A DNA stretch of 41,703 nucleotides, taken from positions 1-41,703 of the IMG/VR virus record IMGVR_UViG_3300044547_000338; one strand, 5' to 3'. This stretch comes from a virus. Below are positions 1 to 41,703 of the stretch, piece after piece. The notes beneath the pieces are model-generated. The model had not been told where the DNA came from, made no database searches, and saw nothing but the letters and a program-made list of their open reading frames with translations. Position 1 is the first letter of the stretch. Each line of letters begins with the position of its first letter. The translations under genes were made by a program, and so were the position numbers.

Positions 1-53
1 GCTCCAAACGAGCAGGGACGTTCCAAGCTCTTGCGGAATACTACCGCGAGTAA
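1..53 (+). CDS. Scaffolding protein, C-terminal fragment (rest at right end of window)
   Basis: The first 53 bases encode the last 17 residues, ending in AEYYRE and TAA, of the gp9-like scaffolding protein whose full copy is at 40752-41621. It is partial only because the circular genome was opened here. On the circle it lies directly upstream of the capsid gene, the T7 order (gene 9 then gene 10). Confidence 0.92.
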   Translation, partial: SKRAGTFQALAEYYRE

Positions 54-133
54 ACGGAGAGGCATTGAGGGAAGAGCCTGCGCTTGATCAGCCGAATCAC
101 CCTCACCCCCCCCCTGAATACCATACCTATGAG
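1..133. repeat. Terminal overlap of the circular assembly (left copy)
   Basis: Bases 1-133 are repeated at the right end of the window (41569-41703). The only difference is a C homopolymer, 9 C here and 11 C there. The overlap runs through the 3' end of the scaffolding gene, not through a terminase-proximal region, so it marks the closing point of a circular assembly rather than a biological terminal repeat. Confidence 0.93.
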
Positions 134-236
134 AGTACGTTGTGGCCCCCTGCGGGGGATAACCTCGTCTGAGACTTTCGTGGCTGGATACAGAACAAAA
201 TCAAAATTCAACTCCAACCCGAATACGAGATAACAA
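54..236 (+). promoter_or_regulatory. Scaffold-capsid intergenic leader
   Basis: This 183-nt gap precedes the capsid gene. It holds a C homopolymer near 107-115 and a GC hairpin, CCCCC (146-150), TGC loop, GGGGG (154-158), with no following T run. T7 has its strongest late promoter in this position, but the promoter motif seen elsewhere in this genome (AGTCACNATAAAGG) is absent here. The hairpin may be an mRNA processing or stability element; that is inference. Confidence 0.4.
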
Positions 237-1187
237 ATGGTTGACTCAGTACCAGCCCGTCCCGGTGCCCGCCAAGGTGGCTCTGGCGGTGAATACGAGC
301 TCTTGCTCGACCTGTTCGGAGGTGAGGTTCTCACCGCCTTCGAAACGGCCACTAAATTCCGTGAATTACACATGGTCAAGACCCTAGCCAAGGGTAAGAC
401 CTTCAAGTTCCCAGCCATCTGGCGCGTAGGCACTTCGTACCACACCCCCGGCACGGAGATCACTGGTAAGCAAATCCCGAGCCAAGACATCACTGTCACG
501 CCGGACGCTAAGCTCATCTCCGATGTGTTCGTGACCGACATCGACGAAGTACTTGCCCACTTCGACGTTCGCGGCCCTTACGCCAATGAGCTTGGCCGAG
601 CCCTCGCCACGGCTTACGACCGTAACGTGGCTCGTACCCTGTTCCGCGCTGCCCGTGCAGGTGCCTTGTTCACTGGCGACACTGGCGGTTCGGTCCTGAC
701 CAACGCCACGATGGGCACCAGCGCCACGACCCTGTTCGACTCCATCTCGGCTGCTAAGCAGACCATGGACGAAAAGGACGTTCCTATCGAACAAGTCCCA
801 TTGTACGCTGCATTCCGTGCCGCTCAATGGTATCTGATGGCCCGTAGCGACCGCAACCTGAACCGCGACTTCAACGGCGGTGACGCTTCATTGCGTAGCC
901 AAAACCTCCGCACGGTCGACGACATCCAGATCGTCAAGTCGAACCTCCTGCCAGCAGGCACCAACTCGACTTCCGACACGACCATCCCATTGAAGTACCG
1001 CATCGACATGACCAAGTCTGTCGGCGTGGTGTGGACTCCTCAGGCTATTGCAACCGCAGAAGTCCAAGGGTTGTCCACCCAAGTCATCGATCAGCCTTCC
1101 AAGCAAGGTACGTTGATGATTGGCCGCTTGATGGTCGGTACCGATCCGGTCCGCAGCAAGTGCGCGGTGGAACTCGCAACCCCCTAA
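237..1187 (+). CDS. Major capsid protein (T7 gp10-like)
   Basis: This 316-residue protein forms the icosahedral shell. After a Gly-rich start it has the family block LFGGEVLTAF (about residues 26-35), then HMV..L..GKTFKFPA and later DIDEVLAHFDVR, matching the T7 gp10A pattern LFLKVFGGEVLTAF, HMVRSI and IEDAMNHYDVR. T7 gp10A is 345 residues. ATG at 237 is the first plausible start, although the ribosome site is weak (only an ACGAGA-like stretch). It follows the scaffold gene after a 183-nt leader and precedes a strong intrinsic terminator, the arrangement of T7 gene 10 and T-phi. No frameshifted capsid extension is visible. Confidence 0.96.
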   Translation: MVDSVPARPGARQGGSGGEYELLLDLFGGEVLTAFETATKFRELHMVKTLAKGKTFKFPAIWRVGTSYHTPGTEITGKQIPSQDITVTPDAKLISDVFVTDIDEVLAHFDVRGPYANELGRALATAYDRNVARTLFRAARAGALFTGDTGGSVLTNATMGTSATTLFDSISAAKQTMDEKDVPIEQVPLYAAFRAAQWYLMARSDRNLNRDFNGGDASLRSQNLRTVDDIQIVKSNLLPAGTNSTSDTTIPLKYRIDMTKSVGVVWTPQAIATAEVQGLSTQVIDQPSKQGTLMIGRLMVGTDPVRSKCAVELATP

Positions 1188-1218
1188 TACCCCCTCAGAC
1201 CTACCGCAGGTCTACCTC

Positions 1219-1271
1219 AAGCCCCCAAGGTCTCCTCTCGTTTGTATTGGAAATCTTGGGGGCTTTTTTTT
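1219..1271 (+). terminator. Intrinsic terminator after capsid gene (T-phi position)
   Basis: An 11-bp perfect stem, AAGCCCCCAAG (1219-1229) with CTTGGGGGCTT (1255-1265), closes a 25-nt loop and runs into eight T residues (1264-1271). It lies between capsid and tail tube A, the position of the phage RNA polymerase terminator T-phi in T7, where partial termination keeps capsid transcripts in excess. Confidence 0.9.
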
Positions 1272-1293
1272 CGTTTTCACCGGAACTTCTCCC

Positions 1294-1893
1294 ATGCCCA
1301 ATGAACTCCTTACCCCCATGACTGAGCTTGACGCTGTCAACGAACTGTTGATGGGCATCGGACAAGCTCCTGTTTCTACTCTTGCCAACAGCTCCATTCA
1401 GGACGTGAACATCGCCCGGTCGATCCTTGCTAGGATGACCCGCCGGGTTCAGTTGCACGGGTTCAACTTCAATTCCGACTACGCGTATCCCCTCGCCCCG
1501 GACGTCGAGGGTGTCGTCGTGATTCCCACGGGTGCCCTGAGGACTGACCCTATCAACCGCGCTAAAATCTCGGTACGCCGCCACCCTACCAAAGGATTGG
1601 CCCTCTGGGATAACCTAGCGTTTGACTGGATATTCACCGAGGAAATCCTCTGTGACATCGTGTGGGGCTTCGGGTTCGAAGACCTCCCGGAAACCGCAAG
1701 AAACTACATCACGGTCGCCGCTTCACGTCGCTTCCAAGTCCAGACTATCGGGGCATCAACGCCTGATAAGTATTCTGCTCAAGACGAGCAGGAAGCATGG
1801 ACCCAGCTCATCCGAGAAGAGCGGGCAGCCCGTGACACCAACTTCTTCAAATCAAACCGTAGAGCCCTCGGCTTCGGTCAGCGAGACTTCTAA
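1294..1893 (+). CDS. Tail tubular protein A (T7 gp11-like)
   Basis: This 199-residue protein forms the adaptor ring joining portal to tail nozzle. The N-terminal block DAVNELLMGIGQAPVSTL corresponds to AVNDILASIGEPPVSTL of T7 gp11, followed by the family segments R.ILARMTRRVQ..GFNFN, LP and ARNYITVAASRRFQVQ. Length equals the T7 protein (196). ATG at 1294 is taken as the start; an in-frame ATG at 1318 would remove eight residues. The stop codon shares one base with the start of the next gene (TAATG), suggesting translational coupling. Confidence 0.95.
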   Translation: MPNELLTPMTELDAVNELLMGIGQAPVSTLANSSIQDVNIARSILARMTRRVQLHGFNFNSDYAYPLAPDVEGVVVIPTGALRTDPINRAKISVRRHPTKGLALWDNLAFDWIFTEEILCDIVWGFGFEDLPETARNYITVAASRRFQVQTIGASTPDKYSAQDEQEAWTQLIREERAARDTNFFKSNRRALGFGQRDF

Positions 1894-4061
1894 TGGGCCT
1901 AACAGTATTGGACATCCCTTCGTTGCTTGGGGGTGTATCTCAACAACCCCCTACCATCCGTGCTTCGGATCAACTTCAGGAATGTACCAATGGCTGGGCT
2001 TCTCTGGCTGACGGTAAGACCAAGCGGGCTCCTACGGAGCACGTAGCTCTTATCGCAGCTGTCGCTCCGACGAATGCGTACATCCATGATATCAACCGGG
2101 ATAATACCGAGCGGTACAATGTGATCGCTTCTAATGGGTCGATCAAGGTTTATGACCTGAGCGGGAATGAAATCGCAGTCACGGCCCCTGAAGGCTGGGG
2201 CTATCTCGCCGGGATAACCGACTGGTCCGCTGAGGTCCGCATGATCACCATCAAGGATTATACCTTCGTGATCAACCGGAACGTCACCGTGGCTATGAGC
2301 GCCGTCGGTGCTGACCAGACTGCTGATCCTGTGACGACTGTGTGGCCGAACTGGGCTATCGGTCAAGACCGTGAGTACGAGGCATTCGGACCCGGCTTGG
2401 CGTATCAGTACAATCCAAACGTGGGTACTACGGTCGGTCTATCTGGTATCGTCCAGTCGTTCGATAAGCTCCCAACAACGGCAACCACTGGTGAAATCTA
2501 TGAAGTGACCGGGTCCGCAGAGACTGGCTTTGTATCCTACTACGTCCGCCGTAACGGCAACGTCTGGGATGAGACAGTCCGCCCGAACCTTCAGAACTCC
2601 CTCAATCGAAACACGATGCCTCACGCACTGGTCCGCCAGTCAGGCGGCAGCTTCGTCTTCGCTCCATTCTCATGGGCTCCCCGCCGAGTAGGCGATGAGT
2701 CCACGAACCCGAACCCTACCTTCGTTGGTCGAACCATTGAAGGCGTGTTCCTCTACCAGAACAGGCTATCGTTCCTGACTGATGAAAACGTGGTAATGTC
2801 CGTGGCTTCAGAGCCCGGGAATTATTGGCGCACGACGGTACTCGACTTCATCGACTCCGATCCTATTTCCATCGCTGCCACCACGACTGGCGTGAGCGTG
2901 CTTAAAGCCGCCGCCACATTCGCCGATGGAATTCTGCTGTCTTCGGACCAGACACAATTCTCCCTCTCAAACGGTGAGTCCGGGCTATCCGCTGCTTCTG
3001 TAGCGATCAAGCCTACGACGAACTACGAACTAAACACCAATGCCGGGATCGCCTCCATGGGGTCCGAAGCCTACTTCGCTGTCGAGCGGGGACGCTTCGC
3101 TTCCATCCGCGAGTACACCCGCTTGGAATCCTCAGATGCCACCTCGGCAGCCGCAGTCACCGCGCATGTAGCCAGCTACATCCCCGCAGGTGTCCACAAG
3201 ATCATCCCTCTGGTTGACGTCAATGCTTTGGCGGTTCTCACTAAGGGTGACCCTTCATCCATCTACATCTATCAGGTGTACTGGGCTTCGGCTTCAGAGA
3301 AGGCTCAATCGTCATGGCATAAGTGGACCCTCGGGTCTGACGCTGTGATCGAGAGCGGTTCCTATATCGGCTCTGTGCTGTTTCTGGTTATCCGCCGGGG
3401 CAGCGCGCTGTTCCTCGAGAAGATCGATCTTCAGGAAGGGACAGTCATGTCTCAGACTGGCTTCCAAGTCTACATTGATAGACGCCATGTGATGACAGGG
3501 ACTTGGTTCCCCGGCACACAGAAGACCCGGTTCACCCTGCCGTTTATCCCCACGACAACCACGGGATTCCGGCTGGTTCGTCCTGACCTGACCTTAGTCG
3601 ACCCTTCGACTTACCTCTGGATCAACGGCACGACCCTTGAAGTTCCCGGCAACGAGAGCATTGGGGTTCGCATCGGTGGTTACCGCTATGAGTTCCTGAT
3701 CGAACTCAGTCCGCAGTACCTCAGGGATCAGCGGAATATCGCGGTCACTCAGGGGCGGACACAGGCGCGTACCATGTACCTGACCTATCGGAACTCGGCT
3801 TACTTCAAGGTCGACATCGCTCCCTATGGGACGGACTTCCAGACCCTTGAGGTCATCCCCTCCAAGCTGTCTGTGTTCACCGGAAAGGTGGTCGGTTCTA
3901 CTGACCTTATCCTATCTACCCCGGTACAGCACAGCGGCACCTTCCCCATCCAAATCTTCGGTGAAGCATCCAAGGCAAGGGTTCGTATTAGTAACGATAC
4001 CCACGTCGCTTCAACCTTCCCCGCAGCATCCCTCGAGATGTTCTATTGGAAACGATCATGA
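1893..4061 (+). CDS. Tail tubular protein B (T7 gp12-like nozzle protein)
   Basis: This 722-residue protein builds the tail nozzle through which DNA exits. The family signature at the N terminus is present: IPSLLGGVSQQPPTIR..DQLQECTNGWASLADGKTKRAPTEHV. A beta-rich body follows with FAPFSWAPRRVGDE, FLYQNRLSFLTDENVVMS and GNYWR blocks seen throughout this family. T7 gp12 is 794 residues. It overlaps the stop of tail tube A by one base and ends in an ATGA overlap with the next gene, so it belongs to one tightly packed late operon. Confidence 0.96.
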   Translation: MGLTVLDIPSLLGGVSQQPPTIRASDQLQECTNGWASLADGKTKRAPTEHVALIAAVAPTNAYIHDINRDNTERYNVIASNGSIKVYDLSGNEIAVTAPEGWGYLAGITDWSAEVRMITIKDYTFVINRNVTVAMSAVGADQTADPVTTVWPNWAIGQDREYEAFGPGLAYQYNPNVGTTVGLSGIVQSFDKLPTTATTGEIYEVTGSAETGFVSYYVRRNGNVWDETVRPNLQNSLNRNTMPHALVRQSGGSFVFAPFSWAPRRVGDESTNPNPTFVGRTIEGVFLYQNRLSFLTDENVVMSVASEPGNYWRTTVLDFIDSDPISIAATTTGVSVLKAAATFADGILLSSDQTQFSLSNGESGLSAASVAIKPTTNYELNTNAGIASMGSEAYFAVERGRFASIREYTRLESSDATSAAAVTAHVASYIPAGVHKIIPLVDVNALAVLTKGDPSSIYIYQVYWASASEKAQSSWHKWTLGSDAVIESGSYIGSVLFLVIRRGSALFLEKIDLQEGTVMSQTGFQVYIDRRHVMTGTWFPGTQKTRFTLPFIPTTTTGFRLVRPDLTLVDPSTYLWINGTTLEVPGNESIGVRIGGYRYEFLIELSPQYLRDQRNIAVTQGRTQARTMYLTYRNSAYFKVDIAPYGTDFQTLEVIPSKLSVFTGKVVGSTDLILSTPVQHSGTFPIQIFGEASKARVRISNDTHVASTFPAASLEMFYWKRS

Positions 4062-4537
4062 GACAAATAATCGACCTCCGTGGAATCTCGGATGAAGCAA
4101 AGGTGTTCCTAGCGACATCCCTCGGGGACCGCTTACGGCAAGCCGACAAAGACGAGATCGAGGCCTCCTCTGGGTTCCCCCCGGATGAGGCCCTCGGTTA
4201 CTCCCTCGGTTGTTCCGACTTGGTCTGGGGATTGTTCGTCGACGGTAAAGTTCATGCCCTCTGGGGTGTGGCTGAGGTTGGTCCGAGGGAAGGCTGTGTT
4301 TGGCTACTGGGATCAGATTACTTTGCAGACCCCGACAACGCCAGCTATCTGGCACGGAAGTCACGGCACTATGTCTCAGAGATGAAGCGGTCCTATGACT
4401 GTCTCTGGAACTGGGTGTCCGCGCATAACCTTCTGGCCTGCCATTGGATTCAATGGTGCGGGTTCACCCCCGTCACTGCCGCACCGAAGTTCGGTGTGAA
4501 AGAAACCCCCTTCATCAAATTCATGTGGACAACGTAA
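4058..4537 (+). CDS. Internal virion protein A (T7 gp13-like)
   Basis: This 159-residue protein has the shape of T7 gp13: a GNAT-like fold with GKVHALWGVAEVG in the middle, YVSEMKRSYDCLWNWVSAHNLLACHWIQWCGF near the end (T7: YRDKMLEKYDTLWNYV, then HIRFLKTIGA) and a short C-terminal strand. The start is set at ATG 4058, which overlaps the previous stop as ATGA; a TTG four codons earlier is open but has no better ribosome site. Its role in T7 is virion assembly. No acetyltransferase activity is claimed. Confidence 0.82.
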   Translation: MRQIIDLRGISDEAKVFLATSLGDRLRQADKDEIEASSGFPPDEALGYSLGCSDLVWGLFVDGKVHALWGVAEVGPREGCVWLLGSDYFADPDNASYLARKSRHYVSEMKRSYDCLWNWVSAHNLLACHWIQWCGFTPVTAAPKFGVKETPFIKFMWTT

Positions 4538-5014
4538 ATGTGTGACCCAGTAACAGCGATGGTCGTTCTATCCGTCGCGTCCTCCGGGGCCAGTATTGTC
4601 AGCCAAATGAGGGCGGCAAAGGCCCAGAACGCAGCAATCACTCAAACTCTCGAGCGTACCGAAACGGACACTCGGGGCCAAGCCACGGCTCAAGTCAATG
4701 AGCGTCTGCGGGAATCCCGTCGTGAGCAAGGCCGTATCAAGGTCGCAGCAGGCGAAGCTGGTCTTCAGCTCACTGGTTCAGTCCAGAGCCTCCTGAATGA
4801 CAGCGTGATGCAAACCACACTAGCCAACGAGCGGACTGTCGGCAATGCCCGCAGAAACCTCGAAGGTGCCCGGGCAGAAGCCAACAGTGCTTACAGCCGG
4901 GTTGAATCCCCATCAGCTCTTGGTGCTGGTCTCCAGCTGGCGACCGCCGCAATGCAGGGATACTCCGCAGGGAAATCCCTCCAAATCACAAGAGCGCAAG
5001 CAGGTAAGACATAA
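4538..5014 (+). CDS. Internal virion protein B (T7 gp14-like)
   Basis: This 158-residue protein begins immediately after the previous stop. It starts MCDPVTAM with a hydrophobic segment to about residue 23, followed by long Gln/Ala/Arg-rich helices, as in T7 gp14 (MCWMAAIPIAMAGAQ; 196 residues). In T7, gp14 is ejected first and sits in the outer membrane as part of the DNA-ejection conduit. Position between gp13-like and gp15-like genes supports the call. Confidence 0.86.
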   Translation: MCDPVTAMVVLSVASSGASIVSQMRAAKAQNAAITQTLERTETDTRGQATAQVNERLRESRREQGRIKVAAGEAGLQLTGSVQSLLNDSVMQTTLANERTVGNARRNLEGARAEANSAYSRVESPSALGAGLQLATAAMQGYSAGKSLQITRAQAGKT

Positions 5015-5016
5015 CC

Positions 5017-6696
5017 ATGGTCGATTTAGCATCAGCAGCAAACCGCACGACGACCCAAAGCCGGGTCACTCAGAACCGGGACACGCTGCTCCCAAGAGCC
5101 CGTCAGACAGAGACCGATAGGTTTCAAGTGGGGGCTGACATGCGTCAAGCCTCCCGTGGTGACGGGGGTGCTGATGAGCTACGACGTAGCTTAGGAATGT
5201 TCACCAACGCAGCCGCCGGGGCAGCCGAGGCCTTCTACAAGGGTGACCCCGAGAAGAACGCTCAGGATGCTGCTCAGGGTTCTATCGACGCCATCGCTGG
5301 CGCTGAGCCCAGTCTACAGACTAGGGCTTATACCTCATCCTTCCAAGCTGTGAAGGCTCAATCCAAGGCTAATGAATTCCGAACCAGCATCACCGAACAG
5401 GTCGATGGTTGGATCAACGAAGAACTAGACCCTGACGAGATCGCGAAGAGATACCAAGAGAGTGTCTCGACCTTCGTCAAGTCATCTGTCGAAAGCATCA
5501 CGGACCCTGACGCACGTCAGCTGTTTGCCAACAATCTCATCCGGCTTACCGGGGAGATCGAACAGTCCACCTCCAAGCGGATTAAGGAACAGACCGACGC
5601 ACGTCTGGTCGAAGGTGCTATCTCCAACCTGACCACTGCGATTGACACAGGACAGCCATGGAGCTTCGAGGGGACTGTAAGTATCCTGTCCCGAGCCATC
5701 GGCTTCAAAGCTGCTAAGGAACAAGTCCTCGCCGCTATCGTATCCAAAGCAACTTCATTTGATGATCCAGACCCTGCCCTAATCCGGAAGGTCCTAGATT
5801 CCAAACAGGACGATGGTAAGACGCCCTCCGTTAGCGGAGCTGAGCGCGCAGCCTTAGAAGATGCTTTGTCTCAGGCAGATGCCCGCGAGGAAGCCCGAGT
5901 GGACCGCCGTAAGAAAGCGGTAACCGACGCGGCTATCGACCGCATCGCCGACTCCGTAGCTCAAGGTGTCCCCGTCAATCAAGACGAGATCATCAAGCTC
6001 AGACAGGACGGTGAGATCGATGGTGACACCATGGTCAACCTGATCTCTTTCGCCCGCAGTGCTTACACCAATCTCCAAGAGGGTGAGCCCGACGAGGAAG
6101 CCTCTACTACGGACCTAGTGGACCTCATGACTAATGAGAAAAGCTATGACCTGACTTGGCTACGTGGCCGTCGTACTGAAATCTTGAAGAAGATCGCGAA
6201 CAACGAATACGGTCGAGGAGCTGCTGGTCGACGAGAAGGTCTTAAGGTTCTCTCTCAGGTAAGTCAGCTGATCAACGGAGAAGTCCGGGAGCAGGAGCAG
6301 CTGGCCAACCAGCGACGATCCGAAGCCAAGTCATTCGCCAATCAAGCCAAGCAACAAGCAAACGCTATTGCCGCACAGGATCGCCAGATTGGTCAGCAGA
6401 TCGCCCAAGGCTACGTCGGTCTCTATTACAAGGTGGCTGCAGAGTACAACATCCCGCAAGCTGACGCTCTAAGGGACGCTCTACGGCTTCGTCAGGCAGG
6501 GCCTAAGGCCTCGGACGTGTTCTATGAGATCACCAAGCGGCGAGGCTGGGACCCTAACAAGGCCACCACTGGCCGTGAAGGAAGCTCGGGTCGAGCCCCA
6601 GTGCCGTCCTCAGCAAACCGCCCAGCCCCTCTGAACCCCAACGCCCCGGCCAAGGATAAAATCCGCATGGATTCCTCGGGTCGTCCTATTCAATAA
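5017..6696 (+). CDS. Internal virion protein C (T7 gp15-like)
   Basis: This 559-residue, mostly helical hydrophilic protein has Gln- and Ala-rich stretches (for example around residues 427-460, SEAKSFANQAKQQANAIAAQ) and a Pro/Ala-rich tail (PAPLNPNAPAKDK). It is shorter than T7 gp15 (747 residues). In T7, gp15 and gp16 form the inner core and the periplasmic and inner-membrane tube during ejection. The call rests mainly on order, composition and size; no catalytic motif is visible. Confidence 0.8.
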   Translation: MVDLASAANRTTTQSRVTQNRDTLLPRARQTETDRFQVGADMRQASRGDGGADELRRSLGMFTNAAAGAAEAFYKGDPEKNAQDAAQGSIDAIAGAEPSLQTRAYTSSFQAVKAQSKANEFRTSITEQVDGWINEELDPDEIAKRYQESVSTFVKSSVESITDPDARQLFANNLIRLTGEIEQSTSKRIKEQTDARLVEGAISNLTTAIDTGQPWSFEGTVSILSRAIGFKAAKEQVLAAIVSKATSFDDPDPALIRKVLDSKQDDGKTPSVSGAERAALEDALSQADAREEARVDRRKKAVTDAAIDRIADSVAQGVPVNQDEIIKLRQDGEIDGDTMVNLISFARSAYTNLQEGEPDEEASTTDLVDLMTNEKSYDLTWLRGRRTEILKKIANNEYGRGAAGRREGLKVLSQVSQLINGEVREQEQLANQRRSEAKSFANQAKQQANAIAAQDRQIGQQIAQGYVGLYYKVAAEYNIPQADALRDALRLRQAGPKASDVFYEITKRRGWDPNKATTGREGSSGRAPVPSSANRPAPLNPNAPAKDKIRMDSSGRPIQ

Positions 6697-6710
6697 CAAA
6701 GGAACAGTAG

Positions 6711-9700
6711 ATGCCTTCAATCACAGTCTATGGCCCAGACGGCCAAGAGTTCGAGTTCCCAGAAGGTACCACGAACGCAGTCGTCTCCGCTGCGATTGCT
6801 CGGCACTACGGCCAGACAGACACGGCGGTAAACGCTCGCACCTCAGCAGCGACCGTCGTGCCTGAAGCCCTCGAGTCAGCCCGCAGAACAGCTTGGGATC
6901 GCTTCGGTGACAACCTCGATAACACCTTCAACACCAGCTGGATCATGGAAGGCTGGCGTGAGGGTTACCGCGCAGGTGCCGAGGGCTTCGTGCAGGATAA
7001 CAACGGGTGGTTCCGTAAGTCTCGGTCTTTGGACCCCGGCATAAACAACCCCGCAGCCATCCTCGGTGACACCTCAGGTGTCCTCGCTTCCCTCATGTTC
7101 GGTCGGGAAAAGACAACTGCCAACGCCGATCTTATGATGGACGCTGAGCGCCAACGTCGTGCTGAGTTCGCCCAAGCCAGTGAGGCTGATCCTTTCTGGG
7201 AAGCCAAGAATCCATTCGCCCATGCAGCCTCCGCCTTTGGTGGTGTGATCGCTGGGGCAGCCTTGGACCCACTGAGCTACCTCTCAGCTGGATCGACCAT
7301 CCTAGCTCGAGCTGCTACCCAGTTCGGTGTGGCTTCTCTAGCTGACATGATGGCCCAAGGAAGTGCCGTTGAGACTGGCCTGCAGGACAAGTTCAGTCTG
7401 TCCCAGAACGTCATCTCCGGTACCGTAGGCGCTGCATTCAACGTCGGTCTCGACCTGTCAGGAAGAGGCCTTCAGAAAATCTTCGATGGTACCGCAGAGA
7501 AACTTCTGTTCCCCCCAGAACTCCGTCCAGAGATGGAACTGGCTGAGGCGATGTACGCCCCGAACCTGACACAGGCGGACTTCTCGGTCGAAGCCCCTAA
7601 GGCACCCCTCGAGACACCCAAGGTCGACCCTGCCACAAACCGGACTTCGAACCGGACATCTACCCCTGCGGAGAATGCAGACTTAACCTCCGCAACTCCT
7701 GCGGAGAAAGTGACAGTCGAAACCCTAACCAACGGAATCCCAACGGAAAACCTGTTGAAGGTCCAGAAGCGTCTCAGTACACTACAAAAGCTAATCAAAC
7801 CGGACTTGATCGACGGCATCTTCGCCCGCTTGAAGTCCGATGGTTCCCCCCGTCCGGACATCCGGTTGGGTGAGGAACTGATTGCCAAGGAGAACGCTGC
7901 TTATATCGACTGGAAGAAACTGGACGCTGATCCAGACCTCTATCTCGAGTGGGCTGGTGTGATCCAAGACGTCTACAAGGATGTCTACGATGCCGCAGGT
8001 GGCGCTCGGGTATCTTGGAAAGAAACCGCTAAGCGGGCCAAGGACTTGTTCGGTGGGAATCTCTTCGAGATCGCTAAGGTCAACGATGATATCACTGGCG
8101 AAGGTGGTATCTCTGCCAAAGTCGCAGCTCTGTCTGATCTTGCCGAGGCTTCCGTCAAGGACGCCATCGACACTCTGACGTCTATGAATAAGGCAATGGC
8201 TGACGGGAATAGTTCCGGTATCGAAGATGCCGTGAAGGTTCTCCAGCGTACTGTCCTGATCGACAGCATGGCTAAGGGTGCCCGGTCCGAAGTGGGCCGT
8301 GCCTTGAACGCTATGAAGATGCTCGACCGGGTAGGATTCAACACTGGCACTATCGACCGTATCCGGGATTCCTTGGATGCCTTCGGTGCCGGGGATATGA
8401 CCCCAGAGCAGTTCGCTCAGATGACCGCTCAGTTGGTCAAGGCGCATGCGAAGCGTGGGACTAAGGGCTTCCTCGATGAGACCCGTAAGGTCCGAGAGCT
8501 GGGTATCTGGGACTACGTAGAATACTACGCCTCAGGTAACCTCCTGTCATCCTTCAATACAGCCCTCCGGAACCTTGTCGGTACCCCGCTGCATATCATG
8601 TTCGAACTCGGTGAGCGTTTCGTCGGTGCATCCTTGGGATCACTGCGGAGCCTTGCCTTCCGGGATAATCCATCCCGAACGGTCGAGTTCAACGAAGCCT
8701 TCTCCTACGTCCATGGTCTGACCTCGTCCATGCAGCATGCCTTCGGGCTTGCCATGCAGGCGTTCGCAGATGGCCGCATGCCTACGGGTGCGGTCGGCTC
8801 GGTCGGTGAAGTGGGTAACCTTCAGGCTCCCTTTAAGATGACCCCGGAACGTCGGGCACGTTGGGCTGATAAACCCTTCACGATGCAGACTTGGGGTGAA
8901 GTCTTAGGCTGGGCTGTGTACTCACCAATCCGTACCCTCGGCTTCCGCCCGTCTATCGCGGCAGATACCTTCTTCCGTCAGATCGCGTTCCAAGCTCAGC
9001 TTAACGCGCTGTCTGTCCGGGAAGCAAACTACCGTGCCAAGATGGCTCCATTCAAGGATCGTCAGAAGGTGTTCAAAGAGACACTGGATGCAATCCGTCA
9101 GGAGCCTACTGCGGACGCCATCAAGGCTGCCAAGGCTTTGTACGGTAAGGACGGGTCTATCGACATCAAGGCCTTCGATGAAGCTGCCGCTACGATCTCA
9201 CGGATCGACCTAGAGAAGATGGCCCAAGAACATGCTCTGATGATGACGTTCACCAATCCCGGTAAGAAGGGTGGTGCAATCGAAACAGCTCAGAAGTTCT
9301 TGACGCATTTCAGATTGGTCAAAATCCTAGCACTCCCATTCTTCCTAACCCCTACCCGGCTACTGCAGTCTTCGTTCGTCGAACGGAGCCCGCTGGCTCT
9401 GGCTTTGTCAGATCGATCCAAGGGCGGCCTGAGCAATATGTTCAAGGCTATCCAAGGTGAAGCTGAGACTGTCCGGTCGGCCATCGGTGGCGGAGCTGCG
9501 GAAGGGGACCTTGCTCTATCCCGGCTGTTCGTCAGCATGGGTGTGATGTTCGCTCTGTCCCAGATGTGGTCAGAAGGAAACATCGTAGGCAAGCGTACTC
9601 CTGAGGAGGAACGGGACGGTGTGAAGTCTTACTCAGTCAAGCTCCCCAACGGGACTTGGTTACAGTTCTCCTCTATGTCACCCTTCGCTGAAATGGCCGG

Positions 9701-10640
9701 GACCGTCACTGACGTTCTCGAAGCCATGCGCCGGGTAGACGGGGAAGGACACGAGGAAGACCTCGGTGTAGTCCTGACGTCACTCCTGATCGCTATCGGG
9801 AATAACACCTTCAACAAGCTGTACCTCGCTGGCTTCAAGGACTTCTTGAACGTCGCACAGGGTGGTCAGACGGTGAACCAGAACATGAGCGTCGAGGCTG
9901 CTACGGAATCCGTGGGCGCTTCGGGCGTTCGAATGCTGGCGGGCCGTGCCCTTCCACTCAGCGGTATGTTAAACAGTGTTGCCGGGGAGATCGACCCTGT
10001 CATGCGTGACGCTCGTTCCCTGTCCGAAGCAATCCTAGCGAAAATCCCGCTGTTGAGCGAGACGCTACCCGCGAAGCGTGACTTCGTTGGACGTCAGCGT
10101 ATCCGGACTGAAGGTGAGGTTGGTATCATCCAGCCATTCAAGACCTTCAAGGACCGCAGTCAAGCCGATGTTCTCGATAAGGAACTCAGCCGACTGGCCA
10201 CAGTACCCGGTTCAGACCGTATCGGCACAATGCCTGACCGGAACTTCAACGGGGAAAAGGTCACCTCAGAGGAGTATTGGCAGATTGTGGAAACACAAGG
10301 CCAGACCTTCCGCGATGAGTCCGGGATGAACATGGAAGATGCCTTAAGGGCAACCATTGAAGCTCCCGAATACTCCGAAGCACCCGACGAGAGAAAGGTC
10401 GAGATGCTTCAGGATATCATCACATGGTACCGCCGGAACGCCACGAGAGAGATGAAGAATCCGAACAGCCCTTACTACCTCCGCGACATCGCGAAGAGAA
10501 CCGGGACTGCCAAGATCACTTCGTCCTACGTGTCTGAGGGTCTGTCTCGTCCGAAAGGCTGGGACAAGATGCTCGATTCCGGTCTCGACCCCAACGACCC
10601 AGAAACTGTCGCCCTTCATCAGGCGCTATTCCCAGAGTAA
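6711..10640 (+). CDS. Internal virion protein D (T7 gp16-like ejection protein)
   Basis: At 1309 residues it is almost the size of T7 gp16 (1318) and has its map position. The N terminus, MPSITVYGPDGQEFEFPEGT, is a short ubiquitin-like segment common in this phage group. The soluble lytic transglycosylase domain that starts T7 gp16 is not recognisable. The centre and C-terminal half contain family-like blocks such as YYASGNLLSSFNTALRNLVG and several hydrophobic segments consistent with insertion in the inner membrane. A ribosome site AAAGGAA lies 7-8 bases upstream of the ATG. Confidence 0.85.
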   Translation: MPSITVYGPDGQEFEFPEGTTNAVVSAAIARHYGQTDTAVNARTSAATVVPEALESARRTAWDRFGDNLDNTFNTSWIMEGWREGYRAGAEGFVQDNNGWFRKSRSLDPGINNPAAILGDTSGVLASLMFGREKTTANADLMMDAERQRRAEFAQASEADPFWEAKNPFAHAASAFGGVIAGAALDPLSYLSAGSTILARAATQFGVASLADMMAQGSAVETGLQDKFSLSQNVISGTVGAAFNVGLDLSGRGLQKIFDGTAEKLLFPPELRPEMELAEAMYAPNLTQADFSVEAPKAPLETPKVDPATNRTSNRTSTPAENADLTSATPAEKVTVETLTNGIPTENLLKVQKRLSTLQKLIKPDLIDGIFARLKSDGSPRPDIRLGEELIAKENAAYIDWKKLDADPDLYLEWAGVIQDVYKDVYDAAGGARVSWKETAKRAKDLFGGNLFEIAKVNDDITGEGGISAKVAALSDLAEASVKDAIDTLTSMNKAMADGNSSGIEDAVKVLQRTVLIDSMAKGARSEVGRALNAMKMLDRVGFNTGTIDRIRDSLDAFGAGDMTPEQFAQMTAQLVKAHAKRGTKGFLDETRKVRELGIWDYVEYYASGNLLSSFNTALRNLVGTPLHIMFELGERFVGASLGSLRSLAFRDNPSRTVEFNEAFSYVHGLTSSMQHAFGLAMQAFADGRMPTGAVGSVGEVGNLQAPFKMTPERRARWADKPFTMQTWGEVLGWAVYSPIRTLGFRPSIAADTFFRQIAFQAQLNALSVREANYRAKMAPFKDRQKVFKETLDAIRQEPTADAIKAAKALYGKDGSIDIKAFDEAAATISRIDLEKMAQEHALMMTFTNPGKKGGAIETAQKFLTHFRLVKILALPFFLTPTRLLQSSFVERSPLALALSDRSKGGLSNMFKAIQGEAETVRSAIGGGAAEGDLALSRLFVSMGVMFALSQMWSEGNIVGKRTPEEERDGVKSYSVKLPNGTWLQFSSMSPFAEMAGTVTDVLEAMRRVDGEGHEEDLGVVLTSLLIAIGNNTFNKLYLAGFKDFLNVAQGGQTVNQNMSVEAATESVGASGVRMLAGRALPLSGMLNSVAGEIDPVMRDARSLSEAILAKIPLLSETLPAKRDFVGRQRIRTEGEVGIIQPFKTFKDRSQADVLDKELSRLATVPGSDRIGTMPDRNFNGEKVTSEEYWQIVETQGQTFRDESGMNMEDALRATIEAPEYSEAPDERKVEMLQDIITWYRRNATREMKNPNSPYYLRDIAKRTGTAKITSSYVSEGLSRPKGWDKMLDSGLDPNDPETVALHQALFPE

Positions 10641-10646
10641 TAAACA

Positions 10647-12992
10647 ATGACAATCAGACACCGCGTGGAATACCTCGCTGCAAGTGGGCAGAGGGACTTC
10701 AACGTACCTATGCCTTACCTGTCGGCGGACCACATCAAGGTGTCCGTCAGTTCTATTCCCGCTGGGTTCGTCTGGGTAAATCCCAGTGTAATCCGCTTGG
10801 ACTTCCCGGCTGCCCAAGGGGCTGCTGTGATCATCCAACGGCAAACTCCGTTATCGCCTCTGGTTGAATTTCAACCGGGGGCGGTACTCACTGAGACCGA
10901 TCTAAACATCGCTACCCGGCAATCACTCTATGTGATGCAGGAAGCGCAGGAATCCCTCGGTGAACTCATCACCGACGCTAAGGTGAGACTGGGGGCAAAC
11001 CTCGGGATCGTAACGGACCCTGAGGATGTTCTGGATGAGCTTACCCAGCTTGCCCTTCAGAACAACCTCCTCCTCACCTTCCAGACTAAGATCGCAGAGA
11101 TCGAGCAGAACGCCCAGTCGATCATCGCTCAGTCTATTCAGGTAGGTAATCTGGGCTCAGTCCAGAGCTTGCTGCAGGCCCAAGTGTCCTCAGCTGAAAC
11201 CAGCATCGCCAACATCATCACCGAGGTCGACTCTCTAGTCGGCGTGGTTGACGGTCTGGTCGACATTGGTGGTGGTGGCGGTATCGCTACCCTGATCGCC
11301 AACGAGTCAGCCCAGCGGGTTGCCGGGGATACTGCCTTAGCTACCACGCTGTCCCTTATTGGGGCTGTCTCTGGTGACAATCTGTCCTTCATTCTAGATC
11401 AGAACAAGGTACGGGTCTCCTCTACTGAAAGCCTCGCCCAACGCCTGACCGCAATCTCAGCCTCAGAAGCTGACGGTCGGGCTCTTGCCCTGTCCCAGAT
11501 CACTGCAGTCAGTACCACCCTGTCGAACGAAGTCACTCGAATTGAAGGCGTCATCGCCTCCAGCTCTCTCGGCGACCGTAACGCCGCACAGGCCCTCGTA
11601 ACCGCAGAAACCAATGCACGAACCGCAGCTATCACAGCTGAGTCCAATGCACGCCTCACGCTTGCCTCGCGGGTATCAACCGCTGAAGCTAGTCTAGCCA
11701 GTGAAGTCCTCACCCGGGCAGCCGCAGATACCGTTCTGACCCAGACGTTGAGCCTGATGGGTGCATCGGTAAATGGGAACACAGCCTTCCAGTTCGATCT
11801 AGCCAAGGTCCTAGTAGCCCCCGGAGAATCCCTCGGTACCCGGCTGTCTAGCATCTCGGTCGCCCAGTCGAACAACGCTGCTGCGATTATCAATGAGTCC
11901 AACGCTCGGGCCACTGCGATTGCCTCCGAGGCTTCACAGCGGGCATCCTTGGCGTCAACCGTCGGTACCCTCAGCGGTACAGTGCAGACTGAAATCTCCA
12001 CCAGAACAGGCCTAACTGACTCCCTCACGACTTCAATGACCCTTCTGGGTGCGAGGTCAGGGGACGGGACAGCGTTCGACTTGAACCTGAATACCGTTCG
12101 GGTATCCCCCACGGAATCCCTATCGACACGTCTGTCTGGCATCACGGCGAGTATCAACAACGCCAACGCTGCGATTGCCAATGAGATTATCGCCCGGGCC
12201 AACGGGGATGGTACTCTGGCTCAATCCTTGAGCACGATCCAGACTACCCTCAATGGGAACACTGCGTCCATTACCTCCATTCAGTCGGTTGTCAACGGCC
12301 TGAATGCCAAGGTGGGTGTGTCGTTGAACGTCAACGGGCACATCACCGGGTGGGTAGCCAATAACAACGGCTCTCAGGGTACATTCAGGATTCTAGCGGA
12401 CGTGTTCGCAATCGTGGACCCCGGTAACGGGCAACCCTTCGTACCCTTCGAGGTATCCGACGGTGTAGTCCGTGCGCCAAACCTTCTGGTAGGCAATCTG
12501 ATCGCAGGCTCTGTGACGACCACAAGCCTCACTGGGAATGCCGTCAGCGACTTCCAGTACGCCGAACCCGGCGGAGCGTCTTCAGTCGGTACAAGCTGGC
12601 AAACCTACGCCTCAGTCACAATGAATCCCTCGGTTGCCCGTGGGTTCTACAAGGCTGACTGGTCCATGGGCTATCAGCTGTTCACCAACAGCCAAGCCGA
12701 AGGTGACTCCATCGAAGTCCGTATCCGGGTCAATGGAAACGTTGTCTATCAAGCCAAGGCTGGAGGCAGTCCCCCGGCGGTTTCAGCCGTGGTCTACCAA
12801 GGTGGTACCCCGTGGATTGGCGTCGACGAGATCATCGTCCCCGGCGTGGCTGCATCCTCAGCATCAGGCTTCGACATCATCCCGGTCACCGCGACTGGCA
12901 CACAAACAATCACCCTCGAGTTTCGGATGGGTGTCGGTATCTCGGGAACGATTACCGACCCTCGCTTAGCCGTGGCTCACTTCAAAGCATAA
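10647..12992 (+). CDS. Tail fibre protein with T7 gp17-type N terminus and gpJ-like C-terminal part
   Basis: Residues 1-105 are the T7 tail fibre N-terminal domain (Pfam Phage_T7_tail), which anchors to the tail: RHRVEYLAASGQRDFNVPMPYL, IQRQTPL, ATRQSLYVMQEAQE. Residues ~130-540 are a coiled-coil rod with three diverged repeats (LSLIGAVSG.., LSLMGASVNG.., MTLLGARSGD.., each leading to ESL..RL..I). Residues ~552-630 (NAKVGVSLNVNGHITGW, then ILADVFAIVD and VSDGVVRAPNLLVGN) resemble the C-terminal region of lambda-type gpJ (DUF1983). A beta-rich tip of about 150 residues follows. It is a mosaic of two fibre lineages. Confidence 0.88.
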   Translation: MTIRHRVEYLAASGQRDFNVPMPYLSADHIKVSVSSIPAGFVWVNPSVIRLDFPAAQGAAVIIQRQTPLSPLVEFQPGAVLTETDLNIATRQSLYVMQEAQESLGELITDAKVRLGANLGIVTDPEDVLDELTQLALQNNLLLTFQTKIAEIEQNAQSIIAQSIQVGNLGSVQSLLQAQVSSAETSIANIITEVDSLVGVVDGLVDIGGGGGIATLIANESAQRVAGDTALATTLSLIGAVSGDNLSFILDQNKVRVSSTESLAQRLTAISASEADGRALALSQITAVSTTLSNEVTRIEGVIASSSLGDRNAAQALVTAETNARTAAITAESNARLTLASRVSTAEASLASEVLTRAAADTVLTQTLSLMGASVNGNTAFQFDLAKVLVAPGESLGTRLSSISVAQSNNAAAIINESNARATAIASEASQRASLASTVGTLSGTVQTEISTRTGLTDSLTTSMTLLGARSGDGTAFDLNLNTVRVSPTESLSTRLSGITASINNANAAIANEIIARANGDGTLAQSLSTIQTTLNGNTASITSIQSVVNGLNAKVGVSLNVNGHITGWVANNNGSQGTFRILADVFAIVDPGNGQPFVPFEVSDGVVRAPNLLVGNLIAGSVTTTSLTGNAVSDFQYAEPGGASSVGTSWQTYASVTMNPSVARGFYKADWSMGYQLFTNSQAEGDSIEVRIRVNGNVVYQAKAGGSPPAVSAVVYQGGTPWIGVDEIIVPGVAASSASGFDIIPVTATGTQTITLEFRMGVGISGTITDPRLAVAHFKA

Positions 12993-13002
12993 GGAAGACA
13001 CC

Positions 13003-13200
13003 ATGAACAACCCTTCAGCAACTGACCAGCTCAAGTCCCTTAGTGACAGCCTCACCAAGGTACTGGTCGAGAGAGCACGTCTGAAGGACGCTCTGGAACA
13101 GAACACCCGGCAGATGGAAAGTCTGTCGGCTGCTCTGCAAGGCGTCGAGCTCGCAACCAAATCGTTCGAAGAATTAACCCGAGAGCAACCAGAGGAATAA
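13003..13200 (+). CDS. Small coiled-coil protein between the two fibre genes
   Basis: This 65-residue protein is almost entirely helical with a heptad-like pattern (LKSLSDSLTKVLVERARLKDALEQ). A good ribosome site AAGGAAG lies 7 bases before the ATG. It sits 10 bases after the first fibre and 3 bases before the second, so it is co-translated with them. I do not recognise a family; a fibre assembly or trimerisation helper is a possibility by position only. Confidence 0.7.
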   Translation: MNNPSATDQLKSLSDSLTKVLVERARLKDALEQNTRQMESLSAALQGVELATKSFEELTREQPEE

Positions 13201-13203
13201 CCC

Positions 13204-15633
13204 ATGGACGCCTTACTGGCCCAACAGATCACCGATCTAGTCGGTTACTGGCGCGAGCGCGAGGCCCAGTTCAAGGCGTGGCTCGGCGGTACCGCTACAG
13301 GCGGTCCCAACAACGATGGCAGATATCCACTCTCTGACGCTGAAGGTGTCGAGAGCTTGGTAGACTGCCCAGCAAAACTAGCGGCAACTGTCGGTGGTCC
13401 TGCGGCTCTGTCCGAGGCTGCCAAGGTTGCCGCCCTTGCGGCTGCCACTCAGGCTACCAACGCTGCCTCACAGGCTGCAGCTGACAAGAACACCACGAAT
13501 TCAAACGTACTCGCTATCACCGACTTGAAGAACCTCGTGCTCGCCTACCGCGACCGGGTGCTTCAGGCGGAATCCTATGTGGAAGCAGATCGCGCCGCCG
13601 TAGAGGCTGATCGGATCGCTACCCAGTCTGCATCATCCTCAGCTGCCCAAGCTGCTCTCGATGCGGATGCCGATAGGATTGCAGCGGATACGGCAAGGGT
13701 CGATGCCCAGACTGCCCGCAATCAGGCGCAGACTGCGTTGGCTGCCTGTCAAGCTATTCAGGCTGCAATCAACCCTTCAGCATACGCCCCGGCTTCTCAC
13801 ACTCACACCATCGCCAATGTGACTGGTCTACAGACCGCACTGGATGGTAAGTCGAACACCGGACACACCCATGTCATCAACGACGTGACTGGCCTGCAGA
13901 CGGCACTAGATGGGAAGACCAACACCGGACACACCCATACGATAGCCAATGTAACCGGGTTACAGACGGCACTAGATGGCAAGTCAAACACGGGACACAC
14001 CCATGTCATCAACGACGTGACGGGTCTGCAGACTGCCTTGAATGCCAAGCTGGGCACCACTGGGTTCACTTGGTCTGCCCTCCCCGGCAAACCCTCGACG
14101 TTCGCTCCATCGGCCCACACTCATGTGATCAGTGAAGTGACTGGTCTACAGACTGCGTTGGATGGGAAGCTCAACACGAGCGGTACTGCAGCTAACTCTA
14201 CTCTCTTAGCGAACGTGGCGGCATCGAGTTACCTACGTAGTGATACCTACCAATCAATCACTGGGAGGAAAGACTTCTCGTTCTCCCTAGCCGGATCAAT
14301 AGGAAACGCTGGTGGAAACCTGAGTCCTCTTGAGGTTATCAACACAGCAGGCGGCCCTGCCTTCCTGACGTTCCACCGCTCGGGAAACTTCGCGACTTAC
14401 CTAGGACTCGACACGGACTCCCGCCTGAAAATCGGTGGTTGGTCTAATGGAACTACGGTCCACAACATCTGGCATAACGGGAATATCCCGACAGATTCGT
14501 GGCAATCTTCCACTGACGGACAACTTCGGTTCCTATTCTCAGCCAACAGTCGGACCTTCTTCCGTTCTGGTAACGGGACCTTCGAGTTCCGGGATACTGC
14601 CGACGCTTGGCGGGTTATCCATGATGGTGACGGGACATATCTAAAAGGTGCTTCGTATATCCATGGTAACGACGGCGTCCAACGGATCGTACTCAACGGT
14701 GGTAACGGATATATCACGTCATCGTGGCAGAATCATGCCGCAGGGACCGGGATGTACTCCGAGGCTACTGGTCATTATTTCTACCCGAACGGTAACTCTG
14801 CTGGTTCTGAATGGTACCTAAGGAGTGGATCAACTGCTGGGGGTATCGCCCGTCTTTGGTTCGAAAGAGGGGATGGAGGAGGGATCCTTGGTTCTATCTC
14901 TATGCAAAACAACGGTAACGACATCGGTTTCCTACATAAGGCGGGTAACTGGCGGGCGTTGTTCTACAGTAACGGTCAGGGATATCTGTTCACTGACGCT
15001 GGTGTAAGTCGAGAGATTCTGACGAACGGAGGTATTCCGATTGGGGCGTGGTTAAAGAGTGTCGATGCGTTAGATCGTTTGTATTTCGAATCAGGCGGTG
15101 CAAGTTTTTATAAGTCAGGGAACTACCACGAGTTCAGACACTCTGACGATAACTGGTACGCTAGGTTCACCAGAGACGGTCTCCACATCCGTTCATGGGG
15201 CTACGACGGTAACGCGAACATCAGGTTCTATGAGGGAACTGGGAGTTCGATGACTTGGGAACTGGGTGTCATCTATGACGGGACCAACGACTTCGGAGTA
15301 TGGAATACATCTCTAGGTCAAACCTTCCGTGTCAATAGAGACACCGGGAAGATGGACTTCAACACCTATCAAGGTCACTTGTTTAACTTCCAGACCAGAG
15401 ATGGTTTGCTTCGAATGGGCGCGGAGAACACCGCGTACTGTCACTTCTACACTGACAGAAACCAGTTCTACTTCAACAAGCGGATCGAGATCGACGGGCA
15501 ATCATCGCGGTACCAAGCTGGTGCCATCCCGAACCACGAAGACGTCAACAACCAATCCGCAGTTATCCGCGTTAGAACCTCAGCTCCAGCCGCAGGTGAC
15601 GGCGCGAATGGCGACATCTGGCTAGTCTACTAA
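13204..15633 (+). CDS. Second tail fibre / receptor-binding protein with HTH-type 22-residue repeats
   Basis: This 809-residue protein starts with a short helical head, then an Ala-rich coiled coil (~60-195). Residues 199-326 hold five copies of a 22-residue repeat HTHxIxxVTGLQTALDGK, typical of phage distal fibres, with alternating versions (TIAN and VIND). The rest is a beta-rich shaft of aromatic and Gly-rich repeats (NIWHNGN, DSWQSS, RFLFS..RTFFRSGNGTFEFRD) likely forming a trimeric beta helix, ending NGDIWLVY. No peptidase or chaperone domain is visible at the C terminus. It is preceded by AGAGGAA. Confidence 0.88.
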   Translation: MDALLAQQITDLVGYWREREAQFKAWLGGTATGGPNNDGRYPLSDAEGVESLVDCPAKLAATVGGPAALSEAAKVAALAAATQATNAASQAAADKNTTNSNVLAITDLKNLVLAYRDRVLQAESYVEADRAAVEADRIATQSASSSAAQAALDADADRIAADTARVDAQTARNQAQTALAACQAIQAAINPSAYAPASHTHTIANVTGLQTALDGKSNTGHTHVINDVTGLQTALDGKTNTGHTHTIANVTGLQTALDGKSNTGHTHVINDVTGLQTALNAKLGTTGFTWSALPGKPSTFAPSAHTHVISEVTGLQTALDGKLNTSGTAANSTLLANVAASSYLRSDTYQSITGRKDFSFSLAGSIGNAGGNLSPLEVINTAGGPAFLTFHRSGNFATYLGLDTDSRLKIGGWSNGTTVHNIWHNGNIPTDSWQSSTDGQLRFLFSANSRTFFRSGNGTFEFRDTADAWRVIHDGDGTYLKGASYIHGNDGVQRIVLNGGNGYITSSWQNHAAGTGMYSEATGHYFYPNGNSAGSEWYLRSGSTAGGIARLWFERGDGGGILGSISMQNNGNDIGFLHKAGNWRALFYSNGQGYLFTDAGVSREILTNGGIPIGAWLKSVDALDRLYFESGGASFYKSGNYHEFRHSDDNWYARFTRDGLHIRSWGYDGNANIRFYEGTGSSMTWELGVIYDGTNDFGVWNTSLGQTFRVNRDTGKMDFNTYQGHLFNFQTRDGLLRMGAENTAYCHFYTDRNQFYFNKRIEIDGQSSRYQAGAIPNHEDVNNQSAVIRVRTSAPAAGDGANGDIWLVY
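13798..14181 (+). repeat. 66-bp in-frame tandem repeats in fibre gene
   Basis: Units at 13798-13863, 13864-13929, 13930-13995 and 13996-14061 are consecutive; a fifth (14116-14181) follows an 18-codon spacer. Units alternate between HTHTIANVTGLQ and HTHVINDVTGLQ, so the first four look like a duplicated 132-bp pair. They can change fibre length by slipped recombination. Confidence 0.9.
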
Positions 15634-16079
15634 TGCCCATGAATGTAAGGCACGCTGGTGCCATCAGAACCATCCGGTCCCTGCATGTTCGTCATGCGGG
15701 GGCCATCCGGTTTGTCCGGGAAGCTTGGGTCAAGCACGGCGGCACATGGCGTCGGTTCTTCGCTGCTCTGTCCATTGCTATGACCAACCCGGTCCGCAGT
15801 CAGTCAGTCACTGGGACCTCCACCACGGAGACCGCAGGAGCCATCACGATCACCGGGGGAACCGGGCCGTACACCTACCAGTGGACTTGGTCTTCGCAGG
15901 GGGACGGCTCGGTGGCTTACAGCAGTGTATCCGCAGCAAACCCTACGATCACCCTCAGCGTGCCTATCGCGCCTGCCTTCGACTCCTTCATCCTAACATG
16001 TACAGTAACCGATACAGCAACCGGGGCTCAGGCCTCAGGTACCATAACGGTTGACGTCGACTTTAACCCTCCTTTCTAA
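15633..16079 (+). CDS. Ig/PKD-like virion-associated protein with VRHAGAIR repeats
   Basis: This 148-residue protein overlaps the fibre stop by one base (TAATG). The N terminus repeats a basic motif: NVRHAGAIRTIR, HVRHAGAIRFVR, WVKHGGTWRRFF. Residues ~50-148 have a beta-sandwich pattern, GAITITGGTGPYTYQWTW..SVAYSSVSAANPTITLSVP..FILTCTVTDTATGAQASGTITVDV, as in PKD/Ig-like domains that decorate virions. An alternative start is the ATG two codons in. A role in receptor or carbohydrate binding is inferred from position next to the fibres. Confidence 0.7.
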   Translation: MPMNVRHAGAIRTIRSLHVRHAGAIRFVREAWVKHGGTWRRFFAALSIAMTNPVRSQSVTGTSTTETAGAITITGGTGPYTYQWTWSSQGDGSVAYSSVSAANPTITLSVPIAPAFDSFILTCTVTDTATGAQASGTITVDVDFNPPF

Positions 16080-16094
16080 TCATAGGAAATCCCA

Positions 16095-16343
16095 ATGAAA
16101 TCCGAAGTAACCCTTAGAGAAGCCTTCGAGGCAATCCTCGGTAAACTCGACGACATCCGCAGCATTGCTCAGGAATGTCACGAGGAGCTGAAGGATGACC
16201 CGCTGATCAACACCCTGATCGCATTCCAGTCCCTAGTTGGTCTGGCCCAGCCTGACACAGGTATGGGCACCTACATCTCAAGCCAGCCGATCAAGGCTGC
16301 AATCCAACAGCTCGAAGCCAGAGCAGGTCACGGGGTAGTCTAA
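16095..16343 (+). CDS. Small hypothetical protein upstream of holin candidate
   Basis: This 82-residue protein, MKSEVTLREAFEAILGKLDDIRS.., is probably helical and acidic in its first half. AGGAAAT before the ATG is a plausible ribosome site. Its stop overlaps the start of the next gene (TAATG). I do not recognise a family; its place between fibre and holin/terminase genes suggests late expression. Confidence 0.65.
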   Translation: MKSEVTLREAFEAILGKLDDIRSIAQECHEELKDDPLINTLIAFQSLVGLAQPDTGMGTYISSQPIKAAIQQLEARAGHGVV

Positions 16344-16576
16344 TGTCAGAGAAGCAAAGCCCTATCCAATCTGTGGATACCCGCTTGGGTCGCCTAGAGG
16401 GGCAGCTTGAAACCTTGGTGAGCCACTTAGGTCGCCTTGTCGATAACATCGAAGAGCGGGTAGACGTCGTAGAAGACCGCGTCAACTCCATTTACCGTCA
16501 CGTTTATGTCCAATATGGTACTTTAGCGGTCTCCGCTGCGGTGGCTGCTTTGATCATCGAGAAGGTGTTCGGATGA
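16343..16576 (+). CDS. Putative holin: coiled coil plus C-terminal membrane segment
   Basis: This 77-residue protein has an N-terminal heptad-rich helix (RLGRLEGQLETLVSHLGRLV..ERVDVVEDRVNS) and one C-terminal membrane segment, LAVSAAVAALIIEKV (about residues 59-75). That layout resembles XhlA-like and other small phage lysis membrane proteins. It sits where T7 gene 17.5 (holin) lies, just before the small terminase, and overlaps it by four bases. A second membrane protein at 35331 next to the spanins is the competing holin candidate. Confidence 0.6.
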   Translation: MSEKQSPIQSVDTRLGRLEGQLETLVSHLGRLVDNIEERVDVVEDRVNSIYRHVYVQYGTLAVSAAVAALIIEKVFG

Positions 16577-16830
16577 GCGGTCGCGCACTAGAATCCGAGC
16601 TGGAGGTCATCCACGGATTGGTCGCGGAAATCCTGTCGAACGAGCTGAAAGCAGCCAAGACGGCGGAAGACCCGATCAATCCTCAGCTTCTCGAGAAGGC
16701 CATGAAGTTCCTCTCGATGAACGGTGTGACGGCTCCAGCCTCATCCAAGCGTGTCTCAGGCCTAGCCGAGCAGCTTGCCTCTCTCAACCTAGAAGATGAC
16801 GAAGACGCATTCCAGTCAGCGCATCACTAA
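16573..16830 (+). CDS. Small terminase subunit (T7 gp18-like)
   Basis: This 85-residue protein matches T7 gp18 (89 residues) in size, position and pattern: an N-terminal helix, then NPQLLEKAMKFLSMNGV..AS..RVSGLAEQLASL (T7: SPQLYNAINKLLDRHKF then LGGLAGAL). It would form a ring that recognises concatemeric DNA and hands it to the large terminase. The start ATG overlaps the holin candidate's stop (ATGA). Confidence 0.82.
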   Translation: MSGRALESELEVIHGLVAEILSNELKAAKTAEDPINPQLLEKAMKFLSMNGVTAPASSKRVSGLAEQLASLNLEDDEDAFQSAHH

Positions 16831-16839
16831 GGAAATCAA

Positions 16840-17238
16840 ATGCAGTTAACTAACGGTTCCTCACTTATCGGCGACGTTGGGGTTCAATACCGAAACAACC
16901 ATCTCGGTGCCGCCTCCGTCCACCACATCGTCGCTGCAGCTACCGCCAACCCGTCTAACGTCAAGAACTCCGCTGGACGTCTGGTTGGTTACGACCTGTC
17001 AAATATCACAGCCGCTTGGCGGTATGTGAAGCTACACAACACCACCTCAGCTCCTACGCCGGGTGTGGGCGTCGTGATGACCATCGGTATCCCACCCAAC
17101 GGTAAGGCCGTAGGTAATCTAGATGGCGGGATTGGCTTCTCCACAGGGATCGGTCGAACCGTCGTAACTGGCGCTGCTGACGCGGACGCCACGGCGACGG
17201 CAGTGAACGACGTGGTCGGCGACCTGTTCTTCGCCTAA
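16840..17238 (+). CDS. Conserved phage structural protein (decoration-like)
   Basis: This 132-residue, beta-rich protein carries a pattern common in phage structural proteins: NVKNSAGRLVGYDLSN..AAWRYVKLHNTTSAPTPG, MTIGIPPNGKA.GNLDGGIGFSTGIGRTVVTGAADADATA. AAGGAAAT precedes the ATG. It lies between small and large terminase, where T7 has spanin genes 18.5/18.7; here the spanins are elsewhere (35548-36185). A virion decoration role is inferred. Confidence 0.65.
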   Translation: MQLTNGSSLIGDVGVQYRNNHLGAASVHHIVAAATANPSNVKNSAGRLVGYDLSNITAAWRYVKLHNTTSAPTPGVGVVMTIGIPPNGKAVGNLDGGIGFSTGIGRTVVTGAADADATATAVNDVVGDLFFA

Positions 17239-17245
17239 TAATCAC

Positions 17246-17308
17246 CACAGAGGGGTTTTCAGGGTTTCCGAGGTAATCCCTCAGGCCATCCCCAGAAACC
17301 CCTCTGTG
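17246..17308 (+). promoter_or_regulatory. Long stem-loop upstream of large terminase
   Basis: A perfect 13-bp inverted repeat, CACAGAGGGGTTT (17246-17258) and AAACCCCTCTGTG (17296-17308), encloses 37 nt that include GAGG and CCTC. There is no T run, so it does not look like a simple intrinsic terminator. It lies 39 nt before the terminase start and could be a processing site or limit terminase expression. Confidence 0.7.
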
Positions 17309-17347
17309 ACTCTCTCTGAGCCCTACAGGGCTATCCTAAGGAATCCA

Positions 17348-19075
17348 ATGACTGAAACAGAGCTTCTCAAAGGGAGCTTCCTCAAGTTCATCTGGTATCT
17401 CTGGACCAAAGTCCTCAGGCTACCGGAACCCACTCGGGTCCAGAAAGACATCGCTCGGTTCATGGAGAACGGTCCTCGCAAGAGGTTCGTCTCAGCGTTC
17501 CGTGGTGTCGGGAAGACTTTCCTAGTGGCTGCCTACTGTGTCTGGCGGCTGTGGAATAATCCAAACCTCAAGATTGTTATCGTCTCTGCGAACGAAGACT
17601 TCGCCACTGAGATCGCGACGTTCATCAAGATGCTTATCCATGCGGACCCACTTTGGGGTGAACTGCGGACTAAGCGTAATCAGAGATCGTCAGCTCGAGC
17701 CTTCGAAGTCGGGGCTGCAGCAGACACCCCAGATAAATCACCGTCTGTCAAGGCCGTCGGTATCACAGGTCAGATCACGGGTTCTCGCTCGGATTTGCTG
17801 ATCTCGGACGACGTGGAGGTTCCTAAGAACTCCGCGACTGAGTCCATGCGTGAACTATTGAAGTCCCGTACCAAAGAGTACGCGGACATTGCCAAAGTAG
17901 GCAGCGAGATCATTTACTTGGGGACTCCACAGACCCAAGAGTCGATCTATCGCGATCTACCATCCAAGGGTTATGAGGTCCGCATTTGGCCCTCCAGATA
18001 CCCTGAGCCTAAGCGGATGGCTGGCTACCGGGGGACTCTAGCTCCTCTGATCATGGCCGACATAGAACGCAACCCAGACCTCTGTAAGCCAGTCGCCAGT
18101 CAACTCGGCGGGGCACCTACGGACCCCAAGCGGTTCAATGAAGAGGAACTTCTGAACCGGGAGATGGAGCACTCTGCCTCATCGTTCCTTCTGCAGTACC
18201 AGCTGGATACCTCGATGTCTGACGGGGAGAAGTACCCCCTCAAGACCAGAGACCTCATCGTCATGGGTGTTAGTCCGAAGATCGCCCCAGTTCAACTGGC
18301 TTGGGGGTCCGCTCCTGACCAGATCATCAAGGACCTATCCAACGTCGGCTTCGACGGAGATCGCTTCCACAGACCCATGTTTGTGTCCCCTGAATTCGTT
18401 CCGTACACTGGCAGTGTCATGCACATCGACCCCTCCGGTCGAGGCAAGGATGAGACCGCCTACTGCGTGACTAAGTTCTTGAATGGCTTCATCTATCTTA
18501 CCCGATGGGGTGGATTCGTCGATGGCTTCGGGGATGAAACCTTGAAGGCCTTGGCAGAGATATCCAAGGAGGAAGAGGTCAACCTCATCAGCTGCGAAGA
18601 CAACATGGGTGACGGTATGTTCCGTCGTCTCTTGGAGCCCGTAGTAGCCCGCATTCGACCCTGCCCGGTCGAGGGGTACAAGGTCAGTGGTCAGAAGGAA
18701 GTCCGCATCATTGCAGCCCTCCAGCCTGTCCTACGTCAACACCGCATGGTGGTCTCTCAGACTGTCGTCGAGGACGACCTCCGTGGCGAGAACTTACTCC
18801 GGAAGGGCTTCTACCAGCTCACCCACATGACTGCCCAGCGGGGAGCCCTGAAGCACGACGACCGTGTCGACGTTCTAGCCTCCGCAGCCAAACACTGGGC
18901 CGAGTATCTCAACGCAGATGCCCTCAAGGCTCTTCAGGATCACCGCAGGAAGGCCGAGGAGAAGTGGGAGAAGGAATTCTTCTCCGGAAAGTTCCCCGGC
19001 CAGAACGATCCAGCCCCCGGAAGACGCCGTATTGGCCGTCCGACAGGTCGATCCTCCAAAAACTCCCCCTTCTGA
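17348..19075 (+). CDS. Large terminase subunit (T7 gp19-like)
   Basis: This 575-residue DNA-packaging motor (T7 gp19: 586) has Walker A FRGVGKT (K56), Walker B DLLISDDVE (about D149-E157), and the RNase H-fold nuclease with D361 in HIDPSGRGKDET and D504/D505/D508 in KHDDRVDVLASA. The start is ATG 17348, preceded by AAGGA with a 5-base gap; the in-frame GTG at 17306 lies inside the 13-bp stem-loop and has no ribosome site. It is the last late gene and is followed by the structured non-coding region. Confidence 0.96.
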   Translation: MTETELLKGSFLKFIWYLWTKVLRLPEPTRVQKDIARFMENGPRKRFVSAFRGVGKTFLVAAYCVWRLWNNPNLKIVIVSANEDFATEIATFIKMLIHADPLWGELRTKRNQRSSARAFEVGAAADTPDKSPSVKAVGITGQITGSRSDLLISDDVEVPKNSATESMRELLKSRTKEYADIAKVGSEIIYLGTPQTQESIYRDLPSKGYEVRIWPSRYPEPKRMAGYRGTLAPLIMADIERNPDLCKPVASQLGGAPTDPKRFNEEELLNREMEHSASSFLLQYQLDTSMSDGEKYPLKTRDLIVMGVSPKIAPVQLAWGSAPDQIIKDLSNVGFDGDRFHRPMFVSPEFVPYTGSVMHIDPSGRGKDETAYCVTKFLNGFIYLTRWGGFVDGFGDETLKALAEISKEEEVNLISCEDNMGDGMFRRLLEPVVARIRPCPVEGYKVSGQKEVRIIAALQPVLRQHRMVVSQTVVEDDLRGENLLRKGFYQLTHMTAQRGALKHDDRVDVLASAAKHWAEYLNADALKALQDHRRKAEEKWEKEFFSGKFPGQNDPAPGRRRIGRPTGRSSKNSPF

Positions 19076-19096
19076 TACCCTCAGGATGCCTCTGTA

Positions 19097-19198
19097 TGCC
19101 CCAGAAATGGCCGTACAGCGGCATCCGCTGGTTCTCGGCTAGGGATACCGCCCAGAATCCAAACATAGGCCTGTACGGGCTTCTCTGAGGGATTCTCC
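19097..19198 (+). repeat. Structured ~100-nt repeat, copy A
   Basis: First of three copies. Shared blocks in order are TGCCCCAGAAATG, CTAGGGATACCGCCCAGA and GGGCTTCTCTG followed by GGATTC. In this copy AGAATCC pairs with GGATTCT across about 32 nt. Sequence between blocks varies between copies while pairing partners are kept, which suggests a folded RNA. Confidence 0.75.
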
Positions 19199-19306
19199 AT
19201 TGAGGTGATTCACACCCAAACAGCGTGTCCCCTGTCCTCGGACTACCCTCAGAGCCCGATAGATTCCCCAGCGGGGTCTTCAGCAACCCCTAGACATGCC
19301 CTCAGT

Positions 19307-19407
19307 GCCCCAGAAATGGCCGTACAGCGGGATCAGGAAGTCTCCGGCTAGGGATACCGCCCAGAAGGCCCTGATGGCTCTCCTTGGGCTTCTCTGTGGA
19401 TTCTGCT
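19307..19407 (+). repeat. Structured ~100-nt repeat, copy B
   Basis: Second copy, with TGCCCCAGAAATGGCCGTAC, CTCCGGCTAGGGATACCGCC, CAGA and GGGCTTCTCTG. It is preceded by AGACATGCCCTCAG, which is shared with copy C. A CCCC-AGC-GGGG hairpin lies 30 nt upstream (19267-19277). Confidence 0.75.
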
Positions 19408-19487
19408 GTTTGAGCCCGCCGGGTGTCCTTGGGATGTCCTTGGGTTGTCGGTGGGAGTCCTAGGGGTTCCTTAGGATATCCTGAGGA

Positions 19488-19845
19488 TAAGATATCCTTA
19501 GTTTATCTTGTTAGTATATCCTGTTAAGGAAAGACTGAGGTAAGTCCTAAGGATATCCTTAGGTTTATCCTAAGGAATTACGTAGAAAGGCTGACGCCTT
19601 TTTCAAGACCCTCAACTGTAGAATGTACCTAAGTCTATGATCTTACGATCATAATAGACCACACATTCAAGTTGGCTTCAGGGTCCTGAGGATATCCTTA
19701 GTTTAGGATATTTCGATAATATCCCACAATGAGGATAGACCTCAGAAGGCTTCAGATCGACGTGTTAGCGATCCGAGGTTTCCTTAACACGTTCCTCAGA
19801 TAGGTCCTAAATTTTGCTTCAAATATCCGAAGCCCTAAATACGCT
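19488..19845. repeat. Diverged ~350-bp duplication, unit 1
   Basis: Shares with unit 2 (20075-20395), in the same order: AT-rich ATATCC words, the identical 31-nt block at 19580-19610, the ATGATC-TTAC-GATCAT hairpin (19637-19652), GGTCCTGAGG with a GGATAT..ATATCC hairpin, and a block from 19804 (TCCTAAATTTTG..AAATATCCGAAGC..TACGC). Total divergence shows it is not the packaged terminal repeat, which would be identical. Confidence 0.75.
19586..19603 (+). terminator. Intrinsic terminator in duplication unit 1
   Basis: AAAGGC, TGAC loop, GCCTTT with T run to 19603. The hairpin lies within a 31-nt block (19580-19610) that is identical in unit 2, the best conserved part of the duplication, so it is under selection. 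It would stop transcription leaving the terminase end. Confidence 0.75.
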
Positions 19846-19904
19846 CCGGACGAGCGGCGATTCCCCCCATGGGGTCCTCGGTCACCCACCAGACATGCCC
19901 TCAG

Positions 19905-20004
19905 TGCCCCAGAAATGAGGCGTGAGGGGCCTTACAGATTCTCCGGCTAGGGATACCGCCCAGAGGGTCCTAATGCCGCTCCTCGGGCTTCTCTGGGGAT
20001 TCCA
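19905..20004 (+). repeat. Structured ~100-nt repeat, copy C
   Basis: Third copy, with TGCCCCAGAAATG, CTCCGGCTAGGGATACCGCC, CAGA and GGGCTTCTCTG. The part between the first two blocks is rewritten compared with A and B. Upstream is another CCCC..GGGG hairpin (19863-19874), as for copy B. Confidence 0.75.
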
Positions 20005-20074
20005 CGGTTTTGCCCTTGGTTGGCCCCCGGGTGCGTCCGTTGGGGAGACTGGAGGATGACAGAGGGATATCCTA

Positions 20075-20395
20075 ATGATTACTCCTGTTTTTGTATATCT
20101 TGTTTTTAATATCCTATTTGTTTAATCCTCAGTTATATCCTTAGTTAAACCTTCTGTTATACCCTTTGGGTATTCGTCTTTGATAACGTAGAAAGGCTGA
20201 CGCCTTTTTCAAGACCACCAACTGCAGATTATACCTAAGTATATGATCTTACGATCATCTTCATCAACGAGGAAGGTCCTGAGGTTTATCCTTAGAGAGG
20301 GATATTATCGATATATCCCAATCAGCGGATATCCAGCTAGATATCCTTATGGAGGGTCTAAATTTTGGTAAAAATATCCGAAGCACCTAATACGC
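20075..20395. repeat. Diverged ~350-bp duplication, unit 2
   Basis: Second unit, offset about 606 bp from unit 1. It holds the identical terminator block (20186-20216), the ATGATC-TTAC-GATCAT hairpin (20243-20258), a 7-bp GGGATAT..ATATCCC hairpin, and the block TCTAAATTTTG..AAATATCCGAAGC..TACGC (20355-20395). Confidence 0.75.
20192..20209 (+). terminator. Intrinsic terminator in duplication unit 2
   Basis: AAAGGC (20192-20197), TGAC, GCCTTTTT (20202-20209), identical to the unit 1 terminator including flanks. Confidence 0.75.
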
Positions 20396-20681
20396 CCACA
20401 GCGCCAGAGGCTTCCCCCCATAGGGGTCTCGGTCTCGGTCGACAAGGTCTTCGACCTTGGGAACATCATTTTGACCATCCTTAGGCGTTCATCTGGCACA
20501 CATTGGCGGCACATTGCATCGAATGCCATTGAATCCATTAGGTTTTGATTGCTCTATGTGTGCCATTGCCTAGGGTGACACCGGATGCCCTGTCCTATCG
20601 CCTAGGTCTATCCTATGCCCTGCCCTGCAGATGCCATGTCCTTGCTATGCCCTGCTAGTTTTGCCCTAGGTCAATCCACCG

Positions 20682-20987
20682 GATGCCCTGCAGATGTCCA
20701 TTGGGTGTCCATTGGGTGTCCTGCAGATGCCATGCCCTAGGATGCCCTGCAGATATCCACCGGATGCCCTGCAGCAAATCACTAGGTCAATCCACCGGAT
20801 GCCCTGCAGTCAATCCACCGGATGCCATGGGATGCCCTGCAGATGCCCTGCAGTTTTGCAGGTGGAATCAGGGGATTTTTTTTCGCGGGTATAATGTGAG
20901 GCCTCGAATGATGCCCTGCAGATGCCCTGCAGATATCCACCGGATGCCCTGCAGATGCCATAGTGATTTGCTGCAGATGCCCTGCAG
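20682..20987. repeat. Iteron-like cluster of ten GATGCCCTGCAG 12-mers
   Basis: Exact copies start at 20682, 20741, 20763, 20798, 20831, 20842, 20910, 20921, 20943 and 20976. Two pairs share the terminal G and are spaced by 11 bp, one helical turn. Several are preceded by (T)CCACCG. Each holds the palindrome CTGCAG. Variants extend upstream to about 20583. The spacing pattern resembles protein-binding iterons. A consensus -10 hexamer TATAAT (20890-20895) lies inside the cluster but has no good -35. Confidence 0.9.
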
Positions 20988-21008
20988 TTTTGGCGATAAA
21001 TGGGGCTC

Positions 21009-21039
21009 AAAAGGCCTTTTCTGCAGTTTGTGCAGAAAA
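21009..21039. terminator. Paired palindromes, possible bidirectional terminator
   Basis: AAAAGGCCTTTT (21009-21020) overlaps a 9-bp stem TTTTCTGCA, GTTTG loop, TGCAGAAAA (21017-21039). A and T runs on both sides would allow termination in either direction. It follows the iteron cluster and precedes the early promoter region. Confidence 0.5.
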
Positions 21040-21111
21040 ATAATTTCGTTTAATATCAATAGGTAAAGCCCTAAAAATGCCTCCTTTGGGGTGATTTACT
21101 GCAAAACCCTA

Positions 21112-21140
21112 TAGACACACAACGGGTTTGGTTCTATACA
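21112..21140 (+). promoter_or_regulatory. Candidate host sigma-70 early promoter
   Basis: TAGACA (21112-21117), 17-bp spacer, TATACA (21135-21140). It lies about 390 bp before the first early gene with no credible gene between, where a T7-like phage needs host-read promoters. Moderate similarity only; TATAAT at 20890 is an alternative. Confidence 0.4.
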
Positions 21141-21401
21141 TTGGACATCGAAACGGGGCGGCCACAAAACAACGGCCCAAACCGCTTCGGTCCTAACCCG
21201 CCTCCGGTTGATAAATGGGGGATACGCCTTAGTCGACGCATTGGGTCGACGGTACAGGTCAGACGGAATAGACCGTTAAGTCCATCAGTCAGGGGACCCG
21301 CACGGAAGCACCGGAAATCCGGAAAGCTCGACCCATCCCCCGGCGAAAAGGCAAGGCAACACAAAAGCAAGCCAAAATCCCTAAGCGGATTTTTTCCGCG
21401 T

Positions 21402-21431
21402 CATGGCACGGGTCAAGCGGTCCGTGCCATG
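21402..21431 (+). promoter_or_regulatory. Stem-loop in early leader
   Basis: Perfect 10-bp stem CATGGCACGG (21402-21411) with CCGTGCCATG (21422-21431), 10-nt loop, no T run. A smaller GCGG..CCGC hairpin around a T run lies just upstream (21385-21398). Both precede the phage promoter motif at 21449. T7 early mRNAs are cut at RNase III hairpins; a similar role is possible. Confidence 0.5.
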
Positions 21432-21448
21432 TCCTGAGCAAATCTAGC

Positions 21449-21466
21449 AGTCACCATAAAGGGGAA
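21449..21466 (+). promoter_or_regulatory. Candidate phage RNA polymerase promoter (phi-OL-like position)
   Basis: AGTCACCATAAAGGGGAA shares the frame AGTCACNATAAAGGNGAA with the site at 27749 and 15 of 18 positions of that site with 28244. The CAC core followed by an A/T run and GG resembles T7, T3 and SP6 promoters. It lies 60 bp before the first early gene, comparable to phi-OL at the T7 left end. Confidence 0.6.
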
Positions 21467-21525
21467 AGACGTCGACTGGGACGCCTTCCCTATCCCCTCA
21501 ATCAACTAGGAACGGAGCAATCCCC

Positions 21526-21762
21526 ATGTCACCAATCGAAAACCTTGTCGCTAAAAGTCAGGGTGAGCTCAAGACTTATATTTGCCTCCCTGCACCATGG
21601 ATGGTGAAGCGGAAAAAATGGACCCATCAGATCGACTGGACTGATGAAGAAGGATGCGAGTGCATGCTCCGCCTCCACTCACTTGAGGAAGCTGAAAGGT
21701 TCGCCCAACTTCGCCTTAAAGGCGTCGAATGGATCATCCGCAGCATCCCATCAATCAATTAG
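21526..21762 (+). CDS. Early hypothetical protein 1
   Basis: This 78-residue protein is the first gene after the non-coding region. It has Trp-rich, mixed charge content (APWMVKRKKWTHQIDWTDEEGCECML). ACGGAG lies upstream of the ATG. I do not recognise a family. Position downstream of host-type and phage-type promoters suggests immediate-early expression, where T7-like phages keep host-takeover proteins. Confidence 0.7.
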   Translation: MSPIENLVAKSQGELKTYICLPAPWMVKRKKWTHQIDWTDEEGCECMLRLHSLEEAERFAQLRLKGVEWIIRSIPSIN

Positions 21763-21785
21763 TCAACACCTCTGGAGATCACACC

Positions 21786-22160
21786 ATGTCACTCAACATC
21801 GAAAACTTTAAGCTCGTCCGCCAGCATGTCGAAATCAACCCAGCTTTCGACATGGAGACCTACTACCACCCATGTGGCACCGCCGCCTGCATCGTTGGTT
21901 CTGCATCGGTACTCGCTCGGCAGATCAACAACCTTACCGGACCCATAGCCACGCAAGCCGTGGTCTCAGACTTCCTAGGACTGACGGATATCTACAACGA
22001 GGACTTCGATGAATTCGAATTGGCATTCCTGCAGCATGGCAAGTGGAGTCCCAATGGGATGCGCGCATCCAAGGCCGAAGCCCTCCTCTACCTCGACAAG
22101 GTCATCGAGACGGGGGACATCTTCCAGACCGTCAGCATTTACGAATTAGACGGTGCCTAG
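21786..22160 (+). CDS. Early hypothetical protein 2
   Basis: This 124-residue acidic protein has a PCGTAACIVGSAS block and a C-terminal helical part (KAEALLYLDKVIETGD). The ATG at 21786 has a good ribosome site (GGAG, 8 bases) and is preferred over an upstream in-frame start overlapping the preceding gene. Similar PCGT-AC-AG proteins occur in phages and plasmids without a known function. The next gene starts directly after its stop. Confidence 0.75.
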   Translation: MSLNIENFKLVRQHVEINPAFDMETYYHPCGTAACIVGSASVLARQINNLTGPIATQAVVSDFLGLTDIYNEDFDEFELAFLQHGKWSPNGMRASKAEALLYLDKVIETGDIFQTVSIYELDGA

Positions 22161-22358
22161 ATGGCGAAGCTTATCTTCCACAATCGAGAGACCCGTCCAC
22201 TCAACATCGCCGTCGAGACCGATGCTGAAAGCGTGCCCCGTATCATGGCTTGGTATGGGGCATGGGCAGCCGGAGACAAGTACGCCGTCACATTCGCAGG
22301 GAGAAACGTCCCTATCGACCAGAACGGTGAGCCATTGAACCCAATCGAGGAGCCCTAG
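22161..22358 (+). CDS. Early hypothetical protein 3
   Basis: This 65-residue protein (MAKLIFHNRETRPLNIAVET..) is predicted to be mostly beta strand with a Pro-rich end. It begins at the base after the previous stop and ends directly before the next ATG, so translation is probably coupled through three genes. No family recognised. Confidence 0.65.
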   Translation: MAKLIFHNRETRPLNIAVETDAESVPRIMAWYGAWAAGDKYAVTFAGRNVPIDQNGEPLNPIEEP

Positions 22359-22826
22359 ATGCCGAAGCGCACCCGACTACGTCGACCTGATCGACACCGG
22401 AGATCGTACTCCAGTAGCTACTACCGAAAGGTCACCGACGAGCTGAGAAGTCAGCTCAACTTCACTCGAGGATGTCTGGCTCAGGTAAATTCAGAAGTCG
22501 ACAAGCGAGCCAACAGCATAGCTTCCGAGCTGATGCGGAACAGATACTTGGACCTTATCGTCACGGAGATGGCCCGTGAGGCCAGTCGCATGGACTACAG
22601 ACGGGTATGGGACTGGGTGATGGACAATCGCGCCCTGTGTGAGCGGCAGGGAATACACGACCTCGAAACCGCCAAGCGATTCCTCGCCTACCAAGCTGAG
22701 GACTTGAGGAGACCTCCTCAGATCGAAGTCCGATCTGTATCAGCTTTGGAACCTATCGAAATGCGAACGCTGGAGATCACGCTCCCAGCCATCCGCCAGT
22801 GTGTCACAATCAGAGAAGGTTTATAG
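22359..22826 (+). CDS. Early hypothetical basic protein
   Basis: This 155-residue protein has an Arg-rich N terminus (PKRTRLRRPDRHRRSYSSSYYRK) that could bind nucleic acid, followed by helices (DKRANSIASELMRNRYLDL) and a beta-rich end. It sits in the early cluster with no intergenic space. No family recognised; an RNA- or DNA-binding host-takeover protein would fit but is not shown. Confidence 0.68.
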   Translation: MPKRTRLRRPDRHRRSYSSSYYRKVTDELRSQLNFTRGCLAQVNSEVDKRANSIASELMRNRYLDLIVTEMAREASRMDYRRVWDWVMDNRALCERQGIHDLETAKRFLAYQAEDLRRPPQIEVRSVSALEPIEMRTLEITLPAIRQCVTIREGL

Positions 22827-22827
22827 C

Positions 22828-23118
22828 ATGAGTGTAACAATCACCTACCACCCCGAGGGAACCCTCATGACCATCGCTATAAGCGACCGCATGCAACACC
22901 GATTGCGGGTCATCAAGCGTCGTGACGATAGCGTCGGCCACAACGGTGACGCTGACACGATTGAAGCCATGCTGGCTCAGGCAACACGTCCTTACATCAG
23001 CCCGCAGGACCCGACCAAGGTCCTCGCCAACCTCGTCCGCTATGGCTCAGTGCAGCTCAACCGGAACACCGGGGAAATCCACACGCCAGTCTTGGCGGGC
23101 AAGCTTCAGCCCGCCTGA
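22828..23118 (+). CDS. Early hypothetical protein 5
   Basis: This 96-residue protein (MSVTITYHPEGTLMTIAIS..) has its start set at ATG 22828 with AAGG nine bases upstream; a GTG at 22801 in the same frame would overlap the previous gene. No motif recognised. Confidence 0.62.
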   Translation: MSVTITYHPEGTLMTIAISDRMQHRLRVIKRRDDSVGHNGDADTIEAMLAQATRPYISPQDPTKVLANLVRYGSVQLNRNTGEIHTPVLAGKLQPA

Positions 23119-23210
23119 CACCCACCGCAACGGAGAAGCCGCAAGCTATACGTCCAAGATTGACGTAGCGGCTCTCTAAGTACACCGAAAGAGAACAGGA
23201 AGAGAACACC

Positions 23211-23378
23211 TTGGAACAGATCGCAACCTCCATCATCATAATCGGATTCGCAGTAATGGTCGTCGTCGTGGCCATCGGATTCGTCATTTGCCTGATTAAC
23301 TACATCGTCAATTCCGTACTCGACGCCAAGATCAAGCGGGATACCATGTTGTACCGACGCAGGACTTACCACCTGTAA
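23211..23378 (+). CDS. Short single-pass membrane protein (TTG start)
   Basis: This 55-residue frame reads MEQIATSIIIIGFAVMVVVV, continues hydrophobic through AIGFVICLINYIV and ends in a basic tail (KIKRDTMLYRRRTYHL). AGGAAGAG lies upstream of the TTG. A clear membrane segment (about residues 7-34) followed by positive charges predicts an inner-membrane protein with its C terminus in the cytoplasm. It closes the early cluster and could act in superinfection exclusion or host inhibition; function unknown. Confidence 0.6.
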   Translation: MEQIATSIIIIGFAVMVVVVAIGFVICLINYIVNSVLDAKIKRDTMLYRRRTYHL

Positions 23379-23404
23379 CCTACTAGATTAACCCAGCTTT
23401 AACT

Positions 23405-23445
23405 TCGGGGTTATATCCGGCAACGGAGAAGCCCCGAGAAATTTT
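23405..23445 (+). terminator. Likely intrinsic terminator ending early cluster
   Basis: TCGGGG (23405-23410) pairs with CCCCGA (23432-23437), with an inner CCG-GCAA-CGG hairpin, followed by GAAATTTTAT. It separates the early cluster from the regulator-integrase pair. Confidence 0.55.
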
Positions 23446-23456
23446 ATCTTCCCCAC

Positions 23457-23486
23457 TTGACGTAATCACGGAAACGCGAGTAATGA
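23457..23486 (+). promoter_or_regulatory. Candidate sigma-70 promoter for regulator-integrase pair
   Basis: TTGACG (23457-23462), then an 18-bp spacer to TAATGA (23481-23486). It lies 58 bp before the regulator ATG and directly after a terminator, giving the lysogeny genes their own host-read promoter. Confidence 0.45.
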
Positions 23487-23543
23487 TAAAAGAAAGACTC
23501 GAAGCCCCTCAACATGGGGCCTGCGCCCTAGGAGAGGACTGTC

Positions 23544-23945
23544 ATGAATACTACCGAGACCTTAGCGAGAAAGCTGCCGCACGATGGCGCGAAGCTTTTG
23601 ACCGAATGGACCGTCGCCTTGGCGTCAGTGGAAGCGACCCTGCCGGATCGGGTAACCCTTCGGCAGATGGAATTCTTTAGCGCCATCGCTCGCTCTATCA
23701 CCCGTGGCCACACGGTAACCCAGCAGTTAATCTTCGATGAATTCGAAGGGACTCTGGGCCGTAGCCTCACCAAGTCTGGCGCTCTGTTCTTCGAGCCCAG
23801 CCGCACGTACCCCGCAGCTCTCGGCTGGTTAAAGCTGGTCGAGAATCCTGATGATCGCCGGGAGAAATTCGTCCAGATCACCGAGCGTGGTCGGGCTGCT
23901 CTCTTGGTTATCATCGACATCATCCGGAGACTGAAAGCATCATGA
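23544..23945 (+). CDS. MarR-type winged-helix transcription regulator
   Basis: This 133-residue protein has the MarR layout: N-terminal dimer helix, a helix-turn-helix (about residues 39-85, LRQMEFFSAIARS..TVTQQLIFDEF.. then ..YPAALGWLKLVENP) and a wing ENPDDRREKFVQITERGRAAL (about residues 101-121) whose DDRR..ITERG pattern is diagnostic. AGGA precedes the ATG. Its stop overlaps the integrase start (ATGA), so both are made together. It is the best candidate for a lysogeny regulator, by position; its operator is not known. Confidence 0.8.
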   Translation: MNTTETLARKLPHDGAKLLTEWTVALASVEATLPDRVTLRQMEFFSAIARSITRGHTVTQQLIFDEFEGTLGRSLTKSGALFFEPSRTYPAALGWLKLVENPDDRREKFVQITERGRAALLVIIDIIRRLKAS

Positions 23946-25102
23946 ACCTGTACCAGAAGCCCAGTGGAATCTGGGTGATCGACTTCGTGAACGACGAAGG
24001 CAAGCGGGTCCGCCTGTCCACAGGTACCCGTGACGCAGCTGCTGCCAAGCGAGCTGCCCGCGAGCTTGTCTCGAAGCCTGTCCATGAGACACGGGCTGGT
24101 GGTCACAAGACTGAGCCATCCCGCACGATCACCTCGGGTACCATGAAGGACCTCTGGCGCAGGTGCTGCGTGGAAGTCTGGCCTGCCAACAAGGTGAGAT
24201 CGCAGGCGACCCTGCGGTCAAACCTCCGTGTCCTCGGGTCACTCCTGATAGACACCCCAAGGGGGAAGCTTCCAGTACAGGACGCCGCCGTCGAGGAAGT
24301 ATCCAACCTGAGAACCGTGGCTGACATTCAGGGTCAGCTGTTCGCTGCTGGCTATGCCCCCGGCACAGTCAAGCGCAAGATGGACACCCTGTCCCGCAGC
24401 CTACGTGCTGCCCAAGACTGGGGTATCATCCGCGATGTCCCCAAGAAACCCCCAGTCGGCCCCTCTGGTGTCCGCGAGCGTATCCTTGAGGATCACGAAG
24501 AGGCTGTCCTGTTCGACGTCCTCGCTGAGAAGATCAAGACCCAGCCTGCTGCCGATTGGTGGCGCTATCGGGCTCTCATTCGTTTCCTGCTGGACACTGG
24601 CTGCCGTCTGGGCGAAGCCCTTGCTGTGCGCCGTTCGTGGATCGAAGCGAAGCGTAAACCTGACGGGTCAAACTATCGGGTGCTAACGATACCCGCCAGT
24701 CACACCAAGGCAAACCGTTCGCGGACCCTGCCGCTGACTGACGACGTGGTGGCATCGATCAACACCCTGACTGAGCTGTCGCCTGACGACCGCCTGTTCC
24801 CCTTCAACAACGGCTTTGCGTGGTACCGTTGGGATACCCTGCGTGAAGCCATGCAGAAGCGTGGCTGCCCTATCGATGACGTCGTGCTGCATTCACTGCG
24901 GCATACCTGTCTGACCCGGCTGGCCAAGCGCCTGCCGATCCAGATCGTCAGCAAATGGGCTGGCCATGCTGACATCTCCATCACAGCTCGAGTGTACTCC
25001 CACCTGTCGGTCGATGACCTGCTCGGGGGGCTCGATGTTTTGAATAACAGTAACGCTGACATTGGAGATTCCACCATGACGGGGCTATCTGCGACTGGAT
25101 AG
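23942..25102 (+). CDS. int: Tyrosine site-specific recombinase (integrase)
   Basis: This 386-residue integrase starts with an arm-binding N-terminal domain (MNLYQKPSGIWVIDFVNDEG..RVRLSTGT, residues 1-45), then a core-binding domain and a C-terminal catalytic domain with the full residue set: R222 in DTGCRLGE, K256, H317 and R320 in LHSLRHTCLTRLA, H342 in WAGHADISITARVY and nucleophile Y352. Nothing is truncated, so integration and probably excision chemistry should be possible. It overlaps the MarR gene by four bases and is followed by a sequence matching a tRNA 3' end, a likely attP. Integrases just upstream of RNA polymerase are known in some marine T7-like phages. Confidence 0.95.
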   Translation: MNLYQKPSGIWVIDFVNDEGKRVRLSTGTRDAAAAKRAARELVSKPVHETRAGGHKTEPSRTITSGTMKDLWRRCCVEVWPANKVRSQATLRSNLRVLGSLLIDTPRGKLPVQDAAVEEVSNLRTVADIQGQLFAAGYAPGTVKRKMDTLSRSLRAAQDWGIIRDVPKKPPVGPSGVRERILEDHEEAVLFDVLAEKIKTQPAADWWRYRALIRFLLDTGCRLGEALAVRRSWIEAKRKPDGSNYRVLTIPASHTKANRSRTLPLTDDVVASINTLTELSPDDRLFPFNNGFAWYRWDTLREAMQKRGCPIDDVVLHSLRHTCLTRLAKRLPIQIVSKWAGHADISITARVYSHLSVDDLLGGLDVLNNSNADIGDSTMTGLSATG

Positions 25103-25146
25103 CCACAGCCTGAGCCAGTGAGTACCTTGTTTTTACAGGGGAAAAC

Positions 25147-25163
25147 TGGCGGAGGAGGAGGGA
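25147..25163 (-). other. Candidate attP core matching a tRNA-Ser 3' end
   Basis: The + strand TGGCGGAGGAGGAGGGA reads TCCCTCCTCCTCCGCCA on the - strand. That is T-loop base 60, T-stem CCCTC, acceptor strand CTCCTCC (partner GGAGGAG), discriminator G and CCA, the normal 3' end of bacterial tRNA-Ser. The rest of a tRNA is absent. It starts 45 bp after the integrase stop, the usual attP position. The match is strong in shape but only 17 bases long. Confidence 0.6.
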
Positions 25164-25205
25164 GCAGTCCTCTTCTGACTCATAAGGTTACACTACAAAA
25201 CTGTG

Positions 25206-25252
25206 GGTGTGACAACGGCACACCTTCACCCTGTGCCAATCATTGTCACACC
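25206..25252. promoter_or_regulatory. Nested inverted repeats before RNA polymerase gene
   Basis: Outer arms GGTGTGACAA (25206-25215) and TTGTCACACC (25243-25252) are perfect; inner arms GGCACA (25217-25222) and TGTGCC (25232-25237) are also perfect. Together they form a two-stage hairpin with a 9-nt loop, ending 41 bp before the polymerase start. The dyad may be an operator for the MarR-type regulator, an integrase/accessory site, or an RNA control element. Confidence 0.7.
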
Positions 25253-25293
25253 TGCCACATATCACCTGATCCCTAACCTCAACGGAGACACCT

Positions 25294-27750
25294 ATGTTCC
25301 AACACACCCGAGACGATATCCGCCGCGAGCTGGACTTGGAAGCCGAAGGCCTCACCTTGGGGGCGCAGCGTTACCGCGCTCAGCGTCCGATGCCTTGGTC
25401 GGATGGCAACACCGCCGTGAAGGAAGAGGCCGACCTCGCACCGGGTAAGGCTCTGGTCCGCATGGCTACTGATCCTGTAGCTGAGGGGATCACCGAGTTC
25501 GTGGACCGCATCATCAACCGTGAAGGCACAGGCAAGCGCCCGGTCGCCGCGAACTACCTGTTCATGGCTGACCCAATGGCTGCCGCCCACATCACCGTGC
25601 GTCACATCCTGAACAGCGCAGTGAAACAGGAAGGGTTCCAGACCTCAGCCATCCGGCTAGGCAAGGCCATCATCCACCACATCGAGATGGTTGCCCTGTC
25701 GAAAGAAGCACCTGCCGTGTACAAGGCCTTGCTCAACAAGTCCAAGCGCAAGGGCTGGAGCCGTCAGCGTGCTGACGCCTTCGCTGACCTGATGAATGCC
25801 AACAACGTCCGCCTGTCTGTCCCTCGTGATGAGGTCATCCAGATCGGGGCTAAGTGCATGGAGATCGCGGTCGACACGACCGGGTTGTTCGAACTGGACA
25901 CCCGGCCCAGCTCGCACGGTTCCAACTCCTACTTCGTCCGGACCAGTGAGGTCATGCAACGCTGGCTCGAGCAAGAGCATGGCCGCTGTGAACTCATGAG
26001 CCCGTTCCTGATGCCGATGGTGGTTCGCCCTAAACGCTGGCGCTCGCCATTCGTGGGTGGGTACCTGAAGCGCAGGCCTTCGATCAAGCTGTTCAAGTGG
26101 GTACCGAAGCAACGTCTCCGCCAGATGGAAGAGACAGCTGACCTCAGCCGCGTGTACGCTGCAGTCAATGCCATTCAAGACACACCGTGGCGGATCAACG
26201 TCCACATCCTCGACCTCATGACCCAAGTATGGGACGGCGGCGGGATGCTTGGCGGTCTACCTCCCCGGGAGGATGAGCTTCTACCCCCTCGCCCTGATCC
26301 AATCGTCGAGGACTCACCTGAGTTCCTAGCGTGGAAGGCCGAAGCATCCCGCGTGTACGCCCGTCGTACATCTGCAATGTCTGGCCGCTTGGCATTCCAG
26401 CAGAAGCTCTGGATCGCACATCGGTTTGCAGCCGAACCCGTGATCTACTTCCCACACTGCATGGACTTCCGTGGCCGTGTGTATCCCATCCCAACCAACG
26501 GGCCACACCCACAAGCTGATGACGCCGGGAAGGCTTTGCTCCAGTTTGCCGAAGGTAAACCTCTGGGTTCCCTCGGTGCATGGTGGCTGGCTGTCCACAT
26601 CGCCAACCTCTTCGGTGTCGATAAGGTATCGTTCGAGGAGCGCGTACGTTGGACCATCGATAACACCCCCAAGATCGTCGACAGTGCCCTGAACCCACTT
26701 GATGGGGACAGGTTCTGGACGGCGGCAGATAGCCCTTGGTGTGCTTTGGCCGCCTGTATGGATTACGTTGGGTATATGCGTGAGGGTGAGGACTACATCT
26801 GTCACACCCCGGTAGCCCTCGACGGGTCCTGCTCTGGGCTTCAGCACTTCTCTGCCATGCTGCGCGATAGCGTGGGCGGCGGGGCTGTGAACCTGATACC
26901 TGCGGATAAACCCTCAGACCTGTACTCAGCCGTCGCTGGTCGAGCGCAGGAGCTTGTGGATGTATCCGAAGAGGCCGACCTTGCACCTTGGAAGAACGGG
27001 AAGGTAACCCGCAAGATCGCTAAGCGCCCCTGCATGACGTTCTGCTATTCAGCTACACGTTACGGCATGGTCGACATGATCCTGCAGACCCTGAACGAAC
27101 TGGACGTGGATGCCCGAGCCCAAGGCAAGGGACCACATCTTGGTGGATATGATAACTACAAGGCCGCATCGGCCCTCAGTTACGTCCTCTGGGCATCTAT
27201 CGGGGACGTGGTGGAAGCTGCGGCTGACGCCATGGACTGGCTCAAGTCAGTCGCCCGGGCTGCCGCGAAGGATGAACTGTCGTTGACTTGGGTCACACCG
27301 ATGGGTCTTCCGGTCACTCAGGATTACCGGAAGGAAGTCCTGACGCCTGTCCGTATCCACTGGCAAGGTAAAGCCTTGACCCCTCGCCTGCGGACTGAGA
27401 CGCCTGACCTCGACAAGCGCGGGCAGGTAAACGGGATCGCCCCGAACTTCGTCCACTCCATGGATGCAGCTCACCTGCAGGCTGTGGTTCTGGCTGGCCG
27501 GGGGGCTGGTCTCGAGAGCTTGGCTCTGATCCATGACTCTTTCGCTACTCACCCCTGTGACACCGAGATGCTCTCTTCTATTCTGAGAGAGACCTTGGTC
27601 GAGCAATACTCAGGCAACGTACTTGAACAGTTCCTGAAGCAAGTCGAACCGTCCCTGACCGGGGAAGCGCGCGAGCTTATCAAGCCGCTTCCATCCTACG
27701 GGACCCTTGATTTGGAGGCAGTCAAACAGAGCAGGTACGTCTTCGCATAG
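25294..27750 (+). CDS. T7-type single-subunit RNA polymerase
   Basis: This 818-residue enzyme (T7: 883) transcribes the middle and late genes. Motif A DGSCSGLQHFSAMLRD carries D510, motif B KRPCMTFCYSATRYG carries K577 and Y585 at the T7 spacing of eight, and motif C LALIHDSFATHP carries H747 and D748, so both catalytic aspartates, Lys and Tyr are present. GNYWR-type and FVHSMDAAHLQ blocks near the end also fit. The ATG is preceded by GGAG. It follows the integrase and its dyad; expression of this gene should decide between lytic growth and lysogeny. Confidence 0.97.
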   Translation: MFQHTRDDIRRELDLEAEGLTLGAQRYRAQRPMPWSDGNTAVKEEADLAPGKALVRMATDPVAEGITEFVDRIINREGTGKRPVAANYLFMADPMAAAHITVRHILNSAVKQEGFQTSAIRLGKAIIHHIEMVALSKEAPAVYKALLNKSKRKGWSRQRADAFADLMNANNVRLSVPRDEVIQIGAKCMEIAVDTTGLFELDTRPSSHGSNSYFVRTSEVMQRWLEQEHGRCELMSPFLMPMVVRPKRWRSPFVGGYLKRRPSIKLFKWVPKQRLRQMEETADLSRVYAAVNAIQDTPWRINVHILDLMTQVWDGGGMLGGLPPREDELLPPRPDPIVEDSPEFLAWKAEASRVYARRTSAMSGRLAFQQKLWIAHRFAAEPVIYFPHCMDFRGRVYPIPTNGPHPQADDAGKALLQFAEGKPLGSLGAWWLAVHIANLFGVDKVSFEERVRWTIDNTPKIVDSALNPLDGDRFWTAADSPWCALAACMDYVGYMREGEDYICHTPVALDGSCSGLQHFSAMLRDSVGGGAVNLIPADKPSDLYSAVAGRAQELVDVSEEADLAPWKNGKVTRKIAKRPCMTFCYSATRYGMVDMILQTLNELDVDARAQGKGPHLGGYDNYKAASALSYVLWASIGDVVEAAADAMDWLKSVARAAAKDELSLTWVTPMGLPVTQDYRKEVLTPVRIHWQGKALTPRLRTETPDLDKRGQVNGIAPNFVHSMDAAHLQAVVLAGRGAGLESLALIHDSFATHPCDTEMLSSILRETLVEQYSGNVLEQFLKQVEPSLTGEARELIKPLPSYGTLDLEAVKQSRYVFA

Positions 27751-27766
27751 TCACAATAAAGGAGAA
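27749..27766 (+). promoter_or_regulatory. Candidate phage RNA polymerase promoter after polymerase gene
   Basis: AGTCACAATAAAGGAGAA starts within the polymerase stop codon. It matches 21449-21466 at 16 of 18 positions and has the CAC-A/T-GG core of T7-like promoters. It would start the class II transcripts, as the phi-1.1/1.3 promoters do after gene 1 of T7. Confidence 0.62.
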
Positions 27767-27815
27767 GTCGTCTAAATGTCGACACCTAAGGATTGCACCT
27801 TTCGAGAGGAACACA

Positions 27816-28106
27816 ATGCACTCACTTTCATCTACCGCTGATCGGGCACGACACATGAGCCCAGTCCAGCCGCTGCTTCAACCGACGTTTGCGATTGCTG
27901 ATCGCATGCAGAACTTGGACCCGGCGGTTCAATACAATGCCTTGATGCTGGCCGCTGTGGTTGCATCTCAGGCTCTCGGTCTCGACCCACATGAAGAGAT
28001 CGAGCGCGCCTCTCGTAAGGTCGACGTAGTCGAGGGGCCATACATCGCAGAGGTTCTTGCCCTGCGCGACTACGTCTCAAACGAATTGAAAAGGAATCCA
28101 AAGTGA
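27816..28106 (+). CDS. Hypothetical protein after RNA polymerase
   Basis: This 96-residue mostly helical protein (..PTFAIADRMQNLDPAVQYNALMLAAVVASQALGLDPHEEIERASR..) is preceded by AGAGGAA. The middle repeats the pattern of short phage proteins predicted to be helical bundles, without known function. The next gene's GTG overlaps its stop. First gene behind the promoter at 27749. Confidence 0.68.
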   Translation: MHSLSSTADRARHMSPVQPLLQPTFAIADRMQNLDPAVQYNALMLAAVVASQALGLDPHEEIERASRKVDVVEGPYIAEVLALRDYVSNELKRNPK

Positions 28107-28267
28107 CCCGTGCCATCCGCGCCTTGATCCTGAAGGCATGTAAGGAATACCGCCAAGACGGGGTTGTCTCCGTCGATCTACAAACCGAGCTGATGTCCGA
28201 AGGTTACGACATCAGTCAGCTTGACCGTGAAGTCGAGCGCATCACTCACTATAACGGAGACGTCTAA
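28103..28267 (+). CDS. Short hypothetical protein (GTG start)
   Basis: This 54-residue protein, MTRAIRALILKACKEYRQDG..ending ITHYNGDV, starts with GTG overlapping the previous stop (GTGA) and ends overlapping the SSB start (TAATG). AAAAGGAAT lies upstream. The codon use and tight coupling on both sides argue that it is real. A phage promoter motif lies within its last codons. Confidence 0.62.
   Translation: MTRAIRALILKACKEYRQDGVVSVDLQTELMSEGYDISQLDREVERITHYNGDV
28244..28261 (+). promoter_or_regulatory. Candidate phage promoter before SSB gene (phi-2.5 position)
   Basis: ACTCACTATAACGGAGAC includes CTCACTATA, identical to the core of the T7 consensus, and GGAGA. It sits 6 bp before the SSB start, where T7 has phi-2.5. 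It lies in coding sequence, so chance cannot be excluded. Confidence 0.55.
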
Positions 28268-28923
28268 TGTCTGACGACAAACGCCTTAAACTGAACACCC
28301 CTAAGGGTATCGCGAAGTTCCCCGCCCTGTCTCGCCCAGACACCAAGTTCGAAAAACCTTACGGTAAGTTCAAGGTGGCCCTGCGATTGAACCCTGAAGA
28401 CCCCGGCGTCCAAGAGTTCGCCGACAAGATCAACGGCATCGTCCAGAGTTCCTTTGATGCTGAGATCGAGCGACTGAAGAAAGAGAAGAAGGGTGCGCTG
28501 GCAAAAGAGCTGGGCATTGAACTTCCTGTCCGTCCAGAGATCAACCCAGAGACTGGCGACGAGACTGGCTTCCTGATCGTATCGGCTTCATCGAAAGCTG
28601 GTGGCGTGAAGGACGGCAAGGAATGGAAGCGGAAGATGCCTATCTTCGACCGCTTGAAGAAGCCTGTGTCAGTCGCAGTCGGCGGCGGCAGTGAGCTGAA
28701 GCTTAACGTCAGCTTCGAAGCGTTCACCAACGCAGCCTCGAAGAAAGTAACCGGGGCGTTCCGATTGGAAGCCGTTCAGGTGCTGAAGCTCGTCACGGGT
28801 GGTGCCAAGACTGCTGACCAGTTCGGCTTCGACGAGGAAGAGGGCGATGACATCTACGACTACGATGCCAGCACGTCCGAAGCCTCCAGCGAGGGGTCCT
28901 CAGACAGCCATGACGACCTCTAA
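28267..28923 (+). CDS. Single-stranded DNA-binding protein (T7 gp2.5-like)
   Basis: This 218-residue protein (T7 gp2.5: 232) coats ssDNA during replication and recombination. It has the expected OB-fold pattern with KFEKPYGKFKVALRLNPEDP early and KLNVSFEAFTN..K.TGAFRLEAVQVLKLV late, and an acidic C-terminal tail (FDEEEGDDIYDYD..SDSHDDL) of the kind that contacts the replisome. It opens the replication cluster and overlaps the previous stop and the next start. Confidence 0.88.
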   Translation: MSDDKRLKLNTPKGIAKFPALSRPDTKFEKPYGKFKVALRLNPEDPGVQEFADKINGIVQSSFDAEIERLKKEKKGALAKELGIELPVRPEINPETGDETGFLIVSASSKAGGVKDGKEWKRKMPIFDRLKKPVSVAVGGGSELKLNVSFEAFTNAASKKVTGAFRLEAVQVLKLVTGGAKTADQFGFDEEEGDDIYDYDASTSEASSEGSSDSHDDL

Positions 28924-29335
28924 AGAGTCGATCAGGATTGTGTTCTCGGGGGAGGTTCCGCCTTCCCCGCGTCCACGTGTGATGGTCCGCGGCAAGTTCC
29001 CTACCGTCTACATGCCTTCCGAATATACCGCTTGGAAGAAACAAGTAGCGGCGTTCCTTAAGTCTGAAGTCCTCGAACAATTCACTGGAACAGGTCCAGC
29101 TTTAGAAGGCCCTGTCTATGTTCATATCTCGGTATTCATCCAGAAGCCGAAGACTTCCAAACTACAGTTCCCAAAACCAGACGTCGATAACTACGCCAAG
29201 TCTATCATGGATGCCGTCACTGATTGTGGCGCTATCTGGGATGATGACTGTCAGGTCCAACACCTGACCATCTCCAAGGAATGGGCTGGCGAAGACGACG
29301 AACCGGGGTTCATCCTCAAGGTATCGGAGCTTTAA
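28910..29335 (+). CDS. RusA-type Holliday junction resolvase
   Basis: This 141-residue protein carries the RusA active-site pattern: PKPDVDNYAKSIMDAVTD followed by IWDDDCQVQHLTISKEW, with the paired acidic residues in D.DN, DA and DD and the conserved Lys. The start ATG 28910 overlaps the SSB tail by 14 bp; an earlier in-frame start would run through most of the SSB end with Arg/Thr-rich sequence and is rejected. T7 has endonuclease I (gp3) in this slot. It would resolve branched DNA before packaging. Confidence 0.88.
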   Translation: MTTSKESIRIVFSGEVPPSPRPRVMVRGKFPTVYMPSEYTAWKKQVAAFLKSEVLEQFTGTGPALEGPVYVHISVFIQKPKTSKLQFPKPDVDNYAKSIMDAVTDCGAIWDDDCQVQHLTISKEWAGEDDEPGFILKVSEL

Positions 29336-29805
29336 TGCGAGCGATCAACACAATCGTCGTCCACTCCTCAGCGACAAGGCCCGCTTCCCGCGTCACCATC
29401 GACACTATCGCTGGCTGGCATAGACAACGTGGCTTCAAGCAGATCGGCTATCATGACGTGATCAGCCGGGACGGCATCGTCCATAAGGGACGCCCTCTAG
29501 AACTGCCGGGTGCCCATGTTCAAGGCCACAACGCCTCCTCAATCGGTATCTGCATGATTGGCGGACTGAACGAGCAGACGGGTGCTGCCGAGAATAACTA
29601 CACCCCAGCTCAATTCATGAGCCTCGCTCGGATGATTAAACAATACCGAGAGAAGTTCAAAATCCAACGCATCGTTGGGCACCGCGACTTAAGCCCTGAC
29701 CTAAATCGTGACGGCAAGATCACGCCGAACGAATGGCTCAAGGAATGTCCTTGCTTCTCAGTAAAGGACTGGATGGAGACGCAGTACCCCAACCTAATTA
29801 AATAG
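29335..29805 (+). CDS. N-acetylmuramoyl-L-alanine amidase (T7 lysozyme, gp3.5-like)
   Basis: This 156-residue endolysin (T7: 151) keeps the zinc ligands: H10 in VVHSSAT, H116 in VGHRDLSPD and C138 in KECPCF, with Y39 (GYHDVISRDG) and K136 matching catalytic Tyr46 and Lys128. It contains an extra DLNRDGKITPNEW segment before the Cys ligand, common outside T7 itself. In T7 the same protein also restrains RNA polymerase. The start overlaps the resolvase stop (TAATG). Confidence 0.93.
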   Translation: MRAINTIVVHSSATRPASRVTIDTIAGWHRQRGFKQIGYHDVISRDGIVHKGRPLELPGAHVQGHNASSIGICMIGGLNEQTGAAENNYTPAQFMSLARMIKQYREKFKIQRIVGHRDLSPDLNRDGKITPNEWLKECPCFSVKDWMETQYPNLIK

Positions 29806-29817
29806 GAGAGACAACCC

Positions 29818-30087
29818 GTGTCGAATAGAACCAAACCACAGATCGTCATTGATCACCTGAAGACCATTGGCCGTATCACTGATGCAACGGCCCGAGCCGC
29901 TTACGGTTCCTTCCAGCTGAACCATGCCATCTGGGCACTCAAGCACACCCGCAAATCCCTTGTCCCAGAGGGTAAAGAGATCGTGACGCTCATGCGTAAG
30001 GACGTAGCAGGCAATACCTTTGCTGAGTACCGCCTCGTCGACCGGGTTGTCGCTGATGTCCGCCGGGAACAGAAGCTGGCGGCTTAA
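29818..30087 (+). CDS. Small helix-turn-helix-like protein (GTG start)
   Basis: This 89-residue protein starts at GTG 29818 behind AGGAGAG. Residues 8-45 (IVIDHLKTIGRITDATARAAYGSFQLNHAIWALKHTR) look like a small helix-turn-helix used in phage regulators; the remainder is beta strand (EIVTLMRKDVAGNTFAEYRLVDR) resembling a wing. It sits between amidase and primase. A DNA-binding role is inferred; the target is unknown. Confidence 0.6.
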   Translation: MSNRTKPQIVIDHLKTIGRITDATARAAYGSFQLNHAIWALKHTRKSLVPEGKEIVTLMRKDVAGNTFAEYRLVDRVVADVRREQKLAA

Positions 30088-30093
30088 CCCCGC

Positions 30094-31710
30094 ATGGAAT
30101 CGGAATCAACATTAGTCGGGCATGAAGAATGCCCAGCATGCGGGTCGAGGGATAACCTCGCCCGCTATTCCGATGGCCATGGCTACTGCTTCGGATGCGC
30201 CCACTGGGAACCCCCAAGTGACAGCGATGGAACCCCAACAACCAAGAGGAGAGACAAGGTGGATAGCCTAAACAATACCGGGTCTTATGCCTCGATACCG
30301 AACCGAGCCCTGACAGAAGAGACGTGCCGCAGGTACGGGTACAAGATCGGTACGGACTTCAAAGATCGTCCATGCCACATCGCCCCTTACTATGACGCTT
30401 CAGGCGCTATGGTTGCCCAGAAGATACGCTTCAAAGAGAACGGGAAGAAAGCCTTCACGTTCCTCGGTGAACCCAAAAGGGCTGGCCTGTTCGGCGCTCC
30501 GCTGATGCGGGAGTCGGGCAAGATGATCGTGATCACCGAGGGTGAGATCGACGCCATGGCGGTATCCCAAGCTATGGGCAACAAGTGGCCAGTCGTCAGT
30601 ATCCCCAATGGCGCTCAGGGTTCCAAGAAAGACCTGTCCCCACACATCTCCCTCCTCGAGACTTACGAGAAGGTCGTCCTCTGTTTCGACATGGATGAAC
30701 CCGGTCGTAAGGCAGTAGAAGACTGTGTCCCGCTGTTCTCCCCCGGCAAAGCCTGCGTGGCTATCTTACCGGAGGGCTTCAAGGACGCCGGGGAAATGCT
30801 GGCAGCTGGCAAGGGTGGTGACCTAGTGTCCGCCATCTGGAACGCCCGCCCGTACCGCCCTGATGGTATCCGAGGGGTATCTGACCTACGTGCTGAAGCC
30901 TTGACCCCGGTTCAACTGGGGTTCGACTGGCCTTGGGCATCGCTGACCAAAGCAACCTACGGCATCCGCCGGAAGGAACTCTACGGTCTTGGTGCTGGGG
31001 TTGGCTGCGGTAAGACTGAGGTGTTCAAAGAGATCATCGTCAAGACGATCAAGGATGGTCGACCAGCTGGCGTGATCTTCCTAGAGGAACCCCCAGCGCA
31101 TACCCTGAAGGTCATCGCGGGTAAGATGGTTGGACGACTGTTCCACATCCCCGGCTATGACTACACCCCGGAAGAACTCGGGGAAGCCTTGGATACGCTT
31201 GAGGGTAAACTGTGGGTGTACGATCACTTCGGTGCCAAGAGCTACGATGATATCAAACAGAGGATCATCTTCCTTGTTACCGTGATGAACTGCCGGGACA
31301 TCTTCCTAGACCACCTCACTGCCCTTGTGGCTGGCGAGGAGGACGAGCGGAGAGCCTTGGACTACATCATGGCTGACCTTGCTGGACTAGCTGACAGGTA
31401 CGACTTCACGCTGTACTTCATCAGCCACCTCACCACACCCGACGGTAAGCCTCACGAAGAGGGTGGCCGGGTGTTCGAGCGCCACTTCGCTGGCTCACGG
31501 GCCATCGCGCGCTGGTCCCACTTCATGTTTGCCCTTGAGCGGGACAAGCAAGCGGCGTCCAAACCAACAACCTTTCGAATTCTCAAGGATCGATACACCG
31601 GGCGCGGCACAGGCCAGACGTTCGGCCTCGGCTATGACCAAGAAAGCGGTCAGATGATCGAGGTATCACTTGAGGAAGATAACCCATTTGACGGAGAAGA
31701 TGATGTATAA
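30094..31710 (+). CDS. Primase-helicase (T7 gp4-like)
   Basis: This 538-residue protein (T7 gp4A: 566) makes primers and unwinds DNA. The zinc-binding domain has C13, C16, C32 and C35 (CPACG..YCFGC). The TOPRIM core has TEGEIDAMA (E149) and FDMDEPGR (D199/D201). The helicase has Walker A GAGVGCGKTE (K307, T308), then IFLEEP, FLDHLTALV and FISHLTTPDG..HFAGSRAIARW motifs of the DnaB/RecA-like fold, and an acidic C-terminal tail. ATG at 30094 keeps the whole zinc domain. Confidence 0.95.
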   Translation: MESESTLVGHEECPACGSRDNLARYSDGHGYCFGCAHWEPPSDSDGTPTTKRRDKVDSLNNTGSYASIPNRALTEETCRRYGYKIGTDFKDRPCHIAPYYDASGAMVAQKIRFKENGKKAFTFLGEPKRAGLFGAPLMRESGKMIVITEGEIDAMAVSQAMGNKWPVVSIPNGAQGSKKDLSPHISLLETYEKVVLCFDMDEPGRKAVEDCVPLFSPGKACVAILPEGFKDAGEMLAAGKGGDLVSAIWNARPYRPDGIRGVSDLRAEALTPVQLGFDWPWASLTKATYGIRRKELYGLGAGVGCGKTEVFKEIIVKTIKDGRPAGVIFLEEPPAHTLKVIAGKMVGRLFHIPGYDYTPEELGEALDTLEGKLWVYDHFGAKSYDDIKQRIIFLVTVMNCRDIFLDHLTALVAGEEDERRALDYIMADLAGLADRYDFTLYFISHLTTPDGKPHEEGGRVFERHFAGSRAIARWSHFMFALERDKQAASKPTTFRILKDRYTGRGTGQTFGLGYDQESGQMIEVSLEEDNPFDGEDDV

Positions 31711-32341
31711 GTTCGGCCAGATCGTGACGGCGATTGAACATAAGGACTCTTGGTTAAAGACAGGCCGCTCGTACATGGTACTCGATTACTTCGAGCCATC
31801 CCAAGACGTTCTAGTCATTCTACGGGACGAAAGTGGAAATTCACCTCTCGGTGAAGCTGTCCGCGCACCAGCTAAGTTTGTATCGCCATCTATGTCGATC
31901 TCTGGGTGGCAAATGGCTTTGTCGTCAGCAGAGCCGATTTCAATTAACTCGACACCTAAGAAGCTGACCGCTGAAGACAGCGAAAACCCAAAGACTCAGT
32001 ATGGATTAGCCAAGCCTCCAATCGCCCTCATCCCAATGACGGCATTGATCGAAGAAGCCTGCACGTTCCGCCTCGGTGCCAAAAAATACGGACCTGCCAA
32101 CTGGCGGGATAAAGCCGTCCCGGCCTCAGTCTACATCAACGCCGCACTTCGACACATGCTGTCTTGGTACGACGGTCAGGACAATGACCTTGAATCCGGT
32201 GCATCGCATTTGGCTCATGCACGGGCCTGTCTGGCGATCCTGATCGACGCCAAGTGCTGCGACAAACTAATCGATGACCGACCGCCTGTCGGTAAGGGTC
32301 CTGACCTGTGCGCAGAAAGGACTGTATCAATCCCCACCTAA
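31703..32341 (+). CDS. dATP/dGTP diphosphohydrolase-like protein (DUF5664/MazZ-like)
   Basis: This 212-residue protein has two parts. Residues 1-~80 (MYKFGQIVTAIEHKDSWLKTG..) look like a short beta-barrel. The second half, KPPIALIPMTALIEEACTFRLGAKKYGPANW, then AALRHMLSWYDGQDNDLESGASHLAHARACLAILID, is the DUF5664 domain related to MazG-type NTP pyrophosphohydrolases, with acidic and His residues for metal binding. ATG 31703 has GGAG six bases upstream; ATG 31700 is too close to it. It would trim nucleotide pools for replication. No purZ-like gene is present. Confidence 0.75.
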   Translation: MYKFGQIVTAIEHKDSWLKTGRSYMVLDYFEPSQDVLVILRDESGNSPLGEAVRAPAKFVSPSMSISGWQMALSSAEPISINSTPKKLTAEDSENPKTQYGLAKPPIALIPMTALIEEACTFRLGAKKYGPANWRDKAVPASVYINAALRHMLSWYDGQDNDLESGASHLAHARACLAILIDAKCCDKLIDDRPPVGKGPDLCAERTVSIPT

Positions 32342-32354
32342 ACGGAGAAACCCT

Positions 32355-33735
32355 ATGAACGGAGACGAGATCGTCTGGGACATCGAGACCAATGGGTTCC
32401 TCGAAGAAATGACTACGATCCACTGCCTGAACACCATCAACGTGACGACCGGGCAGCGTCTCCGTTTCAATGGAGGCGTGTACGCTGATGGCACCCCCGC
32501 CTACCGGGACGGTACTATCGAGGAAGGCATCGCCCTTATTGAGAATAGCGGCTTATCTATCGGACATAACATCGTCCGGTTCGACATTCCCGGCGTTAGA
32601 AAACTGAACCCCAGTTTCCAACCAAAAGGGAAGATCAGAGACACCATGGTCATCTCCCGTCTTATCTGGCCCAACATGGGAGAGATCGACGCCAAAGCTA
32701 TGCGTGCTAATAAACGACCGCCTTCATTTTCCGGGGCTCATGTCGGTTCACATGCCTTGAAAGCTTGGGGATTTCGCCTCGGTGACTACAAGGGAGACTT
32801 TGAAGGGCCGTTCGACCTTTTTACCCAAGAAATGGACGACTACTGCGCCCAAGACGTCGAGGTAAACCTAAAGCTATGGCAGAAGATCAAGGAAAAGAAC
32901 TACTCCGAGGATGCTATTGAACTCGAAACTCGAGTTGCTGAGCTTATCTTCCTTCAAGAACAGAATGGATTTGTATTCAACATTCCTCTGGCAGAGAAGT
33001 TGACTGCCGAACTATCGCGCATCAGGGCCGAATTGGACGCCGAAGTTCGATCCTCGTTTGACCCTTGGTACTCCCCAGAACTCAAGCATGGTAAGCACGT
33101 CGTATTCTACCCGAAACGTCCAAACAAGGCCATGGGGTATGAAGTTGATGCCCCATTCACAAAGGTCAAGTTGAACGTATTCAACCCTAGCTCACGCGAT
33201 CATATCTCTGAACGCATGCAGGTGTTGTTCAACTGGGAGCCTGCGGAATTCACTGAAGGTGGCAAGCCGAAGGTCGACGAAACAACTCTGGCTAGTCTGC
33301 CGTACCCCGAAGCGAAACTGCTAGTGAAGTACCTGACTGTTCAGAAGCGCCTCAGTCAGTTGGCCGAGGGCGATAACGCATGGCTCAACCGGGTGCAGCC
33401 CGATGGTCGCATCCACGGGGCGGTAAACCCGATGGGAGCAGTTACCGGACGGATGACCCACTTTAGCCCGAATGTGGCTCAGGTGCCAAAATGTGGATCA
33501 CTGTGGGGTGCTGAGTGTCGAGAGCTATGGGGTCCCCGCGAAGGGTGGCTTCAGGTGGGCTGCGACGCTGAGGGCCTAGAGCTTCGAATGCTAGGTCATT
33601 ATCTGTTCCGCTATGACCAAGGGGCCTACGCCTTCAGCGTCGTTGACGGGAAGAAGGAAGATGAGACCGACGTCCACAACATGAACCGAAAAGCTATCGG
33701 CATGCGGATAAGGGACAACGCAAAGACTTTCATCT
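32355..33735 (+). CDS. DNA polymerase I-type (T7 gp5-like), exon 1
   Basis: Encodes residues 1-460 and the first base of codon 461. The 3'-5' exonuclease begins VWDIETNGF (D9, E11). The polymerase domain has motif A LQVGCDAEGLELRMLGHY (D404) and the start of motif B, RDNAKTFI (R453-I460, K457). Without splicing the frame would read S-M-G and stop at 33746, before the fingers and motif C. The start is ATG 32355 behind CGGAGAA. Joined to exon 2 the enzyme has 644 residues (T7: 704). Confidence 0.93.
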
Positions 33736-34423
33736 CAATGGGATGACTTGAGGGAAACCTCTCGATTAAAACTGTGTGAACTCAGGGAAACTCTCTCGCA
33801 GACAATCCTGAGCCAAGCTAGATAATCCAACGCTCTCCGAAACCCGGAGAACTAATGATAAAAACCGCCCAAGCGTTACAAAAAAGGACAGGTACTCCCG
33901 ATAAGTACCCTCAGAAATACTTCAAACCTAAATCGTGCCGTAAATGCGGAACTGAGTTTGAACCCCAAGCCCCTTCCCAGTTATTCTGCGGTCCGCCCTG
34001 TGCTATGCGTGCAGGTCAGGACAGATACTACCGTCGCTGCTATGGCATCGACGCAGATGAATGGGAATATATGTTCGCTAAACAGAACGGAGTTTGTTTC
34101 ATATGTGAAACAGAAGGCTTCGTGATGAAGGAAGAACACAAAGCAAAGCTCATGGTGGACCACTGCCACGTCACCGGGAAGGTACGCGGACTCCTCTGCC
34201 ATAACTGTAATCGAGCCTTAGGTCTATTGAAAGATAGCATTAAGGCGTTCCAACGGGCGTTGGATTATTTGGAAGGTGCAACGACTATCTCGCAAGGGAG
34301 TAGGGTCAAGTGACCCGAAGCGCACAGCCCCTTTAATAGGGTGATGATATAGTCTGGTCTTCATGGCGACATGAAGCTGCCGAAAGGCGGGGGAGGATTA
34401 ACGACCCTCCTCGAACATAAACG
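33736..34423 (+). ncRNA. Group I self-splicing intron in DNA polymerase gene
   Basis: Exon 1 ends in T and the intron ends in G, as group I chemistry requires. P1: exon TCATCT pairs with intron GGATGA, placing a U.G pair at the splice site. Core: GACAATCCTGAGCCAAGC (33801-33818) is a P4-type conserved stretch; P7 pairs GACTAT (34283-34288) with ATAGTC (34349-34354) in the typical ATGATATAGTCT context; P8 is GGGTC-AAGT-GACCC (34303-34316); P9 is CTTCATG-GCGA-CATGAAG (34359-34376) with a GNRA loop. Removal joins NAKTFI to YAFCYGAGKYKLG in frame. Confidence 0.93.
33855..34313 (+). CDS. Intron-encoded endonuclease VII-type homing endonuclease
   Basis: This 152-residue protein has the recombination endonuclease VII (His-Me finger) layout: zinc pairs CRKCG and FCGPPC at the N terminus, YGIDADEWEYMFAKQNGVCFICE, then LMVDHCHVTGKVRGLLCHNCNRALGLLKDS with the catalytic DHCH and structural Cys. 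CGGAGAA precedes the ATG. Its 3' end runs through the P7 and P8 strands of the intron core, so protein and ribozyme share sequence. It would cut intronless polymerase genes and spread the intron. Confidence 0.9.
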   Translation: MIKTAQALQKRTGTPDKYPQKYFKPKSCRKCGTEFEPQAPSQLFCGPPCAMRAGQDRYYRRCYGIDADEWEYMFAKQNGVCFICETEGFVMKEEHKAKLMVDHCHVTGKVRGLLCHNCNRALGLLKDSIKAFQRALDYLEGATTISQGSRVK

Positions 34424-34977
34424 ATGCATTCTGCTACGGAGCAGGAAAATACAAGCTAGGTACCATCATCCTAGACGATATGACTGAAGCGGCAAAAGAC
34501 GCTTTTTACGCCAAGTTCTCCACAAAGGAAGCACTTAACAAGGCAATCGTTCGACTAGGCGTTCGTGCCTACGAGAACATCATGCGTAACTTCCCAGCCC
34601 TAAAGAAGTTGAATGATCTCGTAGCTGCTAAGGCATCTCGGGGTTATCTGAAGGGGCTGGACGGACGGCAGATGCCTATCCGGTCCAAGCATGCCGCTCT
34701 TAACACCCTTCTCCAAGGCGGCGGCGCTGTCGTCATGAAGAAAGCTCTGGTCCTGTTCGACCAGAACATGGCTAAGGCGGGCTTCACTATGGACGTTGAT
34801 TTCGCATTACTCGCCAACGTGCATGACGAGTTTCAAGTCGAGTGCAGGCCAGATATTGCCCAACAAGTAGGCGAGATTGCAGCCGAAGCAATCCGACTAG
34901 CAGGTATCGCACTTGACCTGAAATGCCCGTTGGCCGGGTCATTTGATATCGGAAGAAACTGGAAAGAGACACATTGA
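34424..34977 (+). CDS. DNA polymerase I-type (T7 gp5-like), exon 2
   Basis: Begins with two bases of codon 461, then AFCYGAGKYKLGTIILDD, the second half of motif B (T7: NAKTFIYGFLYGAGDEKIG). It carries LKGLDGRQMPIRSKHAALNTLLQGGGAVVMKKAL and motif C LANVHDEFQVEC with H594, D595 and E596. Read alone it has no start codon near the splice site; the nearest ATG lies after motif B. The stop overlaps the next gene's TTG (TTGA). Confidence 0.93.
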
Positions 34978-35327
34978 CGCAACTGAAACCCCGACCCCGT
35001 CGGGTGAACCCGGCTGCATCCATGGTTCGTGACGCCAAGCGCAGGGCAATGAGGGATAACCTACCGTTCGATTTGACGGCAGAGGATATCACCATCCCTG
35101 AGAAATGCCCTGTGCTTGGCGTGAGGTTCGACCTCGAAGGACCTCGGACATCCGCAGATTCCCCGACGCTGGACCGGATCAAACCACACCTCGGGTACGT
35201 CAAGTCGAACGTGATCGTTATCTGCAGCAAAGCAAATAGAGCCAAGTCTGACCTGAACTCTTCGGAGCTTAGAAAGCTGGCCGCGTTCGTTGACGTCCTG
35301 TCAACCGATAAACAACCACGAGACTAA
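34974..35327 (+). CDS. HNH-like (beta-beta-alpha metal) nuclease-like protein, TTG start
   Basis: This 117-residue protein starts with TTG overlapping the polymerase stop, behind GGAAAGAG. The core IPEKCPVLGVRFDLEG..SPTLDRIKPHLGYVKSNVIVICSKANRAKSD is a frequent phage block, often labelled HNH-like endonuclease; the S.DRI..GYV.NV.V pattern is its hallmark. A canonical HNH His pair is not obvious, so catalysis is uncertain. N-terminal basic residues suggest nucleic acid binding. Confidence 0.62.
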   Translation: MTQLKPRPRRVNPAASMVRDAKRRAMRDNLPFDLTAEDITIPEKCPVLGVRFDLEGPRTSADSPTLDRIKPHLGYVKSNVIVICSKANRAKSDLNSSELRKLAAFVDVLSTDKQPRD

Positions 35328-35330
35328 CCC

Positions 35331-35564
35331 ATGAAACTACTTCGGGACATCTTCACTGGCAAGGATAATACTACATACGACCTTGGCCGAATCTCTTGGG
35401 CTCTCTCAGTGATTTGGTTCTTGTCCGCTTCTACCTACAACATGGTGATCACCAGCACATTCGACATGATTGCTGCGGGCACCGGGCTGGGCGGCATCCT
35501 AGCCGCTGGCGGGGCTGCCCTCGCACTCAAATCAGGAGACGAACCCAATGCTAAATCTGATTAG
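35331..35564 (+). CDS. Holin-like membrane protein beside the spanins
   Basis: This 77-residue protein has two predicted membrane segments: SWALSVIWFLSASTYNMVI (about residues 22-40) and IAAGTGLGGILAAGGAALAL (about 47-66), with charged ends, a class II holin layout. It overlaps the i-spanin gene by 17 bp, so holin, i-spanin and o-spanin form one cassette. The other holin candidate is at 16343. Which one triggers lysis cannot be told. Confidence 0.65.
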   Translation: MKLLRDIFTGKDNTTYDLGRISWALSVIWFLSASTYNMVITSTFDMIAAGTGLGGILAAGGAALALKSGDEPNAKSD

Positions 35565-35895
35565 GATGAACCCCCAAGTAGCCGCGTTCGCGGTCGGGGT
35601 TCTAGTGATCCTGACATCTACCGGAATCCTCGGTATCAAACTGGGGTACGCCGAACGCGACCTGCGTCTGGCACGGGCTGAGACAGCTCAGTGTCTATCG
35701 ACCGCTTCAGCGGCCAAGATCGCTGCTGATCAACGTATGAAGAGCGCGGCCTTGGTCATCAAGGCAGCTCGAGAACAAACCAAAGTCGACACCAAGTTGG
35801 CTAACAAAATCCTAGAGATGCCCATCCCGGCTGATCCAGACGTTGTCCCAACCCTCATCGATTTGATCGAATCCGAACGAAAGGATGCACAGTAA
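35548..35895 (+). CDS. Inner-membrane spanin (Rz-like)
   Basis: This 115-residue protein has one N-terminal membrane segment (AAFAVGVLVILTSTGILGI, about residues 11-29) followed by a charged periplasmic helix rich in Ala, Arg and Lys (AERDLRLARAETAQCLSTASAAK..), the i-spanin architecture. It overlaps the lipoprotein gene start by one base (TAATG). With the o-spanin it fuses inner and outer membranes at the end of lysis. Confidence 0.82.
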   Translation: MLNLIRMNPQVAAFAVGVLVILTSTGILGIKLGYAERDLRLARAETAQCLSTASAAKIAADQRMKSAALVIKAAREQTKVDTKLANKILEMPIPADPDVVPTLIDLIESERKDAQ

Positions 35896-36185
35896 TGCGT
35901 AAACTAAGCTGGGTTCTCCCATTGGCCGTGGCGGCCTTCGCGCTGCTGCTATCTTCGTGCGGCTCCGTTCCTAAGCCTGACCCGGTGATCGTACCGTGCC
36001 GGGTAGAGATTCCTCAACAGCCTGTGTATCCCTTCGACGTCATGAAGTCGCCCGAGCAGATGCGTGCTGAGGGTCTCACAGACTTCCAGATCGCATGGGA
36101 ACAGGTGACCACTCTCCTCGCCGACCGGAAGGTCCGCATCGCTTATCAGCGTGAGCTTAAGGCCGCAGCTGAATCCTGCCAGTGA
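35895..36185 (+). CDS. Outer-membrane spanin lipoprotein (Rz1-like)
   Basis: This 96-residue protein has a lipoprotein signal, MRKLSWVLPLAVAAFALLLS then SC, with lipobox L-S-S-C at C22 and no Asp at +2 (Gly), so it should be sorted to the outer membrane. A Pro-rich stretch (VPKPDPVIVPCRVEIPQQP) follows, typical of Rz1-like proteins. In T7 the spanins lie by the terminase; here they lie between DNA polymerase and exonuclease. Confidence 0.83.
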   Translation: MRKLSWVLPLAVAAFALLLSSCGSVPKPDPVIVPCRVEIPQQPVYPFDVMKSPEQMRAEGLTDFQIAWEQVTTLLADRKVRIAYQRELKAAAESCQ

Positions 36186-36193
36186 GGTGCAAC

Positions 36194-36307
36194 ATGCGTA
36201 AAATCAAGAACCTCCTGACCGGGCTGGTCCTGTTCGTCTTCGGCTTCATCCTCTTGACGTTCGTCCGACTTCGCTTGTGGCTAAGTCCACCTGCGGGGTG
36301 GCGATGA
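36194..36307 (+). CDS. Very short membrane peptide after the spanins
   Basis: This 37-residue frame (MRKIKNLLTGLVLFVFGFIL, then LTFVRLRLWLSPPAGWR) has a positive start, one membrane segment (about residues 8-24) and a positive end. GAGG lies 8 bases before the ATG. Its stop overlaps the ATG of the homing endonuclease (ATGA). It may assist lysis, for example as a holin modulator, by position only. Confidence 0.5.
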   Translation: MRKIKNLLTGLVLFVFGFILLTFVRLRLWLSPPAGWR

Positions 36308-36858
36308 CTACCAGAAAGGTTATCGACCCTGAGCAGGTAAATAAACTGCTTCGATACGACAGTGAGTCAGGTAAGCTATTCTGGAGGTATCGAGACAGAA
36401 GTCTATTCAAATCACAAAGGGCGTACTCGATTTGGAATCGAAGGTACAAGGATCAAGAAGCGGGGTACCTCCACGTTTCCGGGTACATCATACTCGAGAT
36501 AAATCACTCCCCGTTCAAAGCTCATCGCATTGCGTGGGTGATCCAGACTGGAACTAATCCAGAGTCCGAAATCGACCACATTGATGGGGATAGAGCCAAT
36601 AACAGGTGGTCAAATCTTAGACCCGTCACTCCGGCTCAGAACAAGTGGAACTCCAAAACACGCAAGGCTCCTAACAAGACGTCACGATACAAAGGAGTCC
36701 ACCTTATTAAGAAGTCGAACCTCTGGAGGGCTAAGATACAGTCAAATAGCGCGGCGACGGAACTCGGACTTTTTCAGACCGAAGAGCTGGCCGCGAAGGC
36801 CTACGACGCAGCCGCGTATAGACTCTTCGGGGAATATGCCCGCGTAAACTTTCAATGA
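36304..36858 (+). CDS. HNH homing endonuclease with AP2 DNA-binding domain
   Basis: This 184-residue protein has an HNH core, AHRIAWVIQTG..EIDHIDGDRANNRWSNLRPVTPAQN (about residues 72-115), and a C-terminal AP2 domain, SRYKGVHLIKKSNLWRAKIQ..LGLFQTEELAAKAYDAAAYRLFGEYARVNF (about 129-183), the classic free-standing phage homing nuclease. ATG 36304 is favoured over an earlier in-frame ATG because it overlaps the preceding stop and keeps the full domain. Base composition is more A/T-rich than its neighbours, consistent with recent arrival. Confidence 0.9.
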   Translation: MTTRKVIDPEQVNKLLRYDSESGKLFWRYRDRSLFKSQRAYSIWNRRYKDQEAGYLHVSGYIILEINHSPFKAHRIAWVIQTGTNPESEIDHIDGDRANNRWSNLRPVTPAQNKWNSKTRKAPNKTSRYKGVHLIKKSNLWRAKIQSNSAATELGLFQTEELAAKAYDAAAYRLFGEYARVNFQ

Positions 36859-36874
36859 TCAGAAAGGTTAAGCA

Positions 36875-37702
36875 ATGACCAGACTAGCTCTGATTGACGC
36901 TGATATTGTGGCTTATCAAGCAGCTTCTAAGTACCAGAACACATTTGACTTCGGAGACGGCGACCCTGTCGTCGACTTAGACATGGAAGGGGCTCAGCAG
37001 TTCTTTTCCGAGACAGTCGATTATTATATCAATCAGTCTTTCGCTGACGACTACTTGCTTTGCTTCTCCGATGACTTCCAGAACTGGAGGAAGTCTGTAC
37101 TACCAACGTACAAGTCGAACCGAACTGGCGAGAGGCCAGAGCTTCTATATCCTATAAAGTCTTGGGCGTTCGACCAGTTCAAGTCTGTTAGGAAACCTAC
37201 CCTAGAAGCTGATGATGTCATGGGAATCCTATCAACGGACCCCTCAGAAACCCGCGAGACAGTCATCATCTCCCTCGACAAAGACATGAAGACAATCCCC
37301 GGTCTGTTCCTTCGTCCTCGTGGTGACTTCATCATCGAAGACATCAGCGAAGAACAGGCTGACCGCTGGCATCTGATGCAGACCCTAGCCGGGGATGTGA
37401 CTGATGGGTACCAAGGCTGCCACGGCATCGGCATGGGCAAGGCTGCCTACTATCTGGAAGGCCGTCTCCGCCCGGTTGCTTACTACAAGGAAATCACCCG
37501 AGGACCACGCAAGGGTGAGCAAGACCTGAAGTGGAGAGATGAGCCCGCGACGGACCCTTGGGACACCGTCGTTCGTCTCTATGAAAAGCACGGGTTCACC
37601 GAGAAAGACGCCCTGATCCAAGCCCGTGTGGCCCGCATCCTGCGGTTCGACGAGTACGTGAATGGGCGGCCAAAACTGTGGAATCCAAAAGTCTACACCT
37701 AA
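36875..37702 (+). CDS. 5'-3' exonuclease (T7 gp6-like, FEN family)
   Basis: This 275-residue protein (T7 gp6: 300) has FEN/PIN metal-binding motifs: LALIDADIVAYQAA at the N terminus, CFSDDFQNWRKSVLPTYKSNR, TLEADDVMGIL, ISLDKDMKTIPG and the helix-hairpin segment GDVTDGYQGCHGIGMGKA. It degrades host DNA, removes RNA primers and helps concatemer formation in T7. AGAAAGG precedes the ATG. It follows the HNH-AP2 gene directly, which may have been inserted next to it. Confidence 0.92.
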   Translation: MTRLALIDADIVAYQAASKYQNTFDFGDGDPVVDLDMEGAQQFFSETVDYYINQSFADDYLLCFSDDFQNWRKSVLPTYKSNRTGERPELLYPIKSWAFDQFKSVRKPTLEADDVMGILSTDPSETRETVIISLDKDMKTIPGLFLRPRGDFIIEDISEEQADRWHLMQTLAGDVTDGYQGCHGIGMGKAAYYLEGRLRPVAYYKEITRGPRKGEQDLKWRDEPATDPWDTVVRLYEKHGFTEKDALIQARVARILRFDEYVNGRPKLWNPKVYT

Positions 37703-37796
37703 GGACTGAAAAGTCCCATGGTGTCTCTCCGCCAAACCTAAGGGGGCCTTCAGGATATACTGAGGATTATCTGAGGATAGTCTGAGGACCCCCTTT
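37703..37796 (+). terminator. Hairpin pair after exonuclease gene, one terminator-like
   Basis: GGACT-GAAA-AGTCC (37703-37716, GNRA loop) starts at the base after the stop codon. Then AAGGGGG (37740-37746) pairs with CCCCCTT (37789-37795). The 42-nt loop contains CTGAGGA three times at 11-nt spacing. Only three T follow, so termination may be partial. Confidence 0.55.
37752..37788. repeat. CTGAGGA short direct repeats shared with the non-coding region
   Basis: AGGATATACTGAGGATTATC resembles AGGATATCCTGAGGATAAGA at 19483-19502 (the first 8 bases and most of the rest agree). The heptamer CTGAGGA occurs three times here. Confidence 0.6.
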
Positions 37797-37818
37797 CCAG
37801 TTCCCCCTCCTGTGATGC

Positions 37819-37892
37819 GTTGCAGGAGCAACCAGCCGCTTCGGCGCTGGATAGCACCCACGGACAGCCTTCGGGTCCTCCGTGGAGTGTGC
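37819..37892 (+). ncRNA. Three consecutive RNA hairpins, two with UUCG tetraloops
   Basis: GTTGC-AGGA-GCAAC (37819-37832) is followed by CCAGC-(C)-GC-TTCG-GC-GCTGG (37832-37850) and CCACGGA..CCTTCGGG..TCCGTGG (37858-37885), extended by GCAC/GTGTGC (37854-37892). C(UUCG)G loops are exceptionally stable. No gene occupies 37703-38139; the region ends in two tRNA-like elements. It may be part of a structured transcript; function not known. Confidence 0.6.
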
Positions 37893-37958
37893 CATCTGCG
37901 CCCTCGGAATCGGTCACTGGTCTCTGAACCAAACCCCCGGGGGACTTGAGTTTACTAT

Positions 37959-38032
37959 GCGGGTGTTCGTCGTAATGGCTAAGACACCGGACACGGGTCC
38001 GGAGAAGGCGGTTCGAATCCGTCACACCCGCA
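37959..38032 (+). tRNA. tRNA-like element 1, degenerate anticodon arm
   Basis: Acceptor GCGGGTG (37959-37965) pairs fully with CACCCGC (38025-38031), discriminator A. D arm GTC..GAC with GG in the loop. Anticodon stem CCGGA/TCCGG is perfect but the loop CACGGG has only six bases and A instead of U33; if read C-A-CGG-G the anticodon would be CGG (Pro). T arm GGCGG-TTCGAAT-CCGTC is canonical, with one extra A before the acceptor. No encoded CCA. A tRNA pseudogene or tRNA-like RNA is more likely than a working tRNA. Confidence 0.55.
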
Positions 38033-38040
38033 CAAGCTTC

Positions 38041-38112
38041 GCGTCGTTCGTCTAATAAGGACAGCCGACAGATAAACGGAAGGTCTGGGTTGAAGTCCCA
38101 GCCGACGCTCCA
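38041..38112 (+). tRNA. tRNA-like element 2, degenerate, with encoded CCA
   Basis: Acceptor GCGTCG pairs with CGACGC (six pairs plus a T-C mismatch), followed by T and encoded CCA (38110-38112). D arm GTC-TAATAAG-GAC is short. Anticodon arm GCCGA-CAGATAA-ACGGA has only three central pairs; the loop would give anticodon GAT (Ile) but with A at position 33. T arm CTGGG-TTGAAGT-CCCAG is perfect, but loop base 56 is G instead of C. It starts 8 nt after element 1. Confidence 0.5.
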
Positions 38113-38139
38113 ACACCTTATAATGGTACCCCACAACCA

Positions 38140-38499
38140 ATGCCTTACAAAGACACCACGTCTGTCGAGGTGAGAGAAAAACTGCGTCGATATAGACGTG
38201 ACTGGTATGCTCGTAACAAAGAAACAGCCAAGGTCTCAGTACACGAACGCCGTGAGCTAATGCGAGCATGGTACAGGTCTAAGAAAGACGTCCTGAGCTG
38301 TGTAAAATGCGGTGAAGATCACAACGCTACCCTCGAGTTTCACCACACTGATCCATCTGAAAAAGAAATCAGCGTTGCCGACGCGATTAACCGAGGATGG
38401 TCCATAGAGCGTATCGAAACAGAAATGGCCAAGTGCGTTGTCTTATGTGCCAACTGTCATCGCAAAGAGCACAGCAAGCACTCGACATTACCTGTTTAA
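38140..38499 (+). CDS. HNH endonuclease
   Basis: This 119-residue protein has a basic helical N terminus (REKLRRYRRDWYARNKETAK) and a C-terminal HNH zinc finger: CVKCGEDHNATLEFHHTDPSEKEI..CVVLCANCHRKEHSKH, with two CxxC pairs and the HH metal site. Such free-standing HNH proteins are common phage mobile genes. It lies after the tRNA-like elements and before the structural block. No strong ribosome site is visible before the ATG. Confidence 0.85.
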   Translation: MPYKDTTSVEVREKLRRYRRDWYARNKETAKVSVHERRELMRAWYRSKKDVLSCVKCGEDHNATLEFHHTDPSEKEISVADAINRGWSIERIETEMAKCVVLCANCHRKEHSKHSTLPV

Positions 38500-38523
38500 T
38501 CCCCGCCAACCGGAGAGCAATCG

Positions 38524-38700
38524 ATGAAACTCTACACAGCAGAAGAGCTCATTGCTCACCTCGAAAAAACCATCCCCGAACCGCTTCATGGACCCAAGGC
38601 TGACCCCGAGGTTGTCCTTTGGGATCGTGCCCAGCGGTCGCTGATCGTCAGCATCAAGCTCGAGATCGAGCGCCAACGTAAACCCAAAGGGTCAGCCTGA
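38524..38700 (+). CDS. Short hypothetical protein upstream of portal block
   Basis: This 58-residue protein (MKLYTAEELIAHLEKTIPEP, ending KLEIERQRKPKGSA) has GGAG seven bases before the ATG and a stop overlapping the next ATG (TGATG). Two helices and a central Pro/Trp stretch are visible. In T7 order this is the gene 6.5/6.7/7 area. No family recognised. Confidence 0.62.
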   Translation: MKLYTAEELIAHLEKTIPEPLHGPKADPEVVLWDRAQRSLIVSIKLEIERQRKPKGSA

Positions 38701-38876
38701 TGTGTACCGTCAAGACTCCCAAGGTTGTTCCGGTGTCTCGAGATTCCGAGAAGCCATTGAACATCCTCCGAAACCCGTACCTAGACGGTATGGACCCAAG
38801 CAAGAAATCCAAGTCAGTCGGCTTAGGGTCTCTGAGGATTAACCGCCAGTCCGCTGGCTTCCAAGTCGGAGGCTAA
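38700..38876 (+). CDS. Short virion-assembly-like protein (gene 7.3 position)
   Basis: This 58-residue protein (MCTVKTPKVVPVSRDSEKPL..) is Pro/Ser/Lys-rich and ends SKSVGLGSLRINRQSAGFQVGG. A Lys/Ser-rich protein ending in a Leu-Arg-Ile-Asn and Gly-rich tail lies just before the portal gene in many T7-like phages (T7 gp7.3 ends in a comparable Gly-rich tail and is a virion/tail assembly protein). Its last codons provide the GGAGG ribosome site of the portal gene. Confidence 0.62.
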   Translation: MCTVKTPKVVPVSRDSEKPLNILRNPYLDGMDPSKKSKSVGLGSLRINRQSAGFQVGG

Positions 38877-38877
38877 G

Positions 38878-40434
38878 ATGGCAGGACAAGATAACGCCGC
38901 AGTCTTCGGCTCCGCGTCTGCAAAGACCAGATACAATCTGGGTGCAGGTAAGCGTGATAAGACACTAGAGCGCGCACGACGCGCCTCCGAGTTGACGATT
39001 CCCGGATTGATCCCTGCAGAAGGGCAATCGGAATCCTCCTCATTCTCCCAACCATACCAATCCCTCGGTGCCCAGTGTGTAGCCAATCTGGCTTCCCGCA
39101 TGGCCATCGCCCTGTTCCCTCCCGGCATCCCGTTCTTCCGCATCCAAGTCACCGAGCAGGTGGCCCAAGGACTGCAGCAAGATATCGGTGAAGTCCAGAA
39201 CCTTCTGGCCCAACATGCCCGTGCTGTAACCGACCTGATGGAACGAGCTGTCGTTCGTCCTCTGGTTGTCGGCGCATTCCGCCACCTCATCGTGGCCGGG
39301 AACTGCCTAGTCCATTCCCCCGCAGGTTCACCCTCGAGACTCTACCGGATTGACCAATACGTTGTCACTCGGGCGTCTGACGGCTCGGTCATTGAGATCG
39401 TGGTCCGTGAGAGCGTACCTGTAGCCTCCCTTACCCCTGACGTCATTGCTCAGACTTCGATCAACGCATCGGAAGCTGCCAACGTCGATGTCTACACATG
39501 GGTCAAAGTCGACCCGGAATCCAAGGTTGCCTACTGGCGACAAGAGATCAACGACAAGATCGTACCTGAGAGTGAAGGTGATGAACCACTAGAGACCTGC
39601 CCTTGGCATGCCCTCAGATGGCTCGCAGTACCCGGCTCGGATTACGGTCGTAGTCACGTCACTGAGTACATCGGTGACATCACGACTCTTGAAGACCTGT
39701 ACAAGTCCATGGTTGAATTCGGTGCAGCTGCGGCTCGCATCATTCACTTCGTGGAACCTAACTCCGGTATCGATGTCGAAGAGCTGAACGACGCTGAGAG
39801 CGGTGACTATATCACTGGCTACGGCGACCGGATGAAGACCCAGCAGCTCGAGAAGAGCCAAGACTGGGCTGTGCTTGAACGTCTATCTGACAAGATCGAA
39901 CGTCGGGTATCTGCCGCATTCGTTCTCACCGGGACAACCGTCCGGGATGCTGAGCGGGTTACTGCGGAAGAAATCCGTATGGTCGCACAAGAGCTAGAGA
40001 ATGCCCTCGGTGGCACCTACACGGCTCTTGCGGCGGAACTTCAGCTCCCCCTCGTCCGTCGCTACATGCGTCTGGCCGTGGCTGAAGGCCTCATCCCAGA
40101 CATCCCCAAGAATACCACCACACCCGTCGTAGTGACAGGCTTCGATGCCCTCGGTAGAGCCCATGGTGTGAATCGTCTAAGAACGTGGGCCTCGGATTCC
40201 ATCGGAATCATCGGTAACGAAGCGTTCGTGGCGACCGTCAATGTGACCGCACTCCTCATCCGTCTCGGCGAAGGCCATGGCGTGGAAGGATTGGACTCAT
40301 TGATCAAATCCCCAGAACAACAGGCCCAAGAACAACAGGCCGCACAACAGCAGATGATGCTGCAGCAAGCTACCCCGGCACTAGCAGGGGCAGCCGCAGA
40401 CGTCATGGCTGAACCATCAGGAGAGATTGTGTAA
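38878..40434 (+). CDS. Portal (head-tail connector) protein (T7 gp8-like)
   Basis: This 518-residue protein (T7 gp8: 536) forms the dodecameric channel at one capsid vertex. Family blocks: KRDKTLERARRASELTIPGLIP, SLGAQCVANLASRMAIALFPPGIPFFRI, GNCLVHSP, LRWLAVPGSDYGRSHVTEYIGD and DAERVTAEEIRMVAQELENALGGTY. The C terminus is Gln-rich (AQEQQAAQQQMMLQ). GGAGG lies 5 bases before the ATG. It overlaps the next start by one base. Confidence 0.96.
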   Translation: MAGQDNAAVFGSASAKTRYNLGAGKRDKTLERARRASELTIPGLIPAEGQSESSSFSQPYQSLGAQCVANLASRMAIALFPPGIPFFRIQVTEQVAQGLQQDIGEVQNLLAQHARAVTDLMERAVVRPLVVGAFRHLIVAGNCLVHSPAGSPSRLYRIDQYVVTRASDGSVIEIVVRESVPVASLTPDVIAQTSINASEAANVDVYTWVKVDPESKVAYWRQEINDKIVPESEGDEPLETCPWHALRWLAVPGSDYGRSHVTEYIGDITTLEDLYKSMVEFGAAAARIIHFVEPNSGIDVEELNDAESGDYITGYGDRMKTQQLEKSQDWAVLERLSDKIERRVSAAFVLTGTTVRDAERVTAEEIRMVAQELENALGGTYTALAAELQLPLVRRYMRLAVAEGLIPDIPKNTTTPVVVTGFDALGRAHGVNRLRTWASDSIGIIGNEAFVATVNVTALLIRLGEGHGVEGLDSLIKSPEQQAQEQQAAQQQMMLQQATPALAGAAADVMAEPSGEIV

Positions 40435-40742
40435 TGTCCAAAGCCTCAACAGCCGCCGATAGCGCGGCTGAGCAGCTGGCAGCAGCAGCTGGTTCCCTCA
40501 ATAACACCGCAGTAGAACCAGCAGCAGCTCCTGCGTCGTTCGTCAACCAACCCGATAACCCGACCGCGTTCCAAGTCGAAACCAAATTCGACGTCTATAC
40601 CAACTCAGAAGTAGCCGACACCACTAAGGTCGTATCTGAGCTGGTTGCGACCGATCTTGGCAACGGCTTCATGGTGTACACCAACGTGGGCGTCCAAACT
40701 GACGTCAACTGGTACGACCCGGCCTCAGCTTCTGCTGAATAG
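40434..40742 (+). CDS. Hypothetical protein between portal and scaffold
   Basis: This 102-residue protein has an Ala-rich, low-complexity N terminus (STAADSAAEQLAAAAGSLNN..EPAAAPAS) and a beta-rich second half (FQVETKFDVYTNSEVADTTK..FMVYTNVGVQTDVNWYDP). It overlaps the portal stop (TAATG) and is followed by the scaffold gene. T7 has no gene here. A head-associated role is suggested by position only. Confidence 0.65.
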   Translation: MSKASTAADSAAEQLAAAAGSLNNTAVEPAAAPASFVNQPDNPTAFQVETKFDVYTNSEVADTTKVVSELVATDLGNGFMVYTNVGVQTDVNWYDPASASAE

Positions 40743-40751
40743 GAGTAGGTA

Positions 40752-41621
40752 TTGAGCGAGCAAGTAGATACCAGCGCCATCGACAATCTGGTCGCAAGCG
40801 GTGCCGCCCCTAGTAAGGAATACGTCGATCAAAACCAAGGCGTATCTCTCAAGGACGTGAACCCGCAGAAGGCCGAAGGTCCGAAGCGTCCTGATCATAT
40901 CCCTGAGAAATTCTGGGATGCTGAGAAGGGCCAAGTCCGGATCGATGAAATGGCTAAGTCTTACTCCGAGCTGGAGAAGGGCTTCTCCTCGAAGAAACCC
41001 GAAGACAAACCTACAGATACCCCTAAGGCTGACGAACAGAAGCCTGAGGACAACAGCCTAAAGATCGAAGCTGAGAAAGCCAACCCGCTTACCCAAGCTA
41101 TCGAGAAGGTGGCCACGGACTACGCCCAGAAGGGTGAGGTGGCTCCAGAAGATATTGAAGCTCTAGCTAAGCAAGGCTTACCTGAGTCGATCATCAAGAC
41201 TTACCTTCAGGGCATCAAAGCCATTGAAGCTCAGACTGCATCAGAAGCCGCCCAGATCGTGGGTAGTAAGGAACAGCTCGACACGATTCGTGAGTGGGCT
41301 AAGACCAACCTGACCGATGCGGAGCTAGACTATTACAATAAAAGCGTTGACGACCCGATCAGCCGTAAGGTTGCCTTGGAGTGGCTGAACAGCAAGTACC
41401 TTGCAACCAAGCCCCGAGATGGCAAGCTCGTGAATAATCAAGGTGTCGTGAACACTGGCGTGTCTGGTGAGGTCTTCACTAACACGACCGACCTGACTGC
41501 AGCAATGAAGTCACCTCGGTACCAAACTGACCCAGCATTCCGTCAGGAAATCGCTGAGAAAATCTCCCGCTCCAAACGAGCAGGGACGTTCCAAGCTCTT
41601 GCGGAATACTACCGCGAGTAA
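40752..41621 (+). CDS. Scaffolding protein (T7 gp9-like), TTG start
   Basis: This 289-residue acidic, helical protein (T7 gp9: 307) guides capsid assembly and leaves before packaging. It shows the pattern RPDHIPEKFWDAEKGQVRIDEMAKSYSELEKGF near the N terminus, a Lys/Glu/Pro-rich linker, VATDYAQKGEVAPEDIEALAKQGLPESIIKTYLQGI, and a basic C-terminal helix (EIAEKISRSKRAGTFQALAEYYRE) that would bind capsid protein. TTG 40752 is the start because AGGAG lies six bases upstream and no ATG precedes this conserved block. The C-terminal 17 codons recur at 1-53. Confidence 0.93.
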   Translation: MSEQVDTSAIDNLVASGAAPSKEYVDQNQGVSLKDVNPQKAEGPKRPDHIPEKFWDAEKGQVRIDEMAKSYSELEKGFSSKKPEDKPTDTPKADEQKPEDNSLKIEAEKANPLTQAIEKVATDYAQKGEVAPEDIEALAKQGLPESIIKTYLQGIKAIEAQTASEAAQIVGSKEQLDTIREWAKTNLTDAELDYYNKSVDDPISRKVALEWLNSKYLATKPRDGKLVNNQGVVNTGVSGEVFTNTTDLTAAMKSPRYQTDPAFRQEIAEKISRSKRAGTFQALAEYYRE

Positions 41622-41703
41622 ACGGAGAGGCATTGAGGGAAGAGCCTGCGCTTGATCAGCCGAATCACCCTCACCCCCCCCCCCTGAATACCATACCTAT
41701 GAG
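41569..41703. repeat. Terminal overlap of the circular assembly (right copy)
   Basis: Matches 1-133 except for an 11-C run (41674-41684) against 9 C in the left copy. The difference is a homopolymer length change, either sequencing error or real slippage. Confidence 0.93.

Follow-up and report, generated by a model that had tools for sequence, protein, structure and literature searches.

A tRNA-Ser 3′ end beside the integrase gene as the probable attP core of an integrating T7-like podophage, with predicted hosts in Caulobacterales

We conclude with high confidence that the phage is an integrating T7-like podophage whose attP core is a 17-base sequence in the gap between the integrase and RNA polymerase genes, and that the bacterial counterpart of this core (attB) is the 3′ end of a host tRNA-Ser gene, most likely tRNA-Ser(CGA), in Caulobacterales. 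Target, junction point on the integrase side and orientation were observed in a related prophage remnant and not in the phage itself, for which we infer integration. T7-like phages were long regarded as strictly lytic; integrating members with tRNA attP sites are already known. This phage, its site and the turned orientation of the site within its family appear new, as far as our incomplete coverage of the literature goes. The result assigns an exact, testable site of integration and a group of hosts to a T7-like phage of which nothing but the sequence is known. In addition, it outlines a family of integrating T7-like phages from Caulobacterales and sphingomonads, for which tRNA-Ser is the usual target and in which the attP core occurs in both orientations with respect to the integrase.

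The phage genome and its integrase region

The window, i.e., the whole stretch of DNA analysed, is a virus record of 41,703 bases with a G+C content of 55.3%. Profile searches identified a T7-type RNA polymerase (RNAP) together with T7-like replication and virion genes (primase-helicase, DNA polymerase, head-tail adaptor, scaffold, capsid and terminase). Because the scaffold gene lies at the end of the record and the capsid gene at its start, it is probably a permuted, near-complete genome; no terminal repeat of at least 12 bases was found in the window. A Group I intron (RF00028, E 6.7e-11) at 33724-34376 interrupts the family A DNA polymerase gene, whose exons lie within 32274-33746 and 34480-34977, and contains an Endonuclease VII-like ORF (33855-34313). 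Another ORF (36277-36858) carries HNH and AP2 domains and is a typical free-standing homing endonuclease. Approximately 1.5 kb (19190-20680) are free of plus-strand ORFs of 60 aa and include two (20494, 20558) of the four GTGTGCCA words of the window; this region is perhaps an early promoter or genome-end region.

The integrase gene lies close to the RNAP gene, in the order MarR-like gene, integrase, a gap of 191 bp and T7-like RNAP (Table 1). The complete integrase reported in the initial annotation was confirmed, as the protein is full length, matches PF00589 and has the R, K, H/R, H, Y set of tyrosine recombinases. R222, K256, H317, R320, H342 and Y352, which we take to be the catalytic residues of this enzyme class, are invariant in an alignment of three members, namely the window phage, the phage jiawei (OR464703) and the Caulobacter phage S2B (MN857473). 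The MarR-type regulator likewise holds as MarR-like by profile and fold: its family profile matches MarR-family structures (best E 1.5e-5), and its structure model (pLDDT 83) has the MarR fold, a winged helix with the D-x-R wing motif, with MarR proteins as top Foldseek matches, although global TM-scores reach only about 0.4-0.5 and the protein falls below the Pfam threshold (HTH_27, E 0.0076).

Table 1. Features of the integrase region (window coordinates)
Feature	Position	Strand	Details
MarR-like winged-helix regulator	23544..23945	+	overlaps integrase start by 4 bases
Tyrosine integrase, 386 aa	23942..25102	+	PF00589 E 3.6e-16; PHROG integrase E 1.2e-50
Stretch common to window and G657 remnant	24755..25163	+	C9:50770-51178; blastn 80.7% over 409 bp
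Conserved flank TTTTTACAGGGGAAAAC	25130..25146	+	next to CCA end of core; same motif in jiawei and, turned round, in S2B
attP core TCCCTCCTCCTCCGCCA	25147..25163	-	exact, once in window; 3′ end of tRNA-Ser
Nested inverted repeat GGTGTGACAA..GGCACA..TGTGCC..TTGTCACACC	25206..25252		perfect 10-bp arms
T7-like single-subunit RNA polymerase, 818 aa	25294..27750	+	PF00940 E 1.3e-109; PHROG 414 E 1.2e-233

The core sequence and its tRNA-Ser counterparts

The core begins 44 bases past the integrase stop, ahead of the RNAP gene, and comprises the last T-loop base, the T-stem, the acceptor strand, the discriminator G and CCA of a tRNA-Ser; in real tRNA-Ser genes, the T-loop remainder TTCGAA precedes these 17 bases. 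It has no second match in the window even when up to 3 mismatches are allowed. ARAGORN detected no tRNA gene in the window, and the remainder of the tRNA-Ser is absent. A candidate attP after the integrase had initially been placed at 25103-25200, with a tRNA-Ser 3′ end on the minus strand and the rest of the tRNA missing. All of this was borne out: the interval is part of the gap, the core could be narrowed to the 17-mer, and an attP matching a host tRNA adjoins the integrase.

A chance resemblance of a pyrimidine-rich 17-mer to a tRNA end was weighed as well, since the sequence has low complexity (19 of 100 window shuffles yielded 17-mers with at most 3 mismatches) and several exact matches in viral contigs fall outside tRNAs. 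The gap contains 17/17 bases of a tRNA 3′ end, compared with at most 12 in 1000 gap shuffles and at most 11 in the other 191-nt tiles of the window, a test that is not independent because its tRNA set was partly gathered with the 17-mer itself. Independent evidence comes from the distribution of the tRNA-Ser end among genomes and from the junction in the genome G657 (see below), which coincides exactly with the final base of the 17-mer and already refutes a chance match; the position after the integrase, as in relatives, speaks against it too. We therefore give this explanation practically no weight and retain the attP reading.

Bacterial tRNA-Ser genes with this end do exist. The pattern TTCRANTNNNNNCTCCTCCGCCA was searched in 150 sampled Caulobacterales genomes, with the reversed pattern as control, and occurred at 43 places in 42 genomes, compared with 1 match of the control. 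All but one of the 43 places read TTCGAATCCCTCCTCCTCCGCCA, and a tRNA-Ser end of the window type is present in 41 of the 150 genomes. ARAGORN assigned 19 checked Caulobacterales loci to tRNA-Ser(CGA) (L096-L103) or tRNA-Ser(TGA) (L104-L114); their G+C content, mostly 50-58% with one at 63%, is close to that of the phage. Among 385 alphaproteobacteria, the 23-mer was found in two genomes, one of them Caulobacterales, in both cases within tRNA-Ser(TGA). Two other host groups were dropped: Sphingomonadales, which harbour most of the prophages, with the 17-mer in 2/248 genomes and within a tRNA in only one of these, and Caulobacteraceae, with the 17-mer in 0/80 genomes. The site had been proposed to predict the host marker, and this claim stands in a narrower form, in that the predicted host group is Caulobacterales outside Caulobacteraceae, the latter being excluded by this search only. 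That the 17-mer is a relic of past integration, no longer used, appears very improbable: the phage is known from a virus record only, which leaves room for such a reading, but its integrase is full length with catalytic residues, and its core remains identical to the end of present-day host tRNAs.

An integrated relative and the proposed mode of integration

Among the 60 genomes from the family owning the CGA-type tRNA genes, the integrase family profile matched one, G657 (Caulobacterales; C9:50758-51096). The match directly adjoins a tRNA-Ser carrying the 17-mer (C9:51162-51184). The stretch shared with the window comprises the integrase end, the 44-bp spacer and all 17 core bases; integrase residues 269-387, i.e., the C-terminus, are 86.6% identical in protein. 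Similarity ends exactly at 25163, the last base of the 17-mer. Beyond it, the window reads GCAGTCC and G657 reads TTCGAACCC followed by the remainder of a tRNA-Ser(CGA), complete at C9:51162-51251 on the minus strand and thus in the predicted orientation. Per 50 bp, 36 or more positions are identical before the junction, and 20 and below after it. The element is a truncated remnant which retains the integrase-side junction only; nothing else of the prophage remains, and a further copy of the 17-mer was not found in the 60 kb examined. No integrase relatives were detected in the family whose tRNA-Ser is of the TGA type (105 genomes). An integrated form at the predicted site thus exists in a related remnant, joined exactly at the 17-mer and not elsewhere, and its target, integrase-side junction and orientation support the initial reading as an integrating T7-like phage.

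In the proposed mechanism, the integrase would recombine the 17-mer with the 3′ end of the host tRNA-Ser gene (attB). Since the phage itself carries a matching tRNA end, recombination would restore a complete tRNA gene at the integrase end of the prophage (int> <tRNA-Ser) and presumably leave another 17-mer copy at the RNAP end. After integration, the RNAP gene would end up at the other prophage end, and the MarR-like gene would come to lie about 40 kb from the polymerase. The nested inverted repeat is a candidate MarR operator, and binding of the MarR-like protein to it may silence the phage RNAP; since the repeat lies between the core and the RNAP gene, this candidate operator would stay with the polymerase in the prophage. 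GGCACAC/GTGTGCC-type words also occur in the gap of relatives, in some on both sides of the core, and the repeats could therefore be integrase arm sites instead. The conserved flank beside the CCA end is a possible integrase core/arm site. A precedent for the MarR-integrase operon is LUZ100, whose integrase and MarR-like regulator are cotranscribed (PMC10134795). LUZ100 and the Pasto / HTVC019P group resemble the window phage in being T7-like with an integrase near the RNAP, but LUZ100 and the pelagiphages are linked to tRNA-Leu (PMC10134795).

Integration at tRNA-Ser might also be only a transient step in an infection that is essentially lytic and yields no stable lysogens, as in T7-like cyanophages; we regard this as rather unlikely, though it is the alternative to which we give the greatest weight. 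In P-SSP7 and S-TIP37, an integrase is followed by an attP matching a host tRNA, and integration was demonstrated by experiment, but stable lysogens were not found (PMC8776855). These phages differ from the window phage in that a tRNA-Leu is targeted, about 39 bp match the first half of the gene, and the hosts are cyanobacteria. In line with transient integration, the sole close integrated relative found is the truncated remnant in G657. On the other hand, genomes of Caulobacter and Novosphingobium retain related prophages with both ends recognisable, and a MarR-like regulator sits ahead of the integrase. Intact relatives in isolate genomes are suggestive of stable lysogeny, a state that the window phage may share.

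Relatives and the orientation of the att core

The order MarR-like gene, integrase, RNAP recurs in jiawei, S2B and IMG/VR contigs. When the window integrase alone was used as query against viral contigs, no match was obtained; relatives there were found via an integrase alignment with jiawei and S2B. Searching viral contigs with the 17-mer revealed no relatives of the window phage, tblastn with the proteins of the window giving only weak portal and primase matches. Integrases of S2B and jiawei are 39-41% and their RNAPs 50-51% identical to those of the window phage. Like the window, both phages carry a tRNA-Ser-like end and, beside it, a similar flank between integrase and RNAP, a segment not annotated as att in their records, but the tRNA ends are different ones and that of S2B faces the opposite way. 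The S2B segment CCCACCCTGTCCGCCA was found in 21 of 41 genomes of the genus of Caulobacter sp. D5 and is a tRNA-Ser(TGA) end at 4/4 loci examined in this genus. For jiawei, the attB candidates, tRNAs which match at the acceptor, differ in the T-stem. The recorded host of this "Mycobacterium phage jiawei" (L030, OR464703) is Mycolicibacterium smegmatis, yet its integrase and RNAP group with those of alphaproteobacterial phages and prophages; this host label should be checked.

Scanning genomes with the RNAP alignment yielded 13 loci in Caulobacter and sphingomonads, and the att repeats of five integrated members were read by comparing both prophage ends. Direct repeats of 19, 20 and 15 bp lie at tRNA-Ser(CGA) in Caulobacter sp. 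D5, Novosphingobium umbonatum and N. meiothermophilum, respectively, one of 14 bp at tRNA-Ser(GGA) in contig L041 and one of 13 bp at tRNA-Pro(GGG) in N. lindaniclasticum. The four named prophages thus share with the window a related RNAP and integrase and have 13-20 bp repeats at tRNA 3′ ends, but their RNAPs are only about 46-52% identical, and hosts and tRNA genes are different. In L033 and G676, the integrase faces an intact tRNA-Ser(GCT); in Sphingopyxis flava, a 13-bp repeat lies at a place without a tRNA. A degraded prophage copy in a Sphingomonadaceae MAG (L072 10001-12758) lies at tRNA-Ser(CGA) and has 14-bp repeats at its two ends; RNAP and integrase fragments are fused beside the tRNA gene, i.e., the prophage collapsed by internal deletion.

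Unexpectedly, the tRNA end is turned the opposite way relative to the integrase in about half of the relatives. The integrase side bears the rebuilt tRNA, actual or expected, in the window, G657, jiawei, L033, G676, N. meiothermophilum and the MAG, and the RNAP side bears it in S2B, L041 and, unlike the window, three of the four Caulobacter and Novosphingobium prophages (Caulobacter D5, N. umbonatum and N. lindaniclasticum). At least two changes of orientation are required on a tree built from 18 integrase sequences, also when only well-supported branches are used, in a small sample of 10 scored rows, with L032 scored by resemblance only. In S2B, the flank TTTT..AGGGG beside CCA seems to turn with the core. 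It is conceivable, though we would not favour it at present, that within one integrase family the attP core was turned relative to the integrase at least twice together with its flank, as a comparison of S2B with jiawei suggests, and that the att segment is an exchangeable or invertible cassette. If so, such a cassette would let phages retarget between tRNA-Ser isoacceptors (once to tRNA-Pro) and would change which prophage end bears the rebuilt tRNA.

Other viral contigs (L002/L019, L003 and L014) carry the tRNA-Ser end at an edge. L002 and L019 belong to one 43-kb viral contig (IMGVR_UViG_3300020417_000001) with TCGAATCCCTCCTCCTCCGCCATTT near both ends; these are probably att copies derived from this tRNA-Ser end, flanking a different element.
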